43,181 bases of DNA. Origin: an uncultured Bacilli bacterium (lineage in GTDB: Bacteria > Bacillota_I > Bacilli_A > RF39 > UBA660). The position numbers and the translations under genes are program-made. Below the pieces are notes generated by a model that worked only from the letters and a program-made list of their open reading frames with translations, was not told the origin of the DNA and did not search any database. This document shows positions 1 to 43,181 of this stretch, one piece after another. Where the stretch lies: positions 1 through 43,181 of the forward strand of contig CALVVT010000004.1 of the NCBI GenBank assembly GCA_944363935.1, read 5' to 3'. Positions within the stretch are counted from its first letter, which is position 1; each line of letters starts with the position of its first letter.

Positions 1-117
1 TTCATTACTTATTTCTTTATTAAAAAGATACCTGATAGGTATCTTTTTGCTGTCATCTGGGCGAACTTTTACCATTTATATCCCCTTATTTTTCAAGGAA
101 TTACTCAAAACTGTCCA
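1..117 (+). mobile_element. Right end of an insertion sequence (partial)
   Basis: Read inward from about position 117 on the minus strand, the sequence begins AGTGGACAGTTTT. The same 13 bases open the IS end at 42823, reading the other way, so these are the two terminal inverted repeats of one IS family. Only the last ~115 bases of this copy are present, lying after a terminator hairpin at 22-48. A short open frame ending in TAA at 21-23 may be the transposase tail, but too little is left to be sure. The element stops exactly at the stop codon of the surface-protein gene at 118. The transposase start seen at the far end of the window probably belongs to a sister copy in the same orientation. 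Confidence 0.7.
22..48 (+). terminator. Rho-independent terminator inside the IS end
   Basis: A perfect 12-bp inverted repeat, AAAAAGATACCT / AGGTATCTTTTT, with a 3-nt loop; the 3' arm itself ends in five T. It probably terminates the transposase transcript of the partial IS. Confidence 0.75.
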
Positions 118-2174
118 CTAGTAAGCCAAAGTATATGGGCTTGAACTTGTTCCTGTACCTCCCGTTATTTGGATATTTGAGCTTAGAGTGACAACTGGGC
201 GGACGCCGAGCGAGTTGTAAGCGTTGTAGCTGCCGAAGCCGCCGCCACTGATCACAATCCACACACGGTACGAGGGGCCGTAAGAATCCGGCGACATTGT
301 CCAGTAATAATCACTGATATGTAGCCAATTATTACTCTTTACACTACTTCCTGTTGTGGCTCTCATATATTCTGTAGCATCTAGTAAACCTACTTTACCC
401 TTCCATATTGCTTCATTTGCATATCCTATCTGCGTACTTATATCCGAAATACTACTTGAACTTACCGGAGCAGCTTTATATTCTCCATTTACTATCATAC
501 TTCTTGCTGTGGCATTTAAACTATTATAATATGTTCCATTTAAATATGTACTAATTTCTGACTCTTTACTTGGTAATTGATATTTGGTTCCATTTACTTG
601 TCTCGCCAACGTACTTATCGCACTTCCACTACTATTATACAAACTACTTGTACTTCCATAAATATTGCAATAATCGTTATAATTACAATATCCACTACTA
701 CTATATCTTCCATTATCATTATCATACACTCGGTCTTCTAACACACTACTTCGTATTATCTTCATTGTATTATCACTGGTATTAACACTGATTATCCTCC
801 AGCTCTCTCCATTAAAAGTTATATAATTATTTGGATTAGACCCTCTATACGTATACACATTTTCTTCATAAGCATCTTTATATAAACCATCACCACTGGT
901 TACTGTTCCAGCCTGGTCTACTAGATCATTTCCAAGTGGTGCTATTTCAACCGCATAAGTACTTGTATTAACAGTGTTTGTTCCGTCACTTACTCTAGCT
1001 ACCAATGTACCACTTTCTGTAAATTCTACTTTTTGGTTTTGGATTGCTGTAGTCCATGAACCACTATCTTTTTGATAGTCGTAAGTTAATCCTTCTCCTT
1101 CAGGATATGTTATTGTTACTGATTTACCATTATCTGTTTCTTCTTCACTAAAGGTTGGTACATTTAATTCTTTCGTACTTACATTATATTCTTCACTTTC
1201 TACTTGCAGGTTATCTCTATTCGTTACTCTTACTTTTATTGTATGATTAGTATTTTGAGCAAGTCCTGTAAATGTATATGTATTACTTTCTCCTTCTACA
1301 TATTCTTCATTATCTATTTTATATTCATATTTTACTATTTCTCCGTCTTCTTCTATAGCTGTAGTTACCACTGTTATGGAACTCGTTGTACTACTTGTAC
1401 TGATATTACTTATAACTGGAGGGGTTGTATCTATTTTTCTAAATATCGCATACAAAGTTACATTATTACTTGGCATTCTGTAACTTTCTAAACCTACTGT
1501 TGCTCCTTTATCGGTATTCCAGCCCATAAATTCATAGCCAGCTTTAGTTGCTGTATACTCTAGATTAACATTGCTTCCTTCAGCCACATAATCATTTACT
1601 GCATTTGTGCTTTCTCCTCCATTAGTCTGGTAATCATAAGTTACATAATAATCATTAGCTGGTAAAGGATTATCACTATCTTGAGCTACATCTATTGAAA
1701 TATCTAAATCGACACTTATATTTTCTTCGATACGTGTTACATCACTATTAAATTCTACTTTTACTTGTAATTCTTTTGTTTCTTTACCTTTGATTACGTC
1801 TCCTTTAGTTAGTCCTGATAAGGTAAAGGTTATATATTTATTTTCTTTATAATAAGTATTTATTTTTTCTATCCTCGCATCTACACTTCCTCTATTTTCT
1901 ATAGTTACTGTATATAATGCATAATCCCCTGGCATTTTTAAACCTGTACTAAATGATGCATATAATCCATTAGTATTATCATAACTTGGTTCTTCTATAT
2001 CTTCGGCTCCATGGAGCTCGCTTTCAATATTAGTTATTCTAACATCCCAAGTGCTTGTTATATTACTTGTACCTGTTATATTTAGTTTACTACTAAAGGC
2101 TGCATAACCTATCCCCATTAATAATAAAATTGAACATAATCCTACTATGATTAAATTATTTTTTTAATACGCAT
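118..2174 (-). CDS. Secreted repeat-domain surface protein with variable C-terminal domain (frameshifted in signal peptide)
   Basis: Large secreted protein, probably an adhesin or ligand-binding surface protein. The uninterrupted frame starts at an internal ATG (2118). A better start is ATG 2174-2172, 6 nt after GGAGG (2181-2185), but an A7 tract (2159-2165) puts it out of frame. One extra A would give MRIKKNNLIIVGLCSILLLM and a hydrophobic signal peptide running into GIGYAAFSS, and 118-2174 is exactly one base short of 686 codons. Residues below count from the internal ATG. An N-terminal beta-sandwich-like region is followed by an InlB/Listeria-Bacteroides-type repeat (~156-227, ending with GWNT and LYAIF), a fibronectin-III-like domain (~233-317, from TPPVISNI), another beta domain, and a C-terminal domain (~395-666) with WRIISV, KGKVGLLDATEY, WTMSP and GVRPVVTL. 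That last domain recurs at 42198-42822. Its end holds a GC-rich variable patch. The IS at 117 abuts the stop codon. Confidence 0.75.
197..297 (-). other. Candidate diversity-generating variable region 1 (VR1)
   Basis: 101-bp patch at the 3' end of the surface-protein gene, encoding the stretch from MSP to GVRP. It is 62% G+C (63 of 101 by hand count) inside a gene that is mostly A+T. Gly is always GGC here but almost never elsewhere in the gene. Scaffold codons (TCG CCG, TCG TAC, GTG TGG, AGT, GGC GTC CGC) are shared with the paralogue at 42277-42386, while the codons between them differ and nearly all end in C or T. This is what adenine mutagenesis of AAC/AAT template codons by a DGR would leave. 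No template repeat or reverse transcriptase is visible in this window, so the call is an inference. Confidence 0.55.
1154..1206. repeat. 53-bp exact repeat, copy 1 (inside surface-protein gene)
   Basis: These 53 bases are identical, in the same orientation, to 34693-34745 between clpP and greA. Here they are coding (minus strand, about QVESEEYNVSTKELNVPT, between the FN3-like and next domain). Identity ends abruptly on both sides. Confidence 0.9.
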
Positions 2175-2230
2175 GTTTATCCTCCGTTTATAATATATTT
2201 TCTCTATCTTTTACAATATATCATTATATA

Positions 2231-2265
2231 AATAAAAAATGTCGATATTACGCGATTCGCGTATC
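2231..2265 (-). terminator. GC-rich hairpin with T-tract downstream of the PBP gene
   Basis: A 7-bp perfect inverted repeat TACGCGA / TCGCGTA (2249-2263) with one central base, extendable by GATA/TATC, is followed on the minus strand by GACATTTTTT. It sits ~25 nt past the PBP stop and behind another terminator, so it may be a backup terminator. Its dyad symmetry would also allow an operator role for the next gene. Confidence 0.5.
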
Positions 2266-2272
2266 TTTTAGT

Positions 2273-2298
2273 AAAAGAAAAAGTCTATTAACTAGACT
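2273..2298 (-). terminator. Terminator overlapping the PBP stop codon
   Basis: On the minus strand, AGTCTA - 5-nt loop - TAGACT is followed directly by TTTTTCTTTT. The loop contains the TAA stop of the PBP gene, so the hairpin uses its last codons. Confidence 0.75.
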
Positions 2299-4450
2299 CT
2301 TCATATTTATTAGATAAAGTTATTTTAACTTCCTTATTTACATCTTTTCCTGGTTCAATACTTTGACTAGTAACATAACCATAACCATCTATTTTATATT
2401 CATAACCTAAAGCATCCATTAAATTAATTACTTCAGTTCTTGAATAACCTGTTAAATCTGGCATTTTACCTTTATCACCATTAGTAATTAAAAATACTTT
2501 GTCATAAGATAAAACTTTACTACCTTTTTTAGGATACTGATTTATTATTTTATCACCATTACCAATAGTAATTACCTTTACTTTATCGGCTTCAAGTTTA
2601 GCTTTAATAACATCAGTTTTTTGATTAGTATAAGAATCAATTTTAACTAATTTAACCTCGTCTTCAGTTTTATTAACACCACTAAACATATTTTTATATT
2701 TAGCAATATTTTTCATTAAATTATTAACCGCATCACTAACTGTAATTGAAGAACCAACATTAGGTTGTTTTACAGCCGCATAAATTATAATTTCAGGGTC
2801 ATCTTTTGGATACATACCAGCAAATGAATAAATATAATTAGTGTCACCAGTTAAATATCCACCTCTTTTTTCGTCATATATTTGAGCAGTTCCGGTTTTA
2901 CCAATAACATCAAAACCATCTATTTTATATCTTCTTCCTGATGCTGCAGGGTCATCACTATTAACAACGTTATACATTAAATTTTTAATTGTATTAACTG
3001 TGTTTTGACTGACTATTTCTTTACTTTCTTCAACTTTTCTTTTATAAGTAGTTTTTCCAGTATTAACATTAACTATTTTTTTAACAACATGCGGGGTTAA
3101 TTTTTTACCATCATTAGCAATTAAAGTTAAAGCTTGAAGGTGCTGGATCGCGGTAGTATTAATACCTTGACCAAAAGCAGCATTAGCAACTTCTACAGGA
3201 TATTTAAAATCAAGATCTCCAGCAACTTCTCTAGCTAAATCAACTCCCGTTAAAGTTCCAAAGCCATAATCCCGAAGACAAGCTTTTAAATCATCCCTGG
3301 AAATAAATTTATCAATCATATTGACAACCCCAACGTTACTTGAGTATTCATAACCTTTATCAAAGTTAATCGTACCCCAACCAGTATTATTCCAGTCTCT
3401 AATTGTAGCATCTAATACTTCAATTGAACCTGATTTAAATGTATCAGTTCCTTTATAAGTTCCTTTTTCAATCGCACACATATAAGTATAAGTTTTCATA
3501 GTTGAACCTGGTTCAAAAGCTTCTGATACTAAAGGATTTTGATAACTAGTAATATCTCTAGTATTAGGATTAAATGAAGGAATTGAGCTAGATGCGAGAA
3601 TATCTCCAGTATCAGCATCCATAACTCCTATAACTGCCCATTTAGGATCAAATCTTTCAGCAATACCAGCTATTTCTGTTTCAACAAATCTTTGAATTGA
3701 AGAATCTAGCGTTAGATAAATATCACTACCATCTAAAGCTTCGGTTCTTGTTTCTGGAGTATCTGGTATCCGGTATCCAAACCTATCTTGTTGATAAGAT
3801 AAATAACCATCAGTACCTTTAAGTAAATCGTCATATTTAGCTTCAATTCCAAGTTCACCATCAATACTAGTAACAATTTTATCATTAACTTTTTTCTCAT
3901 TAGTTTTCGCATAACCTAAAATGTAAGAAGCAAAATTACCATTAGGATAATATCTTTTATAGTCCTCACTAAAATCAATTCCATCTAGTTCTAGTTCTTC
4001 AATTTCACTTTTTTTAAGTTCTGTTATATTTTTACCAACATTTCCAAGTTCTACTTGATATTTACCTTCTTCTTTACCTTCTTCTAATCTTTTTCTAATA
4101 TCCTCTTCATTACCTTCTAAAGCAGTAGCTAAAGCTTTAGCAGTTTTTGCAATATTTTTAACATAATTACCTTCTTTACGTTTAGGATCTAAATAAGCAA
4201 TCAAAGTATAAGAAGTAACATTTTGGGCGAGAATATTTCCTGTTGCATCAAAAATAGTTCCTCTTTTAGCATTTAATACTTTTGACACAGTATTACGATT
4301 AGCAGCAAATTCTTTTAAGTTAATGCCATTAACTGATGGTGATAAAGCTAAATAAATATATCTAACAAAAAGAATAATTATAAGCATGAAAAAAACAAAA
4401 AAGATTATTTGCGGAAATTTCCAAGTTTTTCTTCTTTGTTTTTTCTTCAC
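2288..4450 (-). CDS. Penicillin-binding protein 2B/SpoVD-type transpeptidase with PASTA domains
   Basis: Division-specific class B penicillin-binding protein (720 aa) that cross-links septal peptidoglycan. It has one N-terminal membrane anchor (~13-36) and a PBP dimerisation domain from AKRGTIFD (~61). The transpeptidase domain carries all three active-site motifs: S316-T-M-K, S370-S-N and K518-T-G. Two PASTA repeats (~600-715) form the C-terminus and probably bind glycan or lipid II. Start is GTG at 4450, preceded by AAGGTGA at good spacing. It is the last gene of mraZ-rsmH-ftsL-pbp, 14 nt after ftsL, and ends in tandem terminators. PASTA tails occur in B. subtilis Pbp2B and SpoVD. With one copy here, vegetative FtsI-like and sporulation roles cannot be told apart. 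Confidence 0.93.
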   Translation of the reverse strand: MKKKQRRKTWKFPQIIFFVFFMLIIILFVRYIYLALSPSVNGINLKEFAANRNTVSKVLNAKRGTIFDATGNILAQNVTSYTLIAYLDPKRKEGNYVKNIAKTAKALATALEGNEEDIRKRLEEGKEEGKYQVELGNVGKNITELKKSEIEELELDGIDFSEDYKRYYPNGNFASYILGYAKTNEKKVNDKIVTSIDGELGIEAKYDDLLKGTDGYLSYQQDRFGYRIPDTPETRTEALDGSDIYLTLDSSIQRFVETEIAGIAERFDPKWAVIGVMDADTGDILASSSIPSFNPNTRDITSYQNPLVSEAFEPGSTMKTYTYMCAIEKGTYKGTDTFKSGSIEVLDATIRDWNNTGWGTINFDKGYEYSSNVGVVNMIDKFISRDDLKACLRDYGFGTLTGVDLAREVAGDLDFKYPVEVANAAFGQGINTTAIQHLQALTLIANDGKKLTPHVVKKIVNVNTGKTTYKRKVEESKEIVSQNTVNTIKNLMYNVVNSDDPAASGRRYKIDGFDVIGKTGTAQIYDEKRGGYLTGDTNYIYSFAGMYPKDDPEIIIYAAVKQPNVGSSITVSDAVNNLMKNIAKYKNMFSGVNKTEDEVKLVKIDSYTNQKTDVIKAKLEADKVKVITIGNGDKIINQYPKKGSKVLSYDKVFLITNGDKGKMPDLTGYSRTEVINLMDALGYEYKIDGYGYVTSQSIEPGKDVNKEVKITLSNKYEESS

Positions 4451-4464
4451 TTATTTCACCTTCT

Positions 4465-4761
4465 TTATTCGTCAACTACGACTATATTATCATTATTATA
4501 CGCTAGTCCCATATCTTTTACAACATCACTAACGTTTTCAAATGATGTAAGTTCATTAACTTTCATTGTCAAACTTTCATTAGTTTTAGTTTGACTATCA
4601 ATATTATAATTAATTTCTTCAATACTCATTTTTAGCTCGCCAATAAAAGCACCGCAAAAGATTTTTAAAGAAATTGTAAATACAAGGGCGATAATACCAT
4701 ACGTATATAATAATCTTTCACCTCTAGTAATTTTTACTTTATTAACTTTTTTTCTAGCCAT
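4465..4761 (-). CDS. ftsL: FtsL-like cell division protein
   Basis: Small bitopic protein (98 aa) with a basic N-terminal cytoplasmic segment, one membrane helix (~18-40, YGIIALVFTISLKIF) and an extracytoplasmic region with a heptad-like pattern (~43-75). Size, topology and place between rsmH and the class B PBP are those of FtsL, which pairs with FtsQ/DivIB and DivIC in the divisome. Sequence conservation in FtsL is low, so the call rests mainly on architecture and position. It starts one base after the rsmH stop, implying translational coupling. A candidate partner, FtsQ, is encoded at 18891-19565. Confidence 0.85.
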   Translation of the reverse strand: MARKKVNKVKITRGERLLYTYGIIALVFTISLKIFCGAFIGELKMSIEEINYNIDSQTKTNESLTMKVNELTSFENVSDVVKDMGLAYNNDNIVVVDE

Positions 4762-4762
4762 A

Positions 4763-5659
4763 TTATCTAACCCTTTCTATTACCCGCATTCTCGCACTTC
4801 TAGCGCGGTTATTTTCTTTTATTTCTTCGTCTTTTGGTACTATATTAGCGACTACTTTATATTTTGGTAAAAATTCTTCTGGTATAACTGGTTTATCAGC
4901 AAGTTCTTTAGGTAAAGTACTTACTTCTTTAAAAATGTGTTTACAAATCCTATCTTCTAACGAATGAAATGTTATAACACATATTCTACCACCAACACTA
5001 ATAATATCTAAAGCATCAGTTAAAGCTTTTTCAAAAACCCCAAGTTCATTATTAACCTCAATTCTAATAGCTTGAAATACTTTTCTAGCCGGATGGGATT
5101 TTTTTCGATATTTTTCTGGTACGCTTTCTTTAATTATTTCCGCCAGTTCTAAAGTTGTTTTAACTGGCCTATTTTGAATAATTTTTTTAGCTATACTAGG
5201 GGCATACTTTTCTTCACCATATTTATAAAATATTTTTACTAACTTTTCATAAGAATAATTATTAACAATTTCATAAGCTGTTAAAGGATTATTCAAATCC
5301 ATTCGCATATCTAAAGGTGCATCCTTATGAAAACTAAAGCCCCTTTCAGCTTCGTCTAGTTGGGGGGAAGAAACTCCTAAATCAAATAAAATCGCATTAG
5401 GTGTAACCTTAATTTCTTTTTTTAAGTTCTCAAAATTAGTATATATGATTTCATAATTACTACCAATCTTCTTTAATCTTTTATCAGCGTTTTCAATAGC
5501 TATTTTATCTTGATCAAAAGCATAAAGAAAACCATCAGGAATATTTTTTAAAATTAAAGAACTATGACCACCATAACCTAAAGTACAGTCAACGACAATA
5601 CTATCTTTTTTTAAATTAAGATATTTTATTGCTTCTTCTAATAAAACTGTATTATGCAT
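4763..5659 (-). CDS. rsmH: 16S rRNA (cytosine-1402-N4) methyltransferase RsmH
   Basis: S-adenosylmethionine-dependent methyltransferase (298 aa) modifying C1402 of 16S rRNA near the P site. The SAM-binding loop DCTLGYGGHS lies at 24-33. FDLGVSSPQLDEAERGFSF, MRMDLNNPLTAYEIVN and the C-terminal VITFHSLEDR are MraW signatures, and the length is normal. ATG at 5659 is taken as start (MHNTVLLEE); a TTG one codon upstream is possible. It overlaps the mraZ end by 8 bp with no strong ribosome site of its own, so translation is probably coupled to mraZ. Confidence 0.96.
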   Translation of the reverse strand: MHNTVLLEEAIKYLNLKKDSIVVDCTLGYGGHSSLILKNIPDGFLYAFDQDKIAIENADKRLKKIGSNYEIIYTNFENLKKEIKVTPNAILFDLGVSSPQLDEAERGFSFHKDAPLDMRMDLNNPLTAYEIVNNYSYEKLVKIFYKYGEEKYAPSIAKKIIQNRPVKTTLELAEIIKESVPEKYRKKSHPARKVFQAIRIEVNNELGVFEKALTDALDIISVGGRICVITFHSLEDRICKHIFKEVSTLPKELADKPVIPEEFLPKYKVVANIVPKDEEIKENNRARSARMRVIERVR

Positions 5660-6086
5660 CAAATTTACTCATAAAAAGGTTATCGGCCATATCTGATAAA
5701 TTATCTTCGTTTTCGGTAATAAAATTATTCCATTTTTCTTGGCTCCAGATTTCTAAACGATCACCAACCCCAATAATTGTGCAGTCTTTTTGCAAATCAG
5801 CGTATTTAATAAGTGGTGTAGATAAATTAATTCGTCCTTGTTTATCAAACTCCATTTTACTCGCGCCTGATAAAAAGAAACGCATAAAGTTACGGGCATC
5901 TTTAACATTAGGTAAATTTTTATAGCTTTTAATTAGTTCTTCCCAATCATTAGCTTTATAGACAAATAAACAACCATCTAAACCCCTAGTAACGACAAAC
6001 TGTTCACCTAATTCATACCTTATTTTAGAAGGAATTGTTAGTCTTCCTTTATCGTCCATAGTATGATGGTATTCACCCATAAACAC
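5652..6086 (-). CDS. mraZ: Transcriptional regulator MraZ
   Basis: MraZ (144 aa) is a ring-forming DNA-binding protein with two SpoVT/AbrB-like halves that regulates its own dcw operon. The first half carries MGEYHHTMDDKGRLTIP, the second SGASKMEFDKQGRINLS. The GTG at 6086 is chosen as start because GGTGAT lies ~5 nt upstream and the product then begins MFMGEY, as in B. subtilis; ATG 6080 is the alternative. First gene of the operon, directly behind its own boxes (6093-6122) and a strong promoter. Confidence 0.95.
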   Translation of the reverse strand: MFMGEYHHTMDDKGRLTIPSKIRYELGEQFVVTRGLDGCLFVYKANDWEELIKSYKNLPNVKDARNFMRFFLSGASKMEFDKQGRINLSTPLIKYADLQKDCTIIGVGDRLEIWSQEKWNNFITENEDNLSDMADNLFMSKFDA

Positions 6087-6092
6087 ATTTAT

Positions 6093-6122
6093 CACCCACT
6101 TTCCCCCACTTTGTAACACTGT
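6093..6122 (-). promoter_or_regulatory. MraZ operator: three 10-bp direct repeats
   Basis: Read on the minus strand: ACAGTGTTAC, AAAGTGGGGG, AAAGTGGGTG in exact 10-nt register, just upstream of mraZ. They match the AAAGTG[T/G]N3 tandem boxes described for mycoplasma MraZ. The first copy has one deviation (ACAGTG). They lie right after the probable transcription start, consistent with autoregulation. Confidence 0.85.
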
Positions 6123-6130
6123 ACACCATA

Positions 6131-6159
6131 ATTTTACTATCTAATTATATATTTGTAAA
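6131..6159 (-). promoter_or_regulatory. Promoter of the mraZ operon
   Basis: Minus strand: -35 TTTACA (6159-6154), 17-bp spacer, -10 TAAAAT (6136-6131). The predicted start falls beside the first MraZ box. A poly-A stretch lies upstream of the -35 and could act as an UP element. Confidence 0.8.
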
Positions 6160-6263
6160 TAGTTTTTTTTATTTTTTTTAAAGAAAAATTGTAAAATTTA
6201 CACGAAAAAACTAGTTAACTTAATAACTAACTATTAAAAAGTACGGCTAACCTAGAGAAAAAA

Positions 6264-6302
6264 AGACATTTAAAAACATTGAATTTTTTTCCAATGTTTT
6301 TT
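6264..6302 (-). terminator. Terminator after the P-type ATPase gene
   Basis: Minus strand: AAAAACATTG / CAATGTTTTT inverted repeat (6272-6281 and 6292-6301) with a 10-nt A/T loop, then a T-rich stretch. It separates the ATPase transcript from the mraZ promoter. Confidence 0.7.
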
Positions 6303-8602
6303 TAAATCTTAAGTTTATTTACTAATTTATTACAAACTCCAAAATAAATATTAAATAGCATAAAAGCTATTATTCCTAATATAGCAAGTAAAATAAGTAA
6401 ATCAGGAGTTAAAATAACTAAAGAAAATAATGTTCTAAAACCAACAATAAATACTATAAATACCGTAAGTAAAAAGACAAATAAAACCCTTCTTAATAAA
6501 TTAAACGGTACTGAAATACGGTATAAAAGCATAAAGCCTGTAAAACCAGTTAAAATAACCGCTAAAGTGGAAACCTCATTAGAAGTTAACCTTATAATAC
6601 TTGGCAAAATACTTAATATAACAATATTAGAAACAATAGTTAAAGCGGTTGGTAAAGATTTTTTAAGAACATTAATAATTATTCTCCCATTTATTCTTTC
6701 ATTGTTTGGTTCAAGGGCAAGTATAAAGGAAGGAATACCAATTGTTACAACACTTGTTAAAGTAAGCTGAATAGGAATAAAAGGATATTCCCTATTTAAA
6801 AATAAAAATATTAAAGCTAATAAAGTTGCATATGTAGTTTTACAAAGAAACAAAGAAGAAGAACGCTGCAGATTATTAATACTCCTTCTTCCTTCAGCAA
6901 CAACTTTAGGCATCGCTGAAAAATCCGAATCTAAAAGAACTATTTGCGAAACATTACGCGCCGCATCACTACCACTATTCATAGCCACACTACAGTCAGC
7001 TTCTTTTAACGCTAAAACATCGTTTACCCCATCACCAGTCATAGCTACCGTATGACCTTTAGCTTTTAAAGCCATAATTAAAGATTTTTTTTCATTTGGT
7101 TTTACTCTACCAAAAACATTATAATTTTCAGCTATTTCTTCAATGGGTTTATTGTTTCTAGATAAATCAATATACTTAACATTTTTAAGACCAACTTTTT
7201 TAGCTACCCCAGCTACTGTTTTAGGATTGTCTCCTGATATTAGTTTAATATCTACCCCTTGTTCTTTAAAATAATCAAGAGTAATTCGGGCCTCTGGTCT
7301 AATTTCGTCACTAATTAAAATAAGGCCAAGCGCTGTAATATCATTAGGTAATTTATCAGTTAAAGTAATATTAGTTTTTCCTAATAAAACTACTCTATTA
7401 TCTTCAGTATATTTAGCTAAAACATCGTTAAATTTTCCTCCAGGACAAACGATTTCTGGAGCTCCTAAAACATAACTGACATTATTAAAAGAAATACCAG
7501 ACCATTTTCTAGCTGAAGAAAAAGGAATTATTTTTTTGACAACTTCTTTATTTTTCTTCGCATATTTTTCGCTTATTGCTTCCATCGTTTGATTATCACT
7601 AGCCATATGATAACTCATTAAACCTAAAGCTTTTTCTATTTCTTTTTTATCAGCATTTAAAGGAACTATTTCACTTACTTTCATTACCCCTTTAGTTAAA
7701 GTTCCCGTTTTATCTAAACAAATAGTATCTACTCTAGCAAGTGTTTCAATACAGTAAAGCTCCTGAACTAAAACTCTATCTTTAGCTAACCGCATAACAC
7801 TAATCGCTAAAACTGTACTAATAAGTAAAACTAATCCTTCAGGTATCATTCCAATTAAAGAAGCTACTGTTGAAACTACAGCTTCTTTAAAAGTACTACC
7901 AGGTAAATTAAGCTGATGCATAAACATTAAAATGCCAATAGGAATAATACATACTGAAATAATTTTAATGATTTTTTTAATAAAGTTCATTATCTCTGAA
8001 TTAGCTTTTTTTAAATATTTTGCTTCCGCACTTATTTTGGCAGCATAATTATCAGCACCGACATTTATCGTTTTCGCATAACAAAATCCACTAACAATAT
8101 AACTTCCAGATAAAAGTTCGTCACCTTCTTTTTTAGACACTGATTCACTTTCACCGGTAATTAATGATTCGTTAACTAAAACTTCTCCGTTTATTATTTT
8201 ACTATCAGTCGCAATTTGATTTCCTGCTTTTAAATGACAAACATCACCTAAAACAATTTCATTAATACCAATTTCTAATTCTTTATTATCTCTAACTACT
8301 GTTGTTTTCGCAACATTTAATAAAGATATTTTATCAACAGTTAATTTACTTCTAATTTCTTGAATTGTACTAATTAAAGTATTACAAATAACAACACCTA
8401 AAAAAAGAAGATTTTTATATTCACCAACTAAAAATATCGCAAGACCAAGCCCTAGATTAAGAAAATTAAACAAAGTTAAAAAATTGGTCATAATTATCAT
8501 TTTAATACTTTTAGTTTTAACATCAGCTTTATAATTAATTAAACCTTTACTAGCTCTTTCTTCAGCTTCTTTTTGGGTTAAACCAGTTATCATAGTTTTC
8601 AC
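6302..8602 (-). CDS. Cation-transporting P-type ATPase (CtpE/Exp7-like)
   Basis: Membrane ATPase (766 aa) moving a cation across the membrane through a phospho-aspartate. It has TGES (149-152) in the actuator domain, PEGL (254-257) in membrane helix 4, the phosphorylation motif DKTGT (297-301, Asp297), KWSG (~366) in a compact nucleotide domain, SGDNPKT (~456) and TGDGVND (522-528) in the hinge; the last third holds several membrane helices. The PEGL motif and compact nucleotide domain suit the CtpE/Exp7 group, linked to calcium in mycobacteria. Metal-binding CXXC domains and CPC motifs of copper pumps are absent. Substrate is inferred only. SD AGAAGGTG precedes the start. It is divergent from the lipoprotein at 8698. 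Confidence 0.9.
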   Translation of the reverse strand: MKTMITGLTQKEAEERASKGLINYKADVKTKSIKMIIMTNFLTLFNFLNLGLGLAIFLVGEYKNLLFLGVVICNTLISTIQEIRSKLTVDKISLLNVAKTTVVRDNKELEIGINEIVLGDVCHLKAGNQIATDSKIINGEVLVNESLITGESESVSKKEGDELLSGSYIVSGFCYAKTINVGADNYAAKISAEAKYLKKANSEIMNFIKKIIKIISVCIIPIGILMFMHQLNLPGSTFKEAVVSTVASLIGMIPEGLVLLISTVLAISVMRLAKDRVLVQELYCIETLARVDTICLDKTGTLTKGVMKVSEIVPLNADKKEIEKALGLMSYHMASDNQTMEAISEKYAKKNKEVVKKIIPFSSARKWSGISFNNVSYVLGAPEIVCPGGKFNDVLAKYTEDNRVVLLGKTNITLTDKLPNDITALGLILISDEIRPEARITLDYFKEQGVDIKLISGDNPKTVAGVAKKVGLKNVKYIDLSRNNKPIEEIAENYNVFGRVKPNEKKSLIMALKAKGHTVAMTGDGVNDVLALKEADCSVAMNSGSDAARNVSQIVLLDSDFSAMPKVVAEGRRSINNLQRSSSLFLCKTTYATLLALIFLFLNREYPFIPIQLTLTSVVTIGIPSFILALEPNNERINGRIIINVLKKSLPTALTIVSNIVILSILPSIIRLTSNEVSTLAVILTGFTGFMLLYRISVPFNLLRRVLFVFLLTVFIVFIVGFRTLFSLVILTPDLLILLAILGIIAFMLFNIYFGVCNKLVNKLKI

Positions 8603-8648
8603 CTTCTCTCTTTAATATTGTAACACACTTTTTTTATTTGGTACAGTA

Positions 8649-8677
8649 CTGACATAGAATAAAAAATACGGTATAAT
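8649..8677 (+). promoter_or_regulatory. Promoter of the lipoprotein gene at 8698
   Basis: -35 CTGACA (8649-8654), 17-bp spacer, -10 TATAAT (8672-8677), then AAAGGAG before the ATG. It lies back-to-back with the ATPase leader and overlaps the short palindrome GTACAGTAC (8641-8649). Confidence 0.8.
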
Positions 8678-8697
8678 ATTAAAAGAAAGGAGTTTTT

Positions 8698-9357
8698 ATG
8701 TATAAAAAAATATTTATAGCTTTATTTTGTTGTTTTTTAATTTTAAGTCTTACTGGCTGTAACAGTTCAGAAAAAGATCATGGTTCTTATAGTGTTCAAG
8801 GGTTTGATAAAGAAAAACATGAAAAAAATATTAAAATTCTCGAAAGTGAAATTACTACATATGGAGAGCTTGTTACTATTATTAAAAATAATAACAATAT
8901 CGATGTTTCCCTTAACCTTGAAGTTAATTTTTACGACAAAGAAGGAAATCCTTTAGGTAGTGATAGTTCAAATATATTTGTTAGTAATAATAGTGAAATG
9001 GCTACTTGTTTTACTAATGTTCCTAAAAATTATAGTGATTATAAAATAACCTTCACAGCTGACGAACCAAGTTTTAAAGATTTTACCGATAAGGTTAAAA
9101 TAAAAGACAATGATACTGGTGAACAGTTAGCCGTTGAAATAGTTAACAACGCTAAACAAACTATCGAAGAAGTTAATATAGATGTCGTATATTATAAAGA
9201 CGGTAAAATTATTGGTTTTGAAGCTAATGGGGAAAATGATGTTAGAAATAATGATTCTAAAATTATTAATATCGATTATCCATATGACCAAAACTTTAAA
9301 AATATACCATTTGACAATTATAAAATATTTATTTCAGCTTATAACTATACTATTTAA
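8698..9357 (+). CDS. Lipoprotein with FxLYD-like domains
   Basis: Predicted surface lipoprotein (219 aa). A type II signal peptide ends in the lipobox LTG-C (Cys21). The mature part contains two similar segments (NNNNIDVSLNLEVNFYDKEG near 65 and NNAKQTIEEVNIDVVYYKDG near 150), both asparagine-rich with a YDKEG/YKDG turn. This resembles FxLYD-type beta domains, but the assignment is by eye. It is one of few plus-strand genes here, with its own promoter and terminator, so a one-gene transcript. Function unknown. Confidence 0.75.
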   Translation: MYKKIFIALFCCFLILSLTGCNSSEKDHGSYSVQGFDKEKHEKNIKILESEITTYGELVTIIKNNNNIDVSLNLEVNFYDKEGNPLGSDSSNIFVSNNSEMATCFTNVPKNYSDYKITFTADEPSFKDFTDKVKIKDNDTGEQLAVEIVNNAKQTIEEVNIDVVYYKDGKIIGFEANGENDVRNNDSKIINIDYPYDQNFKNIPFDNYKIFISAYNYTI

Positions 9358-9398
9358 AAACAGCTCAAGTAAGATAGCTTTGAGCTGTTTTTTAATTT
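9356..9398. terminator. Bidirectional terminator between convergent genes
   Basis: AAAAACAGCTCAA (9356-9368) pairs with TTGAGCTGTTTTT (9380-9392), with T-tracts on both strands. It serves the plus-strand lipoprotein and the minus-strand YtxH operon, whose last codons lie beside it. Confidence 0.85.
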
Positions 9399-9790
9399 TT
9401 TGATAATTTTTCAATAACTTGTTCGCAAGTTTCAATAACTTTAGCTTTTATCGCATTAGCTGATTTTTCAACAACTGGAGTACCTTTTTCAATAGCATAC
9501 TCAACAAGTTCATTAGCTGCTTCTTGTAATTTTCTAGCTTGTTTTTTAGCAGCTGCTAGAACTTTTTCTTTACTTAAATCATCTAATCCTTCTTGAAGTT
9601 CAGCAATTTTTATTTCTACTGCTTCTTTAACTTCTTTAGCATCTAAATTTTGAACTTTTCTTCTTAAGTCGTCAAACATTCTTTTAAGATCAGCTCTTGT
9701 ATCTGATCCTTTTTTAGGAGCAAATAAAATACCTAATGCTGCTCCTATTCCTGCGCCAGCTAAAAACTTACCTAATCCTTTTTTACTCAT
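9392..9790 (-). CDS. YtxH-domain protein
   Basis: Small protein (132 aa) starting MSKKGLGKFLAGAGIGAALGILFAPKKGSDTR. The Gly/Ala-rich hydrophobic segment followed by LFAPKKG is the YtxH (gas-vesicle-like) signature; the rest is a long charged amphipathic helix. ATG 9790 is chosen because AGAAGGG precedes it and an upstream in-frame extension lacks YtxH character. It overlaps the DUF948 gene by 8 bp, the same pairing as B. subtilis ytxG-ytxH, a general-stress pair of unknown biochemistry. Confidence 0.85.
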   Translation of the reverse strand: MSKKGLGKFLAGAGIGAALGILFAPKKGSDTRADLKRMFDDLRRKVQNLDAKEVKEAVEIKIAELQEGLDDLSKEKVLAAAKKQARKLQEAANELVEYAIEKGTPVVEKSANAIKAKVIETCEQVIEKLSKN

Positions 9791-10064
9791 TTTTTCCCTT
9801 CTTTCTATTAAATATACTAGTAATCGCATCGGCAATAAAAGTAACAATCGTATCACTTATATTAACGAGAGCATCAGTAGTACCATCGACAATATTAAAT
9901 AAGCCATCTAATTTTGAACTTTTTTCATTAATATCGTCGACAACTTTATCCACTTTATTAAGTGTACCTATGGCTTTTACTACTAATACAATTAATGCTA
10001 TTACTAAAATAATTAATGCAATATAAAGTAAAATTATAAAGAAATCTACAATATTTATCATCAT
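9783..10064 (-). CDS. DUF948 (YtxG-like) membrane protein
   Basis: 93-aa protein with a long N-terminal membrane helix (~6-32), then a helical region (TLNKVDKVVDDINEKSSKLDGLF) typical of DUF948, and a basic end. Its start overlaps the stop of the acidic protein gene (ATGA, 10061-10064) and its end overlaps ytxH, so the genes are co-translated. Membrane-associated, function unknown. Confidence 0.8.
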   Translation of the reverse strand: MMINIVDFFIILLYIALIILVIALIVLVVKAIGTLNKVDKVVDDINEKSSKLDGLFNIVDGTTDALVNISDTIVTFIADAITSIFNRKKGKNE

Positions 10065-10798
10065 TTTTTATCCCCTTTTTCGTACATAGAATCAATCATA
10101 CTAAATAATTCTTCGTCACTTATTGGTTTTGGTTTGGTTTCTTTTGGTAAAGGTTTTTCTTCATTTCCTAATAAATCACTTAAATCAGGCTCTTCTCTAT
10201 GTCCTGGATGTTCATTAATTAAAACGTGTTCTTCTGCTTCTTCTATTTTAATATCTTCTTCTGGTTCAAAAACATCTTTACCAAATAATGTTGTATCAAT
10301 ATCGTCGTCAAGTCCGCCATAAGCTTTATTTCTAAAAGTATCAACCATATCTTCTTTTGAAGAAGATGTTATCTCGTCACCTCTTAATCTTAAATCCTCT
10401 TTTTGATAATTTTTATCTAAAATGCCATATACTGGTGAAATAATAGGTGACGGTTTAAAAACATGTTTTTCTTCTTTTGGTGGATTATAAGCTTCCTTAC
10501 GATACGAAGATTTTTTCTTTTCTTTTTCACGTTCTCTCTTTTCTTTTTTTGTTTCAATTGTTTCAAAGTCTGTATCGTCAAAAAATGGAAACTTATATTC
10601 TTCTTCTGGTTCTTTTATTTCCTTTGTTTCTACTTCTGGCATCTCTAGTTCGATATTTTTTTCTGCTCTTTTTGGAGTTGGTGCCGCAATTTCTACTTGT
10701 GTTTTTTCAACTTTAACTGGTTTTGGTTCTTCTTTAACTTCTACTTCTTCCTCTACCTCTTCAGTAAATAAGTTTTTAAATTTATCCATTAATCCCAT
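10061..10798 (-). CDS. Acidic, low-complexity cytoplasmic protein with an SPVYGI motif
   Basis: Not recognised. 245-aa protein without a signal peptide or membrane segment. An amphipathic start (MGLMDKFKNLF) is followed by long Glu/Lys/Pro-rich stretches that look disordered. The most ordered parts are FKPSPIISPVYGILDKNYQKED (~120-141) and a C-terminal helix ISDEELFSMIDSMYE. ATG 10798 is chosen over an upstream GTG because AGAGG lies 8 nt ahead. It lies between a lipoprotein gene and the DUF948/YtxH pair, suggesting an envelope-linked adaptor or scaffold, but that is context only. Confidence 0.7.
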   Translation of the reverse strand: MGLMDKFKNLFTEEVEEEVEVKEEPKPVKVEKTQVEIAAPTPKRAEKNIELEMPEVETKEIKEPEEEYKFPFFDDTDFETIETKKEKREREKEKKKSSYRKEAYNPPKEEKHVFKPSPIISPVYGILDKNYQKEDLRLRGDEITSSSKEDMVDTFRNKAYGGLDDDIDTTLFGKDVFEPEEDIKIEEAEEHVLINEHPGHREEPDLSDLLGNEEKPLPKETKPKPISDEELFSMIDSMYEKGDKK

Positions 10799-10809
10799 AA
10801 TAAACACCT

Positions 10810-11397
10810 CTAATCTTCTTCATAGCGTAAAAAGCTATTTGATTCTTTTTTTGAAGTAAATTCTTCATATTTTTCTTCTTTATTTGTTAAGAAATCATCT
10901 TCTAAAGATAATTTTATAATATTCTTATTGTATTTTATTGTCGATAAAATGTAGGAAGAATTTAAAACAGTTGTTTCTATATCCTCTTTAGGTACCAACG
11001 CTTCTATTTTCGCATAGTTATAAACAAACTCGGTTAAATATTTACCATCTTTTTCGGTAATTTCTAAATATCCATTGTCAAGTTTTCGGGAATAATATTT
11101 ACTATTATCTTCTTTATATTTTTGACTAGTTTTATAATAATACCCAACCTCGTCTAAATATAAATAATAATAAACTCCATCAGTATAAAGTTTATCATTA
11201 GCTCCAGTACTGTCAATATAAGTAACACCTCTTGGAACGTAATATTTATACCCTATACCTACCCGGTTATAAATTTTATTATCTTTTGACAAGACTACAT
11301 CAACAATATTATCAATATTAGTTGTATCAATTCTAACAATTGTGCAGCCTGATAAAAGAAATACTAGTAAACATAAAATAAATATTTTTCCCTTCAT
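10810..11397 (-). CDS. Hypothetical lipoprotein
   Basis: 195-aa lipoprotein with a type II signal peptide ending LLSG-C (Cys18). The mature part is Tyr-rich (GIGYKYYVPRGVTYIDS, YYYLYLDEVGYYYK) and probably beta-structured. No family recognised. First gene of lipoprotein - acidic protein - DUF948 - YtxH. A likely promoter lies upstream (minus strand -10 TATAAT at 11422-11417, weak -35 GTGTAA at 11445-11440, 17-bp spacing). SD is GCAGGTG. Confidence 0.75.
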   Translation of the reverse strand: MKGKIFILCLLVFLLSGCTIVRIDTTNIDNIVDVVLSKDNKIYNRVGIGYKYYVPRGVTYIDSTGANDKLYTDGVYYYLYLDEVGYYYKTSQKYKEDNSKYYSRKLDNGYLEITEKDGKYLTEFVYNYAKIEALVPKEDIETTVLNSSYILSTIKYNKNIIKLSLEDDFLTNKEEKYEEFTSKKESNSFLRYEED

Positions 11398-11476
11398 ATA
11401 ACACCTGCTTATCTTGATTATATCAAATTTTTTTTAATTTTACACTATTTTTCCCATTTAAATTGTTAAAAAATGT

Positions 11477-12103
11477 CTATTTTACAACTTTTACCATGTA
11501 AATTGGATAACCTAGACTAGAAAACTTACGTTCATATTCAGTTTCCACATTATCATAATCGTCAAGGTGAAGATTCAAAGATAACTCTTCAATCTTATAA
11601 TTATAATCAGTAAAGCTTTTTAAAGAATACTCAAATAGTTTTCGGTTATCAGTTTTTTGGATAATAATTTTTTTAGTTTTAAAAACGCTATCATAACGTT
11701 TCAAAAATCTTAAACTTGTGAGTCTTCGATGTTCATGTCGCTTTTTAGGCCATGGATCAGAAAAATTTAAATATAAAGTATCGATGTCATGATCAAAAAC
11801 ATCATTTATGTAAGTTGCATCCATTTTTATAAGTTTTAAATTAGGAATATCTTCATTTACTAGTTTTTCAGTTATTCTCACCATTATACTATCAAACATT
11901 TCTAAACCAATAAAATTAATATCCGGATACTTTTTAGCCATATTAATAATAAAATCGCCTTTACCACTACCTATTTCTAAATGGATAGGATTACTATTAT
12001 TAAATAATTTAGCAAAATTTCCTTTATACTGTTCTGGATTTTTAATAACATAACTTGATTTTTCAATAATCAAAGCGGCTCCTTTAACATTTCTAAGTCG
12101 CAT
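11477..12103 (-). CDS. trmB: tRNA (guanine-46-N7)-methyltransferase TrmB
   Basis: SAM-dependent enzyme (208 aa) making m7G46 in tRNA. SAM motif LEIGSGKGDFI, FIGLEMFDSIMVRITEK, and the family signature LNFSDPWPKKRHEHRRL are all present. ATG 12103 follows GGTGAGG, and the product starts MRLRNVKG, a normal TrmB start; the longer frame upstream has no support. Confidence 0.95.
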   Translation of the reverse strand: MRLRNVKGAALIIEKSSYVIKNPEQYKGNFAKLFNNSNPIHLEIGSGKGDFIINMAKKYPDINFIGLEMFDSIMVRITEKLVNEDIPNLKLIKMDATYINDVFDHDIDTLYLNFSDPWPKKRHEHRRLTSLRFLKRYDSVFKTKKIIIQKTDNRKLFEYSLKSFTDYNYKIEELSLNLHLDDYDNVETEYERKFSSLGYPIYMVKVVK

Positions 12104-12158
12104 ATCCTCACCCCTAATAAGTATAGCATATTCCCTATTAAAAATAAAGAAAAGTAGG

Positions 12159-12187
12159 CACAAAAATCTAGGAAAAACATATAATTA
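12159..12187 (+). promoter_or_regulatory. Promoter of the small coat-like gene, sigma-E/K-like
   Basis: -10 region CATATAATTA (12178-12187) with an AC dinucleotide 16 bp upstream (12160-12161, inside GCACA) and no TTGACA-like -35. The spacing and CATA core resemble mother-cell sigma-K/E promoters. A housekeeping promoter with a poor -35 is the alternative. Confidence 0.45.
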
Positions 12188-12210
12188 TTGTAGTGAAAGG
12201 GGTAATTAAA

Positions 12211-12438
12211 GTGAAAAAAGATAGAAATTGTATGGGATATCCTGTATATCCAAATATGGGCAGTATGCCAATGCCAATACCAATGTATCCAACTATGGAT
12301 TATGGAAACGATTGTAATGAGTTAAATCAAATAATGACTAAATTAAACAATCTAGAACAAAGAGTTACAGCTATTGAAAACATGCTTAACAAAAATTATA
12401 ATAACAACTACAATACTAATAATTATCAAATGATGTAA
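12211..12438 (+). CDS. Small Met/Pro/Tyr-rich protein with coiled coil, possibly spore-coat-like
   Basis: 75-aa protein starting at GTG 12211, 8 nt after AAAGGGG. The first half is rich in Gly, Met, Pro and Tyr (GYPVYPNMGSMPMPIPMYPT); the second is a short coiled coil (NQIMTKLNNLEQRVTAIENML), then an Asn/Tyr tail. Such composition is common in small spore-coat or exosporium proteins of Firmicutes, but no family is recognised. A monocistronic unit with its own promoter and terminator. The sigma-K-like promoter and a spo0A gene in the window make a sporulation role plausible, not shown. Confidence 0.65.
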   Translation: MKKDRNCMGYPVYPNMGSMPMPIPMYPTMDYGNDCNELNQIMTKLNNLEQRVTAIENMLNKNYNNNYNTNNYQMM

Positions 12439-12439
12439 G

Positions 12440-12463
12440 CTTCACTCAAAGTGAAGTTTTTTT
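12440..12463 (+). terminator. Terminator after the small coat-like gene
   Basis: CTTCACT - CAA - AGTGAAG followed by seven T. Confidence 0.85.
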
Positions 12464-12484
12464 ATAAACAAAATCGCTATAATT

Positions 12485-12514
12485 AAAACAGTTACTTTTT
12501 ATAACTGTTTTAAT
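12485..12514 (-). terminator. Terminator of the uvrC-lipoprotein operon
   Basis: AAAACAGTTA / TAACTGTTTT inverted repeat with an 8-nt loop, next to the lipoprotein stop at 12515. T-rich on both strands, so it can also back up the terminator at 12440. Confidence 0.75.
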
Positions 12515-13003
12515 TTATACTAGTTTTAGCTTCGTAAGCAACTGTTTTACAAGTTGCCCCATACTTTCATATTGCTTTTGTAATTTTGTAAGGGTTATTT
12601 CGTTTTTATCATTCATAATATTTTTCATGGTTGGTTCGTCTTTAGCTAAAGTATCTAAATCAAGTTTATTATAATTAATTTTAACATTTGAAATTACTTT
12701 ATTATCACTTTTTTTAATTTCATATTTGTAACCACCATAAGCTTTGTTCATAGCTTCATAAGTACTATTATATTGCTTTTCAAATGTCTGTAAAATACTT
12801 TTGTCATTGGATTTTACTTCTTCAGTTGTTTGAACACTATCAACAACATTATTAGTGGCCTTTATATTATAAGTCGCTTTTAAAGAATAATTATTAATTT
12901 TATCATTTCGCTCTAAAGTACAACTAACATCCTTACTTTCGTCACAACCACTAGTTAATAACACTAAACTACCTAAAACAATTATCATTAAAATTTTATT
13001 CAT
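12515..13003 (-). CDS. Lipoprotein, DUF1307/YehR-like
   Basis: 162-aa lipoprotein; the signal peptide ends LLTSG-C (Cys20). The mature part has a Cys-containing start (DVSCTLERNDKINNYSLKATYNI), a YGGYKYEIKKSDNKVISNVKINYNKLDLDTL stretch and a C-terminal helix. This order is like DUF1307/YehR lipoproteins (weak, by eye). It overlaps the uvrC end by 8 bp and has its own SD (AGAGG), so it is co-transcribed with uvrC, probably a positional rather than functional link. Confidence 0.7.
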   Translation of the reverse strand: MNKILMIIVLGSLVLLTSGCDESKDVSCTLERNDKINNYSLKATYNIKATNNVVDSVQTTEEVKSNDKSILQTFEKQYNSTYEAMNKAYGGYKYEIKKSDNKVISNVKINYNKLDLDTLAKDEPTMKNIMNDKNEITLTKLQKQYESMGQLVKQLLTKLKLV

Positions 13004-14768
13004 TTTTCCTCTCCTCTTCTAAAGAATTAAACACTTCTTTTATTTTTAAAGCTACTTCTTCAGGTACTATTTCTTTAAGTTCTAAAAGACTGGCTTCTTT
13101 TATTTTTTCCGTTGTTTTAAATTTTTTTAATATTTCTTTTTTTCTTTTAACCCCTATACCAGGAATTTCGTCTAATATTGATGCATATAAACCTTTACTT
13201 CTTATTTGTTTATGATAATTAATTGTAAAGTTATGAACTTCGTCCTGCATTCTTTCTAAATAATGAAATAAATTACTTCTTTTTTCAATTTCTATTTCTC
13301 CATCAAAAGTTATTAAAGCATCAGTCGCATGTTTATCGTCTTTTCGAAGACCAACTAGTTTAATGTCTAAATTTAAACTATCTAGTACCTCTTTAGCAAT
13401 ATTCATTTGTCCGATTCCGCCGTCAACGATTATTAAATCAGGTTTAACCAGTCCATCTTTTAAAACCCGAAAATAACGTCTATATATTACTTCTCGCATC
13501 GTTCCATAATCGTCGTTTTTATCAACAGAAATTTTATATTTTCGGTATTCGTTTTTAGCTGGATGTCCATCGATAAAAACAACCATTCCAGATACATTAA
13601 AAGTTCCAAATAAATTAGAGTTATCAAATATTTCTATTCTGTCTAAAACATCCATATTTAAAATGTTTTTTAACTCTTCATTAGCTCCACTAGCTCTTTT
13701 TTCATCTTGCAGTAGTAAAGTCATTTTTTCTTCTAACGATCTTTTGGCATTATCACTAGCCATATTAACAAGTTTCTTTTTAACGCCTTTTACTGGTATT
13801 TTAACATTAGTTTTTAAATAATCTTCGAGTAATTCTTTATCGATTATATCTGGGCCTAGAATTTCTTTAGGAACTATTTGCTTATCGTAAAATTTCGCAA
13901 TATATCTATTAAGTTCTTCTTCGGCTGAATCAATTAAAGGAATAATATTATGATGGTGACCAATTATTTTAGAAGATCTAATAAAGAAAATAAAAACACT
14001 TAAATAATTATTATCAGCATAGTAACCAAAAATATCTCTAGCTACATCGTCACCCAATTCTACTTTTTGTTTAACTAAAGTAATATCAATATCATTTAAT
14101 AATTCTTTATATTCTAAAGCTTTTTCAAAATTAAGTTTTTGACTAGCTTCGTTCATTTTTTTATTTATTTCTTCCTTTACCTCACTATCGTCACCTTTTA
14201 AAAATTTAATTAAACTTTGCTCCATATCTTTTACTATTTTTTCGTCAATATCGTAAACACAGTAACCTAAACACTGACCAATGTGATAATATAAACAAGG
14301 TCTTTTCGCATATGTTTTACATTTTTTTAATGGATAAATTCTATTTAATAAATTTACAGTTTTTTTGGCTGCATAAACATTAGGATATGGTCCAAATAAT
14401 CTTGCGCCCTTTTTCTTTAACTTTACATTTCTAACAATGTTAAGTCTCGGCACTTTTTCTTCCGTAAGTTCAATATAAGGATAACTCTTATCATCCCGCA
14501 TTAAAATATTATATTTAGGATCATATTTTTTAATTAAATTCATTTCTAAAATTAAACTTTCCGTTTCTGACCCAACTATAATATACTCAAAATCATTTAT
14601 CTCTTTTACTAGTTTTCCCGTTTTTCCAGTATGTGATTGATGGAAATAAGAATTTAATCTATTTTTTAAATCTTTAGCTTTTCCCACATATATTATAACC
14701 CCATTTTTATTTTTCATAAGATAACATCCTGGTTTATGTGGCACTAGTCTTAATTTTTCTAAAATCAT
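12996..14768 (-). CDS. uvrC: Excinuclease ABC subunit C
   Basis: UvrC (590 aa) makes both incisions in nucleotide excision repair. The GIY-YIG nuclease domain (~8-90, HKPGCYLMKNKNGVIIYVGKAKDLKNRL), a UvrB-binding UVR motif (~195-230, LNFEKALEYKELL), the RNase H-like domain (GMVVFIDGHPAKNEYRKYKI, DLIIVDGGIGQ) and a C-terminal helix-hairpin-helix pair (IPGIGVKRKKEIL) are in normal order. ATG 14768 is chosen because GGTGAGG precedes it; upstream in-frame codons add six untypical residues. Confidence 0.96.
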   Translation of the reverse strand: MILEKLRLVPHKPGCYLMKNKNGVIIYVGKAKDLKNRLNSYFHQSHTGKTGKLVKEINDFEYIIVGSETESLILEMNLIKKYDPKYNILMRDDKSYPYIELTEEKVPRLNIVRNVKLKKKGARLFGPYPNVYAAKKTVNLLNRIYPLKKCKTYAKRPCLYYHIGQCLGYCVYDIDEKIVKDMEQSLIKFLKGDDSEVKEEINKKMNEASQKLNFEKALEYKELLNDIDITLVKQKVELGDDVARDIFGYYADNNYLSVFIFFIRSSKIIGHHHNIIPLIDSAEEELNRYIAKFYDKQIVPKEILGPDIIDKELLEDYLKTNVKIPVKGVKKKLVNMASDNAKRSLEEKMTLLLQDEKRASGANEELKNILNMDVLDRIEIFDNSNLFGTFNVSGMVVFIDGHPAKNEYRKYKISVDKNDDYGTMREVIYRRYFRVLKDGLVKPDLIIVDGGIGQMNIAKEVLDSLNLDIKLVGLRKDDKHATDALITFDGEIEIEKRSNLFHYLERMQDEVHNFTINYHKQIRSKGLYASILDEIPGIGVKRKKEILKKFKTTEKIKEASLLELKEIVPEEVALKIKEVFNSLEEERKNE

Positions 14769-14816
14769 AATCCTCACCACAAACATTATAAGTTATTTAC
14801 ATTTTTTTATCAAGTT

Positions 14817-15731
14817 TTACCAATTTTTATTCAAATCAAAATCTTGAGCATAAGAATAATTAATTATTTCACCATTTTTTGTTTTAATCCATCCCTTAAA
14901 CAAATGAGACCAATCTGTTAACTCGCTAGCGCTTTTATTTTTTAATTTTGTTTTTACTTTATCCATAATATTTATCTCTTCTTCTGTAAAAAGTGATAAA
15001 TCATAATCTTGTACGGGTTTAAATAATATCTTATCTTCTTCATTATTAACAAATTCTAAATAATTTTGATGGATTAAAAATTGTAAATATATACTTTGAT
15101 TATCAATAATTGGTCCATAAGTACCATGAGCATACTTTAATGAAGTTATCGGTTTACTAAATTTCTTAAAAGCTTCAAAATCAATAGCAAAAAAATTTTT
15201 CATTATTTGCGTTTTAGTTAAATAATTATTATCTAACATATATAAAAATGCATTAATAGTTTTTAAATCTAATTCAGCTTTTATCAGATTATATATTTTA
15301 TGATAATCATTCTTATTCATTAAATCTTTATTATTTTTTAAAATTTCTAGGAAAGCTGCTTTATTATTTTCAATTTTTTTATAAGTTAACAAAGCTTGCT
15401 TTTGGGGTAAAGACTCTGCCTGTTCATACCTTATAATAGTTCTTTTACTAAAGCCAAGTGCTTTTGCAAATAGATCTTGTGATAAATTATAAGAATTACG
15501 TATTTCCTTTAATTTTTTAAAACTTAATCCATATATATTTAAATATGCATCATAAATTTTATACAATGATTCATTTAAATTATCATTAATTAATTCAGTA
15601 CCACAAACAGAACAATTATAAACTTGTTCTAAAACATTAACTTTTTGATTACGAATAATATAAGTATTATTTTGTGTAGTTAAAAGTGGTTCAACATCTT
15701 TATCACATTTAAAACAATATACTTTCTGCAT
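14817..15731 (-). CDS. Antitoxin: YgiT/MqsA zinc ribbon + XRE HTH + Panacea/SocA-like domain
   Basis: 304-aa antitoxin. The N-terminal zinc ribbon has two Cys pairs (CFKC near 6 and CSVCG near 40) and the beta pattern of MqsA/YgiT. An XRE helix-turn-helix follows (~76-112, YNLSQDLFAKALGFSKRTIIRYEQ), then a helical C-terminal half (~140-304, with YMLDNNYLTKTQIMK, KYAHGTYGPIID, FTEEEINIMDKV and a closing WSHLFKGW). That matches the Panacea (DUF4065/SocA) antitoxin domain, in which the GPI-type motif and final helix recur. The MqsR-like toxin gene lies 20 nt upstream, so toxin precedes antitoxin as in mqsRA. The HTH probably binds the AGGTG/CACCT dyads at 16160-16189. The family calls are by eye but fit together. 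Confidence 0.82.
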   Translation of the reverse strand: MQKVYCFKCDKDVEPLLTTQNNTYIIRNQKVNVLEQVYNCSVCGTELINDNLNESLYKIYDAYLNIYGLSFKKLKEIRNSYNLSQDLFAKALGFSKRTIIRYEQAESLPQKQALLTYKKIENNKAAFLEILKNNKDLMNKNDYHKIYNLIKAELDLKTINAFLYMLDNNYLTKTQIMKNFFAIDFEAFKKFSKPITSLKYAHGTYGPIIDNQSIYLQFLIHQNYLEFVNNEEDKILFKPVQDYDLSLFTEEEINIMDKVKTKLKNKSASELTDWSHLFKGWIKTKNGEIINYSYAQDFDLNKNW

Positions 15732-15751
15732 AAATTACACCTCCCATATAA

Positions 15752-16111
15752 TTAATAACTTTCATGAAACGAAATACATATTACTCCCCTATTATTTAAT
15801 GTTAATTTAATATATACTATTTTTTTGTTAATAAGCTTTTTAAAAATATACACTTCCGAATTCATATCTCTAGTGCTATCACGGTCTCTATCTATTTTGA
15901 TACAATCTTTTACTTCTAAAGAAAGTATATTATTCCAAATATCCTGCGTTTTCATAATTCCAATATCAATTAAAGCTTGTTTAGCTGATACTATTTTCCC
16001 ATTCATATTTATTGTTCTATAGAAAACAAAATAGCAATTTCCCTTTTTTATTTCTCTTTTACTAATATTTAAAAACAATTTTACACTTTCTTTATCTAAT
16101 ACATTAAGCAT
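15752..16111 (-). CDS. MqsR-like toxin (probable RelE-fold mRNA interferase)
   Basis: 119-aa protein. From about residue 38 it follows the E. coli MqsR pattern: VSAKQALIDIGI (MqsR: TTRSALLNADEL), DIWNNILSLEVKDCIKI (MCNVIIGLSESDFYKS), EVYIFKK (DVYRPRL) and VYIKLTLNNRGVICISFHE (VYLKITVIHDVLIVSFKE). This places a Tyr and a Lys near catalytic Y81 and K96 of MqsR. The first ~35 residues are an extra N-terminal part. ATG 16111 is the only usable start, but the GGAG lies ~20 nt upstream, far beyond normal spacing, so toxin translation may be weak. It sits directly before its antitoxin and behind a perfect promoter. Confidence 0.78.
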   Translation of the reverse strand: MLNVLDKESVKLFLNISKREIKKGNCYFVFYRTINMNGKIVSAKQALIDIGIMKTQDIWNNILSLEVKDCIKIDRDRDSTRDMNSEVYIFKKLINKKIVYIKLTLNNRGVICISFHESY

Positions 16112-16152
16112 ATTTTTCTTTTATATCAAATCTCCTTTCTTAATTTACATCA

Positions 16153-16189
16153 ATTATACCCCACCTAATCCAAGGTGTCAATTGTCACC
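16153..16189 (-). promoter_or_regulatory. Consensus promoter and overlapping dyads of the toxin-antitoxin operon
   Basis: Minus strand: -35 TTGACA (16181-16176), 17-bp spacer, -10 TATAAT (16158-16153), both perfect. Two dyads overlap it: CACCT-N6-AGGTG within the spacer, and GGTG-N8-CACC (16174-16189) over the -35. E. coli MqsA binds an ACCT/AGGT palindrome in its own promoter, so these are good candidate operators. The leader to 16111 carries GAAAGGAG far from the ATG. Confidence 0.85.
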
Positions 16190-16286
16190 ATAGGCTATTT
16201 ATCAAGTACTCACATACAACCAAAATTACATTCACACAAAATACTACAAAATTATTGGAAAATAAAAGATGTTGTGATAAAATATC

Positions 16287-16363
16287 ATATAAAAAACTCC
16301 ATTCTTCCTACATAAACCTTTCACGTTCTAAACGTGAAGCTTCGGATTGAACAGAGTTCTTTC
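16287..16363 (-). ncRNA. Candidate stand-alone structured small RNA (~75 nt), unknown family
   Basis: Read on the minus strand, a strong promoter is followed by a closing stem AACTCTGTTC / GAATGGAGTT (16358-16349 with 16304-16295; 10 pairs, two of them G-T), an inner perfect hairpin TTCACGTT-N3-AACGTGAA (16319-16337) and a T6 tract right after the closing stem. That is a complete promoter-structure-terminator unit with no convincing ORF; a 14-codon frame starts about where transcription should start. It does not show the SRP RNA GGAAG/AGCAG signature, nor riboswitch or 6S features known to me. It lies between the YgjV-like gene and the toxin-antitoxin operon. Confidence 0.6.
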
Positions 16364-16369
16364 ATAACA

Positions 16370-16398
16370 ATAATATCATTTTCATAAATTATTGTCAA
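16370..16398 (-). promoter_or_regulatory. Strong promoter of the candidate small RNA
   Basis: Minus strand: -35 TTGACA (16398-16393), 17-bp spacer, -10 TATTAT (16375-16370). The predicted start is about 16363, 5-6 nt ahead of the closing stem. Confidence 0.8.
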
Positions 16399-16484
16399 TT
16401 ACTAGTATATTTCAATACTGGTTTTTTTATACAAAAATCACATGTAAAACTAAATATAATCGAATAAAATAATAAAATTTATAT

Positions 16485-16967
16485 TTACCTATTTTTTTTA
16501 TCAAGTTTTATCATTGCTATAATATTACTAATAAGTAAAATTATTTGGATTATTATTCCGCTATAAGAAACTACATAAATATTATAAATAAGCCAAGTCA
16601 TACTAGTTAAAATCATTCCGTATCTTAAATAAGTAGGATTATTATAATTAATAATAATAGTATAAATAATAGTTGCAATAACTGGTAAAAGACTAAAAAT
16701 AGTATTATAAGTAAAAAGGCCAATTAAAAGAAAAATAATTATAAATAAAATGGTAAAATATTTATTACTTTTTATTTTATAAAATATTAAATTTCTTATA
16801 CCAGAAACCATACTAGTTAAAAACCCCGACAAACCACCTAATAATAAATAATGTAAACTTTTAAAAAAGAAAGCCAATGTTTGCATCAATAATATTTTTT
16901 TAGTTGTTTTCTTAAACATACTTAAAAGTAAGAAAAAGGCATAAATAAATCCTAATATCTGTCCCAT
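16485..16967 (-). CDS. YgjV-like inner-membrane protein
   Basis: 160-aa, very hydrophobic protein with about five to six membrane helices. It opens MGQILGFIYAFFLLLSMF and contains KSLHYLLLGGLSGFLTSMVSGIRNLIFYK, the pattern of the YgjV family (function unknown; possible small-molecule transporter). ATG 16967 follows AGGTGAT; an in-frame GTG three codons earlier is the alternative. No clear terminator follows before the small-RNA promoter. Confidence 0.78.
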   Translation of the reverse strand: MGQILGFIYAFFLLLSMFKKTTKKILLMQTLAFFFKSLHYLLLGGLSGFLTSMVSGIRNLIFYKIKSNKYFTILFIIIFLLIGLFTYNTIFSLLPVIATIIYTIIINYNNPTYLRYGMILTSMTWLIYNIYVVSYSGIIIQIILLISNIIAMIKLDKKNR

Positions 16968-17012
16968 AAATATCACCTATTATATTAGATTAGTTTACCC
17001 AAAAATAGTGAT

Positions 17013-17041
17013 TTGACACCTTTTGACTTTTGATTTATAAT
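17013..17041 (+). promoter_or_regulatory. Perfect consensus promoter before a broken gene
   Basis: -35 TTGACA (17013-17018), 17-bp spacer, -10 TATAAT (17036-17041). It leads into AAAGGAG and ATG 17064, but the reading frame closes after five codons. Confidence 0.85.
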
Positions 17042-17063
17042 AACTTGCTAAAAGGAGATACTT

Positions 17064-17235
17064 ATGTTAGCAACGAACTAATAACAGAACGTTATAGTCT
17101 ATATAATTATATTATGTTGAAGCTTTAGAATATCAAGAAAAAGGAACAGATAAAATAGCTTATCCTTTTGCTGGTACGCCGCTTGATTTAAAAAAGGCTA
17201 AAGAAGCACCTAAAGTTTATAGTAAGACAAGGTAG
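17064..17235 (+). pseudogene. Decayed small gene (two frameshifts)
   Basis: From ATG 17064 (SD GGAG 6 nt upstream) the frame reads MLATN and stops. A second frame gives NELITERYSLYNYIM. A third, ~17118-17235, gives YYVEALEYQEKGTDKIAYPF then AGTPLDLKKAKEAPKVYSKTR up to TAG. Joined, these would make one protein of roughly 55-60 residues with native codon use and a proper terminator, so a recently disabled gene (or an assembly with two indels). I do not recognise the family. Confidence 0.55.
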
Positions 17236-17250
17236 TCTTGCTTTTTATTT
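17221..17250 (+). terminator. Terminator of the broken gene
   Basis: AGTAAGAC - 6-nt loop - GTCTTGCT followed by TTTTATTTT, overlapping the remnant's TAG. Confidence 0.75.
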
Positions 17251-17281
17251 TATGATTTTATATAATTAAAAAGGTGATAAC

Positions 17282-17866
17282 ATGCAAACAATTAAAGAAG
17301 AAATTACAAATGAAATTATTATTAATAAATCAAAATTCATTACTATTTTAAGTTATGTTTCTAATAAAGAAGAAGTTAATAATTTTTTAGCAAAACAAAA
17401 AAACATCTATAAAGATGCTACTCATTACTGCTATGCTTATATATTAGAAAGTTTTGAAAAATATAACGACGATGGTGAACCTTCTGGTACAGCTGGCAGC
17501 CCTATTTTAAATGTTTTGAAAAAACAAAATTTAACTAATGTTATATGCCTAGTTATTAGATATTTTGGAGGAATTAAATTAGGGGCTGGAGGTCTTACTA
17601 GAGCTTATAGTAATAGTGCTTCTCTAGCTTTAAAAAAAGCTAATATTTCTTATTTAATAGATGGTTATAATATAACTATAATGGTTCCTTACGATAAACA
17701 AAAAACTATTGATAATTTAAACCTTGATATTGTTAATAAATCTTTTACTGATAAAATTACTTATAATTTTAATATTAGTCATAGCGATTATTTAAACATT
17801 AAAAATATTATTGATAGTTACTTAATAAAAAAAGAAAATATAAAAATAAAGACTGATAAAAATTAA
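17282..17866 (+). CDS. YigZ/IMPACT-family protein
   Basis: 194-aa protein of the YigZ/YvyE (IMPACT) family. The conserved core DDGEPSGTAGSPIL (~63-76) and VIRYFGGIKLGAGGLTRAYSNSA (~90-112) is intact, followed by a ferredoxin-like C-terminal domain. Members are linked to translation or stress but bacterial function is not settled. Length is slightly short of the usual ~200-210. SD is AAGGTGATAAC before ATG. Monocistronic, convergent with the pilin gene at 17871. Confidence 0.92.
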   Translation: MQTIKEEITNEIIINKSKFITILSYVSNKEEVNNFLAKQKNIYKDATHYCYAYILESFEKYNDDGEPSGTAGSPILNVLKKQNLTNVICLVIRYFGGIKLGAGGLTRAYSNSASLALKKANISYLIDGYNITIMVPYDKQKTIDNLNLDIVNKSFTDKITYNFNISHSDYLNIKNIIDSYLIKKENIKIKTDKN

Positions 17867-17879
17867 ATTATCAGTCTTT
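17848..17879. terminator. Bidirectional terminator formed by two overlapping gene ends
   Basis: Perfect 12-bp arms AAAGACTGATAA / TTATCAGTCTTT around an 8-nt loop. Both arms are coding: the left is the end of the YigZ gene, the right the end of the pilin gene. Confidence 0.8.
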
Positions 17880-18251
17880 ACAATTATTCTCTTCTTGATA
17901 TTCAAAAGTATACTTATTTTGAGTTACTTTTCCATCCTTTTCTTCATAAATGTATTTTATACAAACTCCGCCTTCTATCTTATCACCTGTTTTGGGGTCT
18001 TTTAACTCACTACTATCTAAATAACCGCCATCACTTAAATCTCCTAAACTAACATATGTAGTATCAGTAATTCCATTCGCCGATTGATAATTTTTAGCCG
18101 CATCGATAATCGTATCTTTCTGGGTATCTGATAATGAGGCTTTAGAAGAATTTAAAATACTCATTCCACTAGTAACTGCGATAACAGCAACTACCGCTAG
18201 TAAAACTAAAACAGCAAGTAATTCAATTAAGGTAAATCCGCTTTTTGACAT
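17871..18251 (-). CDS. Type IV pilin-like (pseudopilin) protein
   Basis: 126-aa prepilin. Leader MSKSG is cut before FTLIELLAVLVLLAVVAVIAV (class III signal; Glu5 of the mature protein present), giving the N-terminal helix that anchors and assembles pilins. The C-terminal domain has two Cys (GVCIKYIYEE, ENNCKD) that could form the D-loop disulphide. Its first 25 bp overlap the upstream pilin gene, so the sequence encoding KSGFTLI is read in two frames. Confidence 0.88.
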   Translation of the reverse strand: MSKSGFTLIELLAVLVLLAVVAVIAVTSGMSILNSSKASLSDTQKDTIIDAAKNYQSANGITDTTYVSLGDLSDGGYLDSSELKDPKTGDKIEGGVCIKYIYEEKDGKVTQNKYTFEYQEENNCKD

Positions 18252-18622
18252 TCTTCCCCTCCAATATCATAAACATATTGATTTTTATCATATGTTATAC
18301 ATATATAAGTATCACTATTTAAATCAGTATTCTTTTCTAAATCTTTTACTTTCCCATCTTCTAAATAACCTAAATTTTGAAGCGTTCCAATTGAAACAGA
18401 ATTTGGACTAGGAACAAGCTTATTATCTTTTTCAGTTAATTCTAAATGTTCCGCACTCCATGCTCTAGCAGCACTAATAATTTCAGCTTTTTGTTCGTTG
18501 TTTAACTTTTCCCTAGACCGAGATAAAATATTATTTATACTAGGAACAATAATAAGTAAAAGCATAGCTAGTATACCAATAACCGCAATAATTTCAATTA
18601 ATGTAAATCCGTTCTTTTTCAT
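18227..18622 (-). CDS. Type IV pilin-like (pseudopilin) protein
   Basis: 131-aa prepilin: leader MKKNG, then FTLIEIIAVIGILAMLLLIIV with Glu5. The C-terminal domain has two Cys (YICITYD, GGEECQK). ATG 18622 is preferred over ATG 18631 because AGGTGA is 5 nt from the former. Co-transcribed with the next pilin gene by a 25-bp overlap. The secretion ATPase and prepilin peptidase are not in the window. Confidence 0.88.
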   Translation of the reverse strand: MKKNGFTLIEIIAVIGILAMLLLIIVPSINNILSRSREKLNNEQKAEIISAARAWSAEHLELTEKDNKLVPSPNSVSIGTLQNLGYLEDGKVKDLEKNTDLNSDTYICITYDKNQYVYDIGGEECQKADLP

Positions 18623-18673
18623 ATCATTCACCTATAATAAATTATAGGATAATTAAAGCTTAAAGTCAAGAAG

Positions 18674-18883
18674 CTACTTTTTTTCTTTATATTCAGCATC
18701 CATAATAACAGTATTTATTCTTATATTTTTATTAACCGGTTTCTCTTTCTTAATTTTTCGATAAACTTTATAAATTAAGTAAACTAAAAAGAGAAAAAGA
18801 AAAACAAAAATAAAGATATGAAAGAATAAAACAAGTAAAATAATACTTATAATAACAAATAAAATTCGCTTAATATATTCCAT
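18674..18883 (-). CDS. Small membrane protein
   Basis: 69-aa protein, one or two membrane helices in the first ~42 residues, then a basic cytoplasmic tail (YRKIKKEKPVNKNIRINTV). No family recognised. It lies 7 nt after ftsQ in the murG-ftsQ unit, so may be linked to envelope growth. Confidence 0.65.
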   Translation of the reverse strand: MEYIKRILFVIISIILLVLFFHIFIFVFLFLFLVYLIYKVYRKIKKEKPVNKNIRINTVIMDAEYKEKK

Positions 18884-18890
18884 AAATCAC

Positions 18891-19565
18891 CTACTCTAAT
18901 ATTTTAAAATATTCACCAGAATCTAAATATAAAATACCTTTTTTATTATTAAATTCCTTGACAATATCTAAATAATTATTAATTTTATCAAAAGTTCTTA
19001 ACGTTAAATAAACATAATTACCATCGTTCATTGTCAGTAAAAACCTTTCAGTATCGACATCATTAGGATCGTATTTTATTTCTGATATTCTTTTAACAAT
19101 ATCATAATCCATATTTTGAAAGCTTTTTAAAAACTTATTATAACTTTTATCAGGAATATAATTAATAACCGTTGGCACTGGAAAATCAGCACTTACTTCT
19201 GTTTTATCAGCTAAAACAGTTTTTCTAATCGGTACATAGTAAAATAAAGGTAAATTTTCTTTTATTTCAATACTAACATCAGTAAGAAAACTTTTATGAA
19301 CATGAGCCTCTTTTATATAAGGATCTTTCTCTAATTTCTTTTCAATTTCAGAAGATAAATTATCTAAACTACTAGGATAATTACTTAAACCTGCTTTTTT
19401 AATAATTTCCCATTCACTATATAAAGTATTACCACTTACTTTAATATTAGTAATCTTAATTTGCCTTAAACCAAAGAATAATCCTAATATAAATAAAACA
19501 ATTAAAATAAAAATTAAAAATCTTTTTTTATGTAGTTTTCTTTTTTTTACCTTTTTTTTAGCCAT
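18891..19565 (-). CDS. ftsQ: Cell division protein FtsQ/DivIB
   Basis: 224-aa bitopic divisome protein. A very basic N-terminus (KKKVKKRKLHKKR), one membrane helix (~14-30) and an extracytoplasmic POTRA domain (ITNIKVSGNTLYSEWEIIKKAGL, ~33-100), then a beta domain ending YLDSGEYFKILE. It works with FtsL (4465-4761). It follows murG by 4 nt, a common dcw order. Confidence 0.9.
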   Translation of the reverse strand: MAKKKVKKRKLHKKRFLIFILIVLFILGLFFGLRQIKITNIKVSGNTLYSEWEIIKKAGLSNYPSSLDNLSSEIEKKLEKDPYIKEAHVHKSFLTDVSIEIKENLPLFYYVPIRKTVLADKTEVSADFPVPTVINYIPDKSYNKFLKSFQNMDYDIVKRISEIKYDPNDVDTERFLLTMNDGNYVYLTLRTFDKINNYLDIVKEFNNKKGILYLDSGEYFKILE

Positions 19566-19569
19566 GTCC

Positions 19570-20649
19570 TTATCCTTCCTTTATTAGTTCACATATTTTA
19601 TTATATATTATTTCCCCGCTTCCTTCAACCTTAAATTCTTTTAAATTTTTTTGCATTTCTTTTAAAGAAATACTATTAATAACTTCATCTATCTTTTTTA
19701 CTAAAATATCTTTTTTTAAATCCTTTTCCTCTAATAAAATAGCGGCATTTTTACTCGTTAAATCTAAAGCATTAATATACTGATGGTTATTAGCTACATA
19801 AGGAGATGGAATTAAAATAGATGGTACTTCTAACGCAATAATTTCACTTAAAGTTGACGCTCCAGCCCTAGATATCATTAAATCTGTTACTTTCATTAAT
19901 CTTGGTAAATTCTCAAAAAATGGCATAACTTTAATATTTTGCGGAATTTCATTTTTAATAATCTTTTCATAAGCATTTTTACCAGTTATCCAAACAATTT
20001 CATAATCTTTATTTTGAAAATTGTTTAAATTATCTATTAAATACTTATTAATAGTTGAAGCTCCTAAAGACCCCATTACAATTAAAATTAATTTCTTATT
20101 TAAAGTTAATCCTAATTCTTTTTTAGAGGCAGCATTTACTTTTAAAGCATTTTCACTACAAGGATTACCCGTTAAATACGTTTTACCATTTGTTAAATAT
20201 TTTTCGCTACTTTTAAATGATAAACAAGTTAAATCACAATATTTTTGTAAAAATTTATTAGATTTACCCGGCACTGAATTTTGTTCATGAATAAGCGTTT
20301 TATAACCTAATTTTTTGCCAGCAATAATAACTGGTACTGTAACATATCCTCCCGCACCAATAACAATATCAGGATTAAATTCTTTTATCCATTTTTTACA
20401 ATTTTGATAAGCTTTAATTAAACATTTAACAGTTTTAAAATTTTTAAATAAGTTTCTTTTATTAAATCCATATATTTCAATACTTTTAAAAGGTATTCCA
20501 AGTGGTGGGATAATATCTTTTTCCATTCTATTATGAGTTCCAATATATAGAAATTCACTATTTGGTTCCTTTTCTTTTATTTTATTAATAATAGCTAAAG
20601 CTGGATATATATGACCACCAGTTCCTCCAGCCGCAATAACAACTTTCAT
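19570..20649 (-). CDS. murG: UDP-GlcNAc:lipid I N-acetylglucosaminyltransferase MurG
   Basis: 359-aa GT-B enzyme that converts lipid I to lipid II on the inner membrane face. N-terminal GGTGGHIYPALAI, GAGGYVTVPV and HEQNSVPGK face the lipid; the C-terminal VMGSLGAS and SRAGASTLSEI bind UDP-GlcNAc. Length is typical. Co-transcribed with ftsQ. Its product feeds the PBP at 2288-4450. Confidence 0.97.
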   Translation of the reverse strand: MKVVIAAGGTGGHIYPALAIINKIKEKEPNSEFLYIGTHNRMEKDIIPPLGIPFKSIEIYGFNKRNLFKNFKTVKCLIKAYQNCKKWIKEFNPDIVIGAGGYVTVPVIIAGKKLGYKTLIHEQNSVPGKSNKFLQKYCDLTCLSFKSSEKYLTNGKTYLTGNPCSENALKVNAASKKELGLTLNKKLILIVMGSLGASTINKYLIDNLNNFQNKDYEIVWITGKNAYEKIIKNEIPQNIKVMPFFENLPRLMKVTDLMISRAGASTLSEIIALEVPSILIPSPYVANNHQYINALDLTSKNAAILLEEKDLKKDILVKKIDEVINSISLKEMQKNLKEFKVEGSGEIIYNKICELIKEG

Positions 20650-20686
20650 AACATCACTCTTTCTATACTATAGTATATCACATTTT

Positions 20687-20750
20687 AAACTAAAATTTAA
20701 AAAAAATCCTTAAAGGTAAAGAAATAATATAAATTTTAGTTTCTTTACAA
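20687..20750 (-). other. Intergenic inverted repeats after the ABC permease
   Basis: A perfect 12-bp inverted repeat AAACTAAAATTT / AAATTTTAGTTT (20687-20698, 20731-20742) encloses T8 and CCTTTAAGG on the minus strand. GTAAAGAAA / TTTCTTTAC forms a second stem that shares bases with it, so the two cannot coexist fully. Probably an untidy terminator of the ABC operon. Confidence 0.35.
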
Positions 20751-20752
20751 AC

Positions 20753-22612
20753 TTATTTTAATAATTCACTTATATTTTCTTTTTTTATTTTATAATGAAG
20801 AGCCTGCATTACACCTCTTATTAAAATAATACTAACTATTAAAGTAATAAGTAATGGTTTTAAAGAAAAAGATAACGTGATTTCAAATACTTCATTTAAA
20901 GCCGTTACAACAATATAATTAATAAAACAAACAACCGGTAAAGAATATAAAAAAGCTTTCAAAGAAATAATTAAACTTTCATAAATAATTAGGGGATTAA
21001 AAGAAGTAAGTCCAAGCGCTTTTAAAATTCCGAATTCTTTTTTTCTGACCTTAAAACTAATAGCAACAGTACTAATAATCGCACTAATTATAATTAAAGT
21101 AATTAAACTAATAATTCCCATTAACAATAACTTAAAAATTAAAATAAAATTATCGATTATTAAGTTTGCTTTACGCATATCTTTATAAATTACATTACCT
21201 TGGTTTAATAATTTATCTAAAGGTAATTTATCCTTACTTTTAACAAATAAAACATAATTATAATTACAAACGCTTTCAATATTATCAACTTTTATTATTA
21301 AATTGTCTTCATTTGCTAGCAAGGATAAACCATAAGGAATATGGTTATCTGCTTTTAATTCTCTATTTAAAACTTTTATTTTATTTTGATAAAAAGACTT
21401 TTCTTCTTTAACTATTTTCCCCTTTTTCTCTTTAACTACAGTACTTTTATTAACAAAAGTATTACCACCTTCAATAATAACGCCTTTTACTGTTTTAGCT
21501 TTTTTAGCTAAAGTATATTCTTTAGAAATCGTAAGCGGCATATCACACATTTTATATAAAGCTTTCTTTTGATATTTGTTTTCGTTTAAAAAATCTTCTA
21601 ATATTTTTTTATTGTTACTAATTATTTCAGCGTCGTAATTAGGTCTAGTTACATAGTGATTTATTATTTTAGTTCCATAATCTAAATAAGTAGTAAAAGT
21701 TCCAATTAAAATAAAACAGATCCATAAACTGATAATTACTGGTCTAAACTGTTTAACATTTCGTTTGTAATTAAAATACGCTAGTCTAAAATAAATGTTT
21801 TTATATTTTTTTACTTTTTTATAAACAATTTTAGGTTTTAAATTATTTATAACTGGTTTATGCCAAAGTTTAAAAACAGTTATTAAACAAATACCTAAAA
21901 CAAAAATTAAAATAAATAATATTGAAAAAACAATAAATTTAAAATTAATGGTTAATGTTAAATTTATTACCTCTAAAGTTAAATGATTAATTAAAGTAAT
22001 AATAATATAAGTAGTAATTAAACTAATTATAAAAGCTAAAAATAAAGCTATAAAAGTAATTAAAATATTATCTATAAGTAAAAATACTAAAATATTTTTA
22101 TTAGTAAAACCAATAGTTTTTAAAATAGCTAAATCCTTATATTTTGAACTTAAAATAATATTATAACTACTAGAAATAATTATAAAACCAAAACTTAAAA
22201 TTAAAACAAAAGAAACGATAATTAAAGTTTTAAAAATATTTAAAATATTTTCCTTTTTACTTACCCCATATAAAGATAATAAAGAATCGTTATAAGTAAT
22301 ATTTTGACATTTTACTTCTGTACATAATTTTTTAGTATTTTGATATGTTTTATTAATATCATTATAAGTAATTAATACTTCTTTCTCCCATTTTATTTTT
22401 TTAATATAACTAACATTTTCAATACCTTTTAAATCAGTTTCTATTTTAACATGATAATTTCCCATATTTTCTTTAACTTCTTTTACTAAATACTGATGGG
22501 TACTAAAAATAAGTAAAAGTAAAGAAAAAAAGAAAATTCCAACGATTAAAATAGTTGTTAGAAAAGAGATTAATGTTTTTTTATTACGCCATAAATATTT
22601 AATTTTGGACAT
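20753..22612 (-). CDS. FtsX/MacB-type ABC transporter permease
   Basis: 619-aa permease with two FtsX-like modules: an N-terminal membrane helix (~13-35), an extracytoplasmic stretch, a group of helices at ~130-260, another helix near 290, a second soluble region and a final helix group (~490-610, containing KKEFGILKALGLTSFNP). The motif KYKDLAILKTIGFTNKN in the first module mirrors that, as in duplicated FtsX domains. With the adjacent ATPase it forms a MacB/LolCDE-like mechanotransmission complex acting on lipids, peptides or cell wall; substrate unknown. It overlaps the ATPase gene by 14 bp. Confidence 0.88.
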   Translation of the reverse strand: MSKIKYLWRNKKTLISFLTTILIVGIFFFSLLLLIFSTHQYLVKEVKENMGNYHVKIETDLKGIENVSYIKKIKWEKEVLITYNDINKTYQNTKKLCTEVKCQNITYNDSLLSLYGVSKKENILNIFKTLIIVSFVLILSFGFIIISSSYNIILSSKYKDLAILKTIGFTNKNILVFLLIDNILITFIALFLAFIISLITTYIIITLINHLTLEVINLTLTINFKFIVFSILFILIFVLGICLITVFKLWHKPVINNLKPKIVYKKVKKYKNIYFRLAYFNYKRNVKQFRPVIISLWICFILIGTFTTYLDYGTKIINHYVTRPNYDAEIISNNKKILEDFLNENKYQKKALYKMCDMPLTISKEYTLAKKAKTVKGVIIEGGNTFVNKSTVVKEKKGKIVKEEKSFYQNKIKVLNRELKADNHIPYGLSLLANEDNLIIKVDNIESVCNYNYVLFVKSKDKLPLDKLLNQGNVIYKDMRKANLIIDNFILIFKLLLMGIISLITLIIISAIISTVAISFKVRKKEFGILKALGLTSFNPLIIYESLIISLKAFLYSLPVVCFINYIVVTALNEVFEITLSFSLKPLLITLIVSIILIRGVMQALHYKIKKENISELLK

Positions 22613-23270
22613 TATCTTTAATTATTTTACCATCTTTAAAAGTGATTACTCTACTAGCTTTTTTAGCTAGCTCTAAATCATGAGTTACCATAATTATTGT
22701 TTGGCCATTTTTATTATAATACATTAGTAAATCCATTATTTTTTTCGCATTCGCACTATCTAAATTACCTGTTGGTTCATCAGCTAGTAAAATTAATGGT
22801 TTATTGATTAAAGCTCTACCAATAGCCACTCTTTGTTGTTCACCACCTGATAAATCATTAGGTAAATACTCTTCTTTCGCTTTAATACCTAATTTACTAA
22901 CTAATTTTTGATAGTTTTCACTTTTTTTATTACTTAAAAGTGTTGGCAAAAGAATATTTTCTTTAACGGTTAAAGCCGGAATTAAATTATAAAATTGATA
23001 AATAATTCCAATATTATTTCGTCTAAAAATAGTCATTTCTTTATCTTTTAAATTACTGATATTTTTTTTACTAATAATAATATCGCCACTACTAGCTTTA
23101 TCTAATCCAGCGAGTAGATTTAATAAGGTACTTTTACCGCTACCACTTGGTCCGACAATCGCGATAAATTCTCCTTTTTGAACATTAAAACTAACATTAT
23201 TAACAGCTTTAATTTCATTTTCTTTTTGACCATATTTTTTTACTAAATTTTTTATTTCTAATAATCTCAT
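22599..23270 (-). CDS. ABC transporter ATPase (LolD/MacB type)
   Basis: 223-aa nucleotide-binding subunit. Walker A GPSGSGKST (40-48), Q-loop (IYQFYNLIP), signature LSGGEQQR, Walker B ILLADEPTGNLD and the switch His (MVTHDLELA) are intact. ATG 23270 follows GAGGTG; the long upstream extension has no domain character. Partner of the permease at 20753-22612. Confidence 0.94.
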   Translation of the reverse strand: MRLLEIKNLVKKYGQKENEIKAVNNVSFNVQKGEFIAIVGPSGSGKSTLLNLLAGLDKASSGDIIISKKNISNLKDKEMTIFRRNNIGIIYQFYNLIPALTVKENILLPTLLSNKKSENYQKLVSKLGIKAKEEYLPNDLSGGEQQRVAIGRALINKPLILLADEPTGNLDSANAKKIMDLLMYYNKNGQTIIMVTHDLELAKKASRVITFKDGKIIKDNVQN

Positions 23271-23335
23271 AAAACACCTCCTATTATTATCATAATACAA
23301 AAAAATCAAAAATCCTTCTTTTTTTTGAAAAAAAT

Positions 23336-23364
23336 TTGTTTTTTTTAACTTTTTTCTATATAAT
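23336..23364 (+). promoter_or_regulatory. Promoter of glmS
   Basis: -35 TTGTTT (23336-23341), 17-bp spacer, -10 TATAAT (23359-23364), followed by AGAAAGGA and ATG 23387. The 116-bp intergenic space has no room for a glmS ribozyme. Confidence 0.65.
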
Positions 23365-23386
23365 GAAGGTAGAAAGGAATATAAAA

Positions 23387-25183
23387 ATGAGTGGAATTGT
23401 TGGATATAAAGGTCAAAAAAATTCAATTAATATTATTTTAGAAGCCTTAAATACTTTAGAATATAAAGGCTATGATGGTGCGGGTATGGCTTATATGACT
23501 TCAAACCGGGTAGAAATTGTTAAAGTAAGTGGGAAACTTAAAGGGTTAAAAAATAAAGTTAAAAATAATATTACCACTAATATGGGAATTGGGCACATTC
23601 GCTGGGCTACTAGTGGCCGGCCTGGAGTCATTAATACTCATCCCCATCATGTAGGAAAATTTACTATTGTTCATAACGGAATTATTGAAAACTATATGAG
23701 TCTAAAACAGATTTTAGAAAACGAAAATTACCATTTTAAATCCGAAACTGATAGTGAAGTAATTGCTGCTTTACTAGATAAATTATATAGTGAGAAAAAT
23801 GATATTTTAAAGGTTTTAGCGCAAGTAAAAAAACTTTTAATCGGCTCTTATGCTTTAGTAATTATTTGTGAAGATATTAAAGATACTATTTATGGAATAA
23901 AAAAAGATAGTCCTTTACTTATTGGCTATGGCAACAAGGAAAACTTTATTGTTTCAGACTTACCTTCTATTTTACCTTATACTAAAAAATACAGTATTAT
24001 TGATAACAATGACATTGTAGAAATTAATAATCAGGTAAATATTTACAACGAAAAATTAGAAATTATTTCTAAAGAAATATTAACTTATAATGATTCTTTA
24101 GAAAAAGCCGAAAAAAATGGTTATGAACACTTTATGTTAAAAGAAATACATGAAGAAGCAAATGTTATTAAAAATGTTATTAAACCTTTTATTAAGTATG
24201 GGGCTGAAAGTCTTGAAAGTTTACCTGACTTTACTAAATATCAAAGACTTATTTTAACTGGTTCTGGTAGTGCTTATAATGCTGCTTTAATTGGACAGAA
24301 AATATTAGAAAAATACTGCCCTATTCCTATTTTAGCCGAAAGAGCTAGTGAACTACGTTATAGTAATATTTATTTAGATAAAAATTCTTTAGTTATTTTT
24401 ATCTCTCAATCAGGAGAAACAGCTGATACTTTAGCTTCATTAAAGAAAATTAAAAAAGAAAACATCGATAATATTGCCATTATTAATATTATGGCTTCGT
24501 CTATAGCTAGAGAAGCTGATAAAGTTATTCAGCTTAAAGCTGGAGCCGAAATGGCCGTTACTACGACTAAAGCTTTTATTAGCCAATTAGCTATATTAAA
24601 TTTAATGGCTTTAAATACTGCTTATAAAACACATAAAATAAATGATAAAGAATTAGCTAAAATTATCAATGAATTTGAAAATTTACCAAAGCTTATTATG
24701 GAAGTTATTAATTTAAATTATAAAGGAATAGCGAAAATACTAGCTAAAAGTAATATGTGTCTTTATACTGGAATTGGCATTGATTATGCTTTAAGTATGG
24801 AAGGAGCTTTAAAATTAAGAGAAATTGCTTATATTAACAGTATTTGTGACCCGGCTGGCGAACTAAAGCATGGTGATATTTCCCTTATTAATAACAAAAC
24901 TCCCGTTATTGGAATTATTACTGATAAAAAACTAGCTAATAAAACTATTAACAATATTAAAGAAGTTAAAGCTAGAGGTGCCTATGTTATTTTAATTATT
25001 ACTGATAATATTACTGACGAGATTAATTGGGCCGACAAAATTATTAAAATACCTACTAGTAGTAGTTTTACCCAAAATATTATTGGCGCTATTCCCCTTC
25101 AATTAATTAGTTATGAAACCGCTTTAATTTTAAAACACGATATCGATAAACCTAAAAACTTATCAAAAACAGTTACGGTGTAG
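23387..25183 (+). CDS. glmS: Glucosamine-6-phosphate synthase, nucleophile Cys replaced by Ser
   Basis: 598-aa enzyme making glucosamine-6-P from fructose-6-P, first step to UDP-GlcNAc and thus to MurG's substrate. The Ntn glutaminase domain (1-~230) keeps RWAT (72-75), HNG (96-98) and ETD (120-122). But residue 2, normally the Cys nucleophile (MCGIVGY), is Ser (MSGIVGY; codon AGT, one base from TGT). Two SIS isomerase domains are intact (LTGSGSAYNAALIGQ, ISQSGETADTL, ALKLREIAY, ELKHGDISL), and the C-terminus ends DKPKNLSKTVTV with the conserved Lys. Start chosen from GAAAGGA and the domain edge. If the Ser is real, glutamine hydrolysis is probably crippled and free ammonia might be used. A plus-strand single-gene unit. 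Confidence 0.93.
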   Translation: MSGIVGYKGQKNSINIILEALNTLEYKGYDGAGMAYMTSNRVEIVKVSGKLKGLKNKVKNNITTNMGIGHIRWATSGRPGVINTHPHHVGKFTIVHNGIIENYMSLKQILENENYHFKSETDSEVIAALLDKLYSEKNDILKVLAQVKKLLIGSYALVIICEDIKDTIYGIKKDSPLLIGYGNKENFIVSDLPSILPYTKKYSIIDNNDIVEINNQVNIYNEKLEIISKEILTYNDSLEKAEKNGYEHFMLKEIHEEANVIKNVIKPFIKYGAESLESLPDFTKYQRLILTGSGSAYNAALIGQKILEKYCPIPILAERASELRYSNIYLDKNSLVIFISQSGETADTLASLKKIKKENIDNIAIINIMASSIAREADKVIQLKAGAEMAVTTTKAFISQLAILNLMALNTAYKTHKINDKELAKIINEFENLPKLIMEVINLNYKGIAKILAKSNMCLYTGIGIDYALSMEGALKLREIAYINSICDPAGELKHGDISLINNKTPVIGIITDKKLANKTINNIKEVKARGAYVILIITDNITDEINWADKIIKIPTSSSFTQNIIGAIPLQLISYETALILKHDIDKPKNLSKTVTV

Positions 25184-25194
25184 TAACTGTTTTT
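25165..25194. terminator. Bidirectional terminator over the glmS and pilin stop codons
   Basis: AAAAACAGTTAC - 6-nt loop - GTAACTGTTTTT. The two convergent genes overlap by 11 bp inside this hairpin. Confidence 0.85.
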
Positions 25195-25631
25195 AAATAA
25201 CAATTTTCTTTGGAAGTTTTGGTAACTTCAGGAACTTTATCTGTTTTCTCTTTTTCGATACATTTACTAGCTCTATTATCAAAAATAGCCATTGTAATAG
25301 TACCATCAGTTTCGATATAGACACTTCCACTTGTTGGATGTTTTCCTTTATAATCTAAAAGTTTACCTTCTAATTTATTACCACTACCATCTTTATATGT
25401 TACTTTACTATCTTCATAAGTAACGATAAGGGGTAATGGTTTACTATCGTCCATAGCTGTTTCGGCATAATAATTAGCCGCTGCTTTATTAATAGTTAAA
25501 GCGGTATCTAAAAAAGCCTTTTCATTCGCACTAGTTAAAGCATTTAAAATCATTGGAACTGTTATAATGGCTAAAATAGATATTAAAGCAAGTACTAACA
25601 TTAATTCCATCAAACTAAAACCTTTATTCAT
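25173..25631 (-). CDS. Type IV pilin-like (pseudopilin) protein
   Basis: 152-aa prepilin: leader MNKG, then FSLMELMLVLALISILAIITVP with Glu5. The globular part has a GKHPTSGSVYIETDGTI stretch and two Cys near the end (ASKCIEK, ENCYLK). Its ATG overlaps the stop of the upstream pilin gene (TAATG). Together with that gene it forms a pilin pair. Confidence 0.87.
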   Translation of the reverse strand: MNKGFSLMELMLVLALISILAIITVPMILNALTSANEKAFLDTALTINKAAANYYAETAMDDSKPLPLIVTYEDSKVTYKDGSGNKLEGKLLDYKGKHPTSGSVYIETDGTITMAIFDNRASKCIEKEKTDKVPEVTKTSKENCYLKTVTTP

Positions 25632-25990
25632 TAAGCACCATCCTCACTACTACAATTTGTATCCTCACAAGTTCCTCCAGATTCCGTATTATACTCAAGT
25701 CCATCTTTAGCTACTTTATCATTAGCTAGTTCACAGTTATTACAAACAATAGTTGTTGAAATATAACCTTCTTCCATTAACTTTTGAACTGTTACTTCAT
25801 TTATATTATCATCCCGGTGATCATTAAAATAAGAAGAAGCTGCACTTTTAATAAAATTTTGAGTTTGCTTGTCTACTTCTTTATTAGAACTATCTAAAAC
25901 ATTTAAAATAGCTGGAAAAGCAAGTAAACTAAGCATAGCTAGAATAACAACAGTTCCAATAAGCTCAATTAACGTAAATCCTTTATTCAT
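25631..25990 (-). CDS. Type IV pilin-like (pseudopilin) protein
   Basis: 119-aa prepilin: leader MNKG, then FTLIELIGTVVILAMLSLLAFP with Glu5. Four Cys in the C-terminal part (VCNNCEL, GGTCEDTNC) are unusual for a pilin and look like a small disulphide or metal site. First gene of the pair; a TATAAT (minus strand, near 26012) could be its -10, with no clear -35. Confidence 0.86.
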   Translation of the reverse strand: MNKGFTLIELIGTVVILAMLSLLAFPAILNVLDSSNKEVDKQTQNFIKSAASSYFNDHRDDNINEVTVQKLMEEGYISTTIVCNNCELANDKVAKDGLEYNTESGGTCEDTNCSSEDGA

Positions 25991-26052
25991 ATCATCACCT
26001 CTACTATATCCATTATATCATTAATTTTAATTTTTTTCACAAAAAAATTAGA

Positions 26053-26814
26053 TTATCCAACTCTATGAAAATCTAATCTTAATTTATCTGCTAAAGTAAC
26101 TACAAACTCGGAATTAGTTGGTTTAGCTCTATCGATATCGACACTAAAACCAAACAATTCTTCCATAAATTCTAAATTACCGCGATTCCAACTTACTTCA
26201 ATCGCATGTCTAATAGCTCTTTCTACTCTAGAAGTCGTTGTATTAAATTTTTTAGCTAGTTCTGGATATAGTTCTTTAGTAATCCCACCAATAATTTCAG
26301 GTCTTTCAAAAATAATATTAACAGCTTCTCTAATATATTGATAACCTTTAATATGTGAAGGAATTCCTAATTCATGAAGCATTTTAGTAATTGATACTTG
26401 AAGATTACTATTATAAAAATCAATACTTTGATTATCTTTTTTATTAAAAACATCTAATATTCTTTTATTTAAATCGTCTAAATCAAATGGTTTTAATATA
26501 TAGTAATTAACTCCAAATTCGGAAACTTCACGAATCACTTCAGCGGCATTATAACTAGTAGCAACAATAACATTTTTCATAATTGCTCTTTTTTTCATTT
26601 CCATTAAAACATAAATTCCATCTTTTTTCGGCATAATTAAATCTAAAAGAACTAAATCTATTTGATTTTGATTTTCTTCTAATACTTTTATTCCTTCTAG
26701 TCCATCATAAGCTTCAAAAGCAATATCAACACTTCCATTAAGTTTAAAATATTCTTTAACCATTTTAATTAAGTTTACATTATCATCAATCATTAATATA
26801 TTTATTTTTTTCAT
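26053..26814 (-). CDS. spo0A: Sporulation response regulator Spo0A
   Basis: 253-aa master regulator of sporulation entry. The receiver domain has the acidic pocket D10/D11, phosphoacceptor D58 (LVLLDLIMP), T86 and K108. The Spo0A C-terminal domain includes [15 protein letters not shown], the DNA-recognition helix region [22 protein letters not shown], and F-G-F near the end. All key residues are present, so it is probably functional. SD AGAAGGAG. Upstream lie a TATAAT, a dyad and an exact 0A box, suggesting autoregulation. Confidence 0.96.
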
Positions 26815-26842
26815 TTTCTCTCTCTCCTTCTATTCTAAATAA

Positions 26843-26898
26843 ATTATACAAAACCTTGACACTTTTTACTAGAGTAAAAAATAGCTAGTTTTGTCGAA
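26843..26898 (-). promoter_or_regulatory. spo0A control region: -10, dyad, 0A box
   Basis: Minus strand -10 TATAAT (26848-26843) without a good -35. The -35 area is covered by an 18-bp dyad TTTTTACT-AG-AGTAAAAA (26863-26880). An exact 0A box TGTCGAA (26892-26898, plus strand) lies about 60 bp upstream of the expected start. The missing -35 suits an activated promoter. Confidence 0.6.
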
Positions 26899-26932
26899 AA
26901 GAAAAAGGAAGCTATACTAACATACAACTTCC
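26897..26932 (-). terminator. Terminator of the glycolysis operon, overlapping the tpiA stop
   Basis: Minus strand GGAAGTTGTA - 6-nt loop - TATAGCTTCC (two G-T pairs) then TTTTTCTTTT. The stem uses the last codons of tpiA. Confidence 0.75.
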
Positions 26933-27528
26933 AACATCTTTAATACTTCATAACTATTTATTGACGACTTGCCAATTAAAAATCCATCTAAATTTTTTAT
27001 TTGCATTAATTTATCAATATTATAAGTACTAACACTACCTCCATATAATACTTTTTGATATTTAGTTTTTAATATATTTATTTTCTCTTCGATTTCCGCT
27101 AATGATTTTAGCTTACCAGTACCTATTGATTCTACTGGTTCATAGGCAATTATAATATCATTAGGTAGTTTTTCGTGAATTACTTCACTTGTACATAAGA
27201 CCACTTTTAAATTATTTTCTATTGCTTTATTTATTTTAATTAATACATCTTCCCATTTTTCATGACATTCACTATGATTAATTAAAACATATTCTACTTT
27301 AATACTTTTAGCTTGATAAGCACTTACCTCTCCTGTATAAGCTCCATTATCTTCTTTACTAATATTTTGAATACCAACGGTAAAACCATTATTTATATAT
27401 TCTAATAAATAAATATTACTCGGAAAGATTATTAATTTATCTTTAACTTTATTTAAAACTTTAATATAATCTAAAACTTCATTATAAGCCATATACATTT
27501 TTTGATTAAGCATTATTATTTTTTCCAT
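26917..27528 (-). CDS. tpiA: Short, divergent triose-phosphate isomerase
   Basis: 203 aa against ~250 for the family. Catalytic residues are recognisable: N8/K10 (LNQK), H85 (INHSE for GHSE) and E130 (AYEPVESIGTG for AYEPVWAIGTG). GAYTGEVS (63-70) and YGGSVSTYN (162-170) are also kept. The missing ~45 residues appear spread over barrel elements, chiefly the N-terminal third, and the loop-6 Trp is Glu. It probably still interconverts DHAP and G3P, being in one transcription unit with gap and pgk, but reduced stability or a changed role is possible. It overlaps the glycosyltransferase gene by 13 bp. Confidence 0.82.
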   Translation of the reverse strand: MEKIIMLNQKMYMAYNEVLDYIKVLNKVKDKLIIFPSNIYLLEYINNGFTVGIQNISKEDNGAYTGEVSAYQAKSIKVEYVLINHSECHEKWEDVLIKINKAIENNLKVVLCTSEVIHEKLPNDIIIAYEPVESIGTGKLKSLAEIEEKINILKTKYQKVLYGGSVSTYNIDKLMQIKNLDGFLIGKSSINSYEVLKMLEVVC

Positions 27529-28739
27529 AACTTACCTCGAAACCAATTTTTTACTTTTTCTCTTAAAGAAACACGTTTATTTTTAATAGCTATTTGATAG
27601 ACAGCTAATACTTTTTCCGCAAAATATTTAGACGAATATTTATCAGCACTTGTTCTAGCGCCATTAACTAAAGATTCATAAAGCTTATGATCTTTATAAA
27701 TTTTTTCTAAAATTTTTTGACACTCTTCTTTAGTTTTAAATAAATAACCATTTAAATCGTCGATAACTACACTATTAAAGCTCTCATCGTCAATACAAAT
27801 AATTGGTAGTCCAGCTCCCATAGCTTCAATTACAGTAAGGCCCTGGGTTTCACTAGTACTAGCTGTTATAAATAAATCAGCCATTTGATAATAAATAGGC
27901 ATCTCGTCATAGGCTACTTTACCAGTAAAAATAATTTTATCGGTTAAATCTTTATCTTGAACTAAATCTTCATATTTCTCTTTATCAGGTCCATCACCAA
28001 CTATTAATAATTTTATTTTTAAATTTTTTAGATTTTCCATTACTTCAATTAAGAATGGAATATTTTTTTCTTCAGCAATTCTACCGACAAAAATAATGGT
28101 AAAATCTTTTTTAGTTAACTGATAGTTTTTCTTTAAATCTAAAACTTCTTTTAAGTTAACATTTTCTTTATAAAATCTTTCAACTTCAATTCCCGTTGGT
28201 ACAATATGAATGTTACGGCTAACATTATACTTTTCTTTAAAAAGTTTATAAGCTTTTTTAGTTGGAACAATTAATTCGGTAATTGTCTTATCACAGTAGA
28301 ATTTTGTTAAATACTCAACTATCTTTTTCCCTGAATAATCAAAATGACCTTTTGTTATATAATGAATATAATCTTCATACATCGTATGATAAGTATGAAC
28401 AATTGGAATATTATACTGTTTAGCAAATAATCTTGCGAAAGTACCAATCGCAAATTCGGTTTGAGAATGAATTACTTCCAAATTCCAACTTTTTATTTTA
28501 TTAACGGCTTTTATCGGATAAATACTAGTAAGTCTTGAATCGTATATTCCTGTTGGAATTCCTGGAATTTTTAAAACTTTTTCGTTTTCGTCATATTCGT
28601 AACGATAACTTTCTAAATTAGCGGTAACTACATAAACAGTATGCCCCATTTTTTCTAAAGCTTTTTTCAGCATGACTTCACTAGTTACAAGTCCACTAAT
28701 ATAAGGTGTATAAGTTTCCGTAAAAATTCCTATTCGCAT
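27516..28739 (-). CDS. Family 4 glycosyltransferase, diacylglycerol glucosyltransferase-like
   Basis: 407-aa GT-B enzyme. The start MRIGIFTETYTPYISGLVTS and HTYHTMYEDYIHY resemble Acholeplasma alMGS and related 1,2-diacylglycerol 3-glucosyltransferases. The C-terminal half has FVGRIAEEKN, VGDGPDKEKYE and the EX7E-like TSETQGLTVIEAMGAGLP. The basic tail (REKVKNWFRGKLWKK) is likely membrane-associating. It probably makes membrane glycolipid or a lipoteichoic-acid anchor. Its neighbour is a flippase-like protein, 4 nt upstream. Confidence 0.88.
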   Translation of the reverse strand: MRIGIFTETYTPYISGLVTSEVMLKKALEKMGHTVYVVTANLESYRYEYDENEKVLKIPGIPTGIYDSRLTSIYPIKAVNKIKSWNLEVIHSQTEFAIGTFARLFAKQYNIPIVHTYHTMYEDYIHYITKGHFDYSGKKIVEYLTKFYCDKTITELIVPTKKAYKLFKEKYNVSRNIHIVPTGIEVERFYKENVNLKEVLDLKKNYQLTKKDFTIIFVGRIAEEKNIPFLIEVMENLKNLKIKLLIVGDGPDKEKYEDLVQDKDLTDKIIFTGKVAYDEMPIYYQMADLFITASTSETQGLTVIEAMGAGLPIICIDDESFNSVVIDDLNGYLFKTKEECQKILEKIYKDHKLYESLVNGARTSADKYSSKYFAEKVLAVYQIAIKNKRVSLREKVKNWFRGKLWKK

Positions 28740-28743
28740 AATA

Positions 28744-29727
28744 TCACTTCCTTAAAGTAAAAGCCCCAACAATTATTCCTAGATAATAAGCAATTATTCG
28801 CCATATAGCCATTATACTAGCAAGTTTAATTGGTGAAATAAAGTTACCATAAAAAGCCATAAAACTAAATTCTAATCCCCCAGTTCCTCCTGGTAAAGGA
28901 ATACAGGAACCTATCAGCATAACATAACTACTAGTAACTATTACTAATAATGGATTTAAATAATCACCAAGTCCCATAATTAATGTAAAAGGAATTAAAT
29001 AAAGACATATTAAAGCTAAAATATTTAACAAAATTATTTTGATAAAATGCCATTTACTTTTCATAAGTTCAAGTGCACTAACATGAAAATTTAAAACAAA
29101 ATTATCAAAACGATTTTTTAAGTTTTCTTTATCTTTAACTAAATTAAATTTTTTAATAAATTTATAAACTAAATTCAAAATAAATTTATTGCCTTTTTTA
29201 TTAAAAGATAATATAAAAAGGAAAATAATCACTAAAGAGTTAATAATAAATCCTAGTAAAACTAAAGGTCGAAGCACTGGATTATCGGGAAATATATTAA
29301 ATATATAATTAGCTAAAACAGCCACTGCACTTAAGAAAACTAAAGCTATTTGATAAACGATAAAGTCTTGAAGAGCGATATTAGTTCCCGTACTTAAAGA
29401 TAGTCCTTCTTTTTTTAATCTATAAATTAAATAAGGATGTCCACCAACTGAAAAAGGGGTTACATTATTAAAAAATTGTACAGATAACATTGTGTAAAAC
29501 GATTTTTTAATTTTATAATCCCCTTTAAATCTTTTAGTACAAAAATATATAACTAATGATTTCAAAAAGTAATAAAGAAATATTAATAATACTCCAGCTA
29601 ATAACCAACCTTTATTATAGGCAAATACATAGGCAATTTTAGTATTAAAGTCATCCTTAAAGACGAAATATAAAGTAATTAAACTTATAACAATAACAAA
29701 GATTATATTTTTAACTGTTTTTTTCAT
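28744..29727 (-). CDS. Flippase-like membrane protein (UPF0104, MprF/AglD2-type domain)
   Basis: 327-aa polytopic protein, about eight membrane helices. It shows the family motifs NNVTPFSVGGHPYLIYRLK (~90-108) and the C-terminal PLPGGTGGLEFSF (~278-290), as in lysylphosphatidylglycerol-synthase flippase domains. No synthase domain is attached. Next to a glycolipid glycosyltransferase, it may translocate glycolipid across the membrane (inference). It overlaps the pgk end by 17 bp. Confidence 0.87.
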   Translation of the reverse strand: MKKTVKNIIFVIVISLITLYFVFKDDFNTKIAYVFAYNKGWLLAGVLLIFLYYFLKSLVIYFCTKRFKGDYKIKKSFYTMLSVQFFNNVTPFSVGGHPYLIYRLKKEGLSLSTGTNIALQDFIVYQIALVFLSAVAVLANYIFNIFPDNPVLRPLVLLGFIINSLVIIFLFILSFNKKGNKFILNLVYKFIKKFNLVKDKENLKNRFDNFVLNFHVSALELMKSKWHFIKIILLNILALICLYLIPFTLIMGLGDYLNPLLVIVTSSYVMLIGSCIPLPGGTGGLEFSFMAFYGNFISPIKLASIMAIWRIIAYYLGIIVGAFTLRK

Positions 29728-30898
29728 TTAAAACTTCTAATGCTGGCAATGTTTTACCTTCTAAATACTCGGTACTAGCTCCACCACCAGTTGAAACATG
29801 ACTAAATTTATCAGCATAGCCCATCGCACTTAAAGCGGCCGCTGTATCACCACCACCGGCAATAGTTGTAGCTTTAGTATTAGTAATAATCTGCGCGAGT
29901 TTTTCTGTACCAAGGGCGAAATCAGGATTTTCAAAATAACCAGCTGGGCCATTCCAGAATATTGTTTTAGCATCTTCTAAATACTGTTTAAACACTTTTA
30001 AGGTACTTGGACCCATATCAAGACCAATATAGCCTTCAGGTATTTCATTAACAAATTTAGTGATAATTTCTTTTGGTTTAGACATATCGTCAGCTAAAAC
30101 GATATCAATTGGTAAAATTATTTTATCACTATATTCACTTAACAATTCTACGCAGTACTCAACATATTCTTTTTCATATAATGAATCACCAATATTAAAG
30201 CCAGCAGCTTTTAAGAATGTAAAAGCCATTGCTCCTGTGATTAATAAATAATCAGCCTTTTTTACTAATTCTTCAGTTAATGTTATTTTATCACTTACTT
30301 TAGAACCACCTAAAATTACGACAAATGGTGTTTCTGGTGTTTTTAAAACTTTAGATAACATTTTTATTTCTTTATCCATTAACATGCCAATACCATTTGG
30401 TAGTAATTTAGCTATTCCATAGTTTGAAGCAGCTTTTCTATGAGCAGCTCCAAAAGCATCGTCGATAAAAATATCACCTAAACTAGCCCAATATTTAGCA
30501 AGCTCCATATCACAATTACTTTCTTTATTACCATCTAAATCTTCATATCTTGTATTTTCAAGCATTAAAATTTCGCCATCTTTTAAATTACGAACTAATG
30601 CTTTAGTATGTCTTCCTCTAGTTTCCCCAGCAAATAGTACTTTTCTACCTAAAAGTTCACCTAATCTTTTAGCTACTGGTTTTAAACTATTTTTAGCTTT
30701 ATCTTCTTCTTTTTTTATTCTTCCTAAATGCGATAAAATAATAACTTTAGCATTTTTACTTACCGCATATTTTATTGTTTCTAAACTTTTAATAATCCGA
30801 AAGTCATTAGTAATTACTCCATTACTCATAGGTACATTTAAATCACATCTTATAATTACTTTTTTTCCTTCTAAATCAAATTTTTTTATATTTTTCAT
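29711..30898 (-). CDS. pgk: Phosphoglycerate kinase
   Basis: 395-aa glycolytic kinase, normal length. N-terminal RCDLNVPMSNG and SHLGR, GGSKVSDKI, the hinge region FWNGPAGYFE and the nucleotide loop GGGDTAAAL are intact. It lies in the unit nucleoside kinase - gap - pilin - pgk - flippase - glycosyltransferase - tpiA. Confidence 0.97.
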   Translation of the reverse strand: MKNIKKFDLEGKKVIIRCDLNVPMSNGVITNDFRIIKSLETIKYAVSKNAKVIILSHLGRIKKEEDKAKNSLKPVAKRLGELLGRKVLFAGETRGRHTKALVRNLKDGEILMLENTRYEDLDGNKESNCDMELAKYWASLGDIFIDDAFGAAHRKAASNYGIAKLLPNGIGMLMDKEIKMLSKVLKTPETPFVVILGGSKVSDKITLTEELVKKADYLLITGAMAFTFLKAAGFNIGDSLYEKEYVEYCVELLSEYSDKIILPIDIVLADDMSKPKEIITKFVNEIPEGYIGLDMGPSTLKVFKQYLEDAKTIFWNGPAGYFENPDFALGTEKLAQIITNTKATTIAGGGDTAAALSAMGYADKFSHVSTGGGASTEYLEGKTLPALEVLNEKNS

Positions 30899-30929
30899 AA
30901 ACTAGCCCTCCTATTTTAAATTTAATTTA

Positions 30930-31256
30930 CTATTCATTTTTAAGTTTTACAATTACTGAACCACTAGCACTACTATTTTCAGGTAAAAAGCCACAGGCTT
31001 TTAAGTCAGATACACCAACTTTTACGCTTTCTTCATTTTTTAATTTTTGATTTAAATCCTCAATACAACACCCTAAACTATAACAAGAACTAACATAATC
31101 TCTAGCAGCCATTTCTAAATTATCAGTATTAGCTTCATTCTCATTAGTTTTAGCTACTCTATTACTTTCAATTAGCATTGGAATAGCAACAATAAGTATC
31201 AGTCCTAGAATTGTAATAATTCCTAAAAGTTCAATTAACGTAAATCCTTTTTGCAT
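30930..31256 (-). CDS. Type IV pilin-like (pseudopilin) protein inside the glycolysis operon
   Basis: 108-aa prepilin: leader MQKG, then FTLIELLGIITILGLILIVAIP with Glu5. Short globular domain with four Cys (SSCYSLGCCIEDL and KACGF). It sits 41 nt after gap and 31 nt before pgk, same strand and no obvious terminator, so it should be co-expressed with central metabolism. Confidence 0.87.
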   Translation of the reverse strand: MQKGFTLIELLGIITILGLILIVAIPMLIESNRVAKTNENEANTDNLEMAARDYVSSCYSLGCCIEDLNQKLKNEESVKVGVSDLKACGFLPENSSASGSVIVKLKNE

Positions 31257-31297
31257 ATTTTTTCACCTATATTAATTTTATACCTTTTTTCTAATAT

Positions 31298-32308
31298 TTA
31301 CAAGTTTAAATTACATAAATATTTAACTGTTCTAACCATTTGCGCACTATAGCTCATTTCATTATCATACCAAGCAACAACTTTAACAAGGTCTTCACTT
31401 CCATTACTAACAATACTAGTTGAAAGTCCATCGACTACTGCTCCATAATGAGAACCAATAACATCACTAGAAACAATTGGATCTTCAGTATAAGAAAGTG
31501 TTTGATTAGTATTATTTTTAAAACAATTATTTATTTCTTCAGTAGTTACTTTTTGTTTTAATTTTACAGTTAAATCAACTACTGAACCAGTTATAACCGG
31601 AACTCTAAAAGCCATACCATCGAGTTTACCTTCTAATGATGGGATTACTTTTCCAAGTGCGCTAGCGGCTCCAGTAGTAGCTGGAATTATATTACTAGCT
31701 GCCGCTCTTCCTCTTCTTGATTTTGCGCCTTTTTTATGGGCAATATCTAAAACTGTTTGGTCATTAGTATAAGCATGAACAGTTGTCATATAACCAATTT
31801 CAATTCCAAAATTTTTATCTAATATGTTAGCTACTGGTGCGAGACAATTAGTGGTACAAGAAGCCGCACTAATTATTTTTTCAGTTCCATCTAAAGTATT
31901 TTCATTAACCCCGTAAACAATTGTTTTAACGTCTCCTTTAGCTGGAGCCGAAATAATTACTCTTTTCGCACCAGCTTCAATATGAAGACTTGCTTTTTCG
32001 GCACTTGTAAATTTACCAGTACACTCGTATACAGCATCGATATCAAGTTCTTTCCAAGGTAAATTAGTAGGATCAAGTTCTTTATAAATTCTTATTTTTC
32101 TATCTCCAACTATTAAATTATTTTCGTCATAACTTATTTCATTTACGCGGTAATTACGATGCGCGGTATCGTATTTAAGTAAATAAGCAAGATCTTCAGG
32201 GTTAGTTAAATCATTAATGGCTACTACTTCAAAATCACTATCTTCTTCCATTAATCTAAATACAAGTCTACCTATTCTTCCAAAACCATTTATAGCTACT
32301 TTAATCAT
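31298..32308 (-). CDS. gapA: Glyceraldehyde-3-phosphate dehydrogenase, type I
   Basis: 336-aa NAD-dependent enzyme. NGFGRIGRLVFR binds the dinucleotide; SCTTNCLAP carries the catalytic Cys, with TTVHAYTNDQ (His) and WYDNEMSYS downstream. Length is normal. It begins 15 nt after the nucleoside kinase. Confidence 0.97.
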   Translation of the reverse strand: MIKVAINGFGRIGRLVFRLMEEDSDFEVVAINDLTNPEDLAYLLKYDTAHRNYRVNEISYDENNLIVGDRKIRIYKELDPTNLPWKELDIDAVYECTGKFTSAEKASLHIEAGAKRVIISAPAKGDVKTIVYGVNENTLDGTEKIISAASCTTNCLAPVANILDKNFGIEIGYMTTVHAYTNDQTVLDIAHKKGAKSRRGRAAASNIIPATTGAASALGKVIPSLEGKLDGMAFRVPVITGSVVDLTVKLKQKVTTEEINNCFKNNTNQTLSYTEDPIVSSDVIGSHYGAVVDGLSTSIVSNGSEDLVKVVAWYDNEMSYSAQMVRTVKYLCNLNL

Positions 32309-32323
32309 TTTATCAAATCCTTT

Positions 32324-33979
32324 CTAATTATAAATTCCCCCACCAATAAATTCTCTTAACAAAGAATCTCTAGGGACAATTTCACTAGTTATCGGCATGA
32401 AATTCCGCAGTAAATTAATTAGCCGAATAGCTTCAGCATAAACCTCACTATCAGAATCTATCCCATATAAAAGTGGTTCCGCAAATATTCTTAAAACACT
32501 CATTTCATAAGTCAAAGCCGAATTAATTATCGCATCAGCATTATCTTGATAAGGATAAATATTTTCGGCTGCTTCTTTATCGACATTTGGCCATATTTTT
32601 AAAGTGTTTTCGGCTCCAACTCCTCTAAACTTATTATCGCGAACAATTCTTCTTATTTTCCTAACATCTGTCGGATGTACTCTATTATGATTATCGATTT
32701 TTAAAGCTACTAACGGACTCATATAAATTTTAAATTTATTTTCCACTGGAATACTTTTCGTCACTATATCGTTTAAAGTATGAATTCCTTCAACGATTAA
32801 AACGTCGTTAGGTCCGAGAGTTAAATAACTATTTTTATAAACTCGTTTTCCCGAAATAAAATCAAAATTAGGTAATAATACAGTTTCTCCGGCTAACAAG
32901 CTTTTTAAATGTTTATTAAATAGGTCAATATCAGTGGCTTTAATATTCGCAAAATCATAATTACCATTTTTATCTTTAGGGGTTTTATCTCTATCGATAA
33001 AGTAATCGTCTAACGATATTTGATGGGGCACAAGTCCTTTAACCCGAAGATACAAAGCCAATTTTTTCGAAGTTGTCGTTTTCCCACTAGAAGAAGGACC
33101 GTCTATTAATATTAATTTAACATTTTTTCTTTTACTTATCATTTCAGCGACATTAGATAGTTCTTCTTCATAGTGTGTTTCAAACAATCTTACGATATCA
33201 TTATAATTACCACTTATACCAATTTTATTGAGATCACTAACCATATCCATATCTAAAGCTTCGCCCCATTTTTTATATTCCTGATATTTAGCTACTAATT
33301 TTTCATGTTCTTTATATTCACAAATTACTGATGGCTTTTTTTGACTTGGATAATTAACAACAAACAAGTTATGGCCTAAATAAGTTATATCAAATTTATT
33401 TAACTGACTAGTATCATAGGCTAAAGTTCCAAAGAAATAATCATATATTCCATTTAATTTATACAAGTTAACTGTTGAATTACTAATATAGTTTAAACTA
33501 TTTACTTTATCTAGCCTTCCAGCTTTTTCAAAATAGTTTATTGCATCAAACCTTGAAACTACACTTTTAGTATAAGGAAGTCTAGCATTAACAAGTTCAT
33601 GCATTTTCTCTTCGATTAAGCCAGCTAATCTAGGCGTTAAATTTTGACCAGTTACTTCACAGTAAATACCACTATCTAACGAATAATTAATTAAAATATC
33701 AGCATTATCGTCTAATACTTCATAACCGCTAACAATTGTTAGAAATTCTAAACTTCTAGCATATATTCTATTACCAAGACTAGTACTTCGGTCATAAAAT
33801 TCTACTTCACCATCGTTATTAATTTCTTTACTTAAATCACATATTTGATTATTGTATTTAGCGCCAACAATATCATACTTAAAATCGTCTTTAACATGTT
33901 TACTTATTTCATAAAGTGATGTGCCGGCTAAAATATTATCTAAATACTGGCCGCGATACTTAAGTTTAATGGTTTTCAT
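32324..33979 (-). CDS. Uridine kinase-like nucleoside kinase with TGS/ThrRS-like N-terminus
   Basis: 551-aa fusion. A ubiquitin-like TGS domain (~1-65) and a threonyl-tRNA-synthetase-like second domain (~70-210, with FDAINYFEKAGR) precede a uridine-kinase-family P-loop domain (GPSSSGKTTTSKKL from 294, ISLDDYFIDRD, GIHTLND, HNRVHPTDVRKIRRIVRDN). This architecture is common in Clostridia and relatives and is annotated as nucleoside kinase; natural substrate not settled. First gene of the transcription unit leading to gapA; SD GGGAGGG. In B. subtilis a plain udk sits beside greA and yrrNO, which here lie across clpP. Confidence 0.9.
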   Translation of the reverse strand: MKTIKLKYRGQYLDNILAGTSLYEISKHVKDDFKYDIVGAKYNNQICDLSKEINNDGEVEFYDRSTSLGNRIYARSLEFLTIVSGYEVLDDNADILINYSLDSGIYCEVTGQNLTPRLAGLIEEKMHELVNARLPYTKSVVSRFDAINYFEKAGRLDKVNSLNYISNSTVNLYKLNGIYDYFFGTLAYDTSQLNKFDITYLGHNLFVVNYPSQKKPSVICEYKEHEKLVAKYQEYKKWGEALDMDMVSDLNKIGISGNYNDIVRLFETHYEEELSNVAEMISKRKNVKLILIDGPSSSGKTTTSKKLALYLRVKGLVPHQISLDDYFIDRDKTPKDKNGNYDFANIKATDIDLFNKHLKSLLAGETVLLPNFDFISGKRVYKNSYLTLGPNDVLIVEGIHTLNDIVTKSIPVENKFKIYMSPLVALKIDNHNRVHPTDVRKIRRIVRDNKFRGVGAENTLKIWPNVDKEAAENIYPYQDNADAIINSALTYEMSVLRIFAEPLLYGIDSDSEVYAEAIRLINLLRNFMPITSEIVPRDSLLREFIGGGIYN

Positions 33980-34092
33980 GTCTAGCCCTCCCTATTCTTA
34001 CTTTAATTTTACCAAAAATATAGTATTTTGTCATTATTTTAACTGCATAATTATAAAGTTTTTATACTATTATAAATATAGGAGATGATTAA

Positions 34093-34674
34093 ATGTTAAT
34101 ACCAAACGTAATTGAAAAGACCAGTGAAGGTGAACACGCTTATGATTTATACTCGAGACTTTTAAAAGACCGAATTATTATTTTATCAGGTGAAATAGAC
34201 GATAATTTAGCTAATATTGTCATATCAGAATTACTTTATTTAGATTCTTTAAGTCATGACGATATTTCTCTTTATATTAATTCACCTGGAGGAAGTATTA
34301 CAGCAGGTATGGCTATTTATGATACAATGAATTTTATTAAAAGCAAAGTATCTACCATTTGTATTGGTATGAGTGCGAGTATGGCTGCTTTTTTACTTTC
34401 AAGTGGTGAAAAAGGTAAAAGATATGCCCTACCTAACAGTGAAGTTATGATTCACCAACCTTTAGGTGGTGTCCAAGGGCAAGCTACAGAAATTAAAATT
34501 GCTGCTGAAAGGATATTAAAGTTAAAGAAAAAACTTAATAAAATATTAAGTGAAAATACTGGTCAAAAACTAACTAAAATTAAAAATGATACCGAAAGAG
34601 ATTATTTTCTAGATGTTTATGAAGCTTTAGACTATGGAATTATTGATAATGTATTAGAAAAACAGTCAAATTAA
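34093..34674 (+). CDS. clpP: ATP-dependent Clp protease proteolytic subunit
   Basis: 193-aa serine protease subunit of the tetradecameric Clp chamber. Ser96 (GMSASMAAF) and His121 (MIHQPLGG) are in place, with the Asp in [25 protein letters not shown] forms the oligomer interface. No CtsR operator is visible; a possible promoter is TTGTCA (34028) with TTATAA (34051), 17-bp spacing. SD is TAGGAGATG. Monocistronic. Confidence 0.96.
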
Positions 34675-34688
34675 CGACTGTTTTTATA
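34658..34688 (+). terminator. Terminator of clpP
   Basis: AAAAACAGTC - 8-nt loop containing the TAA stop - GACTGTTTTT. Confidence 0.85.
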
Positions 34689-34692
34689 TATT

Positions 34693-34745
34693 GTTGGTAC
34701 ATTTAATTCTTTCGTACTTACATTATATTCTTCACTTTCTACTTG
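34693..34745. repeat. 53-bp exact repeat, copy 2 (intergenic)
   Basis: Identical to 1154-1206 inside the surface-protein gene, same orientation. Here it is non-coding and abuts the broken antitoxin-like ORF at 34746, whose stop codon lies one base from the repeat edge. Confidence 0.9.
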
Positions 34746-34859
34746 TTAATCATTCTGGATAAGTTTAGTAAGATAAATCCTAGGAATATTATTATTAACA
34801 TCTTTGGTGATTAAATAATCATTTTTAAATAAATTTAAAATCTTATTTCTATATTTCAT
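34746..34859 (-). pseudogene. Truncated AbiEi-like antitoxin (N-terminal winged helix only)
   Basis: 37-codon ORF MKYRNKILNLFKNDYLITKD then VNNNIPRIYLTKLIQND, stop. The pattern K-I-L-x-L-F ... Y-L-I-T-K-D-V ... I-P-R-I-Y-L-T-K-L is the winged-helix start of AbiEi/type IV antitoxins, which normally run to ~200 residues. SD AAAAGGAAA and a promoter-like CATAAT with an operator-like inverted repeat remain upstream. Its continuation is gone, replaced by the 53-bp repeat. No AbiEii partner is present. Could still make a tiny DNA-binding peptide. Confidence 0.65.
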
Positions 34860-34875
34860 GTTATTATTTCCTTTT

Positions 34876-34903
34876 ACGATTAAATTATGCCATATTTAAT
34901 CGT
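34876..34903 (-). promoter_or_regulatory. Operator-like 10-bp inverted repeat before the AbiEi-like remnant
   Basis: ACGATTAAAT - 8 nt - ATTTAATCGT, perfect, covering the probable -10 (CATAAT on the minus strand) and spacer. AbiEi proteins repress through inverted repeats in their promoter, so this is probably the old autoregulatory site. Confidence 0.6.
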
Positions 34904-34946
34904 GTTTGAAAATACATATTTGTTCAAATCGATTAAAGCTATCTTC

Positions 34947-35195
34947 TTACTCATTTTTTTCATTTATAAGATAAAGATTTTCACTTTTTTTCAATACTTT
35001 CTCATAACCAAGATTTTGAATATACATTTGCTATAATGTTTTCATTATTACATTATTATTGTAATAATATTTCTTTATATGGATAAAATGTTACGTATTT
35101 TTCAGAAATTAATGAGTTAATATATTGAAAAATTATTCTTGCTTTTGTTATACCATTTTCTTTAAAAAAAGAACATCTAACTATACTAGAATAGA
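34947..35195 (-). pseudogene. Decayed coding remnants between the AbiEi-like ORF and greA
   Basis: Two adjacent minus-strand fragments in different frames. 35195-35053 reads ...RCSFFKENGITKARIIFQYI, NSLISEKYVTFYPYKEILLQ, then a double stop. 35027-34947 reads MYIQNLGYEKVLKKSENLYL then INEKNE and stop. Composition is protein-like and ordinary for this genome, but I recognise no family. No other features were seen in the 545 bp between clpP and greA beyond these, the repeat, the AbiEi-like ORF and the greA terminator. Confidence 0.4.
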
Positions 35196-35202
35196 CGAAA
35201 GA

Positions 35203-35232
35203 AAAAAATCATAACTTAAACTATGATTTTTT
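35203..35232 (-). terminator. Terminator of the trhP-greA operon
   Basis: AAAAAATCATA - 8-nt loop - TATGATTTTTT, T-rich on both strands, overlapping the greA stop. Confidence 0.85.
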
Positions 35233-35695
35233 AATTTATATTTAAAATTTTTACATCATATTGTCCATTAGGACTTTCAACTTTTCCAATTTCACCAACT
35301 TTTAAATTAATGATAGCTTTGGCTATCGGTGACTCATTAGAAATTTTATTGGCAAAAGGATCTGCTTCTTGACTACCAACGATATGATATGTATCAGTAT
35401 CGCCATCTTCAACATATTCTATTTCCACAGTACTACCGATAGAAACTTTATCTGTTGATTTATTTTCAATAACGATAGCCTTTTCAAGCATTACCTCTAA
35501 TGTTTTAATTCTACTTTCGGTTTCAGCTTGTTCGTTACGCGCAGCATCGTATTCTGCATTTTCACTTAAGTCACCTAAAGCTCGAGCTTCTTTTAAAGCT
35601 TCAATAACAGCTGGACGTTTTTCCATCTTTAAATACTCAAGTTCTTTTTGCATATCTTCAAGTCCTTGCGCGGTTACATAAATTTCTTCTTGCAC
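35231..35695 (-). CDS. greA: Transcription elongation factor GreA
   Basis: 154-aa factor that rescues backtracked RNA polymerase by stimulating transcript cleavage. The N-terminal coiled coil carries the acidic tip D42/E45 (GDLSENAEYDAARNEQ); the C-terminal FKBP-like domain ends GQYDVKILNI. GTG 35695 is preferred as start because GAGGTG is 6 nt upstream (product MQEEIYVTAQGLE); a GTG three codons earlier is the alternative. It follows the U32 pair, as greA does in B. subtilis yrrMNO-udk-greA. Confidence 0.96.
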   Translation of the reverse strand: MQEEIYVTAQGLEDMQKELEYLKMEKRPAVIEALKEARALGDLSENAEYDAARNEQAETESRIKTLEVMLEKAIVIENKSTDKVSIGSTVEIEYVEDGDTDTYHIVGSQEADPFANKISNESPIAKAIINLKVGEIGKVESPNGQYDVKILNIN

Positions 35696-35754
35696 AATTA
35701 TCACCTCACAATTCTAATCATTATTTAGGATAATACTCTTTTTTTTGACCTTTG

Positions 35755-36939
35755 TCAAGCCTTTTTTAACATAAAATTAGCAGCTACTTTAGTTGGTACT
35801 TTTAAATAAACTATTTGTTTAGGATGTCTAACTATTTGAATTAAATTAAAGTCTTCGTCATATATTTCTTCTACCCTAAATTTTACACTAGTTAAAGGTC
35901 CAAAAATTTCAACTTCGTCACCTTTTTTAAAATAATTTCGTTGCTCTATTTTAGCTAAAGAAGTTTTTTCATTATAATCTAAAACTAGTCCTAGGAAATC
36001 TTGATTAGTCATTTCTACTCTTCCATTATAATACTGCACACTTTCGTCAAAAACACCATTAAAGAACTGCGGAGTATTATCTCTATTCGCACACCTTCTT
36101 AATATTTCCACGTCTTTTAAATTATATTCATAATTTTCTTTATTGTGATAATATTCGTCAATTATTTTACGGTAAACTTTAATAACGGTAGCAATATAAT
36201 AACTAGAACGCATTCTTCCTTCAATTTTTAAACTATCTACACCTATTTCCATTAAATCAGGAATATAACTAGCTAAAGATAAATCTTTCGTACAAAAAGT
36301 AAATGGTTTTTCACCTTGTAATATCTTACCATCTTCAAGTAAATCAAAATTCCACCGGCATATTTGGCTACAGCCACCTCTATTAGAATCTCTTCCAGTT
36401 AAATAATTAGAAAGTACACATCTACCACTAAAAGAAGCACACATAGCGCCATGAATAAATACTTCAATTTCCGCTTTAGTATTAGCTTTTATATCTTTAA
36501 TATCTTCTTTACTACATTCTCTAGCTAAAACTACTCTCGTAGCTCCTTCTTTTTGCCAATAATTAACCGCTTCTTTATTTAAAGTTGAAGCCTGCGTAGA
36601 AATATGAACTTCTAATTTTGTTTTTTCTTTAGCTAAATTTAAAATAAAAGGATCACTAACAATTATTGCATCAACACCTATTTTATCTAAATTAATTAAA
36701 TATTCTTCTATTTGTAAAGCCTCTATGTTATGTAATGCGATATTAACAGTTACGTAAACTTTTTTCTTTATTTTATGGGCATAATCTACTCCTTTTTTTA
36801 TTTCTTCTAATGTAAAATTATCAGCATTAGCTCTTAAATTAAAACTACTACCAATATAAACAGCATCTGCTCCATAAAAGAAAGCTATTTTAAGTCTTTC
36901 AAAATCGCCAGCTGGCGCGAGTAATTCTGGTTTTTTCAT
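35755..36939 (-). CDS. U32-family tRNA hydroxylation protein (YrrO/TrhP2-like)
   Basis: 394-aa U32 'peptidase' family protein. N-terminal KPELLAPAGDFERLKIAFFYGADAVYIG, the family signature EVFIHGAMCASFSGRCVLSNYLTGRDSNRGGC with conserved Cys that probably bind an Fe-S cluster, and a C-terminal beta-barrel (FKKGDEVEIFGP). B. subtilis YrrN/YrrO are TrhP1/TrhP2, needed for 5-hydroxyuridine at tRNA position 34 (prephenate-dependent route). Its start overlaps the partner gene by 4 bp. Confidence 0.9.
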   Translation of the reverse strand: MKKPELLAPAGDFERLKIAFFYGADAVYIGSSFNLRANADNFTLEEIKKGVDYAHKIKKKVYVTVNIALHNIEALQIEEYLINLDKIGVDAIIVSDPFILNLAKEKTKLEVHISTQASTLNKEAVNYWQKEGATRVVLARECSKEDIKDIKANTKAEIEVFIHGAMCASFSGRCVLSNYLTGRDSNRGGCSQICRWNFDLLEDGKILQGEKPFTFCTKDLSLASYIPDLMEIGVDSLKIEGRMRSSYYIATVIKVYRKIIDEYYHNKENYEYNLKDVEILRRCANRDNTPQFFNGVFDESVQYYNGRVEMTNQDFLGLVLDYNEKTSLAKIEQRNYFKKGDEVEIFGPLTSVKFRVEEIYDEDFNLIQIVRHPKQIVYLKVPTKVAANFMLKKA

Positions 36940-37715
36940 TTTTTCTTCACCCTATATATCGTTTCTTTATCTAAAAATCCTTTTTCTACTGGATAATTAT
37001 TATCTTCAAGTACTTTACAAATATCACTAACTAAATAACTATTATAGACTAAATACTTAACTTTTAAATTTTCTAAAGGAGCATTTAAAATATAATTAGA
37101 ATAAACTGTCGTTCCGTCTTTAGTATCTAAAATAGGATATTCTTTTCCTTCTTTACTTATTTTTTTTAATTTACTTTTATCTTTTAACTTAAAATATTTT
37201 AAATAATTATTTACTAAATGTCTTCTTGAAGTAAACATTGGTTGATAGCCAAAAACATTAACAAATAAAATTGCTTTAGTATTTTCACTTATTTTATTTA
37301 TTTCTTCTTCAGTTAATTCTGAAGAAAGATAAGCATATTTTACGCCTTTTTTGTACCAATAATTAATAGTTTCATAATTGGTTACTAAATGTTCTTGGCT
37401 CCAAACTAAATCAGTTTTTAAATTTAATTTATTTTTTAAAGTTAAAACTGCTATATCGTAAAAGAAAATACCTTTTACTTTTAATTTTTCTATTTCTAAT
37501 AATAAGTTTTCTAAAGTTTTTAGTTCACTATTAAAAATATTTTTATTAACAATTAAAAAAACTTCTTTTTCAAGTTTTAAAACTTCTTTTACTTCTTCTA
37601 ATGTAAAAGTATTATGATAATTTATACTAAAATCTTTTATTGGAAGTAAAAAAGTATCAACTTTATCTTTTATTTTTTTTGCTTCTAAAACATCTTTAAC
37701 AATAACGGCTTTCAT
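36936..37715 (-). CDS. U32-family protein (YrrN/TrhP1-like)
   Basis: 259-aa, shorter U32 homologue. It keeps the barrel-like fold pattern (FLIVNKNIFNSELKTLENLL, LVWSQEHLVTNYETINYWYKKGVKYAYLSSELTEEEI) and the weak signature VNVFGYQPMFTSRRHLVNNYL, in which the Cys residues of the full-length partner are missing. It lacks the C-terminal barrel. First gene of the trhP1-trhP2-greA unit, probably forming a heteromer with the next protein. Confidence 0.85.
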   Translation of the reverse strand: MKAVIVKDVLEAKKIKDKVDTFLLPIKDFSINYHNTFTLEEVKEVLKLEKEVFLIVNKNIFNSELKTLENLLLEIEKLKVKGIFFYDIAVLTLKNKLNLKTDLVWSQEHLVTNYETINYWYKKGVKYAYLSSELTEEEINKISENTKAILFVNVFGYQPMFTSRRHLVNNYLKYFKLKDKSKLKKISKEGKEYPILDTKDGTTVYSNYILNAPLENLKVKYLVYNSYLVSDICKVLEDNNYPVEKGFLDKETIYRVKKK

Positions 37716-37743
37716 AAAACCACCAACCTTTTAATTTTCATAT

Positions 37744-37772
37744 ATTTTAGCAAACTATTAACATATAGTCAA
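37744..37772 (-). promoter_or_regulatory. Promoter of the U32-U32-greA operon
   Basis: Minus strand -35 TTGACT (37772-37767), 17-bp spacer, -10 TAAAAT (37749-37744). The 11-bp stem at 37773-37800 directly abuts the -35. Confidence 0.78.
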
Positions 37773-37800
37773 ATAGAACATAGTTTTATCTATGTTCTAT
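37773..37800 (-). terminator. Hairpin after the HIRAN gene
   Basis: Perfect 11-bp arms ATAGAACATAG / CTATGTTCTAT, loop 6 nt, at the HIRAN stop. On the minus strand only TTTGACT follows, a poor T-tract, so it may terminate weakly and may also act as a dyad operator for the promoter next to it. Confidence 0.55.
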
Positions 37801-38477
37801 TATCTAAAAATTAGTTTTACTCTAACTGTAATATCTTCGTCTTTTATTTGACTTTCAAAATTACATCTTTGAACCATTGCCGAATACGAAACATTTGTTT
37901 TTAAGATATCATAAAGGTCTTTAGAATAATATCTTGGAACGTACCCTAAATGATATTTGTTCCCTTCTGTATTATACATTACTTTTATAGCGTTTTTATC
38001 ATAAATATTTTGTGGTTCAAGTTCCAAATACAACACATCATTCTCTTTAATTATATCCTTACATTTTTCTATATCTTTACAATATCTAGTTCCCGCTAAA
38101 TCAAATTCAATTTTTCTTTTATCAAAAGCTGGTACAAATTCATAATTATCAGTAATTAAACGTCCTTTAGTTGCTTTTAAAATTTCTATTTTCGAAGAAT
38201 CTATTTCTAAATTATAAGCATTCAATAATTCTAAATAATCCTCCCTTTTAGGATTAAATAATCGTGTATTAATATTAGCAAATAATTCTTTGCTAGTATA
38301 TATTTTATTAATATCTTCGAAGCCTGGAAAATAATCAAATCCATCCGCTCTAGCTTCCTCGAGCTCTGGATTAACATATTTAAATGTATAAATTCCATCT
38401 TCAAAAACTAAAGTACCAACTTTATATCTTCTTCGAGTTTTTGGTTCTTTCCAAATAAGCCATAATTCTTTATCCAT
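37800..38477 (-). CDS. HIRAN-domain protein
   Basis: 225-aa protein. The C-terminal ~100 residues form a HIRAN domain (FDLAGTRYCKDIEKCKDII, LYLELEPQNIYDKNAIKVM, YHLGYVPRYYSKDLYDIL), a fold that binds 3' ssDNA ends in HLTF and occurs alone in bacteria beside defence or repair genes. The N-terminal part (MDKELWLIWKEPKTRRRYKVGTL, FDYFPGFEDINK, SSKIEILKATKGRL) is not a domain I can name. It is preceded by a 49-aa ORF with a 10-nt gap and its own promoter, so the two form a private operon. SD is GAGGTGAAAAG. Confidence 0.8.
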   Translation of the reverse strand: MDKELWLIWKEPKTRRRYKVGTLVFEDGIYTFKYVNPELEEARADGFDYFPGFEDINKIYTSKELFANINTRLFNPKREDYLELLNAYNLEIDSSKIEILKATKGRLITDNYEFVPAFDKRKIEFDLAGTRYCKDIEKCKDIIKENDVLYLELEPQNIYDKNAIKVMYNTEGNKYHLGYVPRYYSKDLYDILKTNVSYSAMVQRCNFESQIKDEDITVRVKLIFR

Positions 38478-38486
38478 CTTTTCACC

Positions 38487-38636
38487 TCATTTTAATAAAT
38501 ATTTAACAAAATATCCCTTCGCTTTTTTACCATATTTATCCATTACAAAACGTTTTACGCGTGTACCTTTAATGTTTGAAAAATTTTCCAAAAAACGAAA
38601 ATCTTTATCGGGTAGCTTAATTGGATATTTATTCAT
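38487..38636 (-). CDS. Small basic protein upstream of the HIRAN gene
   Basis: 49-aa protein MNKYPIKLPDKDFRFLENFS then NIKGTRVKRFVMDKYGKKAKGYFVKYLLK. Strongly basic, no membrane segment. AGGCAGGTG gives a good SD for ATG 38636. The stop lies 10 nt before the HIRAN start. Family not recognised; a nucleic-acid-binding or antitoxin-like partner is a guess from size and position. Confidence 0.65.
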   Translation of the reverse strand: MNKYPIKLPDKDFRFLENFSNIKGTRVKRFVMDKYGKKAKGYFVKYLLK

Positions 38637-38660
38637 AAATCACCTGCCTATTACAGTTTA

Positions 38661-38689
38661 AATATATCAAATAATTTACGAGTTGTAAA
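38661..38689 (-). promoter_or_regulatory. Promoter of the small ORF-HIRAN operon
   Basis: Minus strand -35 TTTACA (38689-38684), 17-bp spacer, -10 TATATT (38666-38661). Confidence 0.7.
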
Positions 38690-38725
38690 GAATAATATTA
38701 TATACAAAACCCAAAATAAATTTAC

Positions 38726-38753
38726 ACAAAAAAAAGTACAGCAATTCTGTACT
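38726..38753 (-). terminator. Terminator of the DUF975 gene
   Basis: AGTACAG - 5-nt loop - CTGTACT followed on the minus strand by eight T. Confidence 0.85.
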
Positions 38754-39494
38754 CTAAATTTTTTCTTTTTCTTCTTTTAAAGGGGCTGAATAACTATATT
38801 TATTTTTAAGTTCATAATAGAAATTAGCCATTACCACCATCATATAAGGAACTATCCATAAATATAATATACCTAAAGTAAATAGTCCTAGAACCATCCA
38901 GCCAATAAAGCTTAAACCTAAAACAATGTATTTTACACGGTAGCCATCTAACATATCAAAGCTTTTGCTTAAAATATCTCCTATTTTAGCTTCTGGTTCG
39001 TCTCTTAAAATAAAGTAAACTTGTGAGAAACTAACTAATAAATAAACCATAAATAAGAAAATAGCTATTGATAAAAGCGATCCCATTATAACAAGGAAAA
39101 TATACAAGAAAATATTAATTTCCGCAATATTGATAACTATTGTTTGCATTGATTTTAAAGATATTGCTAGTAAAAGTGTTAGTAAAGATATAAGTAATGC
39201 AACTATTAACATTAAAACTGTATATTTTAAGCCTAAATGGGTATGCTTAAATAAGTTTTCAAACTCAATTTTCTTTCCTCTTGACACTTTCATAATACTA
39301 TCGATATAGCCCATCATTAAAATCATAGAAGTAACTACTAAAAATAAATTAGCTAAATAATGAACACCTAAAAGTAAATCTAAAATATTACCAATTAAAT
39401 AAGCAATGACAAAAACCATTGTACTTAAAACTAGTGGTGTATAATTTCCTTTTAAATTTTTCCGTGCTTTACTCTTTAATTTTTCCCTTTTCAT
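38754..39494 (-). CDS. DUF975 integral membrane protein
   Basis: 246-aa polytopic protein. The start KREKLKSKARKNLKGNY is the typical DUF975 N-terminus; about five to six membrane helices follow, with SFDMLDGYRVKYIVLGLSFIGWMVLGLFTLGILYLWIVPY near the end. ATG 39494 follows GGAGGTAG; the longer frame upstream is unlikely. It has its own terminator. Function unknown. Confidence 0.88.
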   Translation of the reverse strand: MKREKLKSKARKNLKGNYTPLVLSTMVFVIAYLIGNILDLLLGVHYLANLFLVVTSMILMMGYIDSIMKVSRGKKIEFENLFKHTHLGLKYTVLMLIVALLISLLTLLLAISLKSMQTIVINIAEINIFLYIFLVIMGSLLSIAIFLFMVYLLVSFSQVYFILRDEPEAKIGDILSKSFDMLDGYRVKYIVLGLSFIGWMVLGLFTLGILYLWIVPYMMVVMANFYYELKNKYSYSAPLKEEKEKI

Positions 39495-39563
39495 TCTTCT
39501 ACTACCTCCTACTATTAAGTATATCACATTTTTGACAATTTTTAACATTTATTTGTCATTTTT

Positions 39564-42137
39564 TTATTTTGCTTCATACCAATTTATTCCATAATTAATA
39601 TCAGCCTTTAAAGGAACTGTTAATTTACATACGTTTTCCATTTCTTTTTTTGCTAGTTTGATAATTTCTTCAAGTTCTTCTTCGTAAACATCAAAGATAA
39701 GTTCGTCATGAACCTGCATAATCATTTTACTTTTTAAATTATTTTCATTCAAAGCTTTAAAAACATTAACCATAGCTTTTTTTATTATATCCGCACTAGT
39801 ACCTTGGATTGGCGTATTTAAAGCAATTCTTTCGCCACTTTGTCTAATTGTATAAACTGTATTTTTAAGTTCAGGAATATTTCTTTTCCGATTATAAAGA
39901 GTTCTAACAAAACCATCTTCTTTAGCTTTTTTAACAATATTATCCATATAATCTTTAATTCCTGGATAAGTATATAAGTATGTTTCAATAAATTCTTTAG
40001 CTTCTTTAGCCGAAATATTTAGATTTTGGGCGAGACCAAAACTACTAATTCCATATATTATTCCAAAATTAACGGCTTTTGCTATTCTTCGCATATTACT
40101 ATTAACTGCATCAATACTTATTTTAAAAATGTCACTAGCAGTTTTCGCATGAATATCTTTGCCATCTTTAAAAGCTTCTATTAAAGTCGGAACAGCTGCT
40201 ATATGAGCGAGAATACGTAGTTCTATTTGTGAATAATCGGCACTTAAAATATATTTACCGTTTGGAATAAAAGCCTTTCTTATTTCTCTACCATGACCTT
40301 CTTTAATAGGAATATTTTGTAAATTAGGTTCAGTTGAAGAAAGTCTTCCAGTTCTTGTATAGTTTTGAGTGTAAATTGTATGAACTTTGCCATTATCTAA
40401 ACATTTTAATAGACCTGTAACATAATTATTATAAGTTTTAGTTAAAATTCTATAATCTAATATTAAATCAATAATTGGGTGACTTCCTTTTAATTTATTA
40501 AGAACTTCAGCATTGGTTGAATATCCACTAGCTATTTTTTTCCCATGTTTTAAGTTTAATTTTTCAAACAAAATATAAGAAAGTTGTTTAGGTGACGAAA
40601 TATTAAATTCTTCACCGGCATAGTTATAAATATCTTTTGTTATAAGTTCTAGTTTTAAACTAATATCTTCCCCAATTTCTTTTAAAACGTTTTCATTTAC
40701 TTTAACTCCAGTATATTCCATATCAGCTAGCACCGAAATTAAAGGCATTTCAATATTATTAAATAAATCACTCATTTCTTCATTTTTTATTTTATTTTCA
40801 ATTATATCTTTACTTTCATAAATAAATTTAGCTTTTAAAATTGTATTTTTAGCTATTTCATTTATATCAGGAATATTTAATTTACTACCTTTACCATATA
40901 CTGTTTCATAAAAAGGTATTTTAAATCCAAGTTCACTAGCTAAATAAGCAATATCTTCTTTAACATTATAATCAAGTAAATTTCCCGCCACAAAAGCATC
41001 AAAGATAAAGTTATTTACTTCAATCCCTTGATGTTTTAACGAAACTATTAATTTTTTTAAATCATAAGTATATTTAGGTGTTTCTTTTAAGAAAGAAGGA
41101 TTTTGTTTTAAAGCTTCTAATGGGATAAATGTACTTATATTTTCATTATAAATACCCATTCCTAAAATTTCAGCTTGGTGATAATTATGACCAAGTATTT
41201 CTAGATAAACTGCTACTGGGTCATTTATATTTAATTTTTCTATATCCGTTGTTATACTAACATTTATTTTATCTTCTTTAACTTCTTTTTTCTTTAAAAA
41301 GGAATAAAATTCTAAATCTTCATATAATTTATTTAATTCTACTGTATTTTCGCCTTTATATTTAGTATCTTCTAAAGTTATATTCATATCAACATCTGTA
41401 ACAATAGTTGCGAGATTATAACTCATATAAGCATTGTCTTTATCGTTAATTAATTTTTCTTTTAATTTTCCTTTTATATTATCGATATTATTATATAAGT
41501 TATCTAATGTTTTATATTCTTGTAAAAGTTTTAAAGCTGTTTTTTCGCCAACTCCTTTAACTCCAGGAATATTATCACTACTATCCCCCATTAAAGCTTT
41601 TAAATCAATAACATTAATTGGTTTTATTCCATAAGCTTCTTCAAATGTTTTTTCATTATAACGAATATAGTCTTTTTGTTTTAAAAGTTTTATATCAACG
41701 TCTTCATTAATTAATTGTAATAAATCTTTATCACTACTAACAATTAATCCTTTATAATCATTATGATCACAATACTTACTAAAAGTTCCAATTATATCGT
41801 CAGCTTCATAGTTATCGATTTCATAATATTTTATTCCCATAGCTTCTAATAATTTTTTAGCTAAAGGAAACTGAATTTTTAGTTCATTAGGTGTTTCTAC
41901 TCTTCCACCTTTATAATCTTTATATTTTTCATGTCTAAAGGTTTTTCCTTTATCAAAAGCAACAATTATATATTCAGGATTTTCTTCTTTTAATATTTTA
42001 TTTATCATATTAGTAAAACCAAATAAAGCATTAGTAGGAAATCCTTTACTATTATTCATAAAATTACCATTATAAGCAGTTGCATAATAGCTTCTAAACA
42101 TTAAATTATTACCATCAACTAAAACTATTTTTTTCAT
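39564..42137 (-). CDS. polA: DNA polymerase I
   Basis: 857-aa polymerase for Okazaki-fragment processing and repair. The N-terminal 5' nuclease (~1-290; VDGNNLMFRSYYA, YEADDIIGTFSKY, GDSSDNIPGVKGVG) is complete. The middle 3'-5' exonuclease domain has lost its first acidic motif (AVYLEILG where D-x-E is expected), so proofreading is probably absent, as in B. subtilis Pol I. The polymerase domain has motif A ADYSQIELR (Asp634), motif B RRIAKAVNFGIIYG (R684, K687, F691, Y695) and motif C HDE (810-812). An extended -10 (TGCTATAAT, near 42160) precedes SD TTGGTGAT. Confidence 0.96.
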   Translation of the reverse strand: MKKIVLVDGNNLMFRSYYATAYNGNFMNNSKGFPTNALFGFTNMINKILKEENPEYIIVAFDKGKTFRHEKYKDYKGGRVETPNELKIQFPLAKKLLEAMGIKYYEIDNYEADDIIGTFSKYCDHNDYKGLIVSSDKDLLQLINEDVDIKLLKQKDYIRYNEKTFEEAYGIKPINVIDLKALMGDSSDNIPGVKGVGEKTALKLLQEYKTLDNLYNNIDNIKGKLKEKLINDKDNAYMSYNLATIVTDVDMNITLEDTKYKGENTVELNKLYEDLEFYSFLKKKEVKEDKINVSITTDIEKLNINDPVAVYLEILGHNYHQAEILGMGIYNENISTFIPLEALKQNPSFLKETPKYTYDLKKLIVSLKHQGIEVNNFIFDAFVAGNLLDYNVKEDIAYLASELGFKIPFYETVYGKGSKLNIPDINEIAKNTILKAKFIYESKDIIENKIKNEEMSDLFNNIEMPLISVLADMEYTGVKVNENVLKEIGEDISLKLELITKDIYNYAGEEFNISSPKQLSYILFEKLNLKHGKKIASGYSTNAEVLNKLKGSHPIIDLILDYRILTKTYNNYVTGLLKCLDNGKVHTIYTQNYTRTGRLSSTEPNLQNIPIKEGHGREIRKAFIPNGKYILSADYSQIELRILAHIAAVPTLIEAFKDGKDIHAKTASDIFKISIDAVNSNMRRIAKAVNFGIIYGISSFGLAQNLNISAKEAKEFIETYLYTYPGIKDYMDNIVKKAKEDGFVRTLYNRKRNIPELKNTVYTIRQSGERIALNTPIQGTSADIIKKAMVNVFKALNENNLKSKMIMQVHDELIFDVYEEELEEIIKLAKKEMENVCKLTVPLKADINYGINWYEAK

Positions 42138-42163
42138 TTTCTTATCACCAACCTAACCTAATT

Positions 42164-42195
42164 ATAGCAAAAAACAGGCATATTTTCTAGCCTGT
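42164..42195 (-). terminator. Terminator after the truncated surface-protein gene
   Basis: AACAGGC - 10-nt loop - GCCTGTT followed by TTTT on the minus strand, just before the polA promoter. Confidence 0.75.
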
Positions 42196-42197
42196 TA

Positions 42198-42822
42198 TTA
42201 TATTGAAAGGGTATAACTATTATCAGAGCTTCCATCGCCACCAGTAATTTTAACTTCTGGGGATAATGTTACTACAGGGCGGACGCCGGACGAAGTGTGA
42301 ACGTAGAAGCCGTGGTGGTTGCCAATGTAGCCGCTACTGGTTACATCCCACACAATGTACGAGCCGCTTTCAGAATACGGCGACATGGTCCACCAGTAAT
42401 CACTATTGAACTTCCAATTATTATTTTTACATGGTGCACTAGTTTGATATCCTTGATATACGCTGGTACAACTACTATTTGTACTTGCTCTTAAATATTC
42501 GGTAGCATCAATTAACCCTACTTTACCTTTCCATTTAACTGCATTTACTTGGTTTATATCTGTACTTATTGTTTGCCCTGACTGATTCTTTAATACTCCG
42601 ACATTATACAATGCATCTTCTTTTACCATTTCTTTAGCTGCCTGATTTAATCCATCATAATATGTTGTATTCAAATATGTATTTAATTCTGCCTCGGTGG
42701 TTGGTAACGCATATTTCGTTCCGTTTACCTCCGCGGCTAACTCTGTTATTGGACTTAAATTTGTATTATACAATGTACTACTGCTTCCCCAGATATTGCA
42801 ACCATACGTTGAACTGCTCATA
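42198..42822 (-). pseudogene. C-terminal fragment of a second variable surface protein, cut by an IS
   Basis: About 208 codons homologous to the C-terminal domain of the 118-2174 gene: CNIWGSSSTLYN, NGTKYALPTTEAELNTYLNTTYYDGL, KWKGKVGLIDATEYLRAS, WWTMSP, GVRPVVTLSPEVKITGGDGS. An extra Cys pair (SSCTSVY, APCKNN) distinguishes it. The open frame runs to an ATG at 42845, but its first residues (MCLKNCPL) come from the IS end that begins about 42823, so signal peptide and upstream domains are missing from the window. Its end holds a second GC-rich variable region. Expression would need a promoter in or beyond the IS. Confidence 0.8.
42277..42386 (-). other. Candidate diversity-generating variable region 2 (VR2)
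   Basis: 110-bp patch, 56% G+C (62 of 110 by hand count), coding from MSP to GVRP. It shares scaffold codons with VR1 but is three codons longer, so the two may stem from different templates or an indel. Variable codons are almost all NNC/NNT (TAT, AGC, GGC, ATT, GAT, ACC, CAC, TTC); GAA and GTA are exceptions. No template in the window. Confidence 0.55.
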
Positions 42823-42890
42823 AGTGGACAGTTTTTTAAACACATTAAAATAGGGGTATCTTACTTGATACTCCCTATCTCTTCTCTATC

Positions 42891-42919
42891 TTGATAAAAC
42901 GACCTTTTTCTGTTATTAT
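42891..42919 (+). promoter_or_regulatory. Transposase promoter inside the IS
   Basis: -35 TTGATA (42891-42896), 17-bp spacer, -10 TATTAT (42914-42919). The -35 and spacer lie in the left arm of the inverted repeat, so transcripts starting here (about 42926) lack that arm. Confidence 0.65.
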
Positions 42920-42984
42920 TTCTTTAGACTAACAATTTTTCAATAACAACAAAAATTCTCTTTATAAAAAGGTGGTCGTTTTAT
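42894..42984 (+). repeat. Long inverted repeat that can sequester the transposase start
   Basis: ATAAAACGACC (42894-42904) pairs with GGTCGTTTTAT (42974-42984), extended by TTTTT / AAAAA across a 3-nt bulge. The right arm covers the Shine-Dalgarno (AAGGTGG) and the first bases of the transposase ATG. Confidence 0.75.
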
Positions 42985-43181
42985 GTCTAAAGTATACAAT
43001 AATCAAGATAAAATTGCAAGTGATATTGCTTCTTTTCTTAAAAAAGTTTTCCCTAATATTAGAAAATCTCAACTTAATATTATTCCTTTTATTTTTATTG
43101 GTATTATTTTAGCCGAATCTTCTGTTGCTTCGGATATCGCCAAACATCTTAAAGGTGATTTCTCTCTTGTTAAACTTGATT
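42983..43181 (+). CDS. Transposase, IS4-like, N-terminal fragment
   Basis: The first 66 codons are in the window: MSKVYNNQDKIASDIASFLK, then KVFPNIRKSQLNIIPFIFIG and IILAESSVASDIAKHLKGDF, continuing past the edge. The DNA-binding start with AESSVASDIAKHLKGDFSLVKLD resembles IS4-type DDE transposases common in gut Firmicutes and RF39 genomes (recalled, not searched). The catalytic residues lie outside. AAAAAGGTGG is the SD. Confidence 0.75.
   Translation, partial: MSKVYNNQDKIASDIASFLKKVFPNIRKSQLNIIPFIFIGIILAESSVASDIAKHLKGDFSLVKLD

Follow-up and report, generated by a model that had tools for sequence, protein, structure and literature searches.

The window analysed here, a stretch of 43,181 nucleotides from the genome of an uncultured Bacilli bacterium, carries between uvrC and ygjV an insert of ~1.7 kb (14817–16492) that comprises a toxin–antitoxin pair and an orphan RNA gene. 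This insert is missing from the congeners inspected, and in 12 syntenic congener loci uvrC and ygjV lie at most about 50 bp apart or overlap. Repeat comparison revealed a 21-bp direct repeat at its flanks, with a left copy at 14802–14822 and a right copy, 95% identical, at 16493–16513, inside the 3′ end of ygjV. The two protein-coding genes of the insert are both found on the − strand: an MqsR-like toxin gene of 119 aa (15752–16111; Pfam MqsR_toxin, 25.4 bits, slightly below the cut-off of 26.2) and an antitoxin gene of 304 aa (14817–15731) that combines an MqsA-type zinc-binding/HTH region with a Panacea domain (Pfam SocA_Panacea, 52.2 bits, and HTH_3) and that scores 54.2 bits, below the cut-off, against the NCBIfam CxxCG_CxxCG_HTH MqsA family. 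The operon thus formed shares its gene pair and the zinc-binding/HTH/Panacea layout of its antitoxin with MqsR:PanA (PMC10440598), and is in the window a downstream neighbour of the RNA gene, separate from it. It is preceded by a promoter of its own (TTGACA-17-TATAAT, hexamers spanning 16181–16153 on the − strand) and by an operator palindrome, GGTGACAATTGACACC (16174–16189), the promoter and operator together occupying 16153–16189; a 16–17-bp operator motif recurs upstream of several toxin homologues.

The RNA gene lies upstream of this promoter and on the same strand, as an earlier, preliminary description of the locus had it. Its own promoter also proved to be as described there, with a −35 hexamer TTGACA (16398–16393, − strand), a spacer of 17 nt, and a −10 hexamer TATTAT (16375–16370), which together match the consensus at 11 of 12 positions, a TG preceding the −10. 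Only a few of 40 close relatives lack the −35 hexamer, and most close relatives have a −10 that reads TAnnAT. The start predicted from this promoter (~16362–16360) coincides, again as announced, with the beginning of a structured stretch: the 69-nt RNA folds into an outer stem and an inner hairpin with a minimum free energy of −23.1 kcal/mol, versus −11.75 for shuffled sequences (z = −4.05), and a 91-nt version of the RNA gives z = −4.18. The closing stem is indeed present but was underestimated at 10 pairs, as we count ~12 pairs, then three more past an internal bulge. The T6 run reported 3′ of it is found as a U6 tract at 16296–16291 (− strand), where it forms the terminator end of the RNA. 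From the alignment and from pair counts, an operator-like hyphenated dyad, TGACAAT...ATTGTTA (16365–16397), also spans the RNA promoter; its arms are conserved in the closest RNA subtype, some of the changes being paired, and when wobbles were counted to choose its strand, G-U pairs fitting the RNA sense were commoner than the other kind, though not decisively so.

In an Rfam 15 scan of the window, a single match exceeded a curated cut-off, namely RF03075 (DUF3800-VIII), which covers positions 16293–16360 of the − strand over the complete model (1–64) with 55.9 bits, the gathering cut-off of this family being 40.2 bits; our own model, R1, yields 71.2 bits. The preliminary description had held that the structure fits no RNA family and had proposed a covariance-model search as a check; this search, now run, overturns the claim and identifies the RNA as DUF3800-VIII, a family already known. 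Hence, of the “unknown ~75-nt small RNA” initially announced, the promoter–structure–terminator unit, its size (~70–75 nt), and the selection on its pairing stand, but its novelty does not. Covariation was assessed on 40 sequences from Bacilli, Planctomycetota, Bacteroidota, Chloroflexota, proteobacteria, and viral contigs, in an alignment built from sequence (MAFFT) with the structure taken from the Rfam match. Across this set, 23 of the 25 pairs show changes on both sides, 87.8% of the cells of the two helices are paired, and the covariation score amounts to 0.625, falling to at most 0.187 once the partners are slid. The stems covary in relatives, and the selection on outer-stem pairing that had been guessed from the window alone is real by this test, which the preliminary description had itself proposed. 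The GAA and UAG columns are invariant in 40/40 sequences, and the window copy, which reads CGAAG and UGUAGG at these places, displays paired stems around the conserved internal loop GAA / UUAUGUAG. By its score, its two-part stem, and its GAA opposite a GUAG core, which all fit, the window RNA is a member of the DUF3800-VIII family: it has in common with RF03075 a full-length match over the cut-off, identical stems, and the invariant GAA/UAG core, but differs from it in lacking an adjoining DUF3800 gene and in being placed before a toxin–antitoxin operon. A convergent DUF3800 gene is the typical context of RF03075, though this context lies outside the model that defines the family. DUF3800-associated noncoding RNAs were described by Weinberg et al. 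2017, as cited in PMC10910872.

RF03075 is patchily distributed among close relatives, with a match over the cut-off in 29 of 385 genomes of an order-level sample. Loci with an intact partner have the DUF3800 gene pointing towards the RNA, the stop codon of the gene being located within the T-run of the RNA or adjacent to it. Starting from the protein, we gathered 80 genome loci, nine viral loci, and three more, that is, 92 DUF3800 loci searched with our own RNA model, and found the RNA at the end of the DUF3800 gene in 86 of them, in a survey drawn from relatives of RNA-linked proteins, which may miss RNA-free cousins; even the weakest matches (18–22 bits) sit at the expected place. Of the six RNA-less loci, three (L059, L090, and L122) have a contig ending inside or at the gene, L084 is on a contig that stops 74 bp past it, and L190 is an outgroup (27% identical), so that L083 is the sole true gap, with room present and no RNA found there. 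The arrangement is convergent, with the RNA directly 3′ of DUF3800, in all but one of the loci with RNA, the exception being Bacillus mojavensis (L096), whose RNA is served by a promoter of its own and is oriented like DUF3800; in L012, DUF3800 is intact though the RNA promoter is not recognisable. Several units are embedded in type I restriction operons, two of them between hsdM and hsdS (L076 and L078) and others beside hsdS (L077, L092, and L098), and one is found beside AbiU (L072).

The family also shows departures from this layout. In two loci of one genus (L027 and L030), the DUF3800-VIII RNA faces an unrelated ORF of 82–83 aa that replaces DUF3800, has its stop at the RNA end, and has no Pfam match over the cut-off. 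A congener (G394, contig C1) holds two weaker-scoring copies without an adjoining DUF3800 (L032 and L169), each in a repeated cassette with a recombinase-like ORF and a short zinc-ribbon-like ORF. In a divergent RNA subtype (L025, L026, L029, and L033), the promoter stands ~40–60 nt farther upstream and extra small hairpins precede the core. With regard to viruses, the exact DNA pattern of the RNA has no match in viral contigs; a weak RNA match (31.3 bits) occurs at the expected place by DUF3800 in Riemerella phage GRNRAP2 (L189, 4834–4899, −), and roughly a dozen Riemerella phage records contain DUF3800 homologues. A further weak match (L007, 28.5 bits), close to a gene for a ribosomal protein, was excluded as doubtful.

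As for the partner protein, AlphaFold models it with high confidence (pLDDT 94.8), and Foldseek ranks class II RNases H as the closest PDB structures to this model, headed by the archaeal RNase HII 1eke (E 1.3e-5, TM 0.47). A PDB search with the DUF3800 sequence profile gave no match, and fold comparison alone pointed to RNase HII. RNase HII carries an acidic set of the form DE...D...D, which is resembled in DUF3800 by D10-E11, D139, and D189, presumably the putative catalytic residues; all four (D10, E11, D139, and D189) are invariant in 43/43 homologues. On the confidently modelled fold, the DUF3800 partner is thus best described as an RNase HII-like nuclease, the similarity being partial (TM 0.47). 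A published survey likewise reports DUF3800 with an RNase H fold, linked to Cas12 systems and noncoding RNAs (PMC10910872).

Viewed from the RNA, the association is far looser than from the protein. Among the 29 RNA loci of the order sample, DUF3800 is intact in 13, interrupted in three, reduced to 3′ remnants in nine, and missing from four, these categories being judged from flanks of ~1.5 kb and the shortest remnants, of 12–14 codons, being called by eye. The RNAs that lack an intact DUF3800 are not more divergent than those that have one (Mann–Whitney p = 0.24), their pairwise identity being 92% versus 94%. Among close copies, identity is ~94% in the RNA, ~70% in the promoter spacer, and ~47% in the DNA farther upstream. 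The protein without RNA is practically absent and the RNA without protein is common; because of this asymmetry, an RNA acting as inhibitor is the best account of the distribution, a cofactor RNA combined with recent losses of the protein being a possible but lesser one. Such conservation is no proof that the RNAs are still in use, as the orphans may simply be recent losses.

The window copy is such an orphan. No DUF3800 remnant is found 3′ of it, no cognate-type DUF3800 gene was detected in the genome (94.6% complete), and a second RNA copy was not found there, the only other match being insignificant (17.5 bits, at a contig end). On the other side of the RNA, a rightward 8-bp hairpin with a T-run (16401–16428, + strand; fold z = −3.84) has counterparts in relatives: several of those with a DUF3800 gene (e.g., L018, L020, and L036) have a matching hairpin and T-run ahead of the RNA promoter, placed to end the DUF3800 transcript. 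We read the window hairpin as a relic, namely the putative terminator of a lost DUF3800 gene. The RNA itself departs only twice from the consensus of those RNAs whose partner is intact. Most likely, the gene of the partner nuclease was lost or replaced by the toxin–antitoxin cassette in this genome, the orphan RNA gene staying intact.

We propose, with a probability of roughly one half, that the DUF3800-VIII RNA is structured and acts in trans, binding the DUF3800 nuclease and most likely restraining it, and that the window copy was left after partner loss. RNA polymerase would start at ~16361, and an RNA of ~70 nt would fold and terminate, giving one long interrupted stem-loop that presents the invariant GAA/GUAG internal loop. 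In the native setting, this RNA would bind the RNase HII-like DUF3800 and hold the nuclease in check in the manner of an RNA antitoxin, and the pair may act as a mobile unit of defence or addiction. In the window, where the partner is gone, the RNA may be inert or may be protective against incoming DUF3800 copies. A bolder form of this proposal, which we offer tentatively, is that DUF3800-VIII constitutes a pair of RNA antitoxin and RNase HII-fold toxin, distinct from type III systems and travelling in defence islands, whose orphans would be kept as anti-addiction or immunity genes directed at incoming copies.

Sequence cannot separate inhibition from activation, and a required cofactor would also keep DUF3800 always with its RNA. 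The RNA may accordingly serve as an activator or scaffold of DUF3800, for instance in a ribonucleoprotein recognising invader nucleic acid, with orphans as relics in the course of being lost; this is compatible with the near absence of DUF3800 without RNA in this clade, with the RNase HII-like fold, and with the restriction-operon settings, but we consider it rather unlikely, given that over half of the RNAs of the order sample have no intact partner and yet no decay is detected, and that a variable guide segment is absent, the RNA of close relatives being 94% identical. A guide-RNA reading was rejected on this last ground. An antisense action on the convergent DUF3800 mRNA, similar to type I toxin–antitoxin systems, with an mRNA reading through the RNA gene to the terminator upstream of the RNA promoter, would suit the end-to-end convergent layout and the hairpin and T-run that several close relatives carry at the expected end of such an mRNA. 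Antisense action would, however, call for neither invariant residues in the loop nor stem pairs compensated from phylum to phylum, and a simple antisense mechanism is improbable because the RNA of Bacillus mojavensis (L096), co-oriented with DUF3800 and transcribed from its own promoter, is not antisense to it.

Two further readings bear on the window rather than on the family. It is nearly a toss-up whether the window copy is today a non-functional relic, transcribed or silent, which concerns its present use and is compatible with our preferred explanation of the family, a trans-acting RNA restraining DUF3800. In favour of a relic, no DUF3800 lies nearby, no cognate exists in the genome as assembled, and the association with these neighbours is unique to this genome; against it, neither the promoter hexamers nor the stem pairing nor the U-tract shows damage, and the consensus differences number only two. 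That the RNA could be a functional part of the downstream MqsR–PanA locus is suggested by the shared strand and insert and by a distance of only ~110 bp to the toxin–antitoxin promoter, but this is very improbable: the RNA is absent from 9/9 related toxin loci in the family and from two further loci in the genus, and the toxin–antitoxin unit is served by a conserved promoter and operator of its own. Since related toxin loci carry no RNA, membership of the RNA in the toxin–antitoxin locus was rejected, and the adjacency looks like the coincidence of one insertion spot rather than a functional module.

Compared with established systems, the proposed pair resembles type III toxin–antitoxin systems (ToxIN-like) in working only, in that a structured RNA would hold back a protein of the nuclease type. 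In type III systems, the RNA antitoxin is co-transcribed upstream of the toxin and usually consists of tandem repeats, whereas DUF3800-VIII has its own promoter, is convergent and in single copy, and faces a protein that is RNase HII-like rather than of the ToxN fold. Type I systems rely on an RNA that is antisense to the mRNA of the toxin; DUF3800-VIII would suit this by its convergence in nearly all loci, but not in B. mojavensis, where it is co-oriented. In the searchable literature, we found no tested function for DUF3800-associated RNAs. The asymmetry, the RNase HII-like fold, and the position in type I restriction operons lead to a testable hypothesis of defence or addiction based on a nuclease and an RNA, for which the window orphan offers a natural test case: does the RNA alone protect?

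Another RNA of this kind, DUF3800-VII (RF02967), is likewise convergent with a DUF3800 gene and has two copies in this very genome, but it corresponds to a separate model and a separate DUF3800 subtype, and both of its units, which are intact, neighbour cas genes. Two contigs of the genome, C49 and C23 (L192 and L193; L008, 2201–2298, −, and L010, 1227–1325, +), bear two intact DUF3800 genes, each with a convergent DUF3800-VII RNA (58 bits) and each directly upstream of cas6. The two units belong to two similar CRISPR-cas loci, and the C49 unit lies between a CRISPR-type repeat array and cas6.

Follow-up and report, generated by a model that had tools for sequence, protein, structure and literature searches.

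The DNA analysed here (the window, 43,181 nucleotides from an uncultured Bacilli bacterium) ends within an insertion sequence (IS), and the start of its transposase gene is covered by an inverted repeat. The question raised by this locus is what the repeat is for. According to the initial annotation, it hides the translation start site in RNAs entering from outside and leaves it free in native transcripts. The element was delimited as follows.

42817 to 43181, + strand: left part (365 bp) of an IS copy, whose transposase gene is interrupted by the end of the contig
42817 to 42831, + strand: left terminal repeat, CTCATAAGTGGACAG, placed from the sequence and the ends of relatives
42983 to 43180, + strand: first 66 codons of the transposase ORF (ATG 42983-42985), cut by the contig end

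A same-genome sequence search gave six matches to this IS. Both arms of the repeat are present in the copies on contigs C4, C29, C73 and C18 (the last at 83% identity); the C74 copy is cut by the contig end and C19 holds a fragment whose match stops soon past the left arm. The C18 copy encodes a whole transposase of 388 amino acids (P0001). This protein matched the NCBIfam IS4-family model NF033591 over residues 50-369 (E 8.8e-24, 84.2 bits for a cut-off of 152). All eight transposases of an alignment, A1, matched the same model, with a best E value of 2.9e-27, and four of them matched Pfam DDE_Tnp_1 at E <= 0.01. D112, D180 and E286 are invariant in these eight sequences and are putative catalytic residues, a role that we assume. 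Y278, R281, E286 and K293 are also invariant (8/8), with the spacing Y-(2)-R-(4)-E-(6)-K. A section of PMC2266710 defines IS4-family elements by terminal inverted repeats, target duplications of about 7-13 bp and a single-frame DDE transposase that is related to IS4 profiles and carries the signature Y-(2)-R-(3)-E-(6)-K. Because the spacing is one residue off this signature, we term the element IS4-like and do not file it as an IS4 member. Judged by its sequence, the transposase is remotely IS4-like.

The ends of the elements read CTTATAACCGGACAG or similar, that is, they are 5′-CT ends, and most elements measure 1.48-1.57 kb (L061, 1.36 kb; the left end of L015 is misplaced). Exact target duplications of 8-10 bp were found at 7 of the 21 loci tried and one with a single mismatch at a further locus; none was found at 11 (in L015 and L041 the left end is misplaced or cut), and at the remaining two the right end was not found. 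Where found, the duplications agree with the 7-13 bp of the IS4 family, and the elements have terminal inverted repeats as that family does. The initial annotation had called the element unrelated to IS10 and IS50. This is not supported, since 8/8 transposases match NF033591 and the 5′-CT ends and 8-10 bp duplications resemble those given for the IS10, IS50 and ISPepr1 subgroups in the same section of PMC2266710.

Relatives were collected at three depths. Using P0001, matches were obtained in 9 of the 44 genomes of the genus and, using alignment A1, in 36 of the 386 genomes of the family, the window's own genome included in both. The class-wide search matched 12 of 395 genomes; only five of these lie outside the family, with weak matches of 44-129 profile positions at E values of 1.8e-5 or worse. 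A related-locus search in a genome-contig collection found no relative. Forty-one hits at or near the start of the gene were read. L065, in which the terminal repeat runs straight into the ORF, was set aside, leaving 40, and L029 and L068 were removed as duplicates, leaving the 38 elements of the permutation test. Later counts are made without L064, a decayed element with unpaired arms, and refer to 37 elements, four from the window's genome (L001, L002, L003, L013) and 33 from related genomes. Starts were re-cut for L044, L060 and L061; one start-containing hit, G331:C54, lies outside the set.

The arms of the repeat in the window copy are these.

42894 to 42909, + strand: left arm, ATAAAACGACCTTTTT, the last three bases of the predicted -35 box plus part of the promoter spacer
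42966 to 42984, + strand: right arm, AAAAAGGTGGTCGTTTTAT, from the Shine-Dalgarno region (AAAAAGGTGG, 42966-42975) as far as the A and T of the ATG

The repeat was confirmed at the place first reported, where it covers the Shine-Dalgarno region as well as the first two bases of the ATG codon, and its arms form 11 bp plus 5 bp around a 3-nt bulge. Conservation of the arms among IS copies, which had been proposed as a check, was also observed: all six own-genome copies have the same outer 11 nt in the left arm, and the four that reach the right arm have the same outer 11 nt there too.

Could such a repeat arise by chance, from an AT-rich promoter that happens to be complementary to a Shine-Dalgarno stretch? 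On the sense strand, 42891-43000 folds with -15.5 kcal/mol at a z-score of -1.9, and 13 of 200 shuffled sequences folded as well, so that the single-sequence sense fold of the window copy would not convince. Moreover, 8 of 37 foreign right arms, some of them from same-arm copies, pair with the window's left arm as well as its own right arm does, or better. Against chance, the 11 out of 11 outer-arm pairs of the window copy were reached by none of 1000 shuffles. Among the other ORFs of the window, of which 31 out of 38 listed were scored, no start region reached a pairing score of 10, as compared to 29 of the 37 IS elements. Across 38 elements, one decayed element included, the mean arm duplex amounts to -16.7 kcal/mol with the own arm and to -10.6 kcal/mol with foreign arms, and the own-arm pairing sum was reached by 0 of 20,000 permutations, in a statistic that ignores kinship. 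Own pairing is therefore far above that with foreign arms, in shuffled sequences and at the starts of other genes. Together with the shuffle tests, the permutations led us to reject chance, whose probability we regard as negligible.

The pairing was counted by script, with the best match taken as the left arm; raw pair counts are thereby inflated, and shuffles and foreign arms were scored in the same way. A MAFFT DNA alignment of 24 start regions placed some left arms (such as that of L014) out of register, and for this reason no column count was made on it. The ungapped shuffle test picked a wrong left arm for L035, L061 and L062, and the later pair count was limited to the promoter. Clade groups in the codon and pair analysis were assigned by hand.

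Comparison of the relatives showed that the arms remain complementary while their sequence turns over between lineages. The outer arm is ATAAAACGACC in the window, ATAAACAACCA in L014, GTAACTCAC in L015, ATGAAACAGCC in L018, ATACGGC in L035, ATACGAC in L067, ATATGACACA in L039 and GAACAACAA in L050. Each type occurs with its complement adjoining the ATG codon, in some cases with G-U pairs in the inner part. Several arm columns carry three or four Watson-Crick types, and the arm type switches both between and within supported clades of the transposase tree (28 rows, with some placements uncertain). Pairing is weak in L023 and L066, is matched by 97 of 1000 shuffles in L036 (ungapped test) and is lost in the decayed L064. 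This turnover bears on whether the arms are a DNA site, an operator or cruciform bound by the transposase or by a host protein. The arms do overlap the promoter. A fixed protein site would however be conserved, and elements with largely common terminal repeats and promoter boxes differ in arm sequence. The DNA-operator reading was rejected on account of this turnover and is very improbable.

We then considered the sense promoter.

42891 to 42919, + strand: predicted transposase promoter, -35 TTGATA (42891-42896), -10 TATTAT (42914-42919), 17-nt spacer

A TG precedes the -10 box at 42911-42912. With this promoter, the predicted transcription start (about 42926) falls 3′ of the left arm. The -35 box had been described as lying inside the arm; this is correct for only half of it (42894-42896), and the arm fills mainly the spacer. 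A -10 box could be placed in all 37 elements, with a TG before it in 33. Left-arm pairing spans from 20 bases before the -10 box to 8 past its first base and never extends further 5′ (37 elements), from which it follows that the arm uses mainly the spacer, a part of the promoter that sigma70 reads loosely. The overlap of -35 box and arm marks no clear departure from IS10, in which, according to an excerpt of PMC5006887, changes in the promoter pIN destabilise the antisense RNA, RNA-OUT.

That the element's own promoter starts RNA 3′ of the left arm is in keeping with the predicted starts: the left arm ends 5′ of them in 37/37 elements, an order that arises by construction where the predicted start lies closer to the ATG than the 28-30 nt up to which the arm was sought. 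The layout expected for read-in sequestration, with the left arm 5′ of the predicted start and the right arm over the Shine-Dalgarno region and ATG, was thus found in all 37. The mean energy needed to open positions -15 to +5 was 14.6 kcal/mol in read-in RNA as compared to 4.7 kcal/mol in native RNA, and 7.3 or 8.0 kcal/mol when the 5′ part was shuffled or replaced by a foreign one. Read-in RNA required more energy than native RNA in every element and, in 28 of the 37, more than all 30 shuffles; in the other nine it was equalled by at least one of the 30. The mean unpaired probability of the start region was 0.19 in read-in RNA, 0.50 in native RNA and 0.36 with the 5′ part shuffled. By this measure the contrast is weaker than by opening energy, only 18 of the 37 elements beating all 20 shuffles. 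The window copy itself is a weak case on the sense strand: its opening energies are 11.5 (read-in) and 5.3 kcal/mol (native), with 2 of 30 shuffles as high, and its unpaired probabilities 0.31 and 0.38, with 3 of 20 shuffles as closed. Overall, the comparison, made with predicted starts, supports a start site that would be free in native RNA and hidden in read-in RNA.

These data would fit a hairpin that silences read-in RNA and does nothing else. Inspection of the other strand pointed to a possible further function, and the corresponding features are listed below.

42991 to 43019, - strand: predicted antisense promoter in codons 3-13, -35 TTGCAA (43019-43014), 17-nt spacer, -10 TATACT (42996-42991)
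42843 to 42984, - strand: predicted antisense RNA that would start at about 42984, form the stem-loop H1 and end after T1; its extent is our inference
42850 to 42878, no strand assigned: T1, a terminator-like stem-loop between the IS end and the promoter, followed on the - strand by TTTTAATGTG

The predicted sigma70-like antisense promoter in codons 3-13, absent from the initial annotation, is close to TTGNAA-17-TATANT. At least 9 of the 12 positions match in 36 of the 37 elements, with a mean of 9.43 matches as compared to 7.85 in base-shuffled controls. Its place and 17-nt spacing are common to 28 of the 37, and three others share the -10 box with an 18-nt spacer. In L044 the site is shifted along with the shorter N-terminus, and a displacement of 5 nt is seen for the best site of L014, L031, L032, L043 and L047.

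The choice of synonymous codons points in the same direction. With expectations taken from codon use in 21 of these ORFs, codon 12 (Ala, Ser, Thr or Val) is always GCA, TCA, ACA or GTA (37/37; 6.0 expected), and elsewhere in these genes only 10-18% of the codons for these residues end in A. Codon 4 (Val or Ile) ends in A in 22 of 24 cases, with 3.8 expected, and serine at codon 13 is AGT or AGC in 19/19 (14% elsewhere). An A-ending codon is found at position 7 in one of 24 cases and at position 11 in none of 32, which shows that the choice reflects no general preference near the start. As in an IS10-type control region, a putative promoter lies opposite to the transposase gene, across the part where its translation starts. 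Window positions 42800-43181 gave no match at E <= 10 to the RNA-OUT family of Rfam.

On the same stretch of the window copy, the antisense fold reaches -23.1 kcal/mol (z -5.3) and the sense fold -14.7 kcal/mol (z -2.3). An RNA from the predicted antisense start of the window copy folds on the same arms with -23.1 kcal/mol (z -4.3), and with -40.5 kcal/mol (z -7.3) when T1 is included. The antisense fold has a z-score below -2 in 35 of the 37 elements, and, again in 35 of the 37, the part of the antisense RNA that is complementary to the 5′ end of the native mRNA is more open than the RNA as a whole. In the window copy T1 is followed, on the antisense strand, by TTTTAATG, and none of 200 shuffles was as stable as this hairpin. 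Over 35 of the 37 elements, T1 averages -12.5 kcal/mol, as compared to -5.1 for shuffled sequences, and the stem stays while its sequence changes. It reaches p <= 0.05 in 29 of the 35, failing to do so in L014, L023, L031, L032, L038 and L048. T1 often has no good U tract; a home-made terminator score was better on the antisense strand in 24 of the 35 elements. T1 could terminate the antisense RNA or block read-in RNA, or do both.

Given the predicted antisense promoter, the repeat might just as well serve as the stem of an antisense RNA; that it is conserved does not prove protection from read-in alone. Could it then have been selected as the antisense stem-loop only, the fold-back of read-in RNA being a by-product? 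The codon constraint and the window copy, whose antisense fold exceeds the sense fold, favour this idea. However, in most elements the right arm crosses the Shine-Dalgarno region and reaches into the ATG, and the sense strand folds as strongly on average (mean z -4.26 for sense, -4.40 for antisense); we consider this alternative unlikely. Since the two folds are equally good, they are silent on which RNA is selected. Two observations hint at the sense strand: in the 11-pair register, G-U pairs outnumber A-C pairs by 16 to 4, an excess that the fixed G's of the Shine-Dalgarno region may cause, and the arm duplex is stronger as sense in 28 elements and as antisense in four. This hint, the position of the left arm 5′ of the predicted start and the opening energies would suit a read-in hairpin with an unused antisense promoter. 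Such a view gives no account of codons 4, 12 and 13 spelling a promoter on the other strand; we demoted it once that promoter was found, and we consider it rather unlikely.

With equal folds and a weakened sense hint, we propose both uses, as in IS10. At a probability of roughly 0.7, and as far as sequence can tell, an IS4-like transposase is controlled here by a region of the IS10 type, with the repeat as its core and read both ways. The covarying arms, the left arm's place in the promoter, the codon constraint of the antisense promoter and the second hairpin are seen in the sequences, and from them we infer the following course. RNA from outside would carry both arms, fold, and shut the Shine-Dalgarno region and the ATG. 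The native mRNA would start 3′ of the left arm and hence be more open. On the other strand, transcription from the promoter in the first codons would begin at the start codon and yield an antisense RNA; this RNA would fold on the same arms, expose a loop complementary to the native mRNA 5′ end and perhaps end at T1. As copy number rises, it would block translation in trans.

Related elements with differing arms co-reside in three genomes (L014 and L023 in G040, L037 and L063 in G265, L031 and L060 in G266). It is conceivable, though doubtful, that arms and loops turn over because a trans-acting antisense RNA selects co-resident elements against mutual silencing, in the manner of the copy-control RNAs of plasmids. 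If so, the IS lineage would carry RNA-OUT-like regulators that diversify on one fixed scaffold and are mutually orthogonal. Against this idea, the two divergent types of the window's own genome share identical 11-nt outer arms and differ in their loops.

Several side observations were made on the relatives and their surroundings. In-frame stops occur in the transposase relatives L017, L036, L037, L042, L044, L061 and L062; in the six whose start region was read (all but L017), the arms are still paired and an antisense promoter site is kept. Among 25 right ends examined, 19 lie at most 14 codons from the 3′ end of a convergent DUF6273-like gene, recognised by eye from its C-terminus RP..L... 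(L013, L014, L015, L017-L020, L025, L026, L031, L032, L034, L036, L037, L039, L041, L049, L051 and L060). The stop codon of this gene is inside the IS terminal repeat in 15 of the 19, and the gene end is 9-14 codons away in four. No such gene was seen at the right ends of L023, L033, L035, L040, L052 and L061. Ten of the facing proteins were scanned against Pfam DUF6273: four pass the cut-off, two match below it and four are unmatched. The placement looks like a target-site preference. The window's own 1.27-Mb genome has 33 DUF6273 matches; two of these, at 181-594 and 42261-42695 (- strand), lie one near each end of the window, and the gene at 42261-42695 seems truncated on its 5′ side by the left end of the IS.

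Elsewhere in this genome, C79:16321-19198 (L116, L094) is likely a diversity-generating retroelement. It has a reverse transcriptase at 16321-17001 (- strand) and two 108-nt repeats, at 18042-18149 and at 18684-18791, that are 81.5% identical; 15 of the 20 mismatches fall at a T of the copy on the reverse transcriptase side (adenines on the - strand), and the second copy is at the 3′ end of a DUF6273 gene. The window also holds an Rfam DUF3800-VIII RNA at 16293-16360 (- strand, 55.9 bits).

Start-site sequestration, antisense control and terminator-plus-sequester pairs are already known (IS10 and IS50; IS200, from a portion of PMC3196728). Among the titles listed in searches of open-licence papers, we found none on this IS lineage or on a comparative test of the layout. 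IS10-style control, known from few well-studied elements, appears to be used also by an IS lineage in bacteria with genomes of about 1 to 1.8 Mb. Two evolutionary signals, compensatory changes in the arms and the choice of silent codons, support the layout on comparative grounds. Whether such control is inherited within IS4-like elements or has arisen more than once thereby becomes testable.

Among known systems, ISPpu9 has, according to excerpts of PMC8450116, a 5′-UTR structure that likely hides the ribosome site, and an antisense RNA beside tnp. Unlike here, that structure belongs to the native leader, the start codon being at position +245, and its antisense RNA seems to promote translation rather than block it (same excerpts). 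IS200 of Salmonella, as described in part of PMC3196728, has two stem-loops as here, one stopping impinging transcripts and one hiding the ribosome binding site; in contrast to the present element, IS200 transposases are given there as lacking the DDE motif, and IS200 as lacking terminal repeats.

As regards IS50/Tn5, a difference is that a phmmer search with P0001, up to E 10, gave no relative in the PDB. We know of no antisense promoter at the corresponding place of IS50. Read-in RNA of IS50 is reported to have its start site sequestered (Krebs and Reznikoff 1986; Schulz and Reznikoff 1991), which resembles what is predicted here. By eye, the ends of the present elements share part of the IS50 end consensus printed in the consulted section of PMC2266710.

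Finally, the present element differs from IS10/Tn10 in having no RNA-OUT match, a separate T1 hairpin and a transposase that is only remotely related. Read-in RNA of IS10 reportedly folds back (Davis, Simons and Kleckner 1985). An excerpt of PMC5006887 describes RNA-OUT as an antisense RNA of 69 nt that uses its first 35 nt to pair with the start region of the transposase mRNA. The likeness to IS10/Tn10 extends to a transposase that is remotely IS4-like, 5′-CT ends and target duplications of about 9 bp (passages of PMC2266710). In IS10, an opposite promoter also makes an antisense RNA that overlaps the transposase promoter and the translation start (excerpt of PMC5006887), an arrangement that is predicted here.
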